A DNA stretch of 64,000 nucleotides from Dehalococcoidia bacterium (lineage in GTDB: Bacteria > Chloroflexota > Dehalococcoidia > SpSt-223): contig JANWZD010000002.1 of the NCBI GenBank assembly GCA_025054935.1, positions 236,145 through 300,144 on the forward strand. The letters are read 5' to 3'. Made by a program: the position numbers and the translations under genes. Position 1 is the stretch's first letter. The number at the start of each line of letters is the position of its first letter. Below, in pieces: positions 1 to 64,000 of the stretch. Under the pieces are notes generated by a model. That model made no database searches. It saw only the letters and a program-made list of their open reading frames with translations, and was not told where the DNA came from.

Positions 1-1445
1 CGCACGCCGACAAACTGGAGCGCCTTGACCGCGGGGATGTTCCACGAGTTGCCTAGCGCTTCGCGCACGGTCATCGCGCCGTGGAAGCGGTTGTCGTAGT
101 TCATCGGTGTCCAGACGCGCGAACCGTCGCGGAACGAAATCGGAGAGTCGATGACGATCGTGCCGGGGGTCCAGCCCTTCATGAAGGCGGCGGCATAGGT
201 GATCGGCTTGATCGAACTGCCGGGCTGTCGCTCCATCAGGGCCACGTTCACTTGGCCGTCGATGCTCTTCTCCCAATAGTCGTAGCTGCCGACCATGACG
301 AGGATCTCGCCTTTTTTGGGGTCAACGGCGACAAGCGAAGCATTCGTCGCGCGGAAGCGCCGGGCGGCGTCGATATGCTTTTTGACGATCTGTTCTGCCT
401 CGGCTTGGAGCCGGAGGTCGAGCGTCGTGTAGACGTGGTAGCCGCCGCGGTAGAGCCGCGGACCGCCGAACCGCTCCTCGAGCAGCTCGCGCACGTACAT
501 GACGAAATGCGGCGCTTTGATGTCGTATCTCGGCGGCTTGTAGACGAGCGGCTCCTCGTAGGCGGCGTCGGCTTCGGCTTGGGTGATCATGCCCCGCGCC
601 ACCATGAGGCGAAGAACGTCGCGCTGGCGCGCCTTCGCCCGCTCGGGGTAGAGCAGGGGGTTGTAGAGGCTCGGCGCTTGCGGCAGCCCCGCGAGCAGTG
701 CCGCTTCCGCGAGGGTGAGGTCTTTCGGGCGCTTGCCGAAGTACCCTTCGGCGGCCGCCGCGATCCCGTAGTTCAGGTTTCCGTAGTAGATTTCATTGAA
801 ATACATCTGCAAAATTTGGTCTTTGCTGTAGCGCTGACTGATCTGGACCGCGAGCGCAATCTCGCGCGCTTTGCGGGTATAGCTTCGCTCCGCCGCTTCG
901 TCCGGCGTCATGAGGGCTGCGCGCGCCAGCTGCTGCGTAATCGTGCTCCCGCCGGACAGCCGCTCACCGGTATATTCGTGCCACGCCGCGCGGGCGATCC
1001 CCCGCAGGTCGACGCCGAGGTTGTATTCCTCATAGAATGTCGGGTCCTCGGTCGCCAAGGTCGCCCGGATAATGTGGCTCGAGAGGTCGCTCAGGGTGAC
1101 GGGCGTTCGCCGACCGCCGTTCTCGGCGATCAGTTCGTACAGCAGTTCGCCGTTCCGGTCGTAAATCTTGGTCGACTTGAACGTTTCGCGAGTGGAAAGG
1201 TTGGCCGGGTCGGGGAGATCGATCAACACCCGCGACAGAGCGACTGTTGCGGCAGCTGCGCTCGCTGCCGAGAGGAAGAAAGCGCTGCTGACCGCAACGA
1301 TGCTTGCGACGAGGAGAAGGCGGAGGAGCCGCTGCGCCGACCCAGGGCGTCGGCGAGCGCGCATTCGCTCGCGCGCCCGTCGGCGAAGATGCCGAGCAGG
1401 CGGCGAATTGGGGCTCCGGCCGGTTTGCCTCCACGAGCCGGTCAT
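1..1445 (-). CDS. Class A penicillin-binding protein (PBP1A-type), 3' end outside window
   Basis: Bifunctional peptidoglycan synthase: glycosyltransferase 51 plus transpeptidase, anchored in the membrane and acting outside it. Visible are 481 residues: an Arg-rich cytoplasmic start, one membrane helix near residues 38-62, the GT51 motif TEDPTFYEE with catalytic Glu about residue 133, then SGGSTITQQLAR, and the transpeptidase SxxK box in PGSSIKP with Ser about 410. SxN and KTG boxes lie beyond the left edge. I chose the ATG at 1445 because GGAGG sits four bases upstream. An in-frame ATG at 1496 lies only two bases after a TATACT -10 box, so it is probably not transcribed. Divergent from the oxidoreductase at 1658. 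Confidence 0.93.
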   Translation of the reverse strand, partial: MTGSWRQTGRSPNSPPARHLRRRARERMRARRRPGSAQRLLRLLLVASIVAVSSAFFLSAASAAAATVALSRVLIDLPDPANLSTRETFKSTKIYDRNGELLYELIAENGGRRTPVTLSDLSSHIIRATLATEDPTFYEEYNLGVDLRGIARAAWHEYTGERLSGGSTITQQLARAALMTPDEAAERSYTRKAREIALAVQISQRYSKDQILQMYFNEIYYGNLNYGIAAAAEGYFGKRPKDLTLAEAALLAGLPQAPSLYNPLLYPERAKARQRDVLRLMVARGMITQAEADAAYEEPLVYKPPRYDIKAPHFVMYVRELLEERFGGPRLYRGGYHVYTTLDLRLQAEAEQIVKKHIDAARRFRATNASLVAVDPKKGEILVMVGSYDYWEKSIDGQVNVALMERQPGSSIKPITYAAAFMKGWTPGTIVIDSPISFRDGSRVWTPMNYDNRFHGAMTVREALGNSWNIPAVKALQFVGV

Positions 1446-1498
1446 TCCTCCTCCGGGCGCGAAATCATCAGGCTGACCGCTAACTCGCTTGTTCATCG

Positions 1499-1504
1499 AG
1501 TATA
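1499..1504 (-). promoter_or_regulatory. -10 box for the class A PBP gene
   Basis: TATACT on the minus strand, 53 bases before the SD-supported ATG at 1445. No convincing -35 hexamer 16-18 bases upstream. Confidence 0.45.
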
Positions 1505-1657
1505 ACGATGCAAGCGGCCGTTGGGTTCGCGTTAGCGCGGGCAACGCCGCTCGCTGCGCCGGAGGGCGAGGAGCGCCGGCATGCTGTTCCGCTATTCCGT
1601 GAGGCGCTCTTGGGGGCAATGGGCGTATCCTCCCCTAGATGGCGGAAAGGAGCGAGG

Positions 1658-2611
1658 ATGACCAAGTCACCGCGTATCGGCGTTGCGCTTCCCTCGCTGG
1701 TCGGCGACCGCGAGGCGACGTGGGAGGACATTCGAGCGGTAGCGCTTGCTGCCGAACGGGCGGGGATCGACTCGGTGTGGTATCTCGATCACTTTTTCCT
1801 CGCCCGCGGCGGCGGTCGGCTCGGGGTGCGCGAGTGCTGGACAGTCTTGTCTGCGATTGGCGCGCTGACGGAGCGGGTGCGGATCGGCAGCCTCGTGCTC
1901 TGCCAGTCCTTCCGGCATCCGGCGCTGCTTGCGAAAGCGGCTGCTACCCTTCAGGAGGTGACAAAGGGCCGGCTCATTCTCGGCTTGGGCGCGGGGTGGT
2001 TCGAGGAGGAATACCGTGAGTACGGCTTCCCCTTTGACCGGCGCGTTGCTCGGCTGGAGGAGTATGTCGCGATCGTCATCCGGCTGCTGGCGGGAGAGAC
2101 CGTGTCGTTCCGGGGGCGATTTTTCGCGCTGGAGAACGCGCGCCTCTCCCCGCCGCCTCCGCCGACGCCCGTCTGGCTTGCGACCTTGCGGCCGCGCATG
2201 AACGCGCTCCTTGGCCGGGTGGGCGACGGGTGGAACGGCGCTTGGTACGGCGGCAATGTCGAGCCGTTTCGCGCTCGCCTCGCGGCCCTGCGCGAGGAGA
2301 TCAGCCGTGCCGGGCGCGACCCCGCCGCGCTTGAACTGTCGGTTGGGGTGCTCGCTGTTCCCATTGCCGCGGCGGCGGATGCCCCGCGCGCACTGGCCGC
2401 CGTCCGGCGTGCCGCAAGCCAGTTTGCTCCGCTGACGGATGAGGAACTGCGCGCCCGCGTCTTCATTGGCCGTCCTGATGAGATCGCGGCGCTCGCTCGC
2501 CGCTACGGTGAAGCCGGAGCCGACACGGTCATCCTCTCTCTCGGCGCGGCCCCCTTCGCCGTGGCTGATGCCGCGCTGGTCGAGCCGACGCTGCGCGCCT
2601 TGGCCGGATGA
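1658..2611 (+). CDS. LLM class (F420-dependent type) flavin oxidoreductase
   Basis: A 317-residue luciferase-like monooxygenase-superfamily protein with a bacterial-luciferase TIM barrel. Family members use FMN or coenzyme F420 to oxidise or reduce small substrates; the substrate here cannot be read from sequence. Seen: the N-terminal strand GVALPSLVGD, AERAGIDSVWYLDHF, and the central GRLILGLGAGWFEEEYREYGFPFDRR block typical of the F420 branch. The ATG at 1658 has AAAGGAG five bases upstream. The open frame extends back to 1508, but that part is low-complexity and has no RBS. It ends 92 bases before coaE and probably belongs to a separate transcript, because a -10 box lies between them. Confidence 0.85.
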   Translation: MTKSPRIGVALPSLVGDREATWEDIRAVALAAERAGIDSVWYLDHFFLARGGGRLGVRECWTVLSAIGALTERVRIGSLVLCQSFRHPALLAKAAATLQEVTKGRLILGLGAGWFEEEYREYGFPFDRRVARLEEYVAIVIRLLAGETVSFRGRFFALENARLSPPPPPTPVWLATLRPRMNALLGRVGDGWNGAWYGGNVEPFRARLAALREEISRAGRDPAALELSVGVLAVPIAAAADAPRALAAVRRAASQFAPLTDEELRARVFIGRPDEIAALARRYGEAGADTVILSLGAAPFAVADAALVEPTLRALAG

Positions 2612-2642
2612 AGGCGTACCACCGGAGGGTGAACAGGCATGG

Positions 2643-2648
2643 TATACT
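2643..2648 (+). promoter_or_regulatory. -10 box for the coaE to selA operon
   Basis: TATACT followed by a leader of about 50 bases before the coaE ATG at 2704. No clear -35. It is the only promoter-like element seen before a five-gene run with overlaps or gaps under 12 bases. Confidence 0.45.
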
Positions 2649-2703
2649 GTTCTCACCCCCACTTGACGAGCTCCACCGGTGGAGCCTCGCTACGAGAGGC
2701 GAG

Positions 2704-3348
2704 ATGCTCGTTGTCGGCCTGACTGGAGGCATCGCCAGCGGCAAGTCGACCGTCGCCGCCATGCTGCGCGAACGCGGCGCTGCCATCATCGATGCCGATG
2801 CGCTCGGTCACCGCGTGCTGGAGCGCGGCAGCGACAGCTGGGCAACCCTCGTTGCCACCTTCGGCGAAGGTATCCTCAGCGACAATGGAGAGATCGATCG
2901 GCGCCGCCTCGGCGCCATTGTGTTTGCCGACCCCGAGCAGCTGAAGCGTCTCAACGCGATCTCCCATCCCCGCATCCGCCGCATGGCCCTCGATGAGCTC
3001 GCTGCCCTTCGCGCCCGAGGCGATGTCGAGGTGGCAGTGGTTGAGGCGGCGCTCCTCTTCGAAGGGGGGTGGGACGATTTCTGCGACGAAGTGTGGGTTG
3101 TCTATGTTCCCGAGGAGATCGCGCTCGCGCGCCTTCGCTCGCGCAACGGGTTGACCGACGCGCAGGCCCGCGAGCGGATCCGAGCCCAGATGCCGATTGA
3201 CGAGAAGCGCGCCCGCGCCAACATCGTGCTCGACAACAGCGGCAGCCTCGCCGACCTTGAGGCGCAAGTCGAAGAAGCGTGGGCGGCGGCGCTGCGGCGC
3301 GCGCGCGGCGAGGCGCCGCCTCTTTCGCGAACGGGAGCGGCGCGATGA
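2704..3348 (+). CDS. coaE: Dephospho-CoA kinase
   Basis: Catalyses the last step of coenzyme A synthesis: ATP-dependent phosphorylation of dephospho-CoA at the ribose 3'-OH. The protein has 214 residues, close to the usual 200. The P-loop GGIASGKST is near the N terminus, followed by [11 protein letters not shown], the [12 protein letters not shown] helix and [12 protein letters not shown], all typical of CoaE. The frame is open back to 2608, but the P-loop position and GAGAGGCGAG just upstream favour the ATG at 2704. Its TGA overlaps the next ATG (ATGA). Pantothenate genes panB and panC lie far away at 57.6-59.3 kb, so the CoA pathway is split. Confidence 0.94.
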
Positions 3349-4202
3349 CCCTCCGTCGAGCCCGTGAAGTCGCGGTTGAGGAGCATCTGATCCGCGAAGA
3401 GCCGTTCTACCTTCCCCAAGGCGACGAGGTCGAGATCTTCACCGCTGCTTACGAGCAGCGCCTCCCCGTGCTGCTGAAGGGTCCTACGGGCTGCGGGAAG
3501 ACCCGTTTCGTCGAGTACATGGCCTATCGGCTGCAATCCCATCGCATCGGCGTCAACGGCGAGGCCGGGGTGCCGCTGATTACCGTGGCGTGTCACGAGG
3601 ACCTGACCGCCTCCGACCTCGTTGGGCGCTACCTGCTGGAGGGCGAAGAGACGCGCTGGATCGACGGCCCGCTCACGAAGGCGGTGAAGACGGGCGCGAT
3701 CTGCTATCTGGATGAGGTGGTGGAGGCGCGCAAAGACACGACGGTGCTGATCCATCCCCTCACCGACCACCGCCGGATCTTGCCGATCGAGAAGCGCGGG
3801 CAGGTGATTGAAGCGGCCGACGGCTTTCTCCTCGTCATCTCCTATAACCCCGGCTATCAGAGCGCGCTCAAAGATCTGAAGCAGAGCACCCGCCAGCGAT
3901 TCGTCGCCATCGAGTTTGACTACCCGCCCCGCGAACTCGAAGCACTGATCATCCAGCATGAAGCAGGCGTCTCTCCGCAGGTCGCATACGACTTGGCGAA
4001 ACTCGGAGAAAAGGTGCGCAACCTCCGAGAGCATGGTCTGGAGGAAGGGGTCAGCACGCGGCTTTTGATCTATGCTGGCCGGCTGATTGCGAAGGGCATC
4101 TCGCCGCGGCGCGCCTGCCAAGTGGGGATCACTTGGGCGATCACCGACGATGAGCATGTCCAGCGCAGCCTCGAGGAAGTCGTCTCGAGCATTTTTGAGT
4201 GA
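3345..4202 (+). CDS. CbbQ/NirQ/NorQ-family (MoxR class) AAA+ ATPase
   Basis: A 285-residue AAA+ remodelling ATPase. Walker A is [10 protein letters not shown] about residue 46. Walker B is in [13 protein letters not shown], and a sensor-1 type SYNPGY follows. The C terminus, [12 protein letters not shown] through ITDDEHV, matches the CbbQ_C type domain. Family members pair with a VWA-domain partner to activate metalloenzymes (rubisco for CbbQ/CbbO, NO reductase for NorQ/NorD). Here the VWA partner follows after three bases. No rubisco or norBC is visible, so the client is unknown. The ATG at 3345 overlaps the coaE stop, indicating translational coupling. Confidence 0.9.
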
Positions 4203-4205
4203 GCG

Positions 4206-7200
4206 GTGTCTGCGAGGCTGAGCTACGTCCGCGCTGACCTTGCTCCCTTCTCGCGAACCCTCGTTCGTGAGTTGGACGAAGCTGCCGCCGTGCTTCAGCG
4301 TCAGCTCTCTCCCTCGAGCTTCGACCGCTGGTGCGATGCGGTGCTGCAGATCGCGCGTTCCTCATTCCGCTCTTGGGAGACGGCGGCCGAGTTCTTGCGG
4401 ACGTCTCCGGTGATGGCGGCACTGCTCGACGAAGAGCGCCTGATCGAATGGGCTCAGAGCGCCCGCGAACTGACCACCGCCTCATCGATCGTGGCCGCTG
4501 CGTTCATCCACGTTTCTCCCCGGGTTGCGGAGCGGCTTTCCCCGGCGGACCTGCTCCGCTGGGCCGAGCTGGGGCGGCGCTTGCATGGCGACAGTTGGAA
4601 ATCGATCTCGCTCGCCACCCGCTATTTCGAGGAGAGCCCTGCGCTGCTCGACCTCCTCGACCTAGAAACGGGAGAAGCATTTGTCGCCTTCCTCGCCGCC
4701 CTCGCCCACCACTCGTACGACGCTGCGGCCGACTGTCTTGAGCACGGCTCGCGGATCCTGACACGGGTGCCGAGCGAGCAGCGCAGGCCGCTGCTCGACC
4801 TCGCGCGGCGGCTTGCGCTGGGCAACTGGAAGGCGGCGCAGACCCTCTTCAAAGAGAGCCCTGCGCTCTTCAAGGGCGTGGAGGGCGAACTGCGGTCGTG
4901 GGTCATTCGCCTGACCAGCCAACTCGCCGAGCGCGAGCCGGATGCGGCTCTCGACTTCCTTAAGGAGATGATTGCGGCGCTCCGCGCAGCCGCCGAGGAA
5001 GACCGGCAGGCGCTTGCCCCCCTTGCCGAGACACTCTTCGCACTAAGCTGGCGAGCGGCGACGGCTCTCGCGCGAAGCGCCCCCACCGTTCGCGCGCGGG
5101 CGGGCAGCCGGGGTCTGCACGCCTGGTACCAGCATGGCGCTGACCTGCTGCGCGAGAGCGTCGAGGCGGGTGAGGCGTTCTTCCAGCTGCAGTCGAGCCG
5201 AGCGAAGCAGGTGCTCGACCTCGTCTCGCCCGGGGTCGCGTTTGAGTCGGTGCGCTCCCTGCTCCAGATGTACTGCGAGGCGCTCTCGGGGCGCCGGCTT
5301 CGGGTCGTCTCCACTGCCGACCTGAAGGAGCGCGCAGTGGGGTGGACGAACGTCGAGCGTCCCGCGACCGATGGCGTCTCGGTGCATCTTCCCGCGTATC
5401 TCGAAGAGTATGGCGACAAAGAGCAGAATTTTGCCGCCTACAAAGTGCTTGCCACGCATCAAGCGGGCCATCTTGAATTCGGGACGTTCGCCTTCGACTT
5501 CGACCGCCCGGCTGCGGTGCACGCGCGCAACCTGCGCCAGACGCTTCCCGCTCCGCCCGCCGGGTCGCCGTTCCAACGCTTCTTCGACTCCTTCGAACAG
5601 CGCGCCTTGGCGAAAGATCTCTTCGCTGTTGCGGAGGATTTTCGGGTCGACCAGCGGATTCGGCGCGAATATCCCGGCATTCGGCGGGCGCTTGCTGCCG
5701 TCCAAGGCCACGCCCTCGCGACCCGCCCCTTGCGAGCGCGGCCATTGCAGGAGCAGCTGGTTGAGCTGCTGATCCGGCTGTCGCTCGGCATGGAGCCGAC
5801 TGATGAGGTGGAAACGGTTCTCCGGTCAATGCTCGCGCCGCTGGCGCAGCCGGAAGCGACTGTCGAGGACTCCGCTGAAGCTACCATCCGCCTCTATCGA
5901 CTCGTCGCTCAGCTTCCGAATATTCCATTGATGGGCAACGCATTTGAGCCGCTGCAGCTGAAGGGCGATGACCTCTCGATCGAGTTGGGGAAAGACGCAA
6001 TGCCCGACCCCTCCTCCGCGCTGCCCTATCGCTCGCCGGACCCGGTGGCGTATCGCGATGAGCTGAAGCCTGAGTTGGTCGAAGCGATGGCCCGCGCCCG
6101 CGAATCGAGCCAGCGCGGAGGGGAGACAGGGGGCATCTCCCCCGAGGAGTTGGGCGAGCTCTTGGAGAAAAGCGGCGAGCTCGACCTCGGCGATCTCAGC
6201 CGCGGCGAGGCGAAGCAGAGCCTCGGGCTGCTCGTCACCAATATCCTGCGCGAAGCAGGACGAGGGGCGACGGCGAGCCAGGTGCACCCGACGGTCGAGC
6301 CGGCTCGCCAAGCCGCTGCCCCGCGCCACGCCCTGGGCGCGACCGACCCGAAGGTCTTTCTCTACGACGAATGGGACTTTCGGGCGAACGACTATCGTCC
6401 GGGCTGGTGTCGCCTGAAAGAGCAAGTGCTGCAGGAGGGGAGCATCGAGTTCTTCGAACGCACCCTCCTCACGCACCATGCCCTCGTGAGCGAGATCCGC
6501 CGCCAGTTCGAACTGCTGCGCCCCGAGGCGTTTAAGCGGATCAAAAACCTCCAAGACGGTGAGGAATTCGATCTCGATGCGACAATCGACGCGATCGCGC
6601 AGCGCCGCGCCGGTCAGACGTCGTCCGACAAGCTGTATTGGCGGAAGAATAAGGGTGAGCGCGACGTCGCGGTTGCCTTCCTCCTTGACATGAGCGCATC
6701 AACGGACGAAGAGATCGAAGAGCGGCCGCGTCGGTCCATCGCTATCGAGCCACCCCCCGCGATCCGGTGGGACCGCCCAAACGGCTGGCGGTGGCAGTGG
6801 GATGAACCGCTCGACGCGCCGCGCAAGCGCATTATCGATATCGAGAAAGAGAGCCTCGTGCTCCTCATCAAGGCGCTTGAGACGATTGGCGATACCTATG
6901 GGATTTACGGCTTCTCCGGCTATGGACGGGAGAACGTCGAGTTTTTCACGATCAAAGACCTCGACGAACGGCTGAGCGACCGAGTGAAGCGTCGCGTTGA
7001 CAAGATCAGTCCCGTGCAAGGCACCCGGATGGGCCCTGCGCTTCGCCATTGCGTCACCAAGCTGCGCCAAGTTGACGCGAAATTGAAGCTGCTGATCCTC
7101 CTTTCCGATGGCCGGCCGCAGGATCATGAGTACGGCCGCGATCGGACGGAAAAGGAATATGCCATTCATGACACGCGGATGGCGCTGCTTGAAGCAAAGC

Positions 7201-7352
7201 GGGCGGCGATTGTTCCCTTCTGCCTCACTGTCGACCGCTTCGGCCACGACTATCTCAAGACCATGTGCGTCGATATCGGCTACGAGGTCGTCTACGAAAT
7301 CGGCATGCTGCCAAAGCGGCTGCCGGCCTTGTACCGTCGGCTGACAACGTGA
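4206..7352 (+). CDS. CbbO/NorD-like VWA-domain protein, unusually long
   Basis: A 1048-residue partner of the AAA+ ATPase just upstream. The C-terminal third carries a von Willebrand A fold: MIDAS FLLDMSAST, the Thr in QGTRMGPALRH, and LLSDGRPQDHEYG. About 55 residues rich in Arg and Pro are inserted after the MIDAS. The middle has ATHQAGHLEFGTF, which resembles the HExxH-like motif of this family with Gln in place of Glu. The N-terminal 350 residues look like repeated helical units with recurring W-K-x-x..ESPAL patterns. Family members are usually 600-800 residues (from memory), so the helical extension is notable. GTG start three bases after the ATPase stop. Soluble; no signal peptide. Confidence 0.85.
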   Translation: MSARLSYVRADLAPFSRTLVRELDEAAAVLQRQLSPSSFDRWCDAVLQIARSSFRSWETAAEFLRTSPVMAALLDEERLIEWAQSARELTTASSIVAAAFIHVSPRVAERLSPADLLRWAELGRRLHGDSWKSISLATRYFEESPALLDLLDLETGEAFVAFLAALAHHSYDAAADCLEHGSRILTRVPSEQRRPLLDLARRLALGNWKAAQTLFKESPALFKGVEGELRSWVIRLTSQLAEREPDAALDFLKEMIAALRAAAEEDRQALAPLAETLFALSWRAATALARSAPTVRARAGSRGLHAWYQHGADLLRESVEAGEAFFQLQSSRAKQVLDLVSPGVAFESVRSLLQMYCEALSGRRLRVVSTADLKERAVGWTNVERPATDGVSVHLPAYLEEYGDKEQNFAAYKVLATHQAGHLEFGTFAFDFDRPAAVHARNLRQTLPAPPAGSPFQRFFDSFEQRALAKDLFAVAEDFRVDQRIRREYPGIRRALAAVQGHALATRPLRARPLQEQLVELLIRLSLGMEPTDEVETVLRSMLAPLAQPEATVEDSAEATIRLYRLVAQLPNIPLMGNAFEPLQLKGDDLSIELGKDAMPDPSSALPYRSPDPVAYRDELKPELVEAMARARESSQRGGETGGISPEELGELLEKSGELDLGDLSRGEAKQSLGLLVTNILREAGRGATASQVHPTVEPARQAAAPRHALGATDPKVFLYDEWDFRANDYRPGWCRLKEQVLQEGSIEFFERTLLTHHALVSEIRRQFELLRPEAFKRIKNLQDGEEFDLDATIDAIAQRRAGQTSSDKLYWRKNKGERDVAVAFLLDMSASTDEEIEERPRRSIAIEPPPAIRWDRPNGWRWQWDEPLDAPRKRIIDIEKESLVLLIKALETIGDTYGIYGFSGYGRENVEFFTIKDLDERLSDRVKRRVDKISPVQGTRMGPALRHCVTKLRQVDAKLKLLILLSDGRPQDHEYGRDRTEKEYAIHDTRMALLEAKRAAIVPFCLTVDRFGHDYLKTMCVDIGYEVVYEIGMLPKRLPALYRRLTT

Positions 7353-7363
7353 TGGAGGTCGGA

Positions 7364-8554
7364 ATGCCGCGCTCGGTTTCCCTCGGGTCAGCAGGCCGCC
7401 GCCGGATCCTGCTTGCTGATGATCACGCGAGTATTCGCCAGCTGGTCGCTGCCACGTTAGGCGGCGATCAGTTCGACCTTTCCTATGCCGCGAACGGCCG
7501 CGAGGCACTCGATCTTGCCCTGCGCGAGCACCCCGACCTCGTCCTGCTCGATATCAATATGCCCCTGCTCGACGGCTTCGAGGTCTGCCGTGCTTTGAAG
7601 CGCCGCTCTGCCACGGAAGATATCAAGGTCGTATTCCTCTCGGCGCTGGACAGCGAGGAAGACCGCCGCCGCGGGTTGGCAGCGGGCGCCGACGGCTATA
7701 TCGTCAAGCCGTTCAGCCCCCTCTTTCTGCTCAACTCGGTGCAGCAGCTGCTGGACGAGAAGCGGGCGGCTGAAGCGAGCGTTGACAGCGTCGCGCAGCG
7801 CGCTTTCACGCCGCTGGAATTTGTGACCGCAACGTTGGCACACGGGCCGAGCGCTGCTCCTCTCTCCTCCTCGCTCGAAGCCCGGGTCACAGAGCTGGAA
7901 TGGTCTCAGCAGCAATTGCTCATCTATGCCGACGAACTGAACAAGGCCTACCGCGAGCTGCAGACGACCTACTTCGCTACCTTGCAGGCGCTTGCAGCGG
8001 CCATCGACGCCCGCGACCCCTATACGTTCGGCCACTCTCGGCGCGTCTCGTACTACAGCGTTGAGATCGCCAAGCTGATGGGCCTCGACCCCAGCGCGAT
8101 TGAGGTCATTCGCCGCGCGGCGCTCCTGCATGACATTGGCAAGATCGCCGTCTCTGACGCGACCCTGCGCAAGCCCGGACCGCTCACAGCTGCTGAATGG
8201 GCAGAGATGAAGCGGCATCCCGAGGTCGGCGAGCAGCTGATTGCCGGTCTTGCCTTCCTGCGGGAGAGCGCCCCCCTTATTCGCTGTCACCATGAGTGGT
8301 GGGACGGCCGCGGCTATCCTGACGGCCTCCGCCACGAGGAGATCCCGCTTGGCGCCCGGATTTTGAGCGTCGCCGACGCCTTCGACGCGATGACCTCTAC
8401 CCGGCCCTACCGCCCGGCGCTCAGCGTCGAGGAGGCGCGCGCCGAAGCGCATCGCGGGCGCCATCGCCAGTTCGACAGCCGGGTTGTCGATGCCTTTGAG
8501 GACGGGATCGCCGCGATCGAGGCGATCCTGCGGCAGGAGCGCCCGTCTGCGTGA
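7364..8554 (+). CDS. Response regulator with HD-GYP domain (probable c-di-GMP phosphodiesterase)
   Basis: A 396-residue protein: receiver domain (residues about 15-135) with acidic pair ADD, phosphoacceptor Asp in VLLDINMP and Lys in VKPF; then a coiled linker; then an HD-GYP domain (about 205-390) with LLHDIGK and DGRGYPDG. The family hydrolyses cyclic di-GMP, with output controlled by phosphorylation of the receiver. No histidine kinase is adjacent. The ATG at 7364 has GGAGG five bases upstream; a second ATG at 7352 overlaps the VWA stop but lies too close to that SD. Its stop overlaps the GTG of selA (GTGA). Confidence 0.92.
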   Translation: MPRSVSLGSAGRRRILLADDHASIRQLVAATLGGDQFDLSYAANGREALDLALREHPDLVLLDINMPLLDGFEVCRALKRRSATEDIKVVFLSALDSEEDRRRGLAAGADGYIVKPFSPLFLLNSVQQLLDEKRAAEASVDSVAQRAFTPLEFVTATLAHGPSAAPLSSSLEARVTELEWSQQQLLIYADELNKAYRELQTTYFATLQALAAAIDARDPYTFGHSRRVSYYSVEIAKLMGLDPSAIEVIRRAALLHDIGKIAVSDATLRKPGPLTAAEWAEMKRHPEVGEQLIAGLAFLRESAPLIRCHHEWWDGRGYPDGLRHEEIPLGARILSVADAFDAMTSTRPYRPALSVEEARAEAHRGRHRQFDSRVVDAFEDGIAAIEAILRQERPSA

Positions 8555-9912
8555 GCGACCAGCGAGCCGAACTGCGAAAACTGCCGAGTGTCGATGCCCT
8601 GCTGCGCTCTCCTGATCTTGCGGGCGCGCGCGCCGCCCTCGGCGATCAGCTTCTGGCCGATCTCGCCCGGGACGCTCTCGCCGCCGCCCGCGACGCGATT
8701 CAGCGCGGAGCGCCGGCGCCGTCGGCTGAGCGCTTGCTCGAAACGATCCTTGCGCGCGCTGCGCCGCTGATTGATGGCCCCCTCATTCCCGTGATCAATG
8801 CGAGCGGGGTGATCCTCCATACCAACCTCGGCCGCGCCCCCCTTGCGGCAGATGCGGCCGCCGCCGCGCTCGCAGTGGCGCAGGGGTACAGCAATCTCGA
8901 ATTCGACCTCGCCGCCGGCACGCGCGGCGTGCGAGACCGCCATGTCGAGTGGCTGCTCTGTCAGGTCACGGGCGCGGAGGCGGCGCTCGCAGTCAACAAC
9001 AATGCTGCGGCGGTCCTGCTTGCGCTCTCCGCGCTTGCGGCCGGCCGCGAGGTGATCGTTTCGCGAGGGCAGGCAGTGGAGATCGGGGGAGGGTTCCGCA
9101 TTCCCGATGTGCTGCGGCAGAGCGGCGCGACACTGGTCGAGGTGGGGACAACCAACCGGACCTATCTCGACGACTATGCGGGCGCGATCACGGCCGAGAC
9201 GGCGGCGCTCCTGCGGGTGCACCGCAGCAATTTTGCCCTCATCGGCTTTATTCATGAGGTGGACGTCCGAGAGCTCGCCGCCCTCGCCGAGCGGCATGGG
9301 CTATGCCTGATCGACGACCTCGGCAGCGGCTGCCTGATCGACACGCGGCGGTACGGCCTTGCCGCTGAGCCGACCGTCCAGGAGAGTGTGGCGGCTGGCG
9401 CCGGGATCGTCTGCTTTTCCGGGGACAAGCTGCTCGGCGGGCCGCAGGCGGGGCTGATCGTCGGCCGGAAGGTCTGGGTCGAGCGGCTGCGGCGTCATCC
9501 CCTTGCCCGGGCGGTGCGCATCGACAAGATCACGCTCGCCGCACTCCTCGCGACCCTGCGCCACTATGTGCGCGGCGATGCGGAGGAGACGATCCCGGTG
9601 TGGCAAATGATCGCGGCTCCTCTCGAGACGCTCACTGAGCGGGCGCAGCGCCTCGCTGCCGCACTAGGGGGAAGCGTTGTGCCCGGGCGCTCGGCCGTGG
9701 GCGGCGGCAGCTTGCCGGGCCAGACGCTCGAAACACGGCTGGTCGCGCTGCCCGACCCTGACCCGCACGCGCTCGCAGCGCGGCTGCGCGCCGGCCGCCC
9801 CCCGGTCATCGGGCGCATCGAGGACGACCGTCTTCTCCTCGATCTTCGGACGGTGCTCAGTGCGCAAGAGCCCGCCCTGATTGCTGCAGTCCGCGCAGCG
9901 CGTCAGTCGTAG
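8551..9912 (+). CDS. selA: L-seryl-tRNA(Sec) selenium transferase
   Basis: PLP enzyme that converts Ser-tRNA(Sec) to selenocysteinyl-tRNA(Sec) using selenophosphate. The protein has 453 residues, full length for bacterial SelA. Diagnostic stretches: PVINASGVILHTNLGRAPL, AVNNNAAAVLL, SRGQAVEIGGGFRIP, VGTTNRTY, LIDDLGSGCL, and the PLP-lysine motif FSGDKLLGGPQAG with Lys about 293. The GTG start overlaps the HD-GYP stop. selB, selD and tRNA(Sec) are not in the window. Its presence is functional support for reading the TGA at 17575 as selenocysteine. The 3' end overlaps convergent ftsK by 10 bases. Confidence 0.95.
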   Translation: MSDQRAELRKLPSVDALLRSPDLAGARAALGDQLLADLARDALAAARDAIQRGAPAPSAERLLETILARAAPLIDGPLIPVINASGVILHTNLGRAPLAADAAAAALAVAQGYSNLEFDLAAGTRGVRDRHVEWLLCQVTGAEAALAVNNNAAAVLLALSALAAGREVIVSRGQAVEIGGGFRIPDVLRQSGATLVEVGTTNRTYLDDYAGAITAETAALLRVHRSNFALIGFIHEVDVRELAALAERHGLCLIDDLGSGCLIDTRRYGLAAEPTVQESVAAGAGIVCFSGDKLLGGPQAGLIVGRKVWVERLRRHPLARAVRIDKITLAALLATLRHYVRGDAEETIPVWQMIAAPLETLTERAQRLAAALGGSVVPGRSAVGGGSLPGQTLETRLVALPDPDPHALAARLRAGRPPVIGRIEDDRLLLDLRTVLSAQEPALIAAVRAARQS

Positions 9913-12044
9913 AGCCCCGCTGAGACAGCCCGCCGGCTGTCGGGCGGCTCGAGGGTTCCCTCTTCCTCGAGGGCGTCGAGAAGGCGCGCGGCGCGGTTGT
10001 AGCCGATCCGCAGGCGGCGTTGCAGAAAAGAAGCGGAAACGCGCCCGTGCTCTTCGACAAGACGGCGCGCCTCCTCAAGCAGCGGGTCGCGCTCTCCCTC
10101 GTCGAGCAGTTCCTCCGGCAGATTGACCAATTCGTCCACGTACTGGGGCGGGCGGGCTGCTTTCCACCAGGCGACGATCCGGTCGACCTCCGCGTCGGAG
10201 ACATACACCCCTTGGAGGCGGACCGGCTTAAGCGCATCCGGCGGCGCGTAGAGCATATCTCCCCGGCCGAGCAGCTTTTCCGCGCCCACTTGGTCGAGGA
10301 TCGTGCGCGAGTCGATTGAGGAGCTGACGGCGAAGGCGATCCGCGTCGGCACATTCGCCTTGATCAAGCCGGTGACAACATCGACCGAAGGACGCTGGGT
10401 CGCGATGATCAAGTGGATGCCGGTTGCGCGCGCGAGCTGCGCCAGCCGAACGATGATCCGCTCCACCTCTTCCGAGGCGACCATCATCAGGTCGGCGAGC
10501 TCGTCGATGATGACAACAAGATAGGGAATTGGCTGGGCCCCTTCCTTCACGCGCCGTTGGTTATAGCTTTCGATGTTCCGCGCGCCGGCGTCGGCGAACG
10601 CTTTGTAGCGTTCCTCCATCTCCTTCAGCACCCAGCGCAGAGCGCCCACTACCTTGGCCGGCTCGACAATCACGGGGGCGAGGAGGTGGGGGATGTCGTT
10701 GTAGCCGACCATCTCGACCCGCTTCGGGTCGACCATGATCATCCGCACCTCTTCCGGCGTAGCATGCATCAGCAGCGAGGCGATCATGGCGTTGACGCAG
10801 ACCGACTTCCCGCTTCCGGTCGCCCCCGCGATCAGACAGTGCGGCATGCGGGTCAGGTCGGCGACGACCGGCTTGCCCGCGACATCCTGCCCAAGCGCAA
10901 TTGCCAGCTTGGTCTTCATTCGCAGCCGCTGGAATTGCGGCGACTCAATAACGCGGCGCAGCGAAACGAGGGTCGAGGAGACATTCGGCACTTCGAGCCC
11001 GACGTAGGGCTTGCCGGGCACTGGCGCTTCGATCCGGACACTCGGGACAGCAAGCGCCAACGCGAGGTCGTTGGCAAGTCCGAGGATCCGGCTCACCTTC
11101 ACCCGGACCCGGGAAACCTCCTCAATCCGCACTTTCGGGGCGCCGTTTTTGTCGTAGATCGGCCGTCCCTCCGCGTCGCGCTCCCGCACTTCGCGGGTAC
11201 GGACTTCCCAGCCGGGTTCGACGGCGAACTGCGTCACGCTGGGGCCTTGGTTCACTTCGACCACCTTAGCGTCGACGCCGTACTCGGCGAGGGTAGTTTC
11301 GATCTGTTTCACCCGGCTTTCGATGTCCACAGGCGTGAAGTCAGTCTGCACAGGGGGGTCGAGCAGATCGAGCGGCGGCAGGGAGCCGGCGGGAGCAAAC
11401 GCTGCTTCTATCTTTTGCGAAGACGGCTTTAGCGGCGGCGCAGGGACGATGGCCGCGGCTGGCGCGCGGGCAGGGAGCGGGGAAACACCGCTCTCCTCAG
11501 CAGGAGCGAGGGGAGGCGGCGCAGCTTGGGAGGAGGACGGCAGCCGCTGCCGCATCCGGCGCCACGCCTCCCCGCTGAGGTGTCTGCCGCGACGGAGGAG
11601 CGCCGGCGCGCGCTGGGCGAGCGCGCGCAGCCGCGAGCCGGCCGCCGTTACTGCTCCCCAAGCGCGTGCTGGCCAGCAGGCAGCCCAGGCGAGAACAAGC
11701 AGCGCCCCGAGGCGGAGGACAACGCCCAAATCGACGTCGCCGCCGCCGGCGAGCCAGCGCCCGACATGCCCCCCGCCGCTCACGGTGTCGAGGCGAACCG
11801 CGCCGAGCTGAAGAGCGGGGCGGGTGAGCCCCAGCACGCTATACGCCGCCACCCACAGCGCTATCGCGGCAATGCCAAAGCGAACCGGAAATGGAAACGG
11901 CCACACCGTTCCCGTCCAGAGGGCATAGGCGGCGAGCCCGAGGACACCGGCGACCAGCGGCAGGCCGAGGCCGAAGGCGGCGAAGAGCGCCTGCTGAAAG
12001 CGCGTCCCGACATCCGGCAGATACTGGCCGAAGAGGAACAGCAC
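9903..12044 (-). CDS. ftsK: FtsK/SpoIIIE DNA translocase
   Basis: Membrane-anchored, septum-linked DNA pump that clears chromosomes during division. As written it has 713 residues: two or three N-terminal membrane segments, a Pro-rich linker (about 160-240), the alpha/beta core, the motor with Walker A GATGSGKSVCVNA and Walker B YLVVIIDELADLMM, and a C-terminal gamma winged helix (RRLRIGYNRAARLLDALE). The start is unclear. The GTG at 12044 has no SD and would cut into a hydrophobic helix. The frame stays open upstream to about 12161, where GGGAGGA precedes AGCG and an ATC codon. An AUC start would add 39 residues and complete the first helix. It follows ribonuclease J directly. Confidence 0.88.
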   Translation of the reverse strand: MLFLFGQYLPDVGTRFQQALFAAFGLGLPLVAGVLGLAAYALWTGTVWPFPFPVRFGIAAIALWVAAYSVLGLTRPALQLGAVRLDTVSGGGHVGRWLAGGGDVDLGVVLRLGALLVLAWAACWPARAWGAVTAAGSRLRALAQRAPALLRRGRHLSGEAWRRMRQRLPSSSQAAPPPLAPAEESGVSPLPARAPAAAIVPAPPLKPSSQKIEAAFAPAGSLPPLDLLDPPVQTDFTPVDIESRVKQIETTLAEYGVDAKVVEVNQGPSVTQFAVEPGWEVRTREVRERDAEGRPIYDKNGAPKVRIEEVSRVRVKVSRILGLANDLALALAVPSVRIEAPVPGKPYVGLEVPNVSSTLVSLRRVIESPQFQRLRMKTKLAIALGQDVAGKPVVADLTRMPHCLIAGATGSGKSVCVNAMIASLLMHATPEEVRMIMVDPKRVEMVGYNDIPHLLAPVIVEPAKVVGALRWVLKEMEERYKAFADAGARNIESYNQRRVKEGAQPIPYLVVIIDELADLMMVASEEVERIIVRLAQLARATGIHLIIATQRPSVDVVTGLIKANVPTRIAFAVSSSIDSRTILDQVGAEKLLGRGDMLYAPPDALKPVRLQGVYVSDAEVDRIVAWWKAARPPQYVDELVNLPEELLDEGERDPLLEEARRLVEEHGRVSASFLQRRLRIGYNRAARLLDALEEEGTLEPPDSRRAVSAGLYD

Positions 12045-12179
12045 CGCGGTCGCCGTGAGGACGAGCGCTCCGCCGACCCAGCGGCGGAGCGGACCGAGCC
12101 GCAGCCGAAAACGAGGACGGGAGACGCGGGGCGGCGCGCGCCTTCCCTTACGCCGCGCGATCGCTTCCTCCCTTTGCCA

Positions 12180-13838
12180 TCACACCTCGACCACGATGGG
12201 CAGGATCATCGGCCGCTGCCGCGTTTGCTCCCAGATAAAGCGCCCCAGCACCTCGCGCGCGCGCGACGTCACCGTCTTCCATTCCGAGCGATGCGGTTCG
12301 AACTCGTGCCGCAGTTCCTCGGCCACGACCTCGCGCGCTTTTTCGATCAGATTGGCGAGATTGCCGGGATAGACAAAGCCCCGCGACAGAATGTCAGGCT
12401 CGTCGACGAGACGCGATGTCTGGCGGTCAATCTCGAAGACGACGACGAGGATCCCGTCGGAGGCCAGCTGGCGCCGGTCGCGCAGGATTACGTTTGTCAC
12501 GTCGCCGACCCCGAGGCCATCGACATACACCTCATTGATCGGCAGCCGGTCGACAACGGTCGCTCCCCGCTCGTCAATCTCCAGCACTTCTCCATCCTCG
12601 AGGATGAAGATCTGCTCGTCTTGGAGCCCGACCGCCTGCGCGAGCTTCGCGTGCTGTACCAGCATCCGATACTCGCCGTGGATAGGAACGAAGTACTTCG
12701 GGCGGGTCAGATTGAGCATCATCTTCAGCTCTTCCTGACTGGCATGGCCCTGGACGTGGATCTCACTGACCCGACTATAGAGAACTTCGGCCCCCTGCTT
12801 GAAGAGGTTATCGATCGTCCGGTTGATCAGGGTCTCGTTGCCGGGAATGGGGGTCGCCGAGATGATGACCGTATCCCCGGGCACGATCGTGATCAGCCGA
12901 TGCTCGCGCGTTGCCATCCGCGCAAGGGAGGACATCGGCTCGCCTTGGCTGCCGGTCGTAATGATCGCCAGCTCGCGGCCGTGGTAGCGGCTGAGGTCTT
13001 CCGGCCGGATGAGGGTGCCGGGCGGCGCAGAGAGGTAGCCGAGCTCGAGCGCCATCTGAACATTCTGCTCCATGCTCCGGCCGATAACGGCGACCTTGCG
13101 GTTGGTCCGGACGGCGGCGTCGATCACCTGCTGGATGCGCGCGATAAGGGAGGCGAAGGTGGCGACGATGATCCGGCCGGGCGCTTCGTGAAACACGTTC
13201 AGGAGCGCGCGCGACACCACCTGCTCGGAAGGCGTATAGCCCGGCCGCTCGGCGTAGGTGGAGTCGGAGCACAGCACGAGCACCCCTTCGTCGCCGAGAC
13301 GGGCGATCCGCGCAAAGTCTGCCGGCATGCCGTCGACCGGCGTATGGTCAAATTTGAAGTCGCCGGTGTGGACAATCAGGCCGAGCGGCGTCCGGATCGC
13401 TAGGCCGACCGAATCCGGAATGCTGTGGTTGACGCGGAACGGCTCGACTTGGCACTCGCCGAAGGTGATGCGGTCGCCGGGCCCATACTCGAACACCTGC
13501 ACGTCGTCCTGGAGCCGGTGCTCGCGCAGCCTGACACGGATAAGGCCGGCCGCCAGCCGCGTCGCCCAGATTGGCGTGCCTCTGAGCCGCGGCAGCACGT
13601 AGGGGATCGCGCCGATGTGATCTTCGTGGCCGTGCGTGATCAGGATCGCCCGGAGGCGGTCGCGGTGCTCCTGCAGGTAGGCGGTGTCGGGGATGACGAG
13701 ATCAATGCCGAGCATCTCCTCTTCGGGGAATTGCAGGCCGCAATCGACCACCAGGAGGTCGGTGCCGGTGTCGATCGCCATCATGTTCTTGCCAATCTCG
13801 CCGAGCCCGCCGAGGGGGATGAGTCGTAGCGCCCTCAC
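12180..13838 (-). CDS. rnj: Ribonuclease J
   Basis: Metallo-beta-lactamase/beta-CASP ribonuclease with 5'-3' exonuclease and endonuclease activity in mRNA decay and rRNA processing. The protein has 552 residues, the usual length. Seen: N-terminal LIPLGGLGEIGKNM, metal motif ITHGHEDHIGAIPYVLP, VHTGDFKFD, the beta-CASP region with STYAERPGYTPSE, GRSMEQNVQMA and TGSQGEPMSSLARM, and VPIHGEYRML. GTG start with GGAGG upstream and a TATACT -10 box about 30 bases before it. The stop overlaps an ATG (TGATG) that begins only a 10-codon frame, just before ftsK. Confidence 0.94.
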   Translation of the reverse strand: MRALRLIPLGGLGEIGKNMMAIDTGTDLLVVDCGLQFPEEEMLGIDLVIPDTAYLQEHRDRLRAILITHGHEDHIGAIPYVLPRLRGTPIWATRLAAGLIRVRLREHRLQDDVQVFEYGPGDRITFGECQVEPFRVNHSIPDSVGLAIRTPLGLIVHTGDFKFDHTPVDGMPADFARIARLGDEGVLVLCSDSTYAERPGYTPSEQVVSRALLNVFHEAPGRIIVATFASLIARIQQVIDAAVRTNRKVAVIGRSMEQNVQMALELGYLSAPPGTLIRPEDLSRYHGRELAIITTGSQGEPMSSLARMATREHRLITIVPGDTVIISATPIPGNETLINRTIDNLFKQGAEVLYSRVSEIHVQGHASQEELKMMLNLTRPKYFVPIHGEYRMLVQHAKLAQAVGLQDEQIFILEDGEVLEIDERGATVVDRLPINEVYVDGLGVGDVTNVILRDRRQLASDGILVVVFEIDRQTSRLVDEPDILSRGFVYPGNLANLIEKAREVVAEELRHEFEPHRSEWKTVTSRAREVLGRFIWEQTRQRPMILPIVVEV

Positions 13839-13868
13839 TGTCTCTCTGCCTCCAGCTAGATACTGCGG

Positions 13869-13874
13869 AGTATA
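13869..13874 (-). promoter_or_regulatory. -10 box for ribonuclease J
   Basis: TATACT on the minus strand about 30 bases before the GTG start; no good -35 seen. Confidence 0.45.
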
Positions 13875-13939
13875 GCCCCGCTTGCCGTTTCATCAGCCGC
13901 GCCGTATCGTTCTGGTGTATCCAATTGCGGGAGAGCGGC

Positions 13940-14599
13940 GTGCGCATCGACTTGCACGTCCACACTGTTCGCGGCAGCTCGGACAGCGCGCTTCGGCTTG
14001 AGGAGTTGATCGAGCATGCGCGGCGGGCTGGGCTCGACGGCGTGGGGATCACCGAGCATAACACCTATTGGCGCGACCCGAGCTGGGATGAACAGGCGGC
14101 TCGGGCGGGGCTGACAATCTTCCACGGCATGGAGATCTCAACCGACTGCGGCCACATTCTCGCCTTCGGAATTGAGGGCTATGTCTCGGGCATTCACAAG
14201 GCGGCTGTGCTCCGCGAGGTTGCCGACCGCTGCGGAGCGGTCTTGATTGCGGCGCATCCCTTTCGCCGAATTTTCGAGCGAGGACCGCACGTCCACAACC
14301 TGCTGAAACTGCGCAATCCGACGATCGCCGAGGCGGCGGCGCATCCGGTCTTCCGGCTTGTCGACGCGATCGAGGTCGCCAATGGGGGAACGCTAGAAGA
14401 GGAGAATGCGTTCGCTGTCGAAGTTGCCCGCTATCTCGGCTTGCCGGTAACGGGCGGCAGTGATTCGCATTCGGCAAACAGCCTCGGCCATAAGGCAACC
14501 CTCTTTGATGACCCAATCCGGAGCATGCGAGACTTGATCGCGGCGATTAAGGAGGGACGTGGACGTCCCGTCGACCGGCTGCTGCTCGTGGGGGCGTAG
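13940..14599 (+). CDS. PHP-domain phosphoesterase-like protein
   Basis: A 219-residue PHP-domain protein. Metal-binding motifs are visible in order: IDLHVHTVRGSSDS at the N terminus, GITEHNTYW, GMEISTDCGHIL, AAHPFRR and VTGGSDSHSANSLG. Stand-alone PHP proteins hydrolyse phosphoesters such as histidinol phosphate or nucleotides; the substrate cannot be chosen from sequence. The GTG at 13940 has GGGAG six bases upstream and places the metal motif at residues 3-10. A TTG at 13925 would add five residues. Divergent from ribonuclease J and followed 11 bases later by an unknown gene. Confidence 0.85.
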   Translation: MRIDLHVHTVRGSSDSALRLEELIEHARRAGLDGVGITEHNTYWRDPSWDEQAARAGLTIFHGMEISTDCGHILAFGIEGYVSGIHKAAVLREVADRCGAVLIAAHPFRRIFERGPHVHNLLKLRNPTIAEAAAHPVFRLVDAIEVANGGTLEEENAFAVEVARYLGLPVTGGSDSHSANSLGHKATLFDDPIRSMRDLIAAIKEGRGRPVDRLLLVGA

Positions 14600-14610
14600 C
14601 AGGGCACAAG

Positions 14611-15075
14611 ATGGAGATCTTCGAGAGGCTGCTCGCCATCTTTCGGCCGCGCATGCCCGGGCCGGATGAGGTTGCTATCCGCTACACCCAAGCAATGCTG
14701 AACGGCGATGCCGAGACAGTGCTTCGGATGAGCGAAGGCGCAGGGCTTCAGTTGAGCCGCGAGACTGTCGCCAAATTTGCTGAGGCCAAGCTCGCGCGCT
14801 GGTTCGGCCGGCTGCGGGCGCTCGATGCGCCGCCCGCCGCTGTGCCGCCTCCGATCCCGCCGGTGCGCCGCTATGTGGTGGGGCGTGTCGCGCTGCCGGA
14901 GAACGCCACCCAAGACTTCCCGATCCTTGCTGTCGGACTCGTTCGCACCAAGCGGCGATGGGCGGTCGTCTCGGTGCGCCCCAATGCCGCCCTGTTCGAC
15001 GACGGAACTGCCGACCCGCCTCTCCCCAGCGAGGTCATCCAGCTCGACGACGAACTCCTCACCGAGCGCGGCTAA
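14611..15075 (+). CDS. Hypothetical protein
   Basis: A 154-residue soluble protein that I do not recognise. The first 40 residues (AIRYTQAMLNGDAETVLRMSEG) resemble the small helical start of NTF2-like proteins, in which a pool of residues is lost with time or stress; a Pro-rich hinge about residues 72-85 separates it from a beta-rich second half with LVRTKRRWAVVSV. No signal peptide or membrane helix. It starts 11 bases after the PHP gene and is probably cotranscribed with it. Possibly NTF2-like, but weak. Confidence 0.6.
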   Translation: MEIFERLLAIFRPRMPGPDEVAIRYTQAMLNGDAETVLRMSEGAGLQLSRETVAKFAEAKLARWFGRLRALDAPPAAVPPPIPPVRRYVVGRVALPENATQDFPILAVGLVRTKRRWAVVSVRPNAALFDDGTADPPLPSEVIQLDDELLTERG

Positions 15076-15083
15076 AAGGACGC

Positions 15084-15103
15084 CGCCTCGAGAAGGCGAG
15101 GCG
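15084..15103. repeat. Inverted repeat between convergent genes
   Basis: A 7-bp perfect stem, CGCCTCG with CGAGGCG, around a 6-base loop, 9 bases after the stop of the gene at 14611. No T-run follows on either strand, so it is not a classical terminator. The rest of the gap to 15248 shows no gene. Confidence 0.4.
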
Positions 15104-15248
15104 AGGGGGCGCATGGGCGCGTCGCCAGTTCACGCCAAGGTCGCCCCGGGTGCGGTTTGCTCGTGCTACGCCCTTGGGTGCCTGCGTGAGGGTCGCGCGC
15201 TGACTGCCCCGCCGGTGAGGGCGCGGCTCGCGTCCGAGACGCGCCGCG

Positions 15249-16019
15249 CTACCGGATCAGCCGCCGCCGCATCAGCACTATCGCAATGATGCTGAAACTG
15301 ACAGCGGCAACGCCCAAGAAGGCGAGGTCGATGACCGCCTCCCCGCCGAGGCTCCCGCGGTTGAGCGAGCGGGAGAGGTTGGTCACATGCGTCATCGGGA
15401 TGAACCAAGCGAGGATGCGCACCCAGTCGGGAAGGCGATCGAGGGGGAAGAAAACACCGCCGAAGAACAAGCTGGGCGTGAAGTAGAGGCTGAAAAAGTA
15501 GTTAAAGGCGTTGACCGACGGCGCGACCGCAGTAAAGCACAGCCCGATGGCGGCGAAAACAGCGCCTCCGAGGAACGCTACTGGGATCATGCCGAGCGCT
15601 GCCGGCGATTGGGCGAGCCCGAACGCGCCGACGGCGATCAGGAGGGCAGTCGCCGAGATCACGCCTCGCGTCGCTCCCCAGAGGATCTCGCCGACGACAA
15701 TATCGTCGACAGAGAGCGGCGTCGCGAGGATGGCGTCGAACGTTTTCTGGGAGTCGAGCCGGAAGAAGGAGCCGAACGTCGTCTCAAACGTTGCGCCGAA
15801 GAACGCCGACTGGGCGATCAGGCCGGGAGCGAGAAAGACGATGTACTCTTCGCCTCCAAGGGCCACATACGCGCCCATGCCGAAGCCGAAGGCGAGGAGG
15901 GTGATGAACGCCTCGAGGAAGGGGGGCCAGCTTTCGGTGCGCCAGAGGCGGAGAAAGACGTCCCGGTTGCGCTGCCAGACACGCACGGCGCTGAGGGAGA
16001 GATCGAATTTGGAGATCAT
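15249..16019 (-). CDS. ABC-2 type transporter permease (NodJ/DrrB-like)
   Basis: A 256-residue inner-membrane protein with about six hydrophobic segments. Residues in the TTFGSFFRLDSQKTFDAILATPLSVDDIVVGEILWGATRG region and the SLFFGGVFFPLDRLP loop are typical of the NodJ/ABC-2 exporter family. With the ATPase upstream (4-bp ATGA overlap) it forms a complete two-gene exporter. Such pairs export lipo-oligosaccharides, drugs or glycolipids; the cargo cannot be told. Confidence 0.87.
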   Translation of the reverse strand: MISKFDLSLSAVRVWQRNRDVFLRLWRTESWPPFLEAFITLLAFGFGMGAYVALGGEEYIVFLAPGLIAQSAFFGATFETTFGSFFRLDSQKTFDAILATPLSVDDIVVGEILWGATRGVISATALLIAVGAFGLAQSPAALGMIPVAFLGGAVFAAIGLCFTAVAPSVNAFNYFFSLYFTPSLFFGGVFFPLDRLPDWVRILAWFIPMTHVTNLSRSLNRGSLGGEAVIDLAFLGVAAVSFSIIAIVLMRRRLIR

Positions 16020-16927
16020 TCCTGCAAGCTCCGTCCTGCCAGCCGCAGAAAGACATCTTCAAGCGTCGCCGGCCGGCGGATTGCTTCCCGAACTGTGCCG
16101 CGAGGGTGCGGGAAGGGACCGTCCCGCTCGAAGACGTAGACAGCGTCGTCGGTCGCCTCATAGTCGGCTCCCCAGCCGGCGAGCTCCTCGAGAAGCGGGG
16201 GCTGCTCCTCGCGGTCGATCCGAAGCTCGAGAACGCTCTGGCCGACGTAGGTCTCGACGAGCGCGGTTGGTGTCCCTTCAGCGAGGATCGCGCCGCGATC
16301 CATGATGATCACGCGGTCAGCCAGCCGCGCCGCCTCCTCCATATAGTGCGTGGTCAGGATCATTGTCGCGCCGCTCTCCTTCAGTTGGCGGAGCTTTGTC
16401 CAGACGAGGTGGCGTGCCTGGGGGTCAAGCCCGGTCGTCGGCTCATCGAGGAGCAGCAGCCGGGGACGGTTGATCAGGGCGCGCGCGATCGTGAGGCGGC
16501 GCTGCATCCCGCCGGAGAGAGTTGCGACCGAGGCGTTCGCTTTTTCCGTCAACTGGAAAAGCGCGAGCGCCTCGTCCGCGCGCTGCTCCGCCACCTTTTT
16601 CGGGAGGTTGTAGTAGCGGGCGTAGGCAAGCAGGTTCTGGCGAACGGAAAGGTCGGGGTCGAGGTTGCTCTCCTGCGGCACGACCCCGATCCGCGACTTC
16701 ACGTGGCGCGGGTGCGTCCGGACATCAAACCCGTCGACGATCAGTTCTCCCGCCGTGACCGGCGACGCGCAGGCGATCATCCGGATCGTGCTCGACTTGC
16801 CGGCGCCGTTGGGACCAAGAAACGCAACACACGCTCCCTCGTACACCGTGAAGTCGATGCCGTTGACGGCGATGAAGTCGCCAAACTGCTTGGTCAGGCG
16901 CCGCGCAATCACCATCGGCTTGCCCAT
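16016..16927 (-). CDS. ABC transporter ATP-binding protein (NodI/DrrA-like)
   Basis: A 303-residue ATPase partner of the permease downstream. Walker A GPNGAGKSST, Q-loop GVVPQESNLDPDLSV, signature LSGGMQRR, Walker B LLLLDEPTTGLDP and the H-loop TTHYMEEA are all intact. The C-terminal 80 residues form the regulatory tail of DrrA/NodI proteins. I chose the ATG at 16927: the frame extends to 17110, but that part is Arg-rich, and a TATAGT -10 box lies at 16949-16954, leaving a short leader. An alternative ATG is at 16915. Confidence 0.9.
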   Translation of the reverse strand: MGKPMVIARRLTKQFGDFIAVNGIDFTVYEGACVAFLGPNGAGKSSTIRMIACASPVTAGELIVDGFDVRTHPRHVKSRIGVVPQESNLDPDLSVRQNLLAYARYYNLPKKVAEQRADEALALFQLTEKANASVATLSGGMQRRLTIARALINRPRLLLLDEPTTGLDPQARHLVWTKLRQLKESGATMILTTHYMEEAARLADRVIIMDRGAILAEGTPTALVETYVGQSVLELRIDREEQPPLLEELAGWGADYEATDDAVYVFERDGPFPHPRGTVREAIRRPATLEDVFLRLAGRSLQE

Positions 16928-16948
16928 GGAAACGGAGAGCACGCTCTG

Positions 16949-16954
16949 ACTATA
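16949..16954 (-). promoter_or_regulatory. -10 box for the NodI/NodJ-like exporter
   Basis: TATAGT on the minus strand, 22 bases before the ATG at 16927. No recognisable -35. Confidence 0.35.
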
Positions 16955-17097
16955 GCTGACCGCGGCGCGGGCGACCGGCAGCGTTCGCCTCGGTCGGCGG
17001 CGCTTCTGGCCGGAGAGACGGCGTGGAGAGCGCCTCCTGGGCGCAGCCCATCGGCTCCGCAGCGGAGGCTGCGGCCCGGCGCTGTTCGGCGAGAGGC

Positions 17098-17103
17098 TAT
17101 ACT
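17098..17103 (+). promoter_or_regulatory. -10 box for the disulfide oxidoreductase gene
   Basis: TATACT preceded by GC, 28 bases before the ATG at 17131. No clear -35. Confidence 0.45.
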
Positions 17104-17130
17104 TGGCCAAGAAGTGGAATGGAGACCTTA

Positions 17131-17862
17131 ATGATTTCAGACCGTGATCAGGCGTTCATTCGTGAACGGTTTGCGAACGAACTGGTCGACCCCGTGCAGA
17201 TCGACCTGTTCATTCGACCGGAGACCGGCCTGTATATTCCCGGGCGGCAGCCGACGACGTCGCGCGAAACGCGTCAGCTCCTCGAAGAAGTGGCCGCCCT
17301 GTCAGATAAGATCACCCTCAACGTGATCGACGTCACGACCGACCCTGCTGCAGCTGCTGCCGCCGACGTGACCGGCGTGCCCGCAATTATCATTCGTGGC
17401 CCGGCCGACGGTCGCGTGCGGATGCTCGGTCTTCCTGCCGGCTACGAATTTGCCACCCTCCTTGAGACCATCATCACGGTCTCATCGGGCAAGACCGGCA
17501 TCGACGAGAAGGTGATTGAGATCCTCGACGAGATTGCAGACCCAGTCGATATTCAGGTCTTTGTCACCCCGACCTGACCGCACTGCCCGCGCACAGCGTC
17601 GTTGGCGCTGAAACTGGCGGCTTCCTCGTCGAAGGTCCGAGCGAGCGTGATCGAGGCAAACGAGTTTCCTGACCTTTCGCGCAAATACCGCGTTTCGGCC
17701 GTGCCGCAGACGGTCTTCACCTCGTCTGCCTCACCTGAGCCGCGCATTCTGATCGGCGGCGGCCCGCCGGAGCGGTTCCTCGGCGAACTGTTTGTCGCTG
17801 CGCGCGTCCCCCCGGAAAAGCTGGCGGTCGATGAGACCCCGTCTGCAGAGGGGCCGGCCTAA
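17131..17862 (+). CDS. Selenocysteine-containing protein disulfide oxidoreductase (TGA at 17575 read as Sec)
   Basis: Predicted 243-residue protein with two tandem thioredoxin folds, like the PDO/glutaredoxin-like family that makes, breaks or swaps disulfides. The first fold (residues 1-115) has no CxxC and keeps a TGVPAIII cis-Pro strand. The second has FVTPT, then TGA as codon 149, then PHCPRTASLALKLA, and later RVSAVPQTVF with the cis-Pro. Family members read T-C-P-x-C here, so the TGA replaces exactly the attacking cysteine. Reading stays open for 94 codons after the TGA with continued homology. A SECIS-like hairpin follows, and selA is in the window. The ATG at 17131 has TGGAG six bases upstream; an in-frame ATG at 17119 is possible. 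Alternatives are a TGC-to-TGA sequence error or a recent nonsense mutation. Confidence 0.85.
17575..17577 (+). other. In-frame TGA, predicted selenocysteine codon (Sec149)
   Basis: The codons around it read Thr-Pro-Thr-TGA-Pro-His-Cys-Pro. A gene caller would stop here and start a second fragment at the TTG at 17602, splitting one thioredoxin fold inside its active-site loop. Confidence 0.85.
17583..17620 (+). promoter_or_regulatory. SECIS-like hairpin after the Sec codon
   Basis: Upper stem of 7 bp: 17594-17600 (CAGCGTC) with 17604-17610 (GGCGCTG), one G-U pair, closing a GTT loop at 17601-17603. Lower stem of 5 bp: 17583-17587 (CTGCC) with 17616-17620 (GGCGG), separated by an asymmetric internal loop. 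The loop begins 23 nt after the TGA and has G first. Bacterial SECIS elements bind SelB just downstream of the UGA, with the loop usually about 16-37 nt away and a G in its first two bases (general knowledge). No energy calculation was run. Confidence 0.7.
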
Positions 17863-17932
17863 GCGGTGAGGAGGAGAGCGCTCGCTCCTAGTGCGCGCTC
17901 GGCCGCCGCGCATTCGGAGCGGAGCGCCGGGA

Positions 17933-18211
17933 TTAGGCGATAATCCGAAAGTTTTGGAAGTCGCCGCGATACGGCTCCCAAAGCACCTGGACGTCTTCGA
18001 CGCGGGCAGCGGGCGGCCCGTGCTTGCACCACTCGATCATGCGGAGGACAGCGGCCCGGTCTCCCTCGAAAATCGCCTCGACCCGCCCGTCGGGGATGTT
18101 CCGCACCATCCCCGTTACTCCTGCTTTGATCGCTTCCTGCCGGGTCGACTCCCGGAACATCACCCCTTGGACCCGGCCGGAGATGAGAACGTAGGCGCGG
18201 GCTGGGCTCAT
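17933..18211 (-). CDS. acyP: Acylphosphatase
   Basis: A small 92-residue enzyme that hydrolyses acyl phosphates. The signature GRVQGVMFRESTRQEA carries the catalytic Arg, and the second signature GMVRNIPDGRVEAIFEGD carries the Asn. Length matches the family. The ATG at 18211 overlaps the TGA of the metalloprotease upstream (TGATG); a GTG three bases earlier is also possible. It is likely cotranscribed with that gene. Confidence 0.93.
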   Translation of the reverse strand: MSPARAYVLISGRVQGVMFRESTRQEAIKAGVTGMVRNIPDGRVEAIFEGDRAAVLRMIEWCKHGPPAARVEDVQVLWEPYRGDFQNFRIIA

Positions 18212-18591
18212 CACTCCAACCCATAGCGGCGGAGGTCGTCGTCGGTCAGGCCAAAGTGATGCGCAAGCTCGTGGATCACCGTCGTCTGCACCTCAGCGCG
18301 AATCGCCCAGTCGGAGGCGCACGCCGCTTCGAGAGGCCCTTGATAGATGGTGATTTTGTCCGGCACGGTCAGCCCGTAGTCGCTTGTTCGGCATGTCAGC
18401 GGCGTCCCTTGGTAAAGGCCGAAGAGCATGTCGTCCGGACCGAGGCCCGCGGCCTCGAGGTCTTCCGGGCTCGGCCAATCCTCGATGGTGATCGCGACGT
18501 TGTTGAGACGCTCGCGGATTGTCGGCGGGAGTTCGCGCACCGCCCGCGAGACGAGCCGCTCGAACCGGCGGCGAGACATCTTCCGGGGCAT
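18211..18591 (-). CDS. Small metallopeptidase-family protein (minimal zincin, DUF1025 type)
   Basis: A 126-residue protein with the zinc motif in TTVIHELAHHFGLTDDDL (HExxH plus downstream Asp) near the C terminus, and FERLVSRAVRELP at the N terminus, the hallmark of the minimal-zincin family. Peptidase activity is inferred; many members are uncharacterised. The frame runs back to 18771, but those residues are shadow of the neighbour. The ATG at 18591 lies exactly six bases after a TATACT box with no SD, so the mRNA is probably leaderless. Translationally coupled to acyP. Confidence 0.85.
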   Translation of the reverse strand: MPRKMSRRRFERLVSRAVRELPPTIRERLNNVAITIEDWPSPEDLEAAGLGPDDMLFGLYQGTPLTCRTSDYGLTVPDKITIYQGPLEAACASDWAIRAEVQTTVIHELAHHFGLTDDDLRRYGLE

Positions 18592-18597
18592 AGCAAA

Positions 18598-18603
18598 AGT
18601 ATA
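18598..18603 (-). promoter_or_regulatory. -10 box giving a leaderless start for the metallopeptidase
   Basis: TATACT, then six bases, then the ATG at 18591. Transcription would start at or next to the ATG. It lies in the 19-base gap after the secreted-protein gene. Confidence 0.5.
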
Positions 18604-18610
18604 GCCAGCT

Positions 18611-19933
18611 CTATCCGCGCTTGCGGAAGACGACCTCGTAGCTGAAATGGTTCGCGGAGTTGCGCAGCTGGCCGTTGCAGTAGAGCGACTGGCGCTCCTC
18701 TTCTGTCTGCGCGAAGAGGACGGTTTCCATGTTGACGGCATAGTCCGACGTCGTGTCTCGGCCGTGCTCATCTTTGATGACCCACGCCGTCCAGTTGCCG
18801 CGGTAGAAGTAGGCTTCCACTTTTCCGGGGCCCTTTTCGCCTGTTCGGTAGGTGATGGTCGTCGGTCCGGAGTCGGTACGGATGGTCACCCCGCTGATCG
18901 GCGCGCCGCTCGCGTCCAGCGTCGTGAAGTAGCCGATCCCATTGCCGGAGTTCTCGCAGGCGGTCAACTGATGCAGTTTGACAAGGATCCACTGCGCGCC
19001 GGGCGTCTCCCGGAGGTACGCCGGGGTCATCCGCGTCACCGGGTCGAGCTGACGCGGATACGGCGAGCTGCTGGTCGCGGCAGCGGTAGGGGTGGCTGCT
19101 GCCGGGGCAGGGGTAGGCGAACGCGCCGGAGCCGCTGCCGGGGGGCTGGTCGGCGTGGCGGTCGGGCTGGCTGGCGCGGCGAGAACCGGCGGGCCGCCAG
19201 TCGAACCGGGCGGCTCGGGCTGCAGCGCCGCTTCCGGGAATAGCCCGGCATCCTTAGCCACATCGCCTCCGTTGGCAACGAGCACCTCGCCCCGGCGCGC
19301 CCAAGGGACGTCTTCCTTCCACTGCTGGATGACGACGCGTTGAGCGCGCAGGACATATGCATTGCCGACGTCTTCGATCTTCGAGGTCGGCAAGCCGTTC
19401 ATCATGATGGGATCGCCCGGGACGGCGAAATAGCGGGCTCGGATCGCCGGGTTTTCGTCAAGCAGCGCGAGGCGCCCGCGCACGATCTCGTCCCACGACT
19501 TGCCCGTTTCGTCCAGACGGATCGGGTTGGGCACTGTCTTGACCGTCCGCAGCCACGGGTCCTTCCCCGCGTCCGACATTTTGTCGAAGACGTTGACGAA
19601 CAGCACCGCGTTCTGCTCGGGCCGCCATTGAAAGACGACCTTCTGCATCGCCTGGCTGACAAAGCCATCCCAGATGAAGCGGCGCGAAATGGGGTAGCCG
19701 AGCGCGTTGGGTCCGCCGAGCCGGCGATACTCCGACCAGAATGGGATGTTGTCATTGTCAGTGATCGAGAAGCCGGTGCCGCCGGCCCCAGCGCGGCCGT
19801 TGGCTTGGGTATAGAAGTGACCGTTAGGAATGGGGTAGTCGAGAGGGGCTTGCCCCGCAGCAGGAAGCGTGGCGAGCGCTCCCACCATTAGAGCGACAAG
19901 GAAGGCGATTACCCCTGCGGAGACGCGACGCAT
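18611..19933 (-). CDS. Secreted two-domain protein with Pro/Thr-rich linker
   Basis: A 440-residue exported protein. Signal peptide at 1-27 (hydrophobic AFLVALMVGALATL, cleavage near AAG). The N-terminal domain (about 30-225) has the pattern GFSITDNDNIPFWSEYRRLGG..ALGYPISRRF, then FQWRPEQNAVLFVN, which I associate with extracellular proteins of Chloroflexota. The linker (about 240-305) is rich in Pro, Thr, Ala and Ser. The C-terminal domain (about 310-440) has HQLTACENSGNGIGYFTTLDASG and could be an extracellular beta-sandwich. No catalytic motif is seen. ATG at 19933 after GAGGGG. Function unknown. Confidence 0.8.
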   Translation of the reverse strand: MRRVSAGVIAFLVALMVGALATLPAAGQAPLDYPIPNGHFYTQANGRAGAGGTGFSITDNDNIPFWSEYRRLGGPNALGYPISRRFIWDGFVSQAMQKVVFQWRPEQNAVLFVNVFDKMSDAGKDPWLRTVKTVPNPIRLDETGKSWDEIVRGRLALLDENPAIRARYFAVPGDPIMMNGLPTSKIEDVGNAYVLRAQRVVIQQWKEDVPWARRGEVLVANGGDVAKDAGLFPEAALQPEPPGSTGGPPVLAAPASPTATPTSPPAAAPARSPTPAPAAATPTAAATSSSPYPRQLDPVTRMTPAYLRETPGAQWILVKLHQLTACENSGNGIGYFTTLDASGAPISGVTIRTDSGPTTITYRTGEKGPGKVEAYFYRGNWTAWVIKDEHGRDTTSDYAVNMETVLFAQTEEERQSLYCNGQLRNSANHFSYEVVFRKRG

Positions 19934-20243
19934 AGCCCCTCACCGCCGGCGGCGCCGTGATGATCGCTGGGCGTGAGCCGGCGCAGCGCCGGGGATGGTA
20001 GGAAACCAGGCGGCCGAATTCAAGCAGCTTGACGCGCGCTCCCGGCCGGGCATCGAACATGACGCGTGCGGGCAGGCGGCGCTCGAGTAGGAAGCGCCGT
20101 TCCTGCCGACCCGTTCTGCGGTCGGCGAGCTTCCGCGTTGTGCTCGCAGTAGGCGGCGAAGGCGCGCCGACGGAGGACCGGCGTCCCCTTGCTTGGCCGA
20201 AGGGAGGCGCCGGCCTCGCGACGATGGCGGCTCGCTGCGCTCG
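19934..20243. other. 310-base gap without a convincing gene
   Basis: Between isocitrate dehydrogenase (stop at 20244) and the secreted protein. It holds two small inverted repeats: 19978-19983 with 19987-19992 (CCGGCG/CGCCGG), and 20105-20111 with 20120-20126 (GCCGACC/GGTCGGC, 8-base loop). Neither has a T-run. Minus-strand frames are open but Arg/Ala/Pro-rich and unrecognised, so I call nothing coding. Confidence 0.4.
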
Positions 20244-21704
20244 CTAATCCTCGCCTTGTGCCTTCGTCCAGCCCGGCTCGCCGTCGATCTCCTCAAGTTT
20301 CTCGATATGCATCCACCGATGCTTGGAGCCGACCCGAGTGATGAGGTCGAGGATGTCGGCGTCGCCGACTGTCAGCCCGTCCTTGGCAAGGAAGCGGCAC
20401 CGCCAGTGATCGACGGCGTCTGTGATTGCGCCCATGGCGGGATAGACCTTGGTGCCGCGGTTGGAAATCATCTTGAGGAAGAAGGAAGTTCCCTGCGCGA
20501 GGTCCTCGATACTGCGGCCGAGCTCTTCGGCGTGCAGCGGGCTCTCGACGAAGATATCAACCCCGGCGAGCCGCCGGTGCTGGGGCCGCACCATCACCGG
20601 GTCTTTCGTCACCTCGGGCAGTTTGATCGGCTTGTATTCCCGGACTTTCCAATTCTTCGGCTTGCGCCCGAGGTTGCGGATGATTTCGTCGGTGTACTCG
20701 GTCGTTGTCGCCATCAGCTCATCGCCGACGACGTCGCGCGGCATCTTCTTGCCGTCTTCAAGCGTGACCAGCACGGCGTTCTCGATAAGCGCCGCCGCCT
20801 CAAACTCGCCGATGTGGCGCAGCATCATCACCGCCGAAAGGATGACGGCGGTTGGGTTGATGACGTTCTTCCCCGCGTATTTCGGCGCTGAGCCGTGCAC
20901 CGCCTCGAAGATAGCGACGTCATTGCCGATGTTCGCTGACGGCGCGAACCCGAGGCCGCCGATCAGGGCGGAGGAGAGGTCGCTGATAATGTCGCCGTTC
21001 ATGTTCGTCGTCACAATGACGTCGAACTGCTCAGGCTTCCTCACCAGCTGATGCGCGGTGTTGTCGATGATGAGGTGCCACGCCTCGATATCGGGATACT
21101 CCTTTGCGACCTCCTCGTGCACCCGCTTGAGCATCCCTTCCGTCATCTTCATGATGTTTGATTTCGTCGCCGCAACGACCGATTTGCGTCCCTCGGCGCG
21201 GGCGAACTCAAAAGCGAAGCGGACGACTTTCTCGCAGCCCTTGCGCGAAATCAGCTTCAGGCATTGGGCAACGCCGGGGGTCTGCATGTGCTCAATCCCG
21301 GCGTAGAGATCTTCGATATTCTCGCGAATAACGACGAGGTCGATGCCGCGGCCGGAATAGGGCGTGCGCACGCCCGGCAGCTCGCGCGCCGGCCGGATGT
21401 TGGCGTAGGTCTCGTACAGTTTCCGCAGCGTGACGTTCGCACTCTTCTCGCCATAGCCGACCGGGGTGCTGAGGGGCCCCTTGAGGACAACGCGGGTCTT
21501 CGCGATCGACTCCATCGTGTCCGGGCGCACGCCGGAGGCAAGCCCTTCCTTGAAGACCCGCTCGCCGGCATGGCGCTCTTCCCACTCGATCGGCGCGCCG
21601 GTCGCCTCAATGATCCGAATGGCGGAGTTGATGCATTCCGGGCCGATCCCGTCGCCCGGGATCACGGTCACCAGCTTTTTCCCCGAAGGAGTGATAAAGA
21701 CCAC
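20244..21704 (-). CDS. icd: NADP-dependent isocitrate dehydrogenase, Thermus type with C-terminal extension
   Basis: TCA-cycle enzyme: isocitrate + NADP to 2-oxoglutarate + CO2. The protein has 486 residues; the first 335 form the beta-decarboxylating dehydrogenase core with VIPGDGIGPE, the substrate loop LSTPVGYGEKSANVTLRK, VVIRENIEDLYAGIE, DNTAHQLV and HGSAPKYAGKNVINPTA. The last 140 residues form the additional domain of the roughly 490-residue Thermus-like class. GTG start with AGGAG eight bases upstream. Single gene. Confidence 0.9.
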   Translation of the reverse strand: MVFITPSGKKLVTVIPGDGIGPECINSAIRIIEATGAPIEWEERHAGERVFKEGLASGVRPDTMESIAKTRVVLKGPLSTPVGYGEKSANVTLRKLYETYANIRPARELPGVRTPYSGRGIDLVVIRENIEDLYAGIEHMQTPGVAQCLKLISRKGCEKVVRFAFEFARAEGRKSVVAATKSNIMKMTEGMLKRVHEEVAKEYPDIEAWHLIIDNTAHQLVRKPEQFDVIVTTNMNGDIISDLSSALIGGLGFAPSANIGNDVAIFEAVHGSAPKYAGKNVINPTAVILSAVMMLRHIGEFEAAALIENAVLVTLEDGKKMPRDVVGDELMATTTEYTDEIIRNLGRKPKNWKVREYKPIKLPEVTKDPVMVRPQHRRLAGVDIFVESPLHAEELGRSIEDLAQGTSFFLKMISNRGTKVYPAMGAITDAVDHWRCRFLAKDGLTVGDADILDLITRVGSKHRWMHIEKLEEIDGEPGWTKAQGED

Positions 21705-21733
21705 CGTCGCTCTCCTTGCTGTGATTGTGGCGC

Positions 21734-22795
21734 CTATCGTACCGCCGGCGGGCGCCCTCCCGGCGCGATCGCCAACTTCAGCTCTCCGGCATCGAAGCGC
21801 CGCATTGCTTCCGCGGTCTCTTCAAGCGGCAGCCGGTCGCTCACGAGGGGAGCGACGCGGATCGCCCCGCTCGTCAGCAGCTGGAGCGCCTGACGCACTG
21901 TGCGCGGCGTGTGATGGAAAACCCCCCGGACGGTAAGAGCATCATAATGAACTCGGGCGAGGTCGAGCGCTGCCGTTGCGCCCGCGGGAGAGCCGCCAAA
22001 GAGCACAACCCGGCCGCCCGGCTGGGCGATCGCGACCGCCTGCTCGATCAGCGCGGGGATGCCCGTGATCTCGATCACGACGTCTGGCCGGCCAACTTCT
22101 GTGAGGAGACGGCGCACCCAGTCCTCCTCCGCCGCTTGAAGCGTCTCCGTCGCGCCGAGCTCCTTAGCGAGGGCAAGCCGGTGCGGCTTGCGGCCGACAG
22201 CGACCACTCTGCCTGCGCCGCGATGGCGCAGTAGCTGAACGAAGAGCAGGCCGATCGGTCCGGTCCCGCCAATGATGGCGACAGTCTCGCCCGGGGCGAC
22301 CGCCGCTTCATCCGCCCCGTGGACGACGCAGGCGAGCGGTTCGAGGAAGGCGAGCGTCTCATCAGGAACGCCCGGCGGAGCGCGGAAGAAGTTGTGGCGG
22401 ACGATCGGTGAAGAGAGCAGCACATAGTCGGCAAAGGCGCCGCGAAGGAGCAGGTCCGGCAGCTTGCGGCAGAGCGGGGTTCGGCCGGCGCGGCAGAACT
22501 CGCACTGGTCGCAGGGCGCCGAGTTCGCCGCCACCACCCGCTCGCCAAGAGCGACGCTCGTCACCCCCTCGCCGAGCGCGGCGACATAGCCGACGAACTC
22601 GTGGCCGAGTGGCCATGGCGGCCGGAAAAGGCGATGCCCCTGCCGATACGATTTCAGTTCTGTGCCGCAGGTGAGGGCGGTCGTCACCTCGACCACTACC
22701 TCCCCCGGCCCAGGGCGGGGCACGGGCAAGGTTTGAATGGCAACGCGCCGGGGCGCCAGCAGCACGGCCGCCCGCATCGTCTCCGGGAGCGTCAT
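21734..22795 (-). CDS. Zinc-type medium-chain dehydrogenase
   Basis: A 353-residue MDR-family alcohol or polyol dehydrogenase. The catalytic-zinc region reads TALTCGTELKSY, with GHEFVGYVAALGEGV; the structural-zinc loop has four Cys in CDQCEFCRAGRTPLC. The Rossmann motif is IIGGTGPIGLLFVQL. Its start overlaps the stop of the next MDR gene upstream (ATGA), so the two are translated as a pair. Paired MDR genes often act in sugar or polyol oxidation; the substrate cannot be assigned. Confidence 0.87.
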   Translation of the reverse strand: MTLPETMRAAVLLAPRRVAIQTLPVPRPGPGEVVVEVTTALTCGTELKSYRQGHRLFRPPWPLGHEFVGYVAALGEGVTSVALGERVVAANSAPCDQCEFCRAGRTPLCRKLPDLLLRGAFADYVLLSSPIVRHNFFRAPPGVPDETLAFLEPLACVVHGADEAAVAPGETVAIIGGTGPIGLLFVQLLRHRGAGRVVAVGRKPHRLALAKELGATETLQAAEEDWVRRLLTEVGRPDVVIEITGIPALIEQAVAIAQPGGRVVLFGGSPAGATAALDLARVHYDALTVRGVFHHTPRTVRQALQLLTSGAIRVAPLVSDRLPLEETAEAMRRFDAGELKLAIAPGGRPPAVR

Positions 22796-23820
22796 GAGCG
22801 CATCTCGATCACCGCCTTCAGCCCGGGGCCTGGGTGGGCGGTCATTTGGAAGGCGGCAAGCGCCTGCTCCATCGGAAAACGATGCGTGATCAGCTCCGGA
22901 CCCCGCACGCGCCCGCTCCGCAGATACTCAAACGCGATCCGTGTCTCGTGCGGGCCGGCGGAGTAGCTCGCGCCGATGGTGTGCTCGTTGAACCAGAGCC
23001 GATGCGGCTCGATGGGCAGCTGAACTCCCGGGGCGCAAGGCGCGAAAAGCATGAGGTACCCGCCCGGCTCCAACAGTTCTAAACCTGCGAGTGCGGGGCC
23101 AAGACCGGAGGGGCCGACGAAGACGATGTCGGCGAGCCGGCCGTCGTTCACCGCTGCCAGCTGCTCCGGCGCGGGGCCGGCCGAAGGGTCGATAACGGCG
23201 TCGGCGCCGTAGGCAGGCATCCGCTCGCGCCGCACCGCAATCGGGTCGGAGACGACGATGCGGCTCGCGCCAGCAAGCCGGCACAGCTGGGTGAGCAGGA
23301 TGCCGTTCACCCCTGCTCCGATAATCGCGACGCGGTCGCCGGGGCGGACATTGGCGCGCGCAACGGCGCGGATGGCGCAGGCGACCGGTTCGATGAGGAC
23401 GGCGCTCTCAGAGGGCATGTCGTCGGGCAGGGGGAGAACGTCGAGCTCGACATTCGGCGCAGGCACGCGCACGTATTCGGCCATCCCGCCCGGATAGAGG
23501 CGGGTCTGTTTGAAGCGCGGGCAGCTCGACCAGTTGCCGCGCCGGCAGCGCGGACAGACCATGCACGGCACATGGTGATGGATGAACACGCGGTCGCCGG
23601 GGCGGAAGCGGTCAACGCCGGCGCCGACTTCGACGACCTCCCCCACCGGCTCATGCCCCGGCGTGAGGGGCGCGCGCGGCGTGAGATACCACTCCATCAC
23701 GTCGGAGCCGCAGACCCCGCACAATTCGATCTTGACGATGATCTCACCGGGACCGGGCACCGGCTCCGGCATGTCGATCACGGTGATATCACTGTTCGAC
23801 CGGTATTGAACCGCTCGCAC
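22792..23820 (-). CDS. Zinc-dependent alcohol/polyol dehydrogenase (MDR family)
   Basis: A 342-residue MDR enzyme. Catalytic-zinc motif ELCGVCGSDVMEW, then GHEPVGEVVEVGAGV; structural-zinc loop HHHVPCMVCPRCRRGNWSSC; cofactor motif IIGAGVNGILLTQL. It resembles sorbitol, threonine and galactitol-phosphate dehydrogenases, all of which share these motifs. First gene of a two-gene unit, with a TATACT -10 box about 50 bases upstream. Confidence 0.88.
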   Translation of the reverse strand: MRAVQYRSNSDITVIDMPEPVPGPGEIIVKIELCGVCGSDVMEWYLTPRAPLTPGHEPVGEVVEVGAGVDRFRPGDRVFIHHHVPCMVCPRCRRGNWSSCPRFKQTRLYPGGMAEYVRVPAPNVELDVLPLPDDMPSESAVLIEPVACAIRAVARANVRPGDRVAIIGAGVNGILLTQLCRLAGASRIVVSDPIAVRRERMPAYGADAVIDPSAGPAPEQLAAVNDGRLADIVFVGPSGLGPALAGLELLEPGGYLMLFAPCAPGVQLPIEPHRLWFNEHTIGASYSAGPHETRIAFEYLRSGRVRGPELITHRFPMEQALAAFQMTAHPGPGLKAVIEMRS

Positions 23821-23840
23821 GGGCTCCCCAGACGCGAAAG

Positions 23841-23861
23841 CGGGGCGCCGGGCGCGCCCCG
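23841..23861 (-). terminator. GC-rich hairpin, weak terminator or leader hairpin
   Basis: An 8-bp stem, CGGGGCGC with GCGCCCCG, around a 5-base loop. On the minus strand it is followed by GCTTTCGC, a poor U-tract. It lies after the binding-protein gene (stop 23899) and just inside the transcript from the -10 at 23869, so it could end the first or regulate the second. Confidence 0.35.
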
Positions 23862-23868
23862 TTGGAAG

Positions 23869-23874
23869 AGTATA
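23869..23874 (-). promoter_or_regulatory. -10 box for the two-gene dehydrogenase unit
   Basis: TATACT preceded by CGG on the minus strand, about 50 bases before the ATG at 23820. No clear -35. Confidence 0.4.
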
Positions 23875-23898
23875 CCGATCTTGTCGACGGCGCGGACG

Positions 23899-25479
23899 CT
23901 ATTCGATGCGGTAGGCGCTGTCGAGATTGATCTGGTTCTGCTGGTTGTCCGGAATGCCTTTGATCTTCGGCGAATGGACATGGTACGAAGCGCCGTTATA
24001 GGTGAACAGCAACCAGAGGTCCTCGCGTTCGATCTGGGCAGCCCGGCGATACAGTTCAGCGCGCTTGACCGGGTCGCGCTCGACGAGAGCGGCGTCAAAC
24101 GTTTGGTCCCAGAGCGGGTTGCAGTAGAAATATTGGTCGCGGGCGATCCCCGGCGGTCGGTTGCAGCCGACCGTTCCCCGGTAGGCGCTGAACCAGCCGT
24201 TCCGGTCGCCCACCCCAGCAGAGACAATGTCTCCCTTCGGCTGGCGGCCGTTCACCTTGTCGGTGAAGACACCCAGTTCGAGGCTGTTGATCTCGATCTC
24301 AACCCCGATCTCGCGGAGGAACCCTTGGACGGCGAGCGGCACCTCGGCAGGCTGCGCCGCTGGCGTGAAATCGAGCCCGCCGGTCAGCCGGAACCCGTTG
24401 GGATAGCCTGCCTCGGCGAGGAGCCGCCGTGCCTTGGCCGGGTCGTAGGGCCAGGGGGGCAGATCGGGGTTCCAGTATTGGCTGTCCGGCGTTCCGCCTT
24501 GCCCGGTCGGCTTGTTGAAGCCCTTGAAGATCTGCTGGGTCATCGCCTCGCGGTTGATGGCGTAGTTGAGCGCTTCACGCACCCGCTTATCCGCAAGCGG
24601 CGAGCCCTTCGCCTCGGCGACGCCTTGGGGGATCTTCATCGACGCGTTCGTGTTCAGGTAGGCAATCACGACCATGCCGGCGTTGCGCAGCTGCTCTGCC
24701 TGTTCGCCGGTGAAGTTGCGGAGCAGCCCGCCATCAAGCTCGCCAGTGCGCAGGCCGTTGATCAGCTGGGAGTTCTCGACGATATTGCGGAAGATCAGCT
24801 CGCGGTTTTCAACCTTCCGAAAGGCATGAGGCGTTGACCGGACCCGATAGTGGACGACCGCACCCGGCTGGAATTGGACCACCTCGTACGGTCCGGAGCC
24901 CATCGGCCGCGTCGCGTAGCCGGTGTCGCCGATCTCTTGATGCACTTTCTTCGACATGGCGTAGGCGAGCGGGCCAGCGGCGGGGATGCTGAGGTCGATC
25001 GAGCGGGTCGTAATTTGGAGGGTGGTGGGGTTGAGCGCTTGGACGCCGCTAACCGCCGTCAGGAGGGTGCGCAGGGTCCATCCCTGCTGCTTGAGCGCAA
25101 GGTCAATGGTGTACGCCAGGTCCTCTGCCGTAACGGGGTCGCCGTTCCAGAAGCGGACATCGTCGCGCAGGGTGAACGTCCAGACGGTGCCGTCGGCGTT
25201 CAATTCCCACTTTGTCGCCAACCAGGGGCGCACCTCGAAGTTCGGGCCAAAGGCGGTGAGAGAGTCATAAATCGGAAGATAGAACCACGGGTTCGACGAG
25301 AAGCCGGCGGGAGAGAGAGTATCGCTGAAGCGGTTAATCCCGAACGTCAGGACCTGATTTTCGGATCGGCGCTCGGTTGGCGCTGTCGTGGCGGGGGCAG
25401 TGCCGGCGGTGGGAGCGGCCGGCGTACAGGCCGCAACCATCACGAGGAGGAGCGCGAGCGACGCGGCGCGGTGAAGCAT
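23899..25479 (-). CDS. Peptide-type ABC substrate-binding lipoprotein (family 5), module A
   Basis: A 526-residue family-5 extracellular solute-binding protein, usually for peptides or nickel/heme-like ligands. Lipoprotein signal with lipobox VMVAAC (Cys about 18) and an Ala/Thr/Pro linker. The family signature is visible as WTFTLRDDVRFWNGDPVTAEDLAYTI. ATG at 25479 with GGAGG seven bases upstream. No permease or ATPase follows. It is a paralogue of the protein at 35075 (shared EAGYPNGFRL, YLREIGVE, YCNPLWD, LDSAYRIE-type ends). The methyltransferase upstream is separated from it by a terminator. Confidence 0.9.
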   Translation of the reverse strand: MLHRAASLALLLVMVAACTPAAPTAGTAPATTAPTERRSENQVLTFGINRFSDTLSPAGFSSNPWFYLPIYDSLTAFGPNFEVRPWLATKWELNADGTVWTFTLRDDVRFWNGDPVTAEDLAYTIDLALKQQGWTLRTLLTAVSGVQALNPTTLQITTRSIDLSIPAAGPLAYAMSKKVHQEIGDTGYATRPMGSGPYEVVQFQPGAVVHYRVRSTPHAFRKVENRELIFRNIVENSQLINGLRTGELDGGLLRNFTGEQAEQLRNAGMVVIAYLNTNASMKIPQGVAEAKGSPLADKRVREALNYAINREAMTQQIFKGFNKPTGQGGTPDSQYWNPDLPPWPYDPAKARRLLAEAGYPNGFRLTGGLDFTPAAQPAEVPLAVQGFLREIGVEIEINSLELGVFTDKVNGRQPKGDIVSAGVGDRNGWFSAYRGTVGCNRPPGIARDQYFYCNPLWDQTFDAALVERDPVKRAELYRRAAQIEREDLWLLFTYNGASYHVHSPKIKGIPDNQQNQINLDSAYRIE

Positions 25480-25518
25480 CTGGTGCCCTCCGTTTCGACG
25501 AGAATGATGAGAAGAGCC

Positions 25519-25560
25519 TAAACAAACGCTGCGGAAGGATCCAGATTTCTTCCGCAGCGT
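25519..25560 (-). terminator. Intrinsic terminator after the two methyltransferase genes
   Basis: A perfect 12-bp inverted repeat (25526-25537 with 25549-25560) around an 11-base loop, followed on the minus strand by TTTGTTTAG. It lies 28 bases after the methyltransferase stop and before the binding-protein RBS. The clearest terminator in the window. Confidence 0.8.
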
Positions 25561-25587
25561 CGCAATTTCTGCCGAAACGGCAGCTGC

Positions 25588-26529
25588 CTAGCGGTTTTCC
25601 TCCTTCGGCCGCATCGGCTTGCGAGCGGTGACCAGCATATTGGCGCCGGCGCGAACGTGGCGCGTCACCTCTTCGAGGCCAATATCTTTGAGATACTGCT
25701 CGAAGTTCAGGTCGAGATAGCTGAGCATAAACGGCTCGCTGTTGCGCTTGACAGCGTTCTGCCGACGGATGAGATCCCCTTCGCTCTCTGCCGGCGGCCA
25801 GTCGAACCAGCTGATGAGGTGCCCGGGCTTGGAGAGGCGGACCATCTCGGCGATAAACGCCTTCGCGTGGTAGTTCGGCATCTCGTGGAGGCAGTAGCTC
25901 TCGTTGACGACGTCGAAGCTCTCATCCGCGAAGTAGCGCATGTCGCCGCCGTCCATGTGGTAGAAGAAGATGTTCTTCATCCCCAGCTGTTCGGCCTTGC
26001 GGCGCGCCCAGCGGAGCATTGAGGGCGACAGGTCGACGCCGATCACCTCTGCTTCCGGCCACAGTTCGGCCATGACGAAGGTGGTGGTTCCCGTGCCGCA
26101 GCCCACATCGAGCGCCCGCTGCGGCTTGATGTCGCCGTAGACGCGCTTCAGCCAGAACTTCACCGTCTCTGGCTCGGTGAAGTAGAACTTCGTCTTCGAT
26201 CCCCAATGCGTAATCCACGACGCAAACGCCGGGTGGAGCGTCGCCGGCTGCGGATAGGTGTGGACCGGCTTCATGAAGTAGTAGGCCGGGTACTTTGCCG
26301 GTTCGGTCGCCCCGGGCGGCATCAGGTCGGTTGCGTCGAAGGGCCCATCGAGCTTTTCGTAGAACTCGAGCTCAATCCGCTTCTTCCAAGCGGAGAGGGT
26401 GGGGAAATATTTCGAGAGCCAGAGCCCGAAGGTCATTGGCGGGCCGGCATAGCCCGGGGTGCCCTCGGGCGGACGGCCGATCACCTCAAGCGAGCTTGGC
26501 CGGCGTGGACGTGATTGGGTCTGCGTCAT
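25588..26529 (-). CDS. Class I SAM-dependent methyltransferase, paralogue 1
   Basis: A 313-residue protein. The Rossmann SAM site is LDVGCGTGTTTFVMAELWPEAEVIGVDLS, with motif II FDVVNESYCLHEMP and KPGHLISWFDWPP. The N-terminal 120 residues (KYFPTLSAWKKR, FDATDLMPPGATEPAKYPAYY, FMKPVHTYP) are not part of the usual fold and recur in the protein at 34017. The substrate is unknown. The ATG at 26529 has AGGAGG seven bases upstream, ten bases after the preceding methyltransferase, so the two form one transcript ended by the terminator at 25526. Confidence 0.87.
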   Translation of the reverse strand: MTQTQSRPRRPSSLEVIGRPPEGTPGYAGPPMTFGLWLSKYFPTLSAWKKRIELEFYEKLDGPFDATDLMPPGATEPAKYPAYYFMKPVHTYPQPATLHPAFASWITHWGSKTKFYFTEPETVKFWLKRVYGDIKPQRALDVGCGTGTTTFVMAELWPEAEVIGVDLSPSMLRWARRKAEQLGMKNIFFYHMDGGDMRYFADESFDVVNESYCLHEMPNYHAKAFIAEMVRLSKPGHLISWFDWPPAESEGDLIRRQNAVKRNSEPFMLSYLDLNFEQYLKDIGLEEVTRHVRAGANMLVTARKPMRPKEENR

Positions 26530-26539
26530 CGTCTTCCTC

Positions 26540-27607
26540 CTAGACTTTCCAGCCCCACGTGATCCAGGGGGTCGGGCTTCCACCGCGGTTCTTTCGTTCC
26601 CGACTCGGCTCTTCCACGCGCCCAAACCCCGCTTCGCGGCACATGGCGACGAGGTCGCGCAGCGCGGCTTGACGCCAGTACGGCTCGCCGTTGTGCTCGG
26701 TCTGCCAGTCGGAGGTGAAGGCGCGGTACAGTTCGTGCTCGCGGTACGGCGGGGTATCGGCGATCTGGAAGAGGCCGCCCGGCTTCAGGATCCGGTAGCC
26801 CTCGCGGATGATCGCCATTGCCGCCTCATCGGGAACTTCATGGAACAGGATCGTCGAGGTCACGACATCGAAGAAGTTGTCGGGGAAGTCGGTGTGCTCG
26901 GCGGCCTGCTGGCTGAGATGGAGCGCGATCCCGCGCGCTTCTGCCTGCTTGTGGGCGTATTTCAGCAGCGGCGCCGAGAGATCGATGCCGTACACCTCGG
27001 CGTCGGGGAAGCGCTCCTTGATGGGGTAGGTCGAATGGCCGACCCCGCAGCCGAGGTCGAGGATGCGCTCATACTTCCCTTCTGGGATCGCCATCGCCGC
27101 GCCCACCTTCAGTTCGGAGCGCGCGTCTCGCTCGCCGTGATAGGCAACTTGCCCAATCTCGAGAACAAAGGGAATGAGCGGCTCGCGGTGCTGGCCGCCC
27201 GGCTGGATGTGGTAGTCAATCTCGTAGTAGGGAGGAGGGACGAGGTCGGGATTGAGCCGCAGCGTCCCGCGGGGATTGGGAACCGGCTCATCGAGCCAGG
27301 CGAGCAGCTCTTTTTCGTGCGGCAGGACCGCCTCGAAGAGCCGGGTCCACATCAGCTCTTGGGTTTGGCGGGCGATAAACTTCTCGGCGCGGTATTCGAA
27401 GAGCGGCGAGACGATCGCGGCGACGTCAGCGAAGGTCTTCGGCTCAGGGGCGCCGCTCGCTTTGCGCTCTTCGACGACTTGGCGGTAGTACTTCGCGACC
27501 TTCCCGCCGATCGCCTGCTGCGAATAGGTCTTCGCATTCCGAATGAAATCCAGCGTTGCGCGGTCGGGCTGGTCGAGGAGAACGCCATCCTTGGCAATCG
27601 TCAGCAT
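26540..27607 (-). CDS. Class I SAM-dependent methyltransferase, paralogue 2
   Basis: A 355-residue protein. SAM site ILDLGCGVGHSTYPIKERFPDAEVYGIDLS, then FFDVVTSTILFHEVP and LKPGGLFQIADTPP. The first 200 residues form a helical domain plus a PPPYYEIDYHIQPGGQHREP segment that resembles the N-terminal segments of the paralogues. The ATG at 27607 has GGGAG upstream; a GTG at 27622 is the longer option. First gene of a two-gene methyltransferase unit with a TACAAT -10 and a palindrome just upstream. Confidence 0.85.
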   Translation of the reverse strand: MLTIAKDGVLLDQPDRATLDFIRNAKTYSQQAIGGKVAKYYRQVVEERKASGAPEPKTFADVAAIVSPLFEYRAEKFIARQTQELMWTRLFEAVLPHEKELLAWLDEPVPNPRGTLRLNPDLVPPPYYEIDYHIQPGGQHREPLIPFVLEIGQVAYHGERDARSELKVGAAMAIPEGKYERILDLGCGVGHSTYPIKERFPDAEVYGIDLSAPLLKYAHKQAEARGIALHLSQQAAEHTDFPDNFFDVVTSTILFHEVPDEAAMAIIREGYRILKPGGLFQIADTPPYREHELYRAFTSDWQTEHNGEPYWRQAALRDLVAMCREAGFGRVEEPSRERKNRGGSPTPWITWGWKV

Positions 27608-27622
27608 TGTGCACGCTCCCAC

Positions 27623-27640
27623 TCGGATCCTGGGATCCGA
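27623..27640. promoter_or_regulatory. Palindrome at the expected transcription start, possible operator
   Basis: TCGGATCC-TG-GGATCCGA: a perfect 8-bp inverted repeat with a 2-base spacer, between the -10 box (27644-27649) and the ATG at 27607. The position fits repressor binding. No regulator gene is adjacent. Confidence 0.45.
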
Positions 27641-27643
27641 TGT

Positions 27644-27649
27644 ATTGTA
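27644..27649 (-). promoter_or_regulatory. -10 box for the two-gene methyltransferase unit
   Basis: TACAAT within GTCGTACAAT on the minus strand. The same ten bases with one change (GTTGTACAAT) stand before the third methyltransferase at 34999-35008. Confidence 0.5.
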
Positions 27650-27682
27650 CGACAGAGTTCTGGCCGGTCTTGGCGCGCCATC

Positions 27683-29140
27683 TCAGACGACTACCCCTGG
27701 TCCCGGCACGGCCGCGAGCCGGGCAGCCGCTGCAGCAGCGTCGCTTCCTGAGCGGATCGCATCGACAACCCCTCGCCCTTTGTAAGAGGTGCCGGCGAGG
27801 ACGATGCCGGGGAGAGCAGCGGCGCGCTGCGCTGCCTTCGCAACGCGCTCAAGATGGCCGAGGGTGTAGCGCGGCAGCGCAGGCGACCAGCGTCGGCCGG
27901 CGACAAAGAGCGGCTCGGCTTGGATTTTCAGCACCGTCCGGATTTCGTCGAGACCGAGCGCAATCAATTCGTCGTCGCTGCACTGTTCGACAACCCGGTC
28001 GTCGCTAATGAAGGCGCGCAGCAGCGCATAGCCTTCGGGGGCGTGCCCTTCCCACCGGATCGAGTCCCACGTCATCGAGTTGACGGGGCCGCGCTCGCGG
28101 CTGTGCTTGACGTAGCCGGTGCCGGCCAAGATTTTGGGCGCTTCTTCCGCCCGGAAGGCGTAGGAGAAGGTCGCCATCGAGCGGAAACTGACGCTCGCGA
28201 GCGTCTCGGCAAGCTCGCGGTCGAGGGGGCGCACGCTGTCGGCTGCTTGAAACGCCGGCGCGGTGATCACGACGACGTCTGCCGGCAGACGCTCCACGCC
28301 CTCCGCGCCGCGGGCGATCACCTCGTAGCCTGCTGGCCGCCGTTCGACCGCCTCGACCGCCATCCCAGTCCGTAGGGTGACAGCCGGGCGCTCGCGCAGG
28401 CGGGCGACAAGGCGGTCGATGATGGCGTCCATCCCTTGCCGCGGCGCGACAAGGGTGACATCGGCTTTGCCGAGGTCATCGAGCAGCGCTTTCTGCTTCC
28501 GTGCGCCGATACTGACGCTGCCGTACTTGCGCTCGAAGGCGACGAGCGCGGGCGCCGCTGCCGGCGCAGAGAGGCTCTCTCCTTCACCTCCTGCGATCCC
28601 TCCCATCAGCGGCTCGAGCACATTCCACCACGCTTCATCGCCGAAGCGCCGCCGGAGGAAGGCGGCCATCGACTCTTCGGGGCCATCAGTTCGGGGGGGG
28701 ATGAACGGCTCCAGCATCGCCCGCAGCGCACCGAGCGGGGAGAGCACCCCCTCAGCAAGCAGCAATCCCGGGCGCAGGGGAAGGATGTCGGTCACCCCCT
28801 GAGTGATGGGATGCAGCTTCCCCTTGTAGAAGATTGAGCTTCCGCCATGCGCGCGCCCCGGCGACTGCAGATCTCCTGCCAGTCCCAGCTCGGCGCACAG
28901 CTGATACCCTTCGGGCGCCGCGCCGACGAAACCTTCGGGGCCGGCCTCGATAATGAATCCGTCACGCCGGATCGTGAAAAACTTGCCTCCGAGCCGATCC
29001 TCCCGCTCGAGAACGGTGATGGACGCCGCCACCGCCTCGCGGCGGAGCGCCTCTTCCAGCCGGTACGCGGTCGTCAGCCCGGTGAGCCCTCCGCCAATAA
29101 CGACAATCCGACGCGCCTCGCTGGGAAGGGTCAACTGCAT
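27683..29140 (-). CDS. hemG: Protoporphyrinogen/coproporphyrinogen oxidase-like FAD enzyme
   Basis: A 485-residue flavin amine-oxidase family protein matching the oxygen-dependent protoporphyrinogen oxidase group. Dinucleotide fold IVVIGGGLTGLTTAYRLEEA, then EREDRLGGKFFTIRRDGFIIEAGPEGF, LVAPRQGMDAIIDRL, and the C-terminal FAD strand LPGIVLAGTSYKGRGVVDAIRSG, typical of PPOX. No other heme-synthesis gene is near. It lies between methyltransferases and peptide-transport genes. ATG at 29140 with GGAGG closely upstream. Whether it acts in heme synthesis or on a specialised substrate cannot be told. Confidence 0.85.
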   Translation of the reverse strand: MQLTLPSEARRIVVIGGGLTGLTTAYRLEEALRREAVAASITVLEREDRLGGKFFTIRRDGFIIEAGPEGFVGAAPEGYQLCAELGLAGDLQSPGRAHGGSSIFYKGKLHPITQGVTDILPLRPGLLLAEGVLSPLGALRAMLEPFIPPRTDGPEESMAAFLRRRFGDEAWWNVLEPLMGGIAGGEGESLSAPAAAPALVAFERKYGSVSIGARKQKALLDDLGKADVTLVAPRQGMDAIIDRLVARLRERPAVTLRTGMAVEAVERRPAGYEVIARGAEGVERLPADVVVITAPAFQAADSVRPLDRELAETLASVSFRSMATFSYAFRAEEAPKILAGTGYVKHSRERGPVNSMTWDSIRWEGHAPEGYALLRAFISDDRVVEQCSDDELIALGLDEIRTVLKIQAEPLFVAGRRWSPALPRYTLGHLERVAKAAQRAAALPGIVLAGTSYKGRGVVDAIRSGSDAAAAAARLAAVPGPGVVV

Positions 29141-29220
29141 GCACCTCCGAGGAAGTCACCGGTATAAATACTTGATCGCCGAAATAGTTGCACATGTCAA
29201 GGGCTGAATGGCCAGGCCAT

Positions 29221-29239
29221 CCGGCCCCAGCCGGGCCGG
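29221..29239 (-). repeat. Hairpin after the permease operon
   Basis: CCGGCCC with GGGCCGG (7 bp) around a 5-base loop, 59 bases after the dppC-like stop. No U-tract follows on the minus strand, so termination would need another factor. Confidence 0.35.
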
Positions 29240-29297
29240 CCAGCAGCCACCGATGGTCCTGACTGTTGCTCGCCGGGAAGAGCCAACCGCCGCGGCA

Positions 29298-30212
29298 TCA
29301 GAGCGGGAGCCGGGAGTCGAGCGCTTCTTGGAGGCCTTCGCCGACGAGATTGACGGCGACGACGGTGGCGAAGATAAGCACTCCCGGCAAGATGGCAACA
29401 TGGGGAGCGACAAAGAAGAACTGCCGTCCTGTCGCGAGCATCGCGCCCCAGTCGGGCTGCGGCGGCTGCGTGCCGAGGCCGAGGAAGGAAAGGCTCGCTG
29501 TCGCAATCAGCTTCGCCCCGATGTCGAGCGTGCCAGCCACGATAATGAGGGCAAGGCAGTTCGGCAGAACGTGGCGGAACACGATCCGGGGTGTGCTCAG
29601 CCCCAGCGCTTCGGCGGCCTGAATGAACTCTCGTTCTCGCAGAGAGAGAACATGCCCGCGGACGAGCCGAGCGTAGAGGGGGATACCGACGATGGCGACG
29701 GCGATCATGGCGTTGGTCAGGCCAGGACCTGCGGCCGCGACGATCGCGATCGCGAGGAGGACGCCGGGAAACGCCATCACGATGTCGATCAGGTGGGTGG
29801 CGATCGAATCGACCCAGCCGCCAAAGTAGCCCGCCGCCAGCCCGATCAGCACTCCCGGCACGAGGGAGAGGAGCGCTGCTCCCACGCCGGCCATGAGCGA
29901 GGTCCGGCCGCCCCAGATCAACCGGCTGAGGACGTCTCGCCCCAGTTCGTCGCTCCCGAGGAGGTATCCCGGTGATCCAATCGGGCGGAGCCGGTTGATC
30001 GTCTGCAGCTCGGTCGGGATCGGGTTGGCAAGCGGGAGCAGCGGCGCGGCCAGCGCGGCGAGCGCGATGACAAGAAGCAGCGCCGCGCCGGCAAGGGCAA
30101 GGGGGTGGCGCCGGAAGCGCCGCCAGACGCGCGAGCGCTCGCGTCCCGGCCTTGCGAGCGCCCCGGCGGGCTCAAACTGGACCGGAGTGACGAGCGGCTT
30201 AGCGTCCGCCAT
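29298..30212 (-). CDS. Peptide-type ABC permease, DppC/OppC-like
   Basis: A 304-residue inner-membrane permease. N-terminal basic stretch, first helix at about 38-60, GSDELGRDVLSRLIWGGRTSL, about six helices, and the EAA loop EFIQAAEALGLSTPRIVFRHVLPN. The FLGLGTQPPQPDWGAML motif is typical of DppC. It overlaps the DppB-like gene by 14 bases. No DppD/DppF ATPase follows, so an ATPase must be supplied from elsewhere. Confidence 0.92.
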   Translation of the reverse strand: MADAKPLVTPVQFEPAGALARPGRERSRVWRRFRRHPLALAGAALLLVIALAALAAPLLPLANPIPTELQTINRLRPIGSPGYLLGSDELGRDVLSRLIWGGRTSLMAGVGAALLSLVPGVLIGLAAGYFGGWVDSIATHLIDIVMAFPGVLLAIAIVAAAGPGLTNAMIAVAIVGIPLYARLVRGHVLSLREREFIQAAEALGLSTPRIVFRHVLPNCLALIIVAGTLDIGAKLIATASLSFLGLGTQPPQPDWGAMLATGRQFFFVAPHVAILPGVLIFATVVAVNLVGEGLQEALDSRLPL

Positions 30213-31155
30213 ACCGGATCCGCGGGTCGATCCGCGCGTAGAGCAGGTCGACCAGAAAGTTGATCAGGACGAAGATCAAGGCGGTGAAGACGATCCCTCC
30301 TTGAACGAGAGGGTAATCGCGGCTGTTGATGCCGTTGACGATGAGCAGGCCGAGCCCGGGCCACGCGAAGACATACTCAACCAGCACGGCGCCGCCCAGC
30401 AAATAACCGGCCTGCGCGCCGACGATTGTGACGACGGGGATCAGCGCGTTCTTGAGGGCGTGCCGGATCAGCACCGCATATTCCGACAGCCCCTTCGCCC
30501 GGGCAGTGCGAATGTAGTCCTGCTGCAGGACCTCGACCATGCTCATGCGTGTGACCCGCGCGATAAAGGCGAGCGAGGGCAAGGCGAGCGTCACTGCTGG
30601 CAAAACAAGGAAGGGAAGGATGTCAAACGGCCCCTGCCGAACCGGCGGCGCCATGCCCTGCGGCGGAAACCAGCGGAGCTGGACGGCAAAGATGACGATC
30701 AGCACCAGGCCGGTCCAGAAGACCGGCAAGCCGACGCCGCAGAGCGCGAAGAACATCACGAGCCGATCGAGCAGCGACCGCGGGCGCGTTGCCGCGAGAA
30801 TGCCGGCAAGAACTCCCACCGTCGTCGCGAGGGTGAGGCTGGCGGCCGCCAAGATCAGGGTATTGCCGAAGCGGTTCAGCACCTCGCTCAAAACAGGGCG
30901 CCGCAGGAAGATCGACTCGCCAAGGTCGCCTTGCACAAGGCGGCCGAGCCAGCGGACGTACTGAACGACGAGCGGGTCATCCAGTCCGTAGTAGGCCCGG
31001 ATCGATCGCAGCACGTCCTCTGTCGCGTTCGGCCCGGCGAGCAGGGCTGCGGGGTCGCCCGGCACGAAACGCATCACCACGAACACAATCGTGGCGACGC
31101 CGAGCGCGACCGGCACGACCGCCAACAGCCGACGGATGACAAATGCTGATGCCAC
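30199..31155 (-). CDS. Peptide-type ABC permease, DppB/OppB-like
   Basis: A 318-residue permease. Conserved start FVIRRLLAVVPVALGVATIVF and FVPGDPAALLAG, six helices, EAA loop DYIRTARAKGLSEYAVLIRHALKNALIPVVT, and the C-terminal FVLINFLVDLLYARIDPRIRY of the DppB family. It starts 8 bases after the TAT-type binding lipoprotein and overlaps the DppC-like gene. The three genes form one import operon minus its ATPases. Confidence 0.93.
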   Translation of the reverse strand: MASAFVIRRLLAVVPVALGVATIVFVVMRFVPGDPAALLAGPNATEDVLRSIRAYYGLDDPLVVQYVRWLGRLVQGDLGESIFLRRPVLSEVLNRFGNTLILAAASLTLATTVGVLAGILAATRPRSLLDRLVMFFALCGVGLPVFWTGLVLIVIFAVQLRWFPPQGMAPPVRQGPFDILPFLVLPAVTLALPSLAFIARVTRMSMVEVLQQDYIRTARAKGLSEYAVLIRHALKNALIPVVTIVGAQAGYLLGGAVLVEYVFAWPGLGLLIVNGINSRDYPLVQGGIVFTALIFVLINFLVDLLYARIDPRIRYGGR

Positions 31156-31163
31156 GCACGCCC

Positions 31164-32774
31164 TTAGGCGAGATAGAGGAGGTTCCAGTCGACCTCGACG
31201 TTATCTCGCATGACGAAGCCGTTTACCTCCGCCGCATGATACCAGAGCGCAATTTCGTGGTCGACGAAGACCCACGGCATATCGTTCATCAAGATGCGCT
31301 GCGCTTCGTGGCAGGCATTGCGGCGAACGGTCGGGTTGCTCTCTCGGCGGACCGTCGTCGCCAGTTCGTCGAACCGCTCATTGCGGTAGAACGCGGTGTT
31401 CAGCCCCTGCGGCGGGAAGTTGATCGAATTGAAGAGGCTGTTCAGGTAATTGTCGGGGTCGAACGTGACCGAGGAGATCCCCCGCGCGCTCATCTGGTAG
31501 TCGCCGGCGTTCCAGCGCTGGACATAGGCGGCGAATTCCTGGACTTCGAGCGTCACGCGAATCCCCACCGCCGCCAGCTTGCTTTGGATGAACTCGGCCA
31601 TCGGCACTGGCTGCTGCATGCCGGTGCCTCCGGACGGAATAAGGAACCGCACCTCGAGGGTGTCGTACCCCGCCTGCCGGAGCAGCTGCCGCGCCCGGTC
31701 TGGGTCGTTGTCGTTCGCCGGCAGGTCAGGAGCGACCCATTCGCCGAAGGCCGGAGAGAAGGGGCCCCGCGCAGGCTGCCCCGTTCCCCGAAGCACATCG
31801 CGGGTGAGGGCCGTCCGGTCAAGGGCGAGGCTGACCGCGAGGCGAACGCGCGGGTCGGTAAATGGCTGAAACCGTTGGTTCAGCTGTATCGCCCAGTGCT
31901 GGCGGCTTACCCGCTGCTGCACCCGCAGCCGGCTATCGCCTCGGACGAGGTCCACTGAGTCCGGCGGCAGGTCGACGGTGAAGTTGACCTGCCCGGTCTG
32001 CAGGGCGAGCAGCCGCGCTTGGGCATCGGGGATGGCGCGCACAATCAGCTGGTCGGCATAGGCGGTCTGCCCCCAGTATTCGGGGTTCCGCTCGAGCGTC
32101 ACCTGCTGTCCTTTCTGCCAAGAGACAAATCGGAACGGGCCCGTGCCGACCGGCCGGTCCGCCACTCCTCGGCCAAGCTCCTGCAGCGCCTTCGGGCTGA
32201 TCATGTAGCTGGGGTTCGTTGTCAGATAGTTCATCAGCGGCGCGTAGCGCTGCCGGAGGTTGAGCCGGATCGTGTACTCGTCGACGATGTCGACGCTCGC
32301 GATCGGCGTGAGGAAAAGCCGGTAGAACAGCCAGTTGCCATCCCGGTTGTTCGGATGGTTGGGGTCGATCTGGCGGTCGAGGTTGAACTTCGCCGCTTCT
32401 GCGTTGAAGGGGGTTCCGTCATGGAACTTGACGCCCCGACGGAGCGAGAGGGTCCAGCTCATGCCGTCGGCTGCCTGTTCCCACCGCTCGGCGAGCGCGG
32501 GGAGGATCTCCGTCTTATCGGGAGACTCGCGGACGAGGGGGTCGTAGATCGCGTAGGCGATCCGGCGGGTGTAGTTGTCAGCGACCGCATGGGCGTCGAG
32601 GGTCAGCGGATCGATCGGGCTACCGTAGACGATCACGCCGCCGCGGCGCGGGCCCGCAGGAGCTTGCGTGGTGCCCGGCTGCCCCGTGGGCGCCCCGGCG
32701 CAGGCAGCAAGCAGGCCGGAGCCTGCCATTGCGGCTGACGCTGCCAAAAAGGTTCGACGCGAAATCGCTTCCAT
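31164..32774 (-). CDS. Peptide-type ABC substrate-binding lipoprotein with twin-arginine signal
   Basis: A 536-residue family-5 binding protein. The signal has a twin-arginine motif SRRTFLAASAAMAG followed by lipobox LLAACAG, implying folded export and lipid anchoring. Family signature WTLSLRRGVKFHDGTPFNAEAAKF is present, and the C terminus reads EVDWNLLYLA. The ATG at 32774 has AGGAGG eight bases upstream; the longer frame to 32834 has no RBS. It is the only one of the three binding proteins here with its own permeases. Confidence 0.9.
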   Translation of the reverse strand: MEAISRRTFLAASAAMAGSGLLAACAGAPTGQPGTTQAPAGPRRGGVIVYGSPIDPLTLDAHAVADNYTRRIAYAIYDPLVRESPDKTEILPALAERWEQAADGMSWTLSLRRGVKFHDGTPFNAEAAKFNLDRQIDPNHPNNRDGNWLFYRLFLTPIASVDIVDEYTIRLNLRQRYAPLMNYLTTNPSYMISPKALQELGRGVADRPVGTGPFRFVSWQKGQQVTLERNPEYWGQTAYADQLIVRAIPDAQARLLALQTGQVNFTVDLPPDSVDLVRGDSRLRVQQRVSRQHWAIQLNQRFQPFTDPRVRLAVSLALDRTALTRDVLRGTGQPARGPFSPAFGEWVAPDLPANDNDPDRARQLLRQAGYDTLEVRFLIPSGGTGMQQPVPMAEFIQSKLAAVGIRVTLEVQEFAAYVQRWNAGDYQMSARGISSVTFDPDNYLNSLFNSINFPPQGLNTAFYRNERFDELATTVRRESNPTVRRNACHEAQRILMNDMPWVFVDHEIALWYHAAEVNGFVMRDNVEVDWNLLYLA

Positions 32775-32805
32775 CCGAACCCCTCCTCGTTGGTAAGCAG
32801 TGACG

Positions 32806-32834
32806 ATCGTGCGCAAGGGCAGACCGCTTGTCAA
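32806..32834 (-). promoter_or_regulatory. Possible promoter of the peptide import operon
   Basis: TTGACA (32829-32834), 17 bases, then CACGAT (32806-32811), about 32 bases before the ATG at 32774. The -35 is perfect, the -10 poor. Confidence 0.35.
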
Positions 32835-32870
32835 ATATTCTGTGCATCCCCCCAGCGCGGCGGACGCCGC

Positions 32871-33947
32871 TCAGGATACCGCTGCTGCCTGACTGACAGG
32901 CGGAAGCCCGCTCGCGTTCCCGCGGTGAACGGCGTCAATCACCTCTTGGCAGCGGAGCGAATCGACGAGGTTCGGATGCTGGTCGCTGCCGTTCTCGATC
33001 GCGTCGATCAGCTTATGGACGAGCAGTCCGAAGCGGGGAACTGCCGAGCGCGCCGCCATCTCCGGGAAGACCGGCTCGGGCGTTTTAACCGGCTGAAGCG
33101 CGCGGTCGTGAGGTCCAGCGATGTGCACGTTCAGGTCGTTGTCGACCATGATCGAGCTGTCGCTGCCATAGATCTGGAGCCGGAACCCCGAGCCGGCGCG
33201 GTTGCCAAAGCCGAGCTGGATCGTGACGACGGCGCCGTTCTCGAGCGTGCCGAGGAGCGCGAAGGCGTCGTCGGCCGTCGCCTTCTTGATTCCTCCCTGC
33301 TCGTCGAGGCAGTCGGGGTTCCAGGTGCGCAGTTGGCCGGTCGCCGTTGCCCACTCTCCGAACCAGTAGCGAACAAGGTCGATGTAGTGGCTGCCCATTG
33401 CGCCGAGGTAGCCGCCGCCGAGCGCTGCGTCGTTCAGCCAGGTCCACGGGCGCGGCGGCATCCCTGCCGGCCAGCCGGCCCACTGCTCGATAGAGATGTG
33501 GCGGACCTGCCCGAGAAATCCCTCATCGACGAGCTGCTTGATGTACATCGTGTGGGGGAAGAACCGCATCGTAAACGCGGAGATGTGGGCGACGCCGTGG
33601 CGCTCAGCGGCGTCGAGCATCTCGCGCGCTTGCTGGGCGTTGACCGCTGCCGGCTTCTCGCAGAGGATATGTTTCCCTGCCTCGGCGGCGGCGACGGTCA
33701 TGGGGTGGTGGAGGTAGACGGGCGCGCCGATATAGACGATATCGATCTCGGGAAGCGCCACCATCGCGCGGTAGTCGTCGAAGGCGAGCGGAGCGCCGAA
33801 CTGGGCGGCCGCAGCCTTGGCCCGTTCCAGCCGAGCGCTGCAGATTGCGTACAGCTCGACATCCGGGTAGCTTGCGAAGGTGGGAAGCGGGCTTTGGGCG
33901 GCCCAAGCGGTGCCGATCGCGCCGACTTTATAGCGCTTCTTCGCCAC
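32871..33947 (-). CDS. Gfo/Idh/MocA-family oxidoreductase
   Basis: A 358-residue NAD(P)-dependent sugar or cyclitol dehydrogenase-like protein. N-terminal Rossmann start KVGAIGTAWAAQSPLPTFASYPDVELYAIC, then the family signature HILCEKPAAVNAQQAREML with the catalytic-type Lys in EKP, and a C-terminal alpha/beta domain with GGGYLGAMGSHYIDLVRYW. The Rossmann Gly pattern is slightly changed (G-x-x-G..A). It ends 96 bases before the import operon start and lies after the methyltransferase terminator, so it is a separate unit. Confidence 0.88.
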   Translation of the reverse strand: MAKKRYKVGAIGTAWAAQSPLPTFASYPDVELYAICSARLERAKAAAAQFGAPLAFDDYRAMVALPEIDIVYIGAPVYLHHPMTVAAAEAGKHILCEKPAAVNAQQAREMLDAAERHGVAHISAFTMRFFPHTMYIKQLVDEGFLGQVRHISIEQWAGWPAGMPPRPWTWLNDAALGGGYLGAMGSHYIDLVRYWFGEWATATGQLRTWNPDCLDEQGGIKKATADDAFALLGTLENGAVVTIQLGFGNRAGSGFRLQIYGSDSSIMVDNDLNVHIAGPHDRALQPVKTPEPVFPEMAARSAVPRFGLLVHKLIDAIENGSDQHPNLVDSLRCQEVIDAVHRGNASGLPPVSQAAAVS

Positions 33948-33959
33948 GATGCCTCCTTA

Positions 33960-33995
33960 GAGAGAAAGAACGCCGGAAGCGGCGGCTCCCGGCGT
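33960..33995 (-). terminator. Intrinsic terminator after methyltransferase 3
   Basis: A 7-bp stem, ACGCCGG (33970-33976) with CCGGCGT (33989-33995), 12-base loop, followed on the minus strand by TCTTTCTCTCT. It stands 21 bases after the methyltransferase stop. Confidence 0.7.
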
Positions 33996-34016
33996 CGAGC
34001 GCGTGACGGGGGATGG

Positions 34017-34970
34017 TTAGGACGCGGCCGCCGGCTCTTGCGGTGCCGCCTTGCGGGCGGGCTTGCGGGCGACGACAAGCATGTTCGCCCCGGCGCGCAC
34101 CGGCCGGTGGACATCCTCAAGGCCGAGTTCGACGAGGTACTGCTCCAGCCGCAGGTCCAGATACTGCAGCATAAACGGCTCCGACCCGCGCTTCGCGATC
34201 TCCTCGCGGCGGGCGAGGTCGCCCGGCGTTTCCGCGGGCGGCCAGTCGAAGAAGGTGATGAGATGGCCGGGTTTTGCGAGCCGGATCATCTCTTTGACGA
34301 CGGCGCGGCTGTGGTACGTCGGCATCTCGTGGAGACAGTAGCTCTCATTGACGACGTCGAAGTAGTCGTCCGGGTAGTAAGAGCAGTCGCCGGCGTCCAT
34401 GTGATAGAAGAAGATGTTGTTGACGCCCCGCTCTTGGGCGAGTTTGCGCGCATAGCGGATGTTCGAGGGCGAGAGGTCGATCCCGATGACTTCGCATTCC
34501 GGCCACAGTTCGGCCATGACGAACGTCGTCGCGCCGATGCCGCAGGCGAGATCAATCGCGCGCTGCGGCTTGAGGTCGCCATACACCTTCTTCAGCCAGT
34601 ACTTGATCGTCTCGGGCTGGGTGAAGTAGAAGGTCGTCCGCTTTTGAAACTCGCCGTGGTACGGCCCGAAGGCGGGGTCGAGACCGCCCGGTGTCGGGAA
34701 GGTGTGGACCGGCTTCATGAAGAAGTAGGCAGGGTACTTCGCCGGCTGGGTCGCGCCCGGAGGCATCAGGTCGGTCGCGTCGAACGGTCCGTCCATCTGC
34801 TCGAGCATGCGGAACTTGATCTTCTGCTTGATCTTGTGAATGGCCGGGAAGTACTTGGAAAGCCACAGTTCGAAAGTCATCGGCGGGCCGGCATACGCTG
34901 GGGCGCCGGGAGGGGGCGAGCCGATTACCGCCATCTTCTCTTCAAGGGTCGGTTTCTGGGTTGTGGTCAC
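34017..34970 (-). CDS. Class I SAM-dependent methyltransferase, paralogue 3
   Basis: A 317-residue close paralogue of the protein at 25588; they share MTF.LWLSKYFP, DGPFDATDLMPPGAT.PAKYPAY, FMKPVHT.P and the C-terminal VRAGANMLV.ARKP. The SAM site is slightly altered: IDLACGIGATTFVMAELWPECEVIGIDLS (Ala for the first Gly). Motif FDVVNESYCLHEMP and KPGHLITFFDWPPAE are conserved. GTG at 34970 with GGAGG eight bases upstream. It follows the binding lipoprotein at 35075, with its own TACAAT promoter between them and a terminator after it. Confidence 0.87.
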   Translation of the reverse strand: MTTTQKPTLEEKMAVIGSPPPGAPAYAGPPMTFELWLSKYFPAIHKIKQKIKFRMLEQMDGPFDATDLMPPGATQPAKYPAYFFMKPVHTFPTPGGLDPAFGPYHGEFQKRTTFYFTQPETIKYWLKKVYGDLKPQRAIDLACGIGATTFVMAELWPECEVIGIDLSPSNIRYARKLAQERGVNNIFFYHMDAGDCSYYPDDYFDVVNESYCLHEMPTYHSRAVVKEMIRLAKPGHLITFFDWPPAETPGDLARREEIAKRGSEPFMLQYLDLRLEQYLVELGLEDVHRPVRAGANMLVVARKPARKAAPQEPAAAS

Positions 34971-34998
34971 GCTCCGCTCCTCCGATAGTATCCGGGAC

Positions 34999-35004
34999 AT
35001 TGTA
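34999..35004 (-). promoter_or_regulatory. -10 box for methyltransferase 3
   Basis: TACAAT inside GTTGTACAAT on the minus strand, 28 bases before the GTG at 34970. It is nearly identical to the element before the methyltransferase pair at 27644. Confidence 0.5.
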
Positions 35005-35027
35005 CAACCTGCTGAAAGGAACGGGAA

Positions 35028-35053
35028 GGCCCGCGCCATTCCGGCGACGGGCC
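35028..35053 (-). terminator. Possible terminator after the module B binding lipoprotein
   Basis: GGCCCG (35048-35053) and CGGGCC (35028-35033) can pair around 14 bases, followed on the minus strand by TTCCCGTTCCTTTC. The U-tract is interrupted, so confidence is modest. Confidence 0.4.
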
Positions 35054-35074
35054 GGTTTCAGAAGGCGGGAAGGC

Positions 35075-36658
35075 TTACTTGATCTTGTAGGCGCTGTCGA
35101 AGTTGTAGATGACGAAATTGACGGGCTTCCAGCCCTTCACCTTGGGCGTCGTGACGTGGAAGGTCGGCTGGATGAGCAGATAGAGCATCGGCACGTCTTC
35201 CTTCCAGATCCGGTTCGCTTGGAGGAAGAGCTGGCGGCGCTTAGCAGGGTCGACCTCGGTGACAGCCTGGGCCATCAGCCGGTCCCATTCCGGGTTGCAG
35301 TACCACTGGCCGTTCGGGATCGGCTTGCCGCACCCCCAGAAAGAGCGGATGCCGCTGGCGAAGCCGGTGCTGTCGGTGTTCCCCTGCGCCCACAGGTCGG
35401 GGATCAGCCCGCCTTGGCCGCGCACTTTCGCAAGGATGACTGACCACTCCTGGGAGTGGATCTCGAACTCGACCCCGACATCCCGCAAGTAGCTCTGGAC
35501 GGCAAGCAGCGGCTCGACGGGAGATTGCGCCGGAGCGTTGTCGATGCCGTAGGGGAGCCGGAAGCCGTTCGGGTAGCCCGCTTCGGCGAGCAGGCGCCGC
35601 GCCATCGCCGGATCATAGGGAATGACGGTGTTCGTCGGGTCCCAATAGGGGCTGGACGGGATGGAATACTGCTGCGGTGACGGCTTCGCGTAGCCGCGGA
35701 ACAGGTTGTCGGCCATCGCCTGCTTATCGACGGCGTAGTTGAAGGCGAGTCGCACGCGCTTGTCTTTCAGCGGCGTGTCGCGCTGCTCGTAGGCGACCTG
35801 CGGGAAGGTGATCGACCAGTTCGTCGACTCGTCGGCGAAGATGACCATGTTCAGCCGCTTCAGCTGGTCGATCTGCTCGGCGGTGAAGCTAGTGAAGGTA
35901 ATGATGTCGAACTCGCCGGTGCGCAGACCGTTGATCTTCTGCGAGTTTTCAATGATCGCCTTGAAGTAGAGCTCATCCGCCACCGGGGCGCGGAAGGCGT
36001 GCTTGACTGGGCGCTTCTTGTAGCGGATCGTATCGCCCGGCACCCATTCGACCAGTTCATAGGGACCGCTGCCCATCGGACGCTGCGAGAAGCCCTCAAA
36101 GCCGACGCGCTCGTAGTAATGTTTCGGGATGACGTAAGCGTAGGCCGACCCTGCCACCACGCTCGCGTCCGGCGCCGATAGCTCCAGCTCGACGGTCGTC
36201 GCGTTCAGCGCGGTTGCCCGGACGACCGTGTTGAAGAACGACACCTTCGCCGGCCAGCGTTGCTCTGTGTACAGGTTGTAGCTGAACGCCACATCCTCCG
36301 CAGTCAGTTTGGCGCCATCCGGCCAGTTCATGTCGTCACGGACAGTGAGCGTCCATTTCCGGCCGTCAGGCGCGAGGTCCCACTTTGTCAGCACAGCCGG
36401 CTTCACTTCGAAGTTGTCGCCGAACACTACCATCGAGTCGTAGAGCGGCGAGTAATACCAGTAGCCCGAGCTTCCCGCTGCGGGGGTGAGGTTTGAGACG
36501 AGGCTTCCTAGGATGATGTTCAGCCGCTGCTGCTCGGCGCGCTCCTCGCCAGTGGCAGGGGAAGCCGGAGCCCCAGTCGGCGCTGGCGCGCATGCTGAAA
36601 TGACCAAGACCGCAATAAAGCCGAGGCGCGAAACGAGCGAACGCAATGGACCCCCCAT
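35075..36658 (-). CDS. Peptide-type ABC substrate-binding lipoprotein (family 5), module B
   Basis: A 527-residue binding protein with lipobox AVLVISAC and an Ala/Pro/Thr linker. Family signature WTLTVRDDMNWPDGAKLTAEDVAFSY. It is a paralogue of the protein at 23899, with the same order of features, a shared Cys-containing segment (WGCGKPIPNGQWYCNPEWD here, VGCNRPP...YFYCNPLWD there) and a Tyr-Lys-Ile-Lys type end. No transporter subunits are adjacent; a methyltransferase follows. A promoter with 17-base spacing lies about 50 bases upstream. Confidence 0.9.
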   Translation of the reverse strand: MGGPLRSLVSRLGFIAVLVISACAPAPTGAPASPATGEERAEQQRLNIILGSLVSNLTPAAGSSGYWYYSPLYDSMVVFGDNFEVKPAVLTKWDLAPDGRKWTLTVRDDMNWPDGAKLTAEDVAFSYNLYTEQRWPAKVSFFNTVVRATALNATTVELELSAPDASVVAGSAYAYVIPKHYYERVGFEGFSQRPMGSGPYELVEWVPGDTIRYKKRPVKHAFRAPVADELYFKAIIENSQKINGLRTGEFDIITFTSFTAEQIDQLKRLNMVIFADESTNWSITFPQVAYEQRDTPLKDKRVRLAFNYAVDKQAMADNLFRGYAKPSPQQYSIPSSPYWDPTNTVIPYDPAMARRLLAEAGYPNGFRLPYGIDNAPAQSPVEPLLAVQSYLRDVGVEFEIHSQEWSVILAKVRGQGGLIPDLWAQGNTDSTGFASGIRSFWGCGKPIPNGQWYCNPEWDRLMAQAVTEVDPAKRRQLFLQANRIWKEDVPMLYLLIQPTFHVTTPKVKGWKPVNFVIYNFDSAYKIK

Positions 36659-36708
36659 CTGACGCGTCTTCGAGCACGCGGTCTCATCGACCCCGTTGAT
36701 GAATGTGC

Positions 36709-36737
36709 AGTCTATCTATCTGCGATCGTGCCGTCAA
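36709..36737 (-). promoter_or_regulatory. Promoter of the module B binding lipoprotein
   Basis: TTGACG (36732-36737), 17 bases, TAGACT (36709-36714) on the minus strand, 50 bases before the start at 36658. A palindrome CTGTATACAG at 36754-36763, 16 bases further upstream, could be an operator. Confidence 0.55.
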
Positions 36738-36834
36738 GATTTTACTTGGCGTCCTGTATACAGTTTCTGACGGAATGCTTCCTCTCGGTGCACGGGAGCC
36801 GCCAGTCTCTTCGTACTGCGGCGCAGGGGAGCGC

Positions 36835-37782
36835 TCAGTCGGTGAACTGCTGCACGACGAGGATTCCCGACGGTCCGGCAGCGACCCCGAAGCCGGCTCG
36901 GCGGTAGCGCGGGGAGAGGATGTTCGCGCGGTGAGAGGGGCTCGCCATCAGCACCTCGTGCGCGCTGCGCGCGGTCGGCGCGAAGGCGAGGTTTTCGCCG
37001 CTCGTCCCAACGCGGACCCCAGCACGCTGCAGCCGCTCGGCCGGTGTTGAGCCGTCGGGACCGGTGTGCGAGAGGAGGCCCGCTGCGTAGAGCGTCTGGG
37101 CGTAGGCGCGCGCCAAGTCGCGCAGGCGCGCGTCAGGAATAAGGGGAGCGAGCGCGTGTTTCTGCCGCTCGGCATTCACGAGGGCGAGGAGCTCCTCTTC
37201 GGCCTGGGGGTCGATCGTGGCGCGGGCCGGGAAGAGAAGCGGGAGTGCTCCATCGGTCACCCCCACCGGCGCGGGGATGCCAAGCCGGCTGACCAGCCCG
37301 GCGGCCCAGGGCTCAACTTGCCGGACCCACGGCAGGACGAGCTTGCCCGCCTGCGACGCCTCGATCGCAGCGCGGGCAGGAGGAAAGATCGGCCAGATGC
37401 CGAGGGCAATGAGCACGATCGCGACGAGGAGCAGTCCCTTGACGGCGCCGGGGATGACGCCGGCTGCGATGTCGAGCCAAGTGAGGAAGAACGTCGAGGT
37501 GACGAGGCGACGAACCCGAGCGAGCCAGGGGAGGAGGATCAGCCCATAGCCCAGTTGAAAGGAGATAACGAGCGCTCCGAAGGTGAGCAGATTCACGACC
37601 CACGCTGGCTGTCCGAGGGGGGCTGCCGCCAGCGCTGCAAGCGGCGCAAACAGCAGAGCCGCCAGCCAGACCGATCCGGCAAGCCCGAGCAAGTCGCAGA
37701 GGCCGAGAAGAAACCCGCGGCGTAACCCCGTGAGCGCGCCGAGCGAGAGCGGGATGAGCAGTTGGAGGTCGACGAGGGTCAC
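36835..37782 (-). CDS. CvpA-like membrane protein fused to a CAP (SCP/PR1) domain
   Basis: A 315-residue two-part protein. Residues 1-135 hold four or five hydrophobic helices with GLRRGFLLGLCDLLGLAGSVW and IPGAVKGLLLVAIVLIAL, as in CvpA. Residues about 190-315 form an extracytoplasmic CAP domain: LLALVNAERQKHALAPLIPDARLRDLARAYAQTL, GENLAF, SPSHRANILSPRYRRAGFGVA. The CAP function in bacteria is mostly unknown; proposed roles include wall or sporulation-linked activities. GTG/ATG start overlaps the pcrA stop by 4 bases, so it is coupled to the helicase gene. Confidence 0.87.
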   Translation of the reverse strand: MTLVDLQLLIPLSLGALTGLRRGFLLGLCDLLGLAGSVWLAALLFAPLAALAAAPLGQPAWVVNLLTFGALVISFQLGYGLILLPWLARVRRLVTSTFFLTWLDIAAGVIPGAVKGLLLVAIVLIALGIWPIFPPARAAIEASQAGKLVLPWVRQVEPWAAGLVSRLGIPAPVGVTDGALPLLFPARATIDPQAEEELLALVNAERQKHALAPLIPDARLRDLARAYAQTLYAAGLLSHTGPDGSTPAERLQRAGVRVGTSGENLAFAPTARSAHEVLMASPSHRANILSPRYRRAGFGVAAGPSGILVVQQFTD

Positions 37783-40034
37783 CGGCCGGGGATCTTCTCG
37801 AGCTTCGCGATGCTCTGCAAGAGCTTCCGGATGCCGACCTTCGGGTTGCGGAAGGCGACCGTCACTTCGAGGTCATCGCGGAGCGGTGCGAGCTGGATGA
37901 CGGTTCCCTCGCCGAGCAGTGCTTGACGGACGCGGTCGCCCGGCTTGAAGGGCGGGGAACTGGCCGCCTTGCCGCGCCCCTGCGTCAGGCTGCCGGCGCG
38001 CACCAGCGGCAGACTGAACGCTGCGTGGCGGATGACGATCGTCTCCGGCTCGCGGGTCTCGGGCGGGATGTCGTCGAGAAAGCGCGACGGCGGCTGCGGG
38101 TCGTTTCGCCCCCAGAGGTTGCGCCGATAGGCGCGGAAGAGGTAGAGCCGCTCTTGGGCACGGGTGACGCCGACGTAGAGCAGCCGCCGTTCCTCCTCGA
38201 TCTCCTCGAGGCTCTCCTGCTCAGCCTGGATCGCGCGGCTGTGGGGCAGGAGCCCCTCCTCGAGCCCGATGATGAAAACAACGGGAAATTCCAGCCCCTT
38301 GGCAGCGTGGAGCGTGATCAGCGTCACGGCGTCGGCAGAGCTGTCGGTCTGGTCGACCGCAGTCAGGAGGGCAACCTTCTCGAGGAAGGCAGTGAGCGCT
38401 TGGCGCGGCGGGAAGGACGCAAACTCGGAGGAAGCGGCGGCCAACTGGCGGATGTTTTCGAGCCGATCTGATCCTTCAGCGGTGGCCGGCGCGAGAAACT
38501 CGTAGTAGCCTGTGCGGCGTACCACCTCCTCGATCAGCTCGGGCAGGGGGCGCTCCTCACTCTCGGAGCGGAGCTCCTCGATCAGGGCGACAAAAGCGGC
38601 GATCGCGCCGCGCGCGCGTCCGCCGAGGTCATGGTCGCCCCGCTGGACTGCGGTGAGCGTTGTCCAGAGCGGCTGGCTGGCTGCCCGCGAGAGCCGCACG
38701 AGGTCATCGACCGTCTTCTGGCCGATCCCGCGCGGCGGCACATTGAGGATGCGGGTCAGCGACACGGCGTCGAGCGGGTTCTGGAGGATCCGCAAGTAGG
38801 CGAGGACGTCTTTCACCTCTTTGCGTTCGTAGAAGCGCGTTCCGCCCACCAGGCGATACGGGATGGCGTAGGCGTTGAAGCGCTCTTCAAGCGGCCGCGA
38901 CTGTCCATTCGTCCGATACATCACCGCGAAATCGCGATACGACCGCTGCTCCTCGCGCATGAGGCGTTCGATCTCCCGCGCGACTTCGGTTGCCTCCTCT
39001 TCCTCGTTCGCCAGCTCCCGAACGACGATCTTTCGTCCTCTTCCCCGGTCCGCGACCAGCTCTTTCGGCTTGCGCTGCGTGTTGGCCGCGATGATTCCTG
39101 CGGCCGCGTCGAGGATGTATTGCGTCGAGCGATAGTTCTTTGTCAGGACGACAACTTTGGCATCGGGAAAGTCACGCTCAAAGTTGAGAATGTTGCGAAT
39201 ATCGGCGGAGCGGAACCGATAGATCGACTGATCGGGGTCGCCGACGACGGCGAGATTGCGATGTTTCGCGGCGAGGATCTTCACCAGTTCATATTGGGCG
39301 ATGTTCGTATCTTGGAACTCATCCACCATCACGTGGAGGTAGCGTTCTTGATAGCGCTCGGCGACGGCAGGCACCAGACAGAAGAGGCGAACCGTCTCGG
39401 CGATCAGGTCGTCGAAATCAAGCCCGCGGCTCTCCCGAAGCCGCTCTTGGTAGAGGGCGTAAGCGCGATGAACAATTTCCTCGAAATAGGTGCGGGCGTA
39501 GCGCGCTGTCTCCTGGTCGGGCGGGAGAAGCTCCGCCTTCAGCCGGCTGATGGCGTTGAGCACCGCTTTTGGGTTGATCTGCCGCTCATCGAGCCGCAGC
39601 TCGGCGAGCACCCATTTCATGACGCGGAGCTGATCGTCATCGTCGAAGATATGAAAGTGCGGGTCGATCCCGATTGCTTTGCCCTCCGCGCGCAGGATCT
39701 GGGCGCAGAGCGCATGAAAGGTGCCCGCCGCCAGTTGGTCGGCGCGGTTGCCGACGAGGCGCTCGATCCGGTCGATCAGTTCGCGCGCCGCCTTGTTGGT
39801 AAAAGTGACCGCCATGATGCGGCGCGGGGAGACACCGATCGTTCGGATGAGATAGGCGACGCGGTGGCTGATGACCCGCGTCTTGCCGCTCCCGGGTCCG
39901 GCGAGGATGAGCAGCGGGCCACGGATAGTTGTGGTGGCGTCGCGCTGGTCGTCGTTCAGGCCGCGGAGGATCGGGTCCTCCCCGCTTGTCAGCGGCAGCG
40001 GGCGCTCTTCGGCACGGGGGCAGGCATCGCTCAC
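37779..40034 (-). CDS. pcrA: UvrD/PcrA-type ATP-dependent DNA helicase
   Basis: A 751-residue superfamily 1A 3'-5' helicase for repair, replication restart and plasmid-type rolling replication. Seen: LNDDQRDATTTIRGPLLILAGPGSGKTRVI (Q motif, Walker A), MVDEFQDTN (Walker B), GDPDQSIYRFR, LTKNYRST, TLHAAKGLEFPVVFIIGLEEGLLPH, and LYVGVTRAQERLYL. The C-terminal tail has the GDRVRQALLGEGTV Tudor-like motif that binds RNA polymerase in PcrA. I chose the GTG at 40034 because a full promoter ends six bases before it, giving a leaderless mRNA. The frame runs on to 40148 inside that promoter and the end of pyk. Confidence 0.92.
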   Translation of the reverse strand: MSDACPRAEERPLPLTSGEDPILRGLNDDQRDATTTIRGPLLILAGPGSGKTRVISHRVAYLIRTIGVSPRRIMAVTFTNKAARELIDRIERLVGNRADQLAAGTFHALCAQILRAEGKAIGIDPHFHIFDDDDQLRVMKWVLAELRLDERQINPKAVLNAISRLKAELLPPDQETARYARTYFEEIVHRAYALYQERLRESRGLDFDDLIAETVRLFCLVPAVAERYQERYLHVMVDEFQDTNIAQYELVKILAAKHRNLAVVGDPDQSIYRFRSADIRNILNFERDFPDAKVVVLTKNYRSTQYILDAAAGIIAANTQRKPKELVADRGRGRKIVVRELANEEEEATEVAREIERLMREEQRSYRDFAVMYRTNGQSRPLEERFNAYAIPYRLVGGTRFYERKEVKDVLAYLRILQNPLDAVSLTRILNVPPRGIGQKTVDDLVRLSRAASQPLWTTLTAVQRGDHDLGGRARGAIAAFVALIEELRSESEERPLPELIEEVVRRTGYYEFLAPATAEGSDRLENIRQLAAASSEFASFPPRQALTAFLEKVALLTAVDQTDSSADAVTLITLHAAKGLEFPVVFIIGLEEGLLPHSRAIQAEQESLEEIEEERRLLYVGVTRAQERLYLFRAYRRNLWGRNDPQPPSRFLDDIPPETREPETIVIRHAAFSLPLVRAGSLTQGRGKAASSPPFKPGDRVRQALLGEGTVIQLAPLRDDLEVTVAFRNPKVGIRKLLQSIAKLEKIPGR

Positions 40035-40040
40035 AGTCGA

Positions 40041-40069
40041 ACTGTAGTTCTCCCCTCGCTGCCCGTCAA
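40041..40069 (-). promoter_or_regulatory. Promoter of pcrA, leaderless
   Basis: TTGACG (40064-40069), exactly 17 bases, TACAGT (40041-40046), six bases, GTG at 40034. It overlaps the last codons of pyruvate kinase. Confidence 0.6.
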
Positions 40070-41487
40070 GTTCTTGAGCGGGGGAGATCGAGGAGGGTGA
40101 AGTAGTTTGTTCTGCCTCGCGGTCCCGTCGGGGTGCCGCCGACGACAATGACGGAGTCGCCGGGCGAAGCGAGCCCTTCGGCCAGCAGCCGTTCCTGCAG
40201 TGCGGAAAGCGTCTCGTCCATCGTCGGCTTGAACGGCTGATAGATGGCGGTCACCCCCCACCACAGCGCCAGCGAACGGCGCACCTCCTCGCTCTCGGTC
40301 ACGGCGATGATCGGGGTCGTTGGCCGGAAACTGGAGATCAGCCGCGCCGTGAAGCCGCTCCGGGTCATGGCGACGAGCGCGCGGGCGTGGATTCCGCTCG
40401 CGAGGACACACGCTGCCTGCGCGATCGCTTCAGAGCGCCCGCCGTGCGGCTCCAGTTGGGTCGGGCGCGTCACCTCGGCGGCCTCCGCGCTCGTGGCGAT
40501 GCGGCTCATGGTCTCAACGGCGAGCACTGGATAGCGCCCGGTGGCAGTCTCGGCCGACAGCATGACGGCATCTGCGGAGTCGAAAATCGCGTTCGCGACG
40601 TCAGACACCTCGGCGCGCGTCGGGCGTTCCTGCACTGTCATCGATTCGAGCATCTGGGTGGCAACGATCACTGGCCGGCGGTGCGCGCGCGCTTGCCGCG
40701 TAATCCGCTTCTGGATCGCCGGCACCTGTTCCAACGGCACTTCGACGCCGAGGTCCCCGCGCGCCACCATCACGCCGTCGGAAACAGAGAGAATGCGGTC
40801 GAGGTGGTCGACCGCCTGCGGCTTCTCGATCTTGGCGATGACCGGCGTCTTGGCGCCGAGGGAACTGATGAACTGCTTCGCCTCGCGAACATCATCAGGA
40901 CGCCGGACAAACGAGAGCGCAACGTAATCCACCCCGATCCGAAGCCCGTGCTGCAGGTCGTCGCGATCTTTCTGCGTCAACGCATGGGCCGACACTGTCA
41001 CTCCCGGCAGATTGATCCCTTGGCGCTCCCGAAGGACACCGCCAGTGACGACCTGGGTCCGGACGGAGTCGTAGTCCACGTCGAGCACGACGAGGCTGAT
41101 AGCGCCGTCGGAAAGGAGAATGCGGTCGCCCGGACGGACATCGGTGGGGAGGCTGAGATAGTTCGTCGAAATCATCTCCGGCGTGCCGAGCACCGGACGG
41201 GTCGTGATGATCAGCTCCTGCCCCGCGTGGAGCTCGATGGGCTGGCCGTCGACGTTGCGGCCGGTGCGGATCTTCGGTCCCTGCAGGTCGAGCAGGACCG
41301 CAACGTTGCGGCGGGCACGCGCGGCCGCCTCGCGGACGAGTTTCGTCAGCCGTTCACGCTCGCTCGGTGTGCTGTGCGAGCAGTTGAGCCGGGCGACGTC
41401 CATCCCGGCGATAACGAGCTGCTCGATCGTCGACGGCTCGCACGACGCCGGCCCGAGCGTCGCGACGATCTTGGTGCGGCGTGCCAC
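40066..41487 (-). CDS. pyk: Pyruvate kinase
   Basis: Final glycolytic enzyme: phosphoenolpyruvate + ADP to pyruvate + ATP. 473 residues, the normal bacterial length without the extra PEP-utiliser domain. KIVATLGPAS, ARLNCSHST, LLDLQGPKIRTG, the catalytic IAKIEKPQAVDHLDRIL and MVARGDLGVEVP, and ATQMLESMT are present. GTG start six bases after the BioD/DRTGG gene, so the two are cotranscribed. Confidence 0.95.
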   Translation of the reverse strand: MARRTKIVATLGPASCEPSTIEQLVIAGMDVARLNCSHSTPSERERLTKLVREAAARARRNVAVLLDLQGPKIRTGRNVDGQPIELHAGQELIITTRPVLGTPEMISTNYLSLPTDVRPGDRILLSDGAISLVVLDVDYDSVRTQVVTGGVLRERQGINLPGVTVSAHALTQKDRDDLQHGLRIGVDYVALSFVRRPDDVREAKQFISSLGAKTPVIAKIEKPQAVDHLDRILSVSDGVMVARGDLGVEVPLEQVPAIQKRITRQARAHRRPVIVATQMLESMTVQERPTRAEVSDVANAIFDSADAVMLSAETATGRYPVLAVETMSRIATSAEAAEVTRPTQLEPHGGRSEAIAQAACVLASGIHARALVAMTRSGFTARLISSFRPTTPIIAVTESEEVRRSLALWWGVTAIYQPFKPTMDETLSALQERLLAEGLASPGDSVIVVGGTPTGPRGRTNYFTLLDLPRSRT

Positions 41488-41493
41488 GCGAGG

Positions 41494-42540
41494 CTACGAT
41501 GACGCGCCGGCAGGGGCGCGGATCAAAGCAAGATCGAGATGCGCCGCAACGAGGTCGGCGACGAGCGGGACATTCGCTGGAACGCTGAAGCGCGACGTCG
41601 GGAACAGCTCTTCGAGTTGCTCCATGACAGCAAGGGTATCCTGCTTGACCATGATAAGCGGGACATCTTCTTCTTCGGCGCGTGCTAGCACGATCGGATT
41701 TGGCACGATATTGCCGGCCAGCACGAGACAGCGCGTATCGGTCTCGAGCGCCGCGAGGTGAATATCCGGCCGGCTGCCGTGAGCGATGACTGCTTTCCGG
41801 CGGAAGCGCTGGAAGTACTCCGACGCTTTGCCCAGGACGACCGTTCCGACCATGAAATGCTCGACGACCTCGCCGGCCCGGTGGTGACTGTTCATGATCT
41901 GGCCGCCAAGGTGGTCAGCGAGCTGCTGCACGGTCACCGCTGACAGCGTCTCCTCGAACGGGATCGCCCCGAGGAAACGCCCCCCGCGCGCCTGAAAGAA
42001 CCGGCGGAAGCGCTCCTCGGCGCCGCTCCACCGCTGTCGGGGCACCGCGTTGATCACCACGCCGAGCAGCCGTTCGCCGACAGCCTCATGGGCGGCGAGC
42101 GCCTCGTCGACGACGGCATCGCTCTCGTAGCGCGCCACGACGATCACCGACGCCTCTAAGGCGTCGGCCAGTTCCCGCGCCGAGAGACCGAGCGCGCGCC
42201 CTTGGGCGGGGGCGGCGCCGCCCTCGACGATCACAACCTCCTTTCCCGCTCCGGCGTCGCGTGCGGCAGCGATCACTGCCTCGCGGTCGAACGGCTGGCC
42301 ATCGAGCAGCTTGCCGAGTGCGGCGCCGCCGAGCGAGGCCCCTGCTGCCGGGTTGGCCACGCCGAGCAGTGTGCCGAGGAAGCGGGCATCCGGCGACGAG
42401 GCGGGCGGCGTGTCATCCGCCTCAAATGCTTTGAAGTAGCCGACACTGCGGCCGTCGCGCCGGAGGAGCTCCGCGAGCGCCGCTGCCAGCATGGTCTTGC
42501 CCGCCCGAGGGCGCGTGGAAACGATCACTAGTGAGTGCAA
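41494..42540 (-). CDS. BioD-like P-loop plus DRTGG-domain protein (phosphotransacetylase N-terminal type)
   Basis: A 348-residue protein resembling the regulatory N-terminal half of long phosphotransacetylases without the catalytic half. Residues 1-210 form a dethiobiotin-synthetase-like P-loop domain (SLVIVSTRPRAGKTMLAAALAE); residues 215-335 form a DRTGG domain with VVLGKASEYFQRFRRKAVIAHGSRPDIHLAAL. The gene upstream of pyk suggests a role in sensing central metabolites, but no function is established. TTG start with GGAGG seven bases upstream. Confidence 0.82.
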   Translation of the reverse strand: MHSLVIVSTRPRAGKTMLAAALAELLRRDGRSVGYFKAFEADDTPPASSPDARFLGTLLGVANPAAGASLGGAALGKLLDGQPFDREAVIAAARDAGAGKEVVIVEGGAAPAQGRALGLSARELADALEASVIVVARYESDAVVDEALAAHEAVGERLLGVVINAVPRQRWSGAEERFRRFFQARGGRFLGAIPFEETLSAVTVQQLADHLGGQIMNSHHRAGEVVEHFMVGTVVLGKASEYFQRFRRKAVIAHGSRPDIHLAALETDTRCLVLAGNIVPNPIVLARAEEEDVPLIMVKQDTLAVMEQLEELFPTSRFSVPANVPLVADLVAAHLDLALIRAPAGASS

Positions 42541-42614
42541 GTTGTGCCTCCGTACCGAACTCCGCGCTCGGGACGCTCAACGCGCGTCTAGCGCGGCGAA
42601 CCGCGCCCGCTTCG

Positions 42615-42620
42615 ATTATA
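42615..42620 (-). promoter_or_regulatory. -10 box for the BioD/DRTGG-pyk unit
   Basis: A perfect TATAAT on the minus strand, about 75 bases before the TTG at 42540. The -35 region is not recognisable. Confidence 0.45.
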
Positions 42621-42721
42621 GGACTACCGCGCTTCTGAGACGACGGCCGCGCCACGGCATTCCCCGCTCAGCGCGCTCTCCGTCATCCGGCAGGGAACGG
42701 GGCGTCGGCCGCGCCCGCTGC

Positions 42722-43849
42722 TTAGCGCAGGCCTTGGCGGCGGAGGAACGGTGGGATATCGATATCCTGAACGCCGGGGTCGATTGTGGGCAAGCTCGGC
42801 AATGTCCGCGGACGGTCGGCCGCCGGCTGGGGCTGGGAAACCGGCCGCCCCTGCGGCTGGTAGAGCGGCGGTTGCGCTTCGGCTTGGCGCGTCTGCAGGC
42901 GGGCATCGAACCCGGTGGCGACGACCGTGATCCGAACCGTCTGATCGAGCGTCGGGTCGAAGGTCATACCGAAAATGATGTTCGCGTCCGGGTCTGCCGC
43001 TTTGCTGATGATCTCCGCCGCTTCGTCCACCTCGTAGAGCGTGAGATCTTCTCCACCTGAGACAACGAACAGTACGCCCTTCGCGCCGTCGATCGACTGG
43101 TCGAGCAGCGGGCTATTGATCGCCATGCGGGCGGCGTCGGCGGCGCGGGTGTCGCCGTGCCCTTCCCCAATCCCCATTAGCGCCGAGCCCGCGTCTTTCA
43201 TGATTGAGCGCACGTCAGCGAAGTCGACGTTGATCTCGCCGGGAACGGTGATCAGCTCCGAGATCCCTTGGATGCCTTGGCGCAGGACGTCATCCGCATA
43301 TTTGAATGCGTCGCGGGCGCGCGCCTTCTTGTCGAGCACGGCTTTGAGCCGATCGTTCGGGATGACAATGATGGTATCGACCTTCTCCTTCAGGCGGAGA
43401 ATGCCCTCCTCGGCGTACATCCGGCGCTTGTTGCCCTCCCAGCTGAAGGGACGGGTCACGACCGCAACCGTGAGGGCGCCGGCTTCGCGGGCGAGCTCGG
43501 CGACAACGGGAGCGGCGCCGGTTCCCGTGCCTCCGCCCATGCCCGCGGTAATGAACACCATGTCGGCGCCGCTGATGACCGAGAGGATCTCGTCGCGGCT
43601 TTCCTCAGCTGCCTTCATGCCCTGCTCCGGGTTGCCCCCGCAGCCAAGACCCTTCGTCAGCCGGTCGCCGATGCGGACCCGCGTTGGGGCTTCGGAGCGA
43701 ATGAGGGCTTGGGCATCGGTGTTGATAGCGATGAATTCCACCCCCCGAATGCCCTCTTGAATCATGTGATCGACCGCGTTGCTGCCGGCGCCGCCCACGC
43801 CGATGACTTTGATGACGGCGACGTTTTCGTGCTCGGCCGAGTCGTACAT
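42722..43849 (-). CDS. ftsZ: Cell division protein FtsZ
   Basis: Tubulin-like GTPase that forms the division ring. 375 residues: [14 protein letters not shown], the GTP signature [12 protein letters not shown] at about 103-114, T7 loop with [11 protein letters not shown], and a C-terminal tail ending [14 protein letters not shown], the conserved FtsA/SepF-binding peptide type. The ATG at 43849 has AAGGA about nine bases upstream. Last gene of the dcw cluster; a 139-base gap after ftsA may hold its own promoter (TTGCAT, 17 bases, CACAAT around 43917-43945, weak). Confidence 0.96.
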
Positions 43850-43988
43850 GGACCCGTTCCTTTCTCTCCGGTACCCGGCCCCGTCAATTTCGCCCTCGGA
43901 GGGCCGGCTCGGATTGTGACATAGGCTCCTCGCCCATGCAAGCAAGAAAGCCAGCGATGGCTCCCTCGTTTGCTCGCTTCGGCGCAGG

Positions 43989-45236
43989 TTAGGAGGGGAG
44001 CAGTTCGCGTGCCCAGCCGATCAAGCGGCGGGCAAGCGCTGCTCCTCCTGACCGCCGCTTTGCCGGGTGAGCGGTCCGCGAGTCGACCTCGCTTGCTCGC
44101 AGCCCCCACAGCAGCAGCCCGACGCTCGTCGCGTAGGCAGGGTCGGAGACGGTATCAGTCAGCCCGCGAAGGCGGCGCGGCCGGCCCACGCGGACCGGCA
44201 TCCGATAGGCCTCGCGCGCGAAGGCGTCGATCCCAACCAGATTGGCGCTTCCGCCCGTCAGGACGATGCCGGCCGGCAGCAAGCCGTCGTAGCCCGAGCG
44301 CTTCACGTCGGCGATGATCATCTGGAGGATGTCGTCAACGCGCGCTTCGACGATCTCGCAGAGGTGGCGGCGCGACTCCTGCCGTTTCTCCTCGGCGCCA
44401 AACGCCGGCAGATCGATCAGGTCATTGGGGGGAACGAGCCGGGGCTGTGCTTGGGCGTAGCGCGCTTTCAGCTCCTCCGCCACTTGGAACGAGGTGCGCA
44501 GCGTCACTGCGATGTCATTCGAGAGGTGCCAGCCGCCGACCGGAAGACAGGACGTATGCCATACCGCGCCGTCGACGAAGAGCGCTACGTCCGTCGTGCC
44601 GCCGCCGATATCGGCAAGGAGGACCCCCATCTCCTTCTCTTCCTCGCTCAGCACTGCCTCCGCCGAGGCGAGCGGCTGGAGCACGAGGTCGTCCACATCG
44701 ACGCCGGCCAAGTTGACGCACTTTGTCAGGTTCTGGATCGATGTCGTCGCGCCAGAGATAAGGTGGGTCTCAACTTCGAGCCGAAACCCGTGCATGCCGA
44801 TCGGGTTCTTCACCCCTTCTTGGCCGTCGACCGTATAGGAGCGCGGGATGATGTGGATCAGCTCGCGGTTGGAGGGGATCGGGATCGCGCGCGCCGACTC
44901 GATCACCCGCGTCGAGTCGTCCAGCGTGATCACCCGGTCGGGATGGGTGATGGCGATCACGCCGCGGTTGTTTTGCGAGCGGATGTGGTCGCCCGAGATG
45001 CCGACGTAGGCGGAGACGATCTTAAAACCGCTTGTTCGCTCCGCTTTCTCGATTGAGGCAACCACAGACCCCACGGTCGCGTCGAGGTCGACAATCGAAC
45101 CTTTCTTCAGCCCCCGAGCCGGAGCAACCCCGACGCCCAGGATCTCTGTTTCCCCGCCGCGGCCCCGGCCACCAACAAGGGTACAGATTTTTGTCGTTCC
45201 GATGTCGATCGCCGCGATTACTCGGTCGTTTCCCAC
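43989..45236 (-). CDS. ftsA: Cell division protein FtsA
   Basis: Actin-like ATPase that anchors FtsZ to the membrane. 415 residues: [14 protein letters not shown] phosphate-binding start, 1C subdomain, [19 protein letters not shown] phosphate 2, and [14 protein letters not shown] adenosine motif. The C-terminal amphipathic helix ([15 protein letters not shown]) is the membrane-targeting sequence. GTG start six bases after ftsQ. Confidence 0.95.
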
Positions 45237-45242
45237 TGCCGC

Positions 45243-46061
45243 CTACCGGATGAATGGCCGGGCGCCGAAGCGGAGATCGACTGCGGTGAACGAGATCTTG
45301 CGGGCGCGGGCCGTCTCGACAATCGCTTTCAGCGTCGCGAGTTTGTACTCAAGGTCTTCGCCGTCCCCAAACCGGGCTTGCCAGCCTCCGTCGGTGATGA
45401 CGAGCAGCCCTCCTCTCTCACTATACTCGAACCGCTTCGCTTTCACCCCCACCAGCGGCGGCAGCGCGCGGTCGAGCGCTACCGCCAGCTTGACGGGCTC
45501 AGGCGGGACGCGGGCGCCCGGCTTCAGCGGAGCACTGCTCCCAGAGATCACGACCGGAAGCGTCGGCGCTGCTTGGGGGATCACCTCAAGCACGACCCCT
45601 TCCTCGTCAATGAGATAGCGTGTGCTCCCTGCCTGCCAGATCGCCCACGGCGTCCGTTCTTCGAGCGTCAGTTCGATTTCCCCCGGCAGGCGGCGCGTTA
45701 CGGTGACGCTCTTGATCCGCGGAAGAGCGGTCAGCGACTCGGCGATCGCGCGGTCCGACACTTCGAGCACATGCCGCCCCTCCAGGCGCGCTGCCGCGAT
45801 CACGTCGCCGGGGGAGATCGTTTGAAGACCGCGAACGTGCACCTGAGAGACCCGGAACATCGGCTGATTATAGAGAGTAACGAGACCTGCAGCCACGAGA
45901 GGCGCCGCCAGCAGGGGGAGGACGCGTTGCCATGAGGGGAGGGGGATCGCCGCGAGCCGAAGGTATACCCGCCGCCAGAGCGCCCGCCGAGGAGAACGGC
46001 CGGCGACCCGACGGCGGCCGAAGGCCCAGCTGATACTGCTCTGGCGCACAGCGAAGTTCAC
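45243..46061 (-). CDS. ftsQ: Cell division protein FtsQ/DivIB
   Basis: 272-residue single-pass divisome protein. A basic cytoplasmic tail (about 50 residues), membrane helix VLPLLAAPLVAAGLVTLY, POTRA domain starting FRVSQVHVRGLQTISPGDV, then the FtsQ domain with LIDEEGVVLEV. The GTG at 46061 overlaps the murB stop (GTGA); the frame extends to 46112 inside murB. Confidence 0.9.
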   Translation of the reverse strand: MNFAVRQSSISWAFGRRRVAGRSPRRALWRRVYLRLAAIPLPSWQRVLPLLAAPLVAAGLVTLYNQPMFRVSQVHVRGLQTISPGDVIAAARLEGRHVLEVSDRAIAESLTALPRIKSVTVTRRLPGEIELTLEERTPWAIWQAGSTRYLIDEEGVVLEVIPQAAPTLPVVISGSSAPLKPGARVPPEPVKLAVALDRALPPLVGVKAKRFEYSERGGLLVITDGGWQARFGDGEDLEYKLATLKAIVETARARKISFTAVDLRFGARPFIR

Positions 46062-47062
46062 CGCTCCGCCTCGCCCACAATCTGGATCTCCAACTCGAGG
46101 AAGACACCCCACTGCGCGAAGACCCGCTCACGGACGAGGTCAACGAGCGCAAGCACGTCGGCTGCGGTGGCACCGCCCAAGTTGAGCATGAAGTTCCCAT
46201 GCAAGTCGGAGACGCGCACCGCCCCGACCTGCGCACCTTTCAGATTCGCCCGCTCGATCAGCCAGCCCGCCGCGGCTTCCGGCGGGTTCTTGAAAATTGA
46301 GCCCGCCCCGGCGCCGACGGGCTGCGTTCGGCGGCGGTACTGCGAGTATTGCGCGACGGCAGCGCGCAACGTAAGAGGATCGCCGCGGCGGAGCGCGAAC
46401 TTGGCGGCAAGGACGACCGGCCGCGGACAGGAGGGGGCTGCCTCCTTGAGTAGGCTGGCGCGGTACGTCAGCCCCAGTTCCGCTGCCGGCCGCCACACCG
46501 GCACGTCGCTCGCCGGGTGGAGAAGAAGGGCGGCGGTCATGCTGCTCGCCATCTCACCGCCGTGCGCGCCGGCGTTGTTGACGACTGCGCCGCCGACAGT
46601 GCCGGGAATATCCACCGCCCATTCGAGCCCTGCCCAGCCCGCCAGCGCCGTTCGCCTCGCCAATGCCGCAAGCGGCATCCCCGCCTCGACCGTCAGCTCG
46701 AGCGTCTCAGCAGCCGGCTGTTCGTTAGCAAGAGCAAGCGCTTCCTCCAGCGAACGTTGGCGCGGCGGCCGACTGCCGGACGGCTCGCCCATCACTTGCC
46801 GAGCACGGCTCTCAATGACGACGCCCCGGACCCCGCCGTCGAGCACGAGGAGGTTGCTCCCTCCTCCGATCACGAGGACGGGGAGGTCCTCTTCCCACGC
46901 CGCCCGCACCGCGGCAATCAGCTGGGGGAGTGTCCGCGCTTGGACATAGGCGTCTGCCGGACCGCCGATGCGGAAGGTCGTGTGCTTCGCGAGCGGCTCG
47001 TCGAACCGCACCGGGACAACCCCGCGCAGCCGCGCCGCGAACGCAGTTCGCCGCTCGTTCAT
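46058..47062 (-). CDS. murB: UDP-N-acetylenolpyruvoylglucosamine reductase
   Basis: FAD enzyme making UDP-MurNAc with NADPH. 334 residues: KHTTFRIGGPADAYV, VIGGGSNLLVLDGGV, GLEWAVDIPGTVGGAVVNNAGAHGGEM, the catalytic Ser in AGSIFKNPP, and the C-terminal Glu region. ATG start overlaps the murC stop by four bases. Confidence 0.95.
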   Translation of the reverse strand: MNERRTAFAARLRGVVPVRFDEPLAKHTTFRIGGPADAYVQARTLPQLIAAVRAAWEEDLPVLVIGGGSNLLVLDGGVRGVVIESRARQVMGEPSGSRPPRQRSLEEALALANEQPAAETLELTVEAGMPLAALARRTALAGWAGLEWAVDIPGTVGGAVVNNAGAHGGEMASSMTAALLLHPASDVPVWRPAAELGLTYRASLLKEAAPSCPRPVVLAAKFALRRGDPLTLRAAVAQYSQYRRRTQPVGAGAGSIFKNPPEAAAGWLIERANLKGAQVGAVRVSDLHGNFMLNLGGATAADVLALVDLVRERVFAQWGVFLELEIQIVGEAER

Positions 47063-48408
47063 CTGGTGAGCCGTTCGAGCACAAGCCCGGCTGCCCGGGA
47101 GATATCGCCGGCGCCGATGAGCGCGAGCACATCGCCCGGCCGCAGTTCTGCCGCTACGGCTGCGGCCGACTCTTCGACTGACCCGGTTGCGCGCACGTCA
47201 GGATGCTGAATCGCCGCAGCGAGGTCCGCAGCGCGGATGCCCCACACATCGCGCTCGCGAGCGGGGTAGATATCGGCGATACGGACGAGGTCGGCCTCGC
47301 CGAAGGCGGTCGCAAACTCCGGCAAGAGCAGCTTCGTCCGGCTGAAGGTATGGGGCTGATGGAGGCAGACAATCCGCCGCCGCGGATAGGCCACGCGCAG
47401 CGCCGCGAGCGCAACCCGGATCTCCGTCGGATGATGGCTGTAATCATCGATCACGAGCACGCCGTTCGCTTCCCCCACCGGCTCCAGCCGCCGCTTGGCT
47501 CCTCGGAAGCGTTCCAGCGCCGCGGCCGCCGTCTCGACCGCAACCCCCGCTGCGCTTGTCGCCGCGAGCGCGCCGAGCGCGTTTTGCACATTATGCCGCC
47601 CCGGCACCGCGAGCCGAACCGTGAGCGCATGGTCGCCGGCAAGCCGAAACTGGCTGCTGCTCCCCTCGAGCGTAATCGCCTCTGCCCGCCACGTTCCCCC
47701 CGCGAGGCCATAGGTGTCGACGGCGCAGCCCGTCTCCTCCCAATGCCACCCGCGCAGCCACGGGTCATCCCAGCAGAGGATCAAGCGCGAGCGCACCTGG
47801 CGGGCGAACTGGCGGAAGGCGGCGCGGATTTCGGCAAGATCACGGTAGAGGTCGAGGTGGTCTGCTTCGACGTTCGTAATCACCGCGATCTCCGGAGCGA
47901 GATGGAGAAAGCTCCGGTCGTACTCGTCAGCCTCGGCGACCAGCCAGGGGCCGGCGCCTCTCCTCGCGTTCGTGTCGAGGCCGCGGATCACTCCTCCGAC
48001 GAGGAAGGTCGGGTCCTCTCCCGCCTCAAGGAGAATGTGGGCGATCATCGCGCTGGTCGTCGTCTTGCCGTGCGTGCCGGCGACCGCAATCCCGCGCCGT
48101 CCTGCCATCAGCTGGCCGAGCAGCGCTCCCCGCTTGATAATCGGGATCCCAGCAGCGCGCGCCGCCTCGAGTTCCGGGTTGTCCGCCGGGATTGCGGCGC
48201 TCACCACTACCAGCTGGGCATCGCCGATATTGGCTGCCGCATGGCCTTCGTACAGCTGCGCGCCTCGCGCGGCGAGCCGTTTCGCAAGGGGCCCTAACGA
48301 CAAATCTGACCCGCTGATGCGATGGCCATCCTCCTGCAGCACCGTTGCGAGGGCGCTCATCCCGATGCCCCCGATGCCGACAAAATGGATCCGGTCTGGC
48401 AGTTTCAT
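47059..48408 (-). CDS. murC: UDP-N-acetylmuramate-L-alanine ligase
   Basis: Adds L-Ala to UDP-MurNAc using ATP. 449 residues: IHFVGIGGIGMSALA, ATP motif AVAGTHGKTTTSAMIAH, VVSAAIPADNPEL, ITNVEADHLD, VIDDYSHHPTEI and CLHQPHTFSRT. Overlaps murG and murB by four bases each. Confidence 0.96.
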   Translation of the reverse strand: MKLPDRIHFVGIGGIGMSALATVLQEDGHRISGSDLSLGPLAKRLAARGAQLYEGHAAANIGDAQLVVVSAAIPADNPELEAARAAGIPIIKRGALLGQLMAGRRGIAVAGTHGKTTTSAMIAHILLEAGEDPTFLVGGVIRGLDTNARRGAGPWLVAEADEYDRSFLHLAPEIAVITNVEADHLDLYRDLAEIRAAFRQFARQVRSRLILCWDDPWLRGWHWEETGCAVDTYGLAGGTWRAEAITLEGSSSQFRLAGDHALTVRLAVPGRHNVQNALGALAATSAAGVAVETAAAALERFRGAKRRLEPVGEANGVLVIDDYSHHPTEIRVALAALRVAYPRRRIVCLHQPHTFSRTKLLLPEFATAFGEADLVRIADIYPARERDVWGIRAADLAAAIQHPDVRATGSVEESAAAVAAELRPGDVLALIGAGDISRAAGLVLERLTR

Positions 48409-49487
48409 TGCTTCCCCAGCTCAAGAACGAGACCCCCGAGCGCGGCGGCAGCATCGGGGCGGGCAAGCGCGCGGGCAGCGGTCGCCATCCTCGCGAGGCA
48501 GTCCGGCATCGCTGCCAGCGCGAGGACCGTAGCAGGGAGTTCGTCCGCCCGCTCATTGGGCAGAAGCACGCTTGCTCCTTTTCGCGCCAAGTATTCGGCG
48601 TTCTTGATCTGCGACGAGAACGGACCGGGCACGAGCAGGCTCCCCCGGCCGACGGCGGGATATTCGCCGAGGACTGAGGCACCAGCCCGCGAGACGATCA
48701 GGTCGGCGGCGGCGAGCGCGGCCGGCATCTCTGCCTCAAGATACGCCGCGGGATGGTAGCGAGTCTGCCAGTGGGGCGGGAGCGTCTTACGGGCGGCTGC
48801 CACGCGGTCGTAGTCCGCCTGGCCGGTAAGGTGGATGACCTGTCCTCGCTCGAGAAGTTGCTCCAAGCCGGCCAGCACCGCCTCGTTCAGCCGCCGCGCC
48901 CCAAGTGAGCCGCCGACGACCGTCACCGTGAAACCGTCTGGCGCGAGCCCCAACTCCCTGCGCGCGGCGGCCGCCTCGCGCGGCCGGAACCCTGGCCGAA
49001 CAGGATAGCCGGTGACGACGACTTCTCTCGCAAGGAAAGCGCGCGCCTCGGGTGTCGAAGCGGCGACGACGGTGGCGACCCGGCTGAGGAAACGCACCGC
49101 CCAGCCCGGCACGACATCCGGCAGGTAGACAAGCGACGGGATGGCACGCAGCCGCGCTGCCAGCACCGCCGGCGCAGAAACATAGCCGCCGGTCGCCAGC
49201 ACGACCGCAGGGCGAAACGATTCGAGCAGCCGGAGCGCTGCGCGAACCCCTGCCATGGTTGCGAAGAGACCGCGCGCCATTCCGACCGGGCTGCGCCCGC
49301 GCAGGGCGCCGACGGGCAAGGAGACGTAGCGCACCCCCGCGCGCTCGACGATCTCGCGCTCGAGGCTGCGTCCGCTGCCGGCCCACAGGGGCTCGATAGG
49401 GGCTCCTGCTGCACGCAGCCAGTCGAGGACGACGAGCGCGGGATAGAGATGTCCGCCCGTGCCCCCGCCGGTGAGGAGAAGCCGCAT
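48405..49487 (-). CDS. murG: UDP-GlcNAc:undecaprenyl-PP-MurNAc-pentapeptide GlcNAc transferase
   Basis: Makes lipid II from lipid I at the inner membrane face. 360 residues, GT28 family: LLLTGGGTGGHLYPALVV, LATGGYVSAPAVLAA, VVGGSLGARRLNEAV and ADLIVSRAGASVLGEYPAVGRGSLLVP. ATG start five bases after the ftsW stop. Confidence 0.95.
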   Translation of the reverse strand: MRLLLTGGGTGGHLYPALVVLDWLRAAGAPIEPLWAGSGRSLEREIVERAGVRYVSLPVGALRGRSPVGMARGLFATMAGVRAALRLLESFRPAVVLATGGYVSAPAVLAARLRAIPSLVYLPDVVPGWAVRFLSRVATVVAASTPEARAFLAREVVVTGYPVRPGFRPREAAAARRELGLAPDGFTVTVVGGSLGARRLNEAVLAGLEQLLERGQVIHLTGQADYDRVAAARKTLPPHWQTRYHPAAYLEAEMPAALAAADLIVSRAGASVLGEYPAVGRGSLLVPGPFSSQIKNAEYLARKGASVLLPNERADELPATVLALAAMPDCLARMATAARALARPDAAAALGGLVLELGKQ

Positions 49488-49491
49488 CGCG

Positions 49492-50679
49492 CTACCGCTC
49501 GACAGCAGGATGGCGCGGGCGTCCGGCCACGCGGGGAGGGGGAGGCGCGTCGGGCATCGGCAGCGCGGCCGCTTCTTCTGGTTCGGGTGGCGACGCTGTC
49601 CGCGAGATGTTAAGAAGGATGCCGACCGCGCAGAATGTCGCCATCAGCGCTGACCCGCCGTAGGAGATAAACGGCAGCGGGATCCCCGTGAATGGAATGG
49701 TGCGGGTGATCCCGCCGATATTAATGAAGGCCTGCAGACAGAGCCATGTCGTAATGCCGGCTGCAAGCAGGGCGCCAAACCGGTCGGGACAGCGGGCGGC
49801 GGTCCGGAAGCCGCGGATGCCGAAGAGGACGAAGAGCGAGATCACGACGACGGTTCCGATGAAGCCGAGTTCCTCAGCGATGATCGCGAAGATCGCGTCC
49901 GAGTGCGAACCGAAGACATAGAAAAATTTCTGCCGGCTCGAACCGAAGCCGAGCCCGGTCAGCCCGCCGCTGCCGATCGCGATCAGCGACTGGATGATAT
50001 GGAAGCCGTTTCCAAGGGGGTCTTTCCAGGGGTCGAGGAACGCTTCGAGGCGGCTGCTACGGTAGCTTGCGGCGAGCAGGAGCGGCGTGAGGGCCGCGAT
50101 CCCGCCGAAGATGGCGATCATGAAGGTAGACGGAGCGCCGGCGAGATAGAACAGGACAATCGCGGTTGCCACGATGACGACGGTCGTGCCGAGGTCCGGC
50201 TGCAGCAGGATTGGGACGACCATCGCTCCGACGATCAGGCCGAAGGGGATGAAGCCGCTGCCGAGGCGCTTGATCCGCTCAGGGTGGTCGGCCAGCCAGG
50301 CCGCGAGATAGAGGATCAGCGCCAGCTTGACAAACTCGCTCGGCTGCACCGCGGGAAGCGGTCCGACCTGGATCCAGCGTTGGGCGCCGTAGACATTCAC
50401 TCCCACGCCCGGGATCAAGACGAGGAGGAGCGCCGCGATGCCGCTCAAGGCGATCGGGAACGCCAGCCGTCTCCAGAAGGTGAATGGAATGCGCCAGCAG
50501 ACCACCATCAAGATCGCCCCCGGCACTGCGAAGATCAGCTGGCGCGCGATGAAGTAGGTAGGGTCGTTGTACTCTGCCATCGCGAGAGCGAAGGAGGCCG
50601 AGTACAGCGCCTGCAGGCCGACCATCACTAAGATTGCAACGACGCCGAGCAGCAGGTAATCGGCGCGCTGGCGGGTCAT
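49492..50679 (-). CDS. ftsW: Lipid II polymerase FtsW (SEDS family)
   Basis: 395-residue integral membrane glycosyltransferase for septal peptidoglycan. About ten helices; GARRWI-type region seen as YGAQRWIQVGPLPAVQPSEFVKLALILYLA, QPDLGTTVVI, and the C-terminal GIPLPFISYGGSALMATFCAVGILLNI signature. C-terminal tail Pro-rich. ATG overlaps the murD stop. Confidence 0.95.
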   Translation of the reverse strand: MTRQRADYLLLGVVAILVMVGLQALYSASFALAMAEYNDPTYFIARQLIFAVPGAILMVVCWRIPFTFWRRLAFPIALSGIAALLLVLIPGVGVNVYGAQRWIQVGPLPAVQPSEFVKLALILYLAAWLADHPERIKRLGSGFIPFGLIVGAMVVPILLQPDLGTTVVIVATAIVLFYLAGAPSTFMIAIFGGIAALTPLLLAASYRSSRLEAFLDPWKDPLGNGFHIIQSLIAIGSGGLTGLGFGSSRQKFFYVFGSHSDAIFAIIAEELGFIGTVVVISLFVLFGIRGFRTAARCPDRFGALLAAGITTWLCLQAFINIGGITRTIPFTGIPLPFISYGGSALMATFCAVGILLNISRTASPPEPEEAAALPMPDAPPPPRVAGRPRHPAVER

Positions 50680-52040
50680 CGTTCCCTCGCCAGCCGCCAG
50701 ACGAGCTGTCGGAACGCGTCGCCGCGCGCTTCGTAGTCGCGGAACTGGTCGAAGCTGGCGCAGGCGGGAGAGAGGAGCACGACATCGCCCGCCTGCGCGA
50801 CAGCGACTGCTCGCTCCATCGCCTCCTCGAGCGTGGCGCGCTCATCGACCGCGGCGAGCCCAGCAGCGGCAAGCTGAGCGGAAAGCGCCGGACCGATTTC
50901 GCCGAACACGATCGCGCGCTTCACGCGCTGGGCAGCGACGGCGACCAGTTCGTCGAAGGGAAGGTTCTTCGAGCGTCCCCCGGCAAGCCAGATGATCGGG
51001 CGGTCGAACGTGCGAAGCGCCGCCACGGCGCGCGCCGGCGAGGTCGCGATGCTGTCATTGACGAACAGCACACCGCCGCGCTCGGCGACCGGTTCGAGCC
51101 GGTGCGGCACGCCGCTGAAGGCCCGCAGCGCCTCGCGGATGGCATCGTCAGGCGCTCCGGCGGCACGCGCGGCTGCTGCCGCGGCTAGCGCATTCGAGAT
51201 ATTATGTCGACCAGGCAGCCGCAGCTCCCCCGCCGCGACAATCTTCCGCGTCGTGCCGTCGGCGAGCCACAGCGCGCCGTCGGCAAGGAAGGCGCCCCGT
51301 TCCACGGGCTGCTCCAGCGAGAACCAGTGGACCTCGCTTGCTAGCCCCTCGGCAAACCGGACGACGTTTGGGTCGTCACGATTGAGGATCGCCACGTCGC
51401 CGGCGCGCTGGTAGCGGACAATGTTTCGCTTCGCCTCGTAGTACTCCTCGAGCGAGGCGTGTCGGTCGAGATGGTCGGGCGATAGCACCGTCACCACCGC
51501 GACAGCGGGGCTGCGGTCAAAGATTGCGAGCTGAAAGCTGGACAGTTCCATTACGACCACGTCTTCCGGCGCGATGTCGGGCAGGGCGCTGATGAGCGGA
51601 AGGCCGATGTTGCCGCCGACCCAGACCCGCTTCGGCCCCCGACGCAGAATTTCCCCGATCAAGGTCGTCGTCGTGGTCTTGCCGCTCGAGCCGGTCACCC
51701 CGATGATGGGAGCGGGGCACCGCTCCACCACCAGCAGCGGTTCCGACCGGAGCGGGATGCCGGCAGCCCGCGCCGCGGCCACCATCGGCGTCGTGAGGGG
51801 CACCCCCGGCGAAAGAAACAGGGCATCCGCCGTCAGCGCATCTTCGACCCGGTTCGCGCCGAGGACCAGCCGCACGGGCAAGTCGCCGACCTGACGGAGA
51901 GCGGCGCCGAGCGCAGCCGGACGGCGCAGGTCGCTGACAGTCACGCGCGCGCCGAGGCTCGCGAGGTAGCGGGTCAGCGCGGCGCCTTCGCGGCCGAGGC
52001 CGACGATGGTCACCGTTGCGCCTGCATACGGGTCGGTCAT
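50676..52040 (-). CDS. murD: UDP-N-acetylmuramoyl-L-alanine-D-glutamate ligase
   Basis: Adds D-Glu to UDP-MurNAc-L-Ala. 454 residues: VTIVGLGREGAALTRYL, GVTGSSGKTTTTTLIGEIL, VVMELSSFQL, VLSPDHLDRHASLEEYY, FVNDSIATSPARAVAAL. The open frame continues back to 52952, but that part is an out-of-frame shadow of mraY; the ATG at 52040 overlaps the mraY stop by four bases. Confidence 0.95.
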   Translation of the reverse strand: MTDPYAGATVTIVGLGREGAALTRYLASLGARVTVSDLRRPAALGAALRQVGDLPVRLVLGANRVEDALTADALFLSPGVPLTTPMVAAARAAGIPLRSEPLLVVERCPAPIIGVTGSSGKTTTTTLIGEILRRGPKRVWVGGNIGLPLISALPDIAPEDVVVMELSSFQLAIFDRSPAVAVVTVLSPDHLDRHASLEEYYEAKRNIVRYQRAGDVAILNRDDPNVVRFAEGLASEVHWFSLEQPVERGAFLADGALWLADGTTRKIVAAGELRLPGRHNISNALAAAAAARAAGAPDDAIREALRAFSGVPHRLEPVAERGGVLFVNDSIATSPARAVAALRTFDRPIIWLAGGRSKNLPFDELVAVAAQRVKRAIVFGEIGPALSAQLAAAGLAAVDERATLEEAMERAVAVAQAGDVVLLSPACASFDQFRDYEARGDAFRQLVWRLARER

Positions 52041-53098
52041 GAGGGCACCGTCAGCGCCAGAGCGATCCCGATCATTGCGCACAGCATGCCAACCAGCCAG
52101 TAGCGTGTCACGATTCGGGTTTCCGGCCACCCCAGCAGTTCGAAGTGATGGTGGAGCGGCGCCATTCTGAACAGCCGCTTGCCCTTCGTCAGCTTGAAGT
52201 AGCTGACTTGGAAGATGACCGAGAGGGTGGTGACGACGAAGGGCAGCCCAACGACCGGGAGCAGGAGCCACTGCCCGGTCATCAGAGCGACAACACCAAG
52301 CGTGCCGCCGAGCGCGAGCGAGCCGGTATCCCCCATGAACACCTGGGCGGGATGAGCGTTGAACCACAGAAAGGCCAAGATCGCTCCGGCAACGGTAAAG
52401 CAGAACGTGACGAGGTAGGACTGTCCCTGCAGGTACGCGATCACCCCGTAGGCAGCGAACGATTGCGCTGCGAGGCCGCCCGCCAGCCCGTCGAGCCCAT
52501 CGGTCAGGTTGACGGCGTGGCTCGTTCCCATGATCACGAAGGCTGCTATCGGCAGATAGAGCAGCCCCAGCGAATAGCCGCCGACAAACGGGATGTTGAT
52601 CTTGTCGAGCCGCAGCCCGAAGTGAAGCATCAGGGCCGCCGTCACCGAAATCAGCAACAGCCAGACAAATTTGAAGCGCGCTGTCAGCCCCGTCTTCTCT
52701 CCTCCTGCCAAATTGAGCAGGTCGTCGATCGCTCCGAGGATGCCGGAAGCGACGAGCACGCCGAGCGGCACCAGCATCGAGAGTCGGCCGATGAGGTTGA
52801 GCGGAACTGTCACGATGAAGACGGTAATGAAGATCAGCAGGCCGCCCATGGTGGGGGTGCCGGCCTTGACCGAGTGCGTCTTCGGCCCCTCGAGGCGGAT
52901 CTGCTTGCCGATGCGGTGGCGGACTAAAAACCGGATCAGCGGCCGGCCCCACGCAAGCCCGATCAGGAATGCTAATGCCGCCACCGTCAGCGCGTAGGCC
53001 ATGACGAGCGCCGTAACATCGCCGACCGGCACGAACTGCTCTGCTTCGAGCAGGGTCGCCTCGTGGAGCGGGAGATCAGCGCGCATCGCAGCGATCAT
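52037..53098 (-). CDS. mraY: Phospho-N-acetylmuramoyl-pentapeptide transferase
   Basis: Makes lipid I from UDP-MurNAc-pentapeptide and undecaprenyl phosphate. 353 residues, ten helices: GPKTHSVKAGTPTMGGLLI, AIDDLLNL, NLTDGLDGLAGG, FMGDTGSLALGG and MAPLHHHFELLGW. ATG at 53098, with a second ATG four codons on. The 129-base gap before it breaks the otherwise continuous translational coupling of the cluster. Confidence 0.96.
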   Translation of the reverse strand: MIAAMRADLPLHEATLLEAEQFVPVGDVTALVMAYALTVAALAFLIGLAWGRPLIRFLVRHRIGKQIRLEGPKTHSVKAGTPTMGGLLIFITVFIVTVPLNLIGRLSMLVPLGVLVASGILGAIDDLLNLAGGEKTGLTARFKFVWLLLISVTAALMLHFGLRLDKINIPFVGGYSLGLLYLPIAAFVIMGTSHAVNLTDGLDGLAGGLAAQSFAAYGVIAYLQGQSYLVTFCFTVAGAILAFLWFNAHPAQVFMGDTGSLALGGTLGVVALMTGQWLLLPVVGLPFVVTTLSVIFQVSYFKLTKGKRLFRMAPLHHHFELLGWPETRIVTRYWLVGMLCAMIGIALALTVPS

Positions 53099-53227
53099 CC
53101 ATGACGACGGGTGAGCAGGACATCCCCTCGCCGACCAAGCGCACGCTGTGCCCGCCGCGGCGCCGTTCGGGGCCAGCGGGGGGCCTGAGCGGGAACGTGC
53201 CGGAAGAAGGCTGCCTCCCCGCTGGGA

Positions 53228-54988
53228 TCATCCGAGCCCTCCGAGCTTGGGGTCGTCCGGCGGGATCCGATAATAGGCGAGGAGCCGCTCGACGATCGTC
53301 CTCGCCATCGGGGCCGCCACTTGCCCGCCCCACTGGCTGTCCTTCGGCCGGTCGACGCGGGTGAGAACGACGAACGGCGGGTTCTCTGCTGGAAAGACGA
53401 CAAAGCTGGCAATCGTCTGGTCATCGGAATAGGCGCGCCCGGTGACGACCTGCGTCGTGCCGGTCTTTCCGGCCAGCCGGTAACCGGGGATGACCGCGCG
53501 GGTGGTGCCTTCGTTGACAACGTCGACCATCATCGTCCGGAGGGTTTTGGATGTCTCCTCTGAGATCACCCGCCGCACGACGACCGGCTCAAAGGTCCGG
53601 GTGCCGCTCGGGCCGACGATCTGCTTCACGACGTGGGGCTGCATCAGCTTCCCCCCATTCGCGATAGCGCTGACCGCCGTAATCAACTGGATCGGCGTGA
53701 CATTAATCCCCTGACCGAAGCTGTTTGTCGCGAGGTCGAACGGCGACCAACCGGGGTCTTTCTGCGTCCGCGCCTGGCCGGACGCCTCGCCGCTGAGGTC
53801 GATGTTGGTCGGGCGGCCGAACCCGAAGTCATAGACGTAGCGGTAGAACCGCTCGCTCCCCAGCAGGTCAGAAAGCCACACCGCGCCGACATTGGCGCTT
53901 TTCACCAGCAGCCGCGTCATCGTCGTGGTGCCGTTCGCGGCGCCATCCCAGTTGACGATATCGCGGTCCCACTTGCGAACCCATCCGCGATCGACATAGG
54001 TCGTGGTCGGGGTGACCAGCTTCTCCTCGAGCGCCATCGCCATGGTGATGATTTTGAACACGGAACCGGGCTCGTACATGTCGGTAATCGCCCGGTTGCG
54101 GATGAGTTCGTGGATTTTGGGGTCGTTTAGGTTCGGTTTCGTCAGGTCGAAGCTCGGCCGCGTCGTCATCGCCAGGATTTCCCCTGTTTGCGGGTTCATG
54201 ACGATGATTGTCACCCCCTCGGCTTTGTGCCGCGCCATTGCCGCGTCTGCCTCCTGCTCAATCAGCCGCTGGATGTACCGGTCGAGGGTGAGAACGACGT
54301 CGGACCCGTCGATCGCCTGCGTCATGCCGCGCATGCCGAGCGGAATTTCGGCGCCGGTCGTATCTCGCTCGTAGAGCACGCGGCCGGTTTCGCCGGCGAG
54401 AAAGCGGTTATAGTCGGCTTCGACGCCGGCAAGCCCGCGCTGGTCGCGCCCGACAATCCCGATCACCTGTGCCGCAAGGTTCCCCTCAGGGTAGACGCGA
54501 ACGCTCTGCCGCTCGAGTTCGATCCCGCTGAAGCCGAGCGCCTCGATCTTCGGCCCGGTTGAATACGGGACCCCCTCGGCGAGCACGACTTTCCGGGGAG
54601 GAAGCTTCCTAGTCTGATCCTGCCGGTCTGCGGGGTCGGCAGGGAGCGGCGGGGCAGTGAGGGCGGCAACCAGCTTGTCGGCAGACTGGTTGACCAGCGG
54701 CGCAAGCGTATTGGCGATCCGGCCGATCTGCTCCGGCTTTACCTTCGATGGGTCGGCGAGCACACGCCAATTCGTCACGCTAGCGGCAAGAAGGTTGCCG
54801 TGGCGGTCGCGGATCGCGCCGCGATGCGGCTCGAGCTTCATCACGCCCCAGTGCTCGGCATTGGCCATGGCGCGGTAGCGCTCGTGCTCGACCAACTGGA
54901 GGTACCCGATCCGCGCTGTCAAAATAAGGGTGAGGACCGCGAACACCCCGCCGACCGTCATGAGGCGCCCGAGAGAGAGCCCGTTCAT
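53228..54988 (-). CDS. ftsI: Class B penicillin-binding protein (FtsI/PBP2-type transpeptidase)
   Basis: 586-residue septal transpeptidase. Membrane helix at about 9-28 (MTVGGVFAVLTLILTA), PBP dimerisation domain with RGAIRDRHGNLLA, then transpeptidase with SxxK in PGSVFK (Ser about 309), SxN in KSANVG, and KTG in AGKTGTTQVV (Lys about 508). No PASTA domains. ATG at 54988 overlaps the ftsL stop; the frame extends back to 55099 within ftsL. Confidence 0.93.
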   Translation of the reverse strand: MNGLSLGRLMTVGGVFAVLTLILTARIGYLQLVEHERYRAMANAEHWGVMKLEPHRGAIRDRHGNLLAASVTNWRVLADPSKVKPEQIGRIANTLAPLVNQSADKLVAALTAPPLPADPADRQDQTRKLPPRKVVLAEGVPYSTGPKIEALGFSGIELERQSVRVYPEGNLAAQVIGIVGRDQRGLAGVEADYNRFLAGETGRVLYERDTTGAEIPLGMRGMTQAIDGSDVVLTLDRYIQRLIEQEADAAMARHKAEGVTIIVMNPQTGEILAMTTRPSFDLTKPNLNDPKIHELIRNRAITDMYEPGSVFKIITMAMALEEKLVTPTTTYVDRGWVRKWDRDIVNWDGAANGTTTMTRLLVKSANVGAVWLSDLLGSERFYRYVYDFGFGRPTNIDLSGEASGQARTQKDPGWSPFDLATNSFGQGINVTPIQLITAVSAIANGGKLMQPHVVKQIVGPSGTRTFEPVVVRRVISEETSKTLRTMMVDVVNEGTTRAVIPGYRLAGKTGTTQVVTGRAYSDDQTIASFVVFPAENPPFVVLTRVDRPKDSQWGGQVAAPMARTIVERLLAYYRIPPDDPKLGGLG

Positions 54989-55443
54989 CGTGGGGCAAGC
55001 TCCCCTTGGCTGAGCGCGGCCAGCCAAGCGAGGAATCCTTGGATCCCCTCCGGCCGCTGAACTCGGACCGTTGGCGTCGGGGCTGGCGCCGGCGACCACG
55101 CGGCGAGATCTTTTGAGAGCGGCTTCACATCGACCGCGACGAAGATCGGCTTCTCGGCCGGCTGCATCTTCAGCGTCGTCCGCGCCTCCCGTTCAATCCG
55201 GTCAAGGGACTTGAGGCTCGCGATCTCCTGCTCCAGCTGCCAGTTGCTCTGCCGCCAGTGGTCGCGGATCTCCTCGAGACGCTGGATGTCATAGCCCACT
55301 GAGGCGACGCCGCTGGTCTGGATCAGCAAGAGGACACTCACGATCGAAACGAGCGCGGCCGCCATCATCAGGAGGCCCGGTAACCGGTTGAGCCGCAGCC
55401 GCTCCGCGTGGTGCGGCCGAAGCGCGCCGAGCAGCGAACTCAT
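54985..55443 (-). CDS. ftsL: FtsL/DivIC-type septum protein
   Basis: 152-residue single-pass divisome protein: basic N terminus, membrane helix LLMMAAALVSIVSVLLLIQ, coiled-coil YDIQRLEEIRDHWRQSNWQLEQEIASLKSLDRI with heptads, and a Pro-rich tail that is longer than usual. Placed by gene order between rsmH and the septal PBP. Overlaps both neighbours by four bases. Confidence 0.85.
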   Translation of the reverse strand: MSSLLGALRPHHAERLRLNRLPGLLMMAAALVSIVSVLLLIQTSGVASVGYDIQRLEEIRDHWRQSNWQLEQEIASLKSLDRIEREARTTLKMQPAEKPIFVAVDVKPLSKDLAAWSPAPAPTPTVRVQRPEGIQGFLAWLAALSQGELAPR

Positions 55444-56369
55444 GCCGCCTCCAAGCGCTCCACGGCACGCAGCTTCGCGCTTCTAGCACGGGGATTGTGC
55501 GCGACTTCCGTCGCGCTCGGCGTCACCGGTCGCCGGGTGAGAAGGCGCAGGCGCGGCTGCTGACGGCACAGACACTGCGGAGTGCGGGGCGGGCAGCGAC
55601 AGCCCTTCGCTTCTTCAGCAAACCGGCACTTCACTAGCCGATCTTCAAGGGAGTGAAAGCTGATGACAACAAGCCGTCCCGACGGCGCGAGCGCCTCGAT
55701 CGCTGCCTCAAGCGCGCGTTCGAGCATGCCGAGCTCGTCGTTGACGGCGATCCGCAGTGCTTGGAACACCCGCGTCGCCGGGTGAATGCGCCCCCGGGGC
55801 CGGCCTGCTGCCTGCGCAACCACTGCCGCCAGCTGCCCGGTCGTTGCAATCGGACGGTGCCGGACGATCGCGCGGGCGATACGGCGCGAGGCGGGCTCTT
55901 CGCCGTAGCGCCAAAGGAGGTCGGCGAGTTCACGCTCCCCCAACCCGTTGACGAGGTCGGCCGCCGTTGTCTCGAGCGTCGGGTCAAGCCGCATGTCGAG
56001 CGGGTCATCGCGTTGGAACGACAGTCCCATTGCGGGGTCCGCAAGCTGCAGGGAGGAGACCCCAAGGTCGAGCAGGATGCCGTGCAAGGGCAGCAACCCG
56101 TGGTGCGCGGCGCGCTCGCGCAGGGCAGCGAAGTTCGCCCGTTCTACGATTGCCCGTTCCCCATAGGACGCGAGGCGCGCCCGAACGCGCTCGACTGCGT
56201 TGGGGTCGACATCCAAGGCGAGGAGACGGCCGTCCGGCGCGCTGGCGCGGAGGATCGCCTCGCTGTGGCCGCCAGCGCCGGCGGTTCCATCGAGATAGCG
56301 GCCGCCCGGTCGGACATTCAACAGGTCGATCGCCTCCTGCAGGAGCACGGGCTGATGCTCGACGCTCAC
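55440..56369 (-). CDS. rsmH: 16S rRNA m4C1402 methyltransferase RsmH (MraW)
   Basis: SAM-dependent enzyme methylating C1402 of 16S rRNA. 309 residues: EHQPVLLQEAIDLL, DGTAGAGGHSEAIL, LLDLGVSSLQLADPAMGLSFQ, ATRVFQALRIAVNDEL, VVISFHSLEDRLVK, and a Cys-rich KGCRCPPRTPQCLC segment. GTG at 56369 puts the HQPVLL start near the N terminus, with GAGGGAG upstream. First gene of the dcw cluster; mraZ is absent. Confidence 0.95.
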   Translation of the reverse strand: MSVEHQPVLLQEAIDLLNVRPGGRYLDGTAGAGGHSEAILRASAPDGRLLALDVDPNAVERVRARLASYGERAIVERANFAALRERAAHHGLLPLHGILLDLGVSSLQLADPAMGLSFQRDDPLDMRLDPTLETTAADLVNGLGERELADLLWRYGEEPASRRIARAIVRHRPIATTGQLAAVVAQAAGRPRGRIHPATRVFQALRIAVNDELGMLERALEAAIEALAPSGRLVVISFHSLEDRLVKCRFAEEAKGCRCPPRTPQCLCRQQPRLRLLTRRPVTPSATEVAHNPRARSAKLRAVERLEAA

Positions 56370-56611
56370 CTCGCTCCCTCGCTGCAGCACTCTAGCAGAC
56401 ACCACCGTCCGCCTCTAGCTGTTTCCGCGGGACTTTCAGACTGCTCCGTGCAGCCGGACTGCTCAACGGATCGCTGTGCCCCTCAAGCGTAGCGCCGGCT
56501 GTCTGCGACCGCACGTATTCCGCTCTCGTGCGCGGCAGAAGAGCGCCCGCCGCGACAGCGGCGCGGCATCGGGGTCGGTCGCCCCGCCGGGAGAGGCGTC
56601 GACCGCGCGCA

Positions 56612-56640
56612 TTGACAGGCGGGACACCACGCGATACGCT
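56612..56640 (+). promoter_or_regulatory. Promoter of the DUF2520-panB-panC operon
   Basis: TTGACA (56612-56617), 17 bases, TACGCT (56635-56640). A hairpin CACCGG/CCGGTG (56647-56652, 56660-56665) follows in the leader, 67 bases before the TTG start. Confidence 0.5.
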
Positions 56641-56706
56641 CCTAGCACCGGCACGGTACCGGTGTCCGGACCGCAGCCTGCGTGCGAATCCTTCCAAGGA
56701 GGCCGC

Positions 56707-57603
56707 TTGGATCGGCGACGACCGAGACGGCGACAATGGCCGACCGTCGCTTTTGTCGGCGCAGGCCGCACTGCTCACGCCCTCGCCCATGCGCTTGCGG
56801 CGGCTGGAGTGCCTATCGTCTCGGTCTCCAGCCGCTCGACCTCCTCCGCAGAAGCGCTCGCTCGCCAGCTGGCCGGGTGTGCTGCTGGGCCGCCCACCCA
56901 AGCGGAGCTGGTGCTGCTGACTGTCCCCGACGATGCTCTCGACGCTGTTGCGGCGCAGATCGCGTGGCGGCCGGGGCAGTTCGTTGTCCACTGCGCGGGT
57001 GCCTTCGGGCGCGATATTCTCGCTCCCGCGACCCGCGCCGGCGCGATTGCCGGGGTCTGGCATCCCCTCCAGAGCCTGGCGCGGCCTGGGGTCTCCCTCC
57101 GCGGCGCGCGGTTTGCGATCGATGCCCCGCCTCCGCTCGAAAGCCGGCTGATCGCGCTGACGGAAGCGGTGGGCGGCGTGCCGCTCGCCATTCCCTCGGA
57201 GGGGCGAGCGCTCTATCACCTTGGCGCCACGATCGTCTCGAATTACGCGGTAGCGTTGGTTGCGCTTGCGGCCGACCTGTGGACGGTCCTCGGCATCAGA
57301 CGGTCAGAGGCAGTTGCTGCCTTGGCGCCGCTGCTTGCCGGTACGGCGGCCAACCTCGCGGAGATGGGCGTGCCGGCCGCCCTGACCGGTCCGGTCGCCC
57401 GCGGCGACCTTGCGACGGTTGAGCGTCACCTTGCGGCCTTGGAGCGCCACCGCCCGGATCTGCTCACGCTGTACCGCCGGCTCGGCCTTGCCGCGCTCGA
57501 GTTGGCGATCGAGCGCGGTCTTGCAGACGATCGGGCGGCAGCACTCAAAGCGCGCCTCGAGGACGACACGCTCGCGACTACCGCGGTCGGAAGAGGAGGG
57601 TGA
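56707..57603 (+). CDS. Rossmann-fold and DUF2520 domain protein
   Basis: 298-residue NADP-binding protein. Rossmann start VAFVGAGRTAHALAHALAAAG, VLLTVPDDALDAVAAQI, then the DUF2520 part with CAGAFGRDILAPA, GVWHPLQSLA and ALYHLGATIVSNYAVAL. Such genes often sit beside panB/panC, and a ketopantoate reductase-like role has been suggested for relatives; not proven here. TTG start at 56707 chosen because AAGGAGG lies four to five bases upstream. The frame extends back to 56476 without support. It ends just before panB. Confidence 0.8.
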   Translation: MDRRRPRRRQWPTVAFVGAGRTAHALAHALAAAGVPIVSVSSRSTSSAEALARQLAGCAAGPPTQAELVLLTVPDDALDAVAAQIAWRPGQFVVHCAGAFGRDILAPATRAGAIAGVWHPLQSLARPGVSLRGARFAIDAPPPLESRLIALTEAVGGVPLAIPSEGRALYHLGATIVSNYAVALVALAADLWTVLGIRRSEAVAALAPLLAGTAANLAEMGVPAALTGPVARGDLATVERHLAALERHRPDLLTLYRRLGLAALELAIERGLADDRAAALKARLEDDTLATTAVGRGG

Positions 57604-57605
57604 TC

Positions 57606-58433
57606 ATGCAGCGGCTGACGATCCATGACTTGCGCGCGATGAAAGCCCGGGGCGAGCCGATCGCCATGCTGACTGCGTACGACTACCCCACCGCCAAGCT
57701 GCTCGACGAGGCGGGCGTGCCGGCGCTGCTGGTGGGCGACAGCCTGGGGATGGCTGTCCTCGGCTACGACTCGACGCTGCCGGTCACTTTGGAGGATGTG
57801 ATCTACCATCTGCGGGCAGTGGTCCGCGGCGCGAGACGGGCGCTTATCATCGGCGACATGCCGTTCATGACCTATCAGGCTGACCCGGGCGAGGCGATGA
57901 AGAACGCGGGGCGGCTGCTCGCCGAGGGCGGCGCCGGCGCGGTCAAGGTGGAGGGCGGCCGGTGGATTGCGCCCACCGTTGCCCGCCTCGTCCAAGCTGG
58001 CATCCCGGTGATGGGCCATCTCGGGCTTACCCCGCAATCGGTGCATCAGCTGGGCGGCTATAAGGTGCAAGGCAAAAGCGATGATGACGCGGCGCGCATT
58101 CTGGCGGATGCGCAGGCCCTGCAGGAGGCGGGCGCGTTCGCGATTGTCCTCGAGTATGTTCCGGCAGACCTCGCGCGGGCGGTCACTGCCGCCTTGGACA
58201 TTCCAACGATCGGCATTGGCGCGGGGCCGTTTTGTGACGGCCAAGTCCAAGTGATTACCGACTTGCTCGGTCTCGAGCCGGAGCACCCCCGCCGTCATGC
58301 CAAGGTGTATGCGCCGGTAGGAGAACTGATCCGCGATGCCGCCCGACGCTATGTCGACGAGGTGCAGCGCCGGCTCTTCCCGACCGACCGGGAAAGCTTC
58401 GGGCTCGCCCCGCGCGAGGCGGCGGCGCGATGA
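57606..58433 (+). CDS. panB: 3-methyl-2-oxobutanoate hydroxymethyltransferase
   Basis: First committed step to pantothenate: adds a hydroxymethyl group from methylene-THF to 2-ketoisovalerate. 275 residues: MLTAYDYPTAKLLDEAGV, LLVGDSLGMAVLGYDSTLPVTLEDVIYH, GDMPFMTYQ, AVKVEGG, GHLGLTPQSVHQLGGYKVQGK and IGIGAGPFCDGQVQVITDLLG. ATG at 57606 with GGAGGG six bases upstream. Stop overlaps panC ATG. Confidence 0.96.
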   Translation: MQRLTIHDLRAMKARGEPIAMLTAYDYPTAKLLDEAGVPALLVGDSLGMAVLGYDSTLPVTLEDVIYHLRAVVRGARRALIIGDMPFMTYQADPGEAMKNAGRLLAEGGAGAVKVEGGRWIAPTVARLVQAGIPVMGHLGLTPQSVHQLGGYKVQGKSDDDAARILADAQALQEAGAFAIVLEYVPADLARAVTAALDIPTIGIGAGPFCDGQVQVITDLLGLEPEHPRRHAKVYAPVGELIRDAARRYVDEVQRRLFPTDRESFGLAPREAAAR

Positions 58434-59284
58434 TCGTTGCGCGAAGCTGCGCCGACCTGGCTGCCGCTCTCGCGGACGCGGCGCGGCCGATCGGCGTCGT
58501 CCCTACGATGGGTGCGCTGCACGAGGGACATCTCACCCTTGCCCGCCGCGCTCGGGCGGAGAACGCGACGGTCGTGGTGACGATCTTTGTCAACCCAACC
58601 CAATTCCTCCCCCATGAAGATTTCGACCGCTATCCGCGGCCGATCGAGCGCGACCTCGCGCTCTGCGCAAGCGTCGGGGTCGATATCGCCTTCACGCCTC
58701 CCGTCGAGGAGATGTATCCTCCGGGCTTCGCGACGACGGTGCTCGTCGAGGGGCCGAGCCGACGGTGGGAGGGAGAATACCGGCCGGGCCATTTCCGGGG
58801 GGTCGCGACAGTTGTCACGCGCCTGCTCAATCTGAGCCGTGCCGACCGCGCCTATTTTGGCGAAAAGGACTATCAGCAACTGCAGGTGGTGCGACGGCTT
58901 GTTGCTGACCTCGCCTTGCCCGTCGAGATTGTCGCGTGCGAAACCGTGCGCGATGCTGACGGGCTCGCGCTCTCCTCGCGCAACAGCTATCTTGCTCCGG
59001 AAGAGCGGCACCGCGCGCTTGCGCTCTCTCGTGCCTTGTTTGAAGCGGCTGCTCTGGCAGCGGCAGGCGAGCGTGAGGTGGCGGTGATCGAGCGGCGGAT
59101 GCGTGAGGTGGCGGAGGGCGCGGGGCTTGTGGTGGACTATCTTGTTATCGTCGACCCCGACACCTTAGAGCCGCTCGCGACCCTCGACCGCCCGGCGCGC
59201 GCGCTTGGCGCGGTCCGGCTTGGCGCGGTCCGACTGATCGACAATCTGCCGATTGTGCCCGCCCCTGGGCTACGCCAAGCGTGA
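58430..59284 (+). CDS. panC: Pantothenate synthetase
   Basis: ATP-dependent joining of pantoate and beta-alanine. 284 residues: VPTMGALHEGHLTLARRAR, VVTIFVNPTQF, YPRPIERDL, GHFRGVATVVTRLLNL, YFGEKDYQQLQVVRR and DGLALSSRNSYL. Start overlaps panB. Near the 3' end LGAVR is repeated by a 15-bp tandem duplication (59204-59233). No panD follows. Confidence 0.95.
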   Translation: MIVARSCADLAAALADAARPIGVVPTMGALHEGHLTLARRARAENATVVVTIFVNPTQFLPHEDFDRYPRPIERDLALCASVGVDIAFTPPVEEMYPPGFATTVLVEGPSRRWEGEYRPGHFRGVATVVTRLLNLSRADRAYFGEKDYQQLQVVRRLVADLALPVEIVACETVRDADGLALSSRNSYLAPEERHRALALSRALFEAAALAAAGEREVAVIERRMREVAEGAGLVVDYLVIVDPDTLEPLATLDRPARALGAVRLGAVRLIDNLPIVPAPGLRQA

Positions 59285-59521
59285 GAGATTCTTGGCGCGG
59301 AGGGTTCTGCCGGGCGAGCGGGCGCGCCCTGAGGCAGCGCCGACGCTCCGGGAAACCAAGGGAGGATCTCGGCGCCGCGCTGTGAGGAGGGGTGTCACCC
59401 TGCAGCGAGAAGCTGATAGGCTTCCTCCGAGATGAGACGAAGTGAGCACAGCAGGCAGGGAGCGACGGCTATCGGGGCGCGCGGCGCTTTCTCAGCTGCT
59501 GAGGGGAGAACGGAAGAGCCG

Positions 59522-59863
59522 GTGGCGGAGCACTTTGGGATCGACGGGCGCGCGCTGCGCGACAACGAGCAGACCCGCCGTCTCGCTGACATCTTCAAGG
59601 CGCTCGGTGACCCGACGCGGATCGCGCTTCTCCATCTGCTTTCTCGAGGGGAGCTGAACGTGAGCCAGCTAGCGCGGGCGGTCGGCGCGGAGGAGTCGAT
59701 CTCGGCCATCTCGCATCATCTCCGCGTCTTGCGAGCGGCCAATCTCGTTCGGGACCGTCGAGAGGGGAAGCAGGTCTATTACCGCATCGCCGACCATCAT
59801 ATCGTCGGCCGCCTCAACGAACTGCTCGTCCGCACGCATGTCGTCAAGGAGCTGCCCCGCTAG
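59522..59863 (+). CDS. ArsR/SmtB-type transcriptional regulator
   Basis: 113-residue winged-helix repressor-like protein: RRLADIFKALGDPTRIALLHLLSRGELNVSQLARAV, recognition helix ESISAISHHLRVLRAANLVRDRREGKQVYY. The alpha3 Cys site (ELCVC) is absent: ELNVS. The alpha5 region has DHHIVGRL but the downstream His and Glu are shifted from SmtB spacing, so metal sensing is uncertain. The GTG at 59522 is my choice; an ATG at 59432 is in frame. No transporter is adjacent. Its 3' end overlaps the convergent aminotransferase by four bases. Confidence 0.82.
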   Translation: MAEHFGIDGRALRDNEQTRRLADIFKALGDPTRIALLHLLSRGELNVSQLARAVGAEESISAISHHLRVLRAANLVRDRREGKQVYYRIADHHIVGRLNELLVRTHVVKELPR

Positions 59864-60981
59864 CGCGTTGCCCGGCGGAGGGCGTCGAGGGCGCGCTCGA
59901 CATCGGTTTCGTCGTTGAAGGCGTGAAAGCCGAGCCGGAGATAGCGGCCCCGCGCGCCGGTTTGAATGCCTTGGCGCGCTAGGGCGTCACGCAGCGCCTC
60001 GGGGTTCGCGGCGAGGATGCCGACGAGGTGGCTCGGCGCTTCGGTCGGCGCAAGGACAAGCCCGAGCTGGGCGGCACCGGCACGGAACTGGGCAGCCAGC
60101 GCGAGACAGCGCGCCTCGATAGCGGAGGCAGGAAGGCGCAGCAACAACTCGAGTGCCGCTTTCGCCCCGAGGAACGAGAACCACGCTGGGGAGAGATCGA
60201 GCTTGCGGGCGTCGGCGGGAAGCGCGTAGGGTCCGCCGGACAGCTGCGCGTAGGGGTCGACGGCAGTGCGCCAGCTCGGCGCAAGGGGGCGCAGCGCCGC
60301 GAGACGCTCCGGCGCAACATAGAGCCAGCACGCTCCGCGGGGTGAGAGCAGCCACTTGTAGCCGTGGGCGACGAGCGCATCCGGCCGAAGCGCCGCGACG
60401 TCGAACGCAAGCGCGCCGACTGCTTGCGTCGCGTCGACGAAGAAGAACGCGCCGACCTCGCGCGCTCGCTCTGCGACCGGCTCAAGCCAAACGCGGTAGC
60501 CGTTCGCGAACTGGACGGCGCTCACAGCGACGAGCACAGTACGGTGGTCGATCGCCGCAAGAAGCGCGTCGGTCGGCACCACCCCGTTGGTCGCCGGCAC
60601 CGTTGCGATCTCGAAACCGCGCTCGGCGAGCGCCAGCCAAGGAAAGAGGTTGCTGCGAAATTCGCGTTCGCCAACCACCACCCGGCCGGGGGCGAGCGAC
60701 GCGGCGACTGTCGCCGCCCCCTCCGAGGCCGAGCCGATGAGAGCGACCGCCGATGCCGGCGCATTGATCAGCTGGGCGAACAGTTCGCGCGTGCTCAGTC
60801 CGGCCGCGTCCCAGGCGCGCGACGAGAAGGTTCCTGCTTCCCACTCTGCGAGGGCGTGCCGGAGCGCGTCGGCCACCGGCCTCGCGCCGGGGGCGGCGCT
60901 CGCAGTGTTGAGGTAGACCGTCTGCTCCAGCGCTGGAAATTGGGCGCGGAAGGCGCGAAATGGGTCCTCTGTGCGGTTCAC
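59860..60981 (-). CDS. Class V aminotransferase-family PLP enzyme
   Basis: 373-residue fold-type I PLP enzyme of the cysteine desulfurase/isopenicillin-N-epimerase-like group. Start VYLNTASAAPGARPVADAL, substrate loop, VDATQAVGALAFDV with the PLP Asp, and HGYKWLLSPRGACWLYV with the PLP Lys. No conserved catalytic Cys loop is apparent, so a desulfurase role is not supported. Could act as a lyase or aminotransferase. Separate from its neighbours by convergent overlap on one side. Confidence 0.83.
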   Translation of the reverse strand: MNRTEDPFRAFRAQFPALEQTVYLNTASAAPGARPVADALRHALAEWEAGTFSSRAWDAAGLSTRELFAQLINAPASAVALIGSASEGAATVAASLAPGRVVVGEREFRSNLFPWLALAERGFEIATVPATNGVVPTDALLAAIDHRTVLVAVSAVQFANGYRVWLEPVAERAREVGAFFFVDATQAVGALAFDVAALRPDALVAHGYKWLLSPRGACWLYVAPERLAALRPLAPSWRTAVDPYAQLSGGPYALPADARKLDLSPAWFSFLGAKAALELLLRLPASAIEARCLALAAQFRAGAAQLGLVLAPTEAPSHLVGILAANPEALRDALARQGIQTGARGRYLRLGFHAFNDETDVERALDALRRATR

Positions 60982-61033
60982 CCTCTCCCTCCGTCTCTAC
61001 AGTGACAGAGAGCGGAGGGAGAGATCCAGCCGC

Positions 61034-61930
61034 TTACGCCGGTTTGCGCGCGGAGACCACCATTCCATCGGGGACGGTGAGGTGACGCGTCACGTCGACG
61101 AAGCCGACATCGGCGATTGCCTTCTCGACGTTGAGGTCCATATATTCCCCGAGGAACGGCTCAGCGCCGACAGTCTTCGCATGCAGCCGCTTCGCCTCGC
61201 GTCCTTCCTCAGTGTCGGGGTAGACCCCATCGAACATGCTCAGCATCCCGCCCGGCTTTGTCAGGCGATACAGTTCGCGCAGGATTTTCCGGGCGTCCTC
61301 AGCGTACATCTCGTGCAGCACGTAGGCGAAGTGAACGGCGTCAAACGACTCGCTCTCGAAGACCGTCTCTTGAGCGTTCTGCTGGTAGAACTTCACGTTC
61401 TTCAGCCCGCGCCGCGCGGCCCACTCCCGAGCAAAGCGGATATAGGGCGCGGAGAGGTCGATCCCGATCACCTCGGCCTCGGGGAACAGCTCTGCAAAGA
61501 CGAAGGCGCTGGTGCCGGTGCCCGTCCCCGCGTCCAAGATCCGCCGCGGCGACCTCCCTGCATACAGCTTCGCCAGCTGCTCGCGGATCACCTCCTCGCG
61601 CGTGAACGTGTACTGCTCGCGCGAGATATAGGAGAGGCGGACGATCTTCGGGTTGGCAAAGCCGCCCGGCTGGAAGTGAACAGGCGTCCACCAATACTCA
61701 GGGATGCGGATGGGGGCAGGGGAGCCGGGGGGAACCACGTCCGAGCCGTCTTCGGGCCCGTCATACGCCGGCAGCGTCTCCACCCACTCCTCAAGCAGCC
61801 GGCGCGCTCGGACCGGGTCTTCGCGCGCCACTTGGAACAGCCAGCGCTCAAATGGCGTGGTCTCTTGGAAGATGTTCTCGCGCGTAATCGGGATTGGTTG
61901 GGGCTCACCGGTCTTCAGTTCGAGAACCAC
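61034..61930 (-). CDS. Class I SAM-dependent methyltransferase, paralogue 4
   Basis: 298-residue methyltransferase. SAM site RILDAGTGTGTSAFVFAELFPEAEVIGIDLS, then FDAVHFAYVLHEMYAEDARKIL and LTKPGGMLSMFDGVYPD. The N-terminal region (DGPEDGSDVVPPGSPAPIRIPEYWW, TPVHFQPGG) and the end (YMDLNVEKAIADVGFVDVTRH) correspond to those of the methyltransferases at 25588 and 34017. The GTG at 61930 has AAGGAGG five bases upstream; a TTG at 61960 is also in frame. Confidence 0.84.
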   Translation of the reverse strand: MVLELKTGEPQPIPITRENIFQETTPFERWLFQVAREDPVRARRLLEEWVETLPAYDGPEDGSDVVPPGSPAPIRIPEYWWTPVHFQPGGFANPKIVRLSYISREQYTFTREEVIREQLAKLYAGRSPRRILDAGTGTGTSAFVFAELFPEAEVIGIDLSAPYIRFAREWAARRGLKNVKFYQQNAQETVFESESFDAVHFAYVLHEMYAEDARKILRELYRLTKPGGMLSMFDGVYPDTEEGREAKRLHAKTVGAEPFLGEYMDLNVEKAIADVGFVDVTRHLTVPDGMVVSARKPA

Positions 61931-61969
61931 CTCTGCCTCCTTCCACGACAGTGTGGGCAAACACTCCTC

Positions 61970-61975
61970 ATTTTA
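61970..61975 (-). promoter_or_regulatory. -10 box for methyltransferase 4
   Basis: TAAAAT on the minus strand, 39 bases before the GTG at 61930, in the short gap after lon. No good -35. Confidence 0.35.
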
Positions 61976-62006
61976 ACAGATGCTGAAATGTTGGAGGAGC
62001 AACGCG

Positions 62007-64000
62007 CTACACCGAGACGGCCGGGTCGAGCGGCAGGTCGAGGGAGGGAGGAGGCGACAGCTCCGGCGGCGCGACGACCACCGGGGGGGTGAGCGGCGGC
62101 GGATCGACGAGCGCATGGCGCAGCACGTCGTCCATTGTCTCGACGAGGACAATCTCGAGTTCGTCGCGGACCCGCTTCGGGATTTCGTGAAGATCGCGCT
62201 GGTTGTCGGCGGGGATGAGGATCCGGCGGATACCGGCGCGGTGGGCGGCGAGCGCTTTCTCCTTCAAGCCGCCGATCGGCAGCACGCGTCCGCGGAGAGT
62301 GATTTCGCCCGTCATCGCGACGTCATTGCGGACCGCGCGCCCGGTGAGGGCAGAGATCAGCGCTGTTGCCATCGTGATGCCTGCTGAGGGGCCATCCTTC
62401 GGCGTTGCCCCTTCGGGAATGTGGATGTGCAGGTCGAGCTTCTCTTGGAAGGCGCGGTCGATCCGAAGGAGATCGGCGCGCGAGCGGGCGTAGGAGAGCG
62501 CAGCGCGCGCCGACTCCTGCATTACCTCCCCGAGCCGCCCGGTGATGGTCAGTTCGCCCTTGCCGGGCATCGTCGCCACTTCGACGGGGAGCACCTCGCC
62601 TCCGACCTCCGTGTAGGCGAGGCCAGTGGCGACCCCGACCTGGCTCTCCGCGAGATGGCGCGCGCGGAGATATTTCGGCGGGCCAAGATAGTCGGCGAGG
62701 TTCGTCGTCGTGATCCGCACCCGCGTTTCGGGCTGCTTCACGACCCGCGTCGCCACTTTTCGGCAGATCGCGGCAATCGACCGCTCCAGTTCGCGCACCC
62801 CTGCCTCGCGAGTGTAGCCTCGCACAATCGCGGCGACAGTCTTCTCGGGGATGACCACCTGGCGAGGCGTCAGCCCATGAAGCCGCACCTGCTTAGGGGT
62901 AAGGAAGCGCCGGCCGATCTGGACTTTCTCGTCCTCGGTATAGCCGTGGATCTCGATCACTTCCATCCGGTCGCGTAGGGGCCGCGGGATGTTGGCGAGG
63001 ACATTCGCCGTCGTGATGAACATCACCTGCGAGAGGTCGTACGGCACTTCGAGGTAATGGTCGGTGAACTGGTTGTTCTGCTCCGGATCGAGCACTTCGA
63101 GAAGCGCCGCCGCAGGGTCTCCCCGGAAGTCGGAGGTCATCTTATCGACTTCGTCGAGCAGCAGGACCGGGTTGACGACGCCTGCGGTGCGCATCGCTTG
63201 CAGGATGCGCCCCGGCAGTGCTCCGACATAGGTGCGGCGATGTCCTCGGATCTCGGCTTCGTCGCGGACGCCGCCGAGCGAGATGCGGACGAATTTACGG
63301 TTCATCGAGCGGGCGATCGAGCGGCCGAGGCTGGTCTTGCCGACGCCCGGCGGCCCCGCGAAGCAGAGAATCGCGCCGCGCATCGCGCCGCCGCTCCGCT
63401 GAAGCAGCTGGCGGACAGCGAGGAACTCGACAATCCGCTCTTTCACCGCCTCAAGACCGTAGTGATCCTCGTCGAGGATGCGGCGCGCTTCATCCACATC
63501 GATCCGGTCGTCGGTTCGCTCGCGCCACGGCAGCGCGAGAACGAAGTCAAGGTAGGTGCGAATGACATTCGCCTCCGGGGACGACGAGGTCATCCGCTCG
63601 AGACGGTGCAGTTCGCGCTGCATCCGCTGCAGCACCAGCTCCGGCAGGCCTTTCTCCTCGAGGCGGCGTGCGAACTCGGCTACTTCTGAAGCGAGGTCGC
63701 TCCCCAGCTCCTCGTGGATCGCCTTGAGCTGCTCTTTCAGGTAATACTCGCGCTGGTTGCGGTCCATCTGCTGACGGACGCGGTTGCGGATTTCGTGGTC
63801 GAGCTGCGCCAGCTCGATCTGGGTGGCGAGAGCGACTGCAGCTGCCTCGAGCCGCTGTTTGTGATGCAGCAGTTCGAGGATGGTTTGCCGTGTCGCGAGG
63901 TCAACAGGCAGGTGGACAATCAGCAGGTCGGCCATCCGCCCAGCGCTCTCTGCGCGCTGGACTTGCTCGACCACGTCGCTCGCGATGCTCCGGGTCAGCT
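62007..64000 (-). CDS. lon: ATP-dependent protease Lon, N-terminal part outside window
   Basis: Cytosolic AAA+ serine protease that degrades misfolded and regulatory proteins. 663 residues are visible, from the end of the N domain ([16 protein letters not shown]) onward. Coiled coil with [18 protein letters not shown], Walker [17 protein letters not shown], Walker [13 protein letters not shown], and the protease domain with catalytic Ser in PKDGPSAGI and Lys in [15 protein letters not shown]. The Pro-rich C-terminal tail (about 35 residues) is unusual for Lon. The frame is open to the right edge; an ATG-like internal start at 63974 is not the true start. Confidence 0.96.

Follow-up and report, generated by a model that had tools for sequence, protein, structure and literature searches.

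A selenocysteine-containing protein disulfide oxidoreductase predicted from an in-frame TGA in a Dehalococcoidia genome

Introduction

Protein disulfide oxidoreductases (PDOs) of archaea carry a second CxxC, located in their N-terminal domain. The N-terminal domain of AhpF consists of two halves, one of which is active and the other inactive. Solved structures are available for both types, including the Pyrococcus PDO (1a8l, 1j08), its Aquifex counterpart (2ayt) and AhpF (PDB 1zyn, 1hyu). Members of TIGR02187 with a UxxC motif are listed among the prokaryotic selenoprotein families under the name "homolog of AhpF N-terminal domain (Grx-like domain protein)", with ABB15282.1 as an example (PMC13188914, table), and a 2006 paper (PMC1794560) already uses this family name.

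Here, we describe a gene from a Dehalococcoidia bacterium in which the corresponding active site is interrupted by an in-frame TGA. The stretch of DNA that we analysed, referred to below as the window, is 64,000 nucleotides long. Because TIGR02187 proteins with UxxC have already been catalogued, the finding is a further member of a known selenoprotein family: the enzyme family is already among the known bacterial selenoproteins, and the Chloroflexota genus considered here is an addition to it.

Results and discussion

A two-domain PDO interrupted by a single TGA

The predicted selenoprotein PDO gene occupies positions 17131-17862 (+ strand) and would encode 243 amino acids with selenocysteine (Sec) at residue 149. 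A single TGA interrupts the open reading frame, at 17575-17577 (+, codon 149), and is followed by 94 sense codons and a TAA at 17860-17862. By eye, a Shine-Dalgarno-like GGAG at 17121-17124 (+), 6 nt before the ATG, is the probable ribosome binding site. The earlier note had pointed to a frame, FVTPT-TGA-PHCPRTASLALKLA, that stays open for 94 codons past the TGA and contains the thioredoxin-fold cis-Pro motif SAVPQTVF, and we find frame and motifs as quoted. Apart from U149 and the presumptive resolving Cys152 (TGC, 17584-17586, +; site T-U-P-H-C), the joined protein contains no Cys or Sec at all.

The joined protein matches TIGR02187 (PDO_seleno_TRX) with 206.9 bits, in one stretch (residues 4-219) that spans the TGA, where membership of the family is defined as a score above the curated cut-off of 185 bits across the whole protein. 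Its N-terminal thioredoxin-fold domain (17131-17544, +, border approximate) is matched by DUF7088 over residues 16-87 and by KaiB over residues 34-88, and its C-terminal thioredoxin-fold domain (17545-17790, +, border approximate) by Pfam Thioredoxin_3 over residues 140-195. The latter domain holds both the UxxC (U149-P-H-C152) and the cis-Pro (SAVPQ) expected of the fold.

Likeness to the Pyrococcus furiosus-type PDO and to the Aquifex protein is near full-length (1a8l: E 7.7e-31, residues 1-221; 2ayt: residues 10-222) and includes the motif F-V-T-P-T-C/U-P-x-C-P. However, both sites are made up of Cys in 1a8l and 1j08, whereas the protein described here lacks the N-terminal site and has Sec in the C-terminal one. 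The tandem thioredoxin-fold arrangement is also shared with the N-terminal domain of AhpF, which is matched over residues 43-196 and which, like our protein, has one active and one inactive half; AhpF differs in being fused to its own flavin reductase, while the protein here is free-standing and carries Sec. Compared with the TIGR02187 selenoprotein family as a whole, the protein is alike in its C-terminal U-x-x-C and two-domain length, in addition to passing the curated cut-off, but differs in having P-T-T-S instead of the N-terminal C-x-x-C in this genus; several other members have lost the motif too.

Relatives carry either Sec or Cys opposite the TGA

To place the TGA in context, related genomes and GTDB species genomes were searched for relatives, yielding over 80 loci. 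The earlier note expected Cys homologues opposite the TGA and this expectation was borne out: codon 149 aligns to TGA in 43 and to TGC or TGT in 29 relatives that are distinct by their downstream DNA, with the surrounding residues reading V-F-V-T-P-T-[U/C]-P-x-C-P or a near variant. Neither Cys nor Sec is found at this column only in five remote matches (L035, L036, L037, L039, L040), where the motif is absent; three further remote matches do not align across the TGA column. Closer to home, two sister genomes from the same genus, at 81% and 71% identity, keep both the TGA and the whole frame; the public metagenome-assembled genome Dehalococcoidia bacterium KatS3mg060 is one of the two.

Sec and Cys forms are interleaved in a tree of 73 proteins, with 11 changes by parsimony, at least three of which are forced by strongly supported branches, and with a Cys form of Thermomicrobium nested within a Sec clade. 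Such interleaving is a classic sign of Sec/Cys exchange. As a separate observation, the genome of one relative (G023) encodes both a Sec form (L042) and a divergent Cys form (L028), the latter with CPYS at the site so that the resolving Cys is lost.

Loss of the N-terminal CxxC

The protein has PTTS where close relatives have C-x-T-C, so that the archaeal-type N-terminal CxxC is absent; this second CxxC is not universal in TIGR02187. Since the N-terminal C-x-x-C has been lost in the genus, U149/C152 would be the only redox pair. A simple motif scan, in which kinship is ignored, finds the N-terminal CxxC kept in 24 of 44 Sec forms versus 25 of 29 Cys forms; loss is thus commoner in Sec forms (20/44 versus 4/29, again ignoring kinship). 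One might conjecture that the PDO of this genus is a single-site selenoenzyme in which the C-terminal Sec went along with the loss of the N-terminal CxxC, although we consider this somewhat doubtful. If true, it would mean a shift from a two-site oxidase/isomerase to a dedicated selenium-dependent reductase, and the single-site variant raises a modest but testable question as to the role of the N-terminal CxxC.

Sequence downstream of the TGA evolves as protein

Pairwise comparison of the three sister genes after the TGA reveals 8/5/32 (over 75 codons), 13/10/33 and 18/8/36 differences at codon positions 1/2/3, corresponding to dN of 0.08-0.21, dS of 0.80-0.91 and dN/dS of about 0.1-0.23. With differences mostly at third positions and dN low, the downstream part has evidently been maintained as protein, that is, it is under purifying selection.

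A conserved hairpin follows the TGA

A candidate bacterial SECIS hairpin is located at 17594-17610 (+), with a 7-bp stem (CAGCGUC/GGCGCUG) and an apical loop, GUU, at 17601-17603, which starts 23 nt after the TGA. The hairpin folds with -9.7 kcal/mol (z -3.0) and agrees with each of the four rules in the bacterial SECIS model (PMC13188914): a 3-nt loop starting with GU, the 7-bp stem, the 23-nt spacing and the folding energy. Note, however, that when a wider, 51-nt fold including the SECIS region is compared to dinucleotide shuffles, there is no extra stability, and that an alternative pairing, at 17588-17616, competes with the hairpin. Because this comparison is uninformative we turned to codon-preserving and comparative tests, and the case for a SECIS element consequently rests on comparative evidence. 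Scanning the window with Rfam at gathering thresholds likewise returns no SECIS match, which we do not count against the element, given how variable SECIS elements are among bacteria (PMC13188914).

Comparative evidence comes from several directions. Codons 155-160, which encode the hairpin, are identical in all three sister genes (6/6), compared to 37 of 135 other codons conserved at the amino-acid level; no longer run of invariant codons occurs in the compared stretch. The hairpin recurs in 23 further Sec relatives, shifted by one base and with loop GGN or GUC, and its five upper base pairs are paired in 23/23. In one of these upper-stem pairs both partners are third codon positions; it is G-C in 15, G-U in one and C-G in seven of the 23, which is a compensatory exchange. 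The two third-position pairs form in just 16 and 15 of 29 Cys relatives. Similarly, when SECIS-like hairpins are scored against codon-preserving shuffles, the mean z is -0.96 in Sec forms (n=43) but +0.11 in Cys forms (n=29), so that the hairpin is favoured in Sec forms and not in Cys forms.

Sec loci outside the Chloroflexota (L061, L069, L093 and others, from Acidobacteria, Dormibacterota, Rokubacteria and other groups) tend to have their hairpin elsewhere, its loop lying about 17 nt past the TGA. This suggests that different lineages within this one gene family have rebuilt the SECIS element.

The genome encodes the Sec decoding machinery

That SelA is encoded within the same window had been claimed before and is correct: selA, for L-seryl-tRNA(Sec) selenium transferase, lies at 8551-9912 (+; TIGR00474, 559 bits). 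The earlier note further asked for selB, selD and tRNA-Sec in the rest of the genome, and family searches recover all of them (SelB 329 bits; SelD 397 bits; tRNA-Sec 68 bits, with anticodon TCA). SelD of this genome is itself a second selenoprotein gene (L011, G000:C15:53052-53978, minus strand), with an in-frame TGA in S-H-G-A-G-U-A-C-K (SHGAG-TGA-ACK).

More broadly, SelA and/or SelB score above cut-off in 11 of 11 relatives from the class that have the TGA form, the six that lack one of the two being 63-85% complete genomes. Of three relatives that only have a Cys form, two are without both SelA and SelB. Across the named genomes, SelA presence does not cleanly split Sec from Cys forms and several Cys-form genomes have SelA, where it presumably serves other selenoproteins.

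Alternative readings of the TGA

Can the TGA be explained without invoking Sec? It is only one base away from the TGC of Cys relatives, and might therefore reflect a sequencing or assembly error or else a fresh nonsense mutation that has turned the gene into a pseudogene. However, the same TGA is present in two sister genomes that were assembled independently, which argues against sequencing error, and in some 40 other relatives besides. Given, in addition, purifying selection past the TGA and specific conservation of the SECIS hairpin, an error or pseudogene is scarcely credible. Alternatively, the TGA could be what it usually is in this genome, a true stop (it ends 11 of the 15 window ORFs that we checked), yielding a 148-residue N-terminal protein and leaving the remainder as a separate or dead piece. 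Yet such a protein would have lost its sole redox motif, the downstream part is kept as protein, and Cys forms run through this point uninterrupted, making termination at codon 149 very improbable.

For reassignment of TGA, for example to Trp, or readthrough by another tRNA we find no supporting evidence, and we regard it as hardly conceivable: where relatives keep the motif the aligned residue is Cys and never Trp, a tRNA-Sec with anticodon TCA is present along with the full Sec system, and TGA ends most of the genes checked. We therefore reject sequencing error, pseudogenization, a true stop and codon reassignment on the basis of the TGA in sister genomes, selection, the Cys column and the Sec machinery.

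A model for decoding and catalysis

The explanation that we favour, and hold to be very nearly certain, is that the gene encodes a two-domain, glutaredoxin-like PDO (TIGR02187) in which UGA149 would be read as Sec by way of SelB, Sec-tRNA(Sec) and the SECIS element, providing a U-x-x-C site for disulfide exchange. The earlier proposal that the TGA encodes Sec and so creates a U-x-x-C site is upheld by the Cys/Sec column, the complete Sec machinery, the TGA in sister genomes and the conserved hairpin; insofar as sequence can settle such a question, decoding as Sec appears settled. How the enzyme cycles, what reduces it and which clients it serves we infer from the family. According to the model, SelB and Sec-tRNA(Sec) would decode UGA149 under the direction of the mRNA hairpin 23 nt downstream. 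Sec149 would then attack a disulfide of a client protein, the resulting mixed selenenylsulfide would be resolved by Cys152, and the U149/C152 pair would be recharged, most likely by a flavoenzyme of the thioredoxin-reductase type.

A thioredoxin reductase (G000:C4:39634-40527, 388 bits) is encoded elsewhere in the same genome. Our search for conserved neighbours mostly returned antisense and chance clusters, with one useful exception, a thioredoxin reductase cluster: in eight loci, every one of them a Cys form, a gene of this cluster lies close to the PDO. The cluster representative, in L092, is situated just upstream of a Cys-form PDO and best matches thioredoxin-disulfide reductase, albeit just under the model cut-off. 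Neither a reductase nor a client gene was found adjoining the PDO in the genome described here, and the partner is therefore a guess.

What looks like a split gene is, on the reading that we favour, one intact selenoenzyme. The case illustrates how firmly such a conclusion can be drawn from genomic data alone, with the decoding machinery, the exchange of Cys and Sec at one column and a SECIS element of invariant codons all in agreement. It had also been claimed that standard gene callers would lose the active site. The claim is justified for callers that take no account of Sec, but NCBI's own family model is named PDO_seleno_TRX; Sec-aware annotation of this genome and its sisters would restore the active site.

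Genomic surroundings

The gene stands alone, with a divergent ABC transporter pair (15249-17110, minus strand) to one side and genes on the opposite strand to the other. Just downstream, we noticed by eye an acylphosphatase-like gene at about 17932-18230 (minus strand), ending in ...QNFRIIA, where the ORF list, at 100 amino acids, has only overlapping other frames. Further along the window, at 56650-56734 (+), there is a match of 40.4 bits to the pan motif RNA (RF01749), which putatively regulates pantothenate genes in cis.
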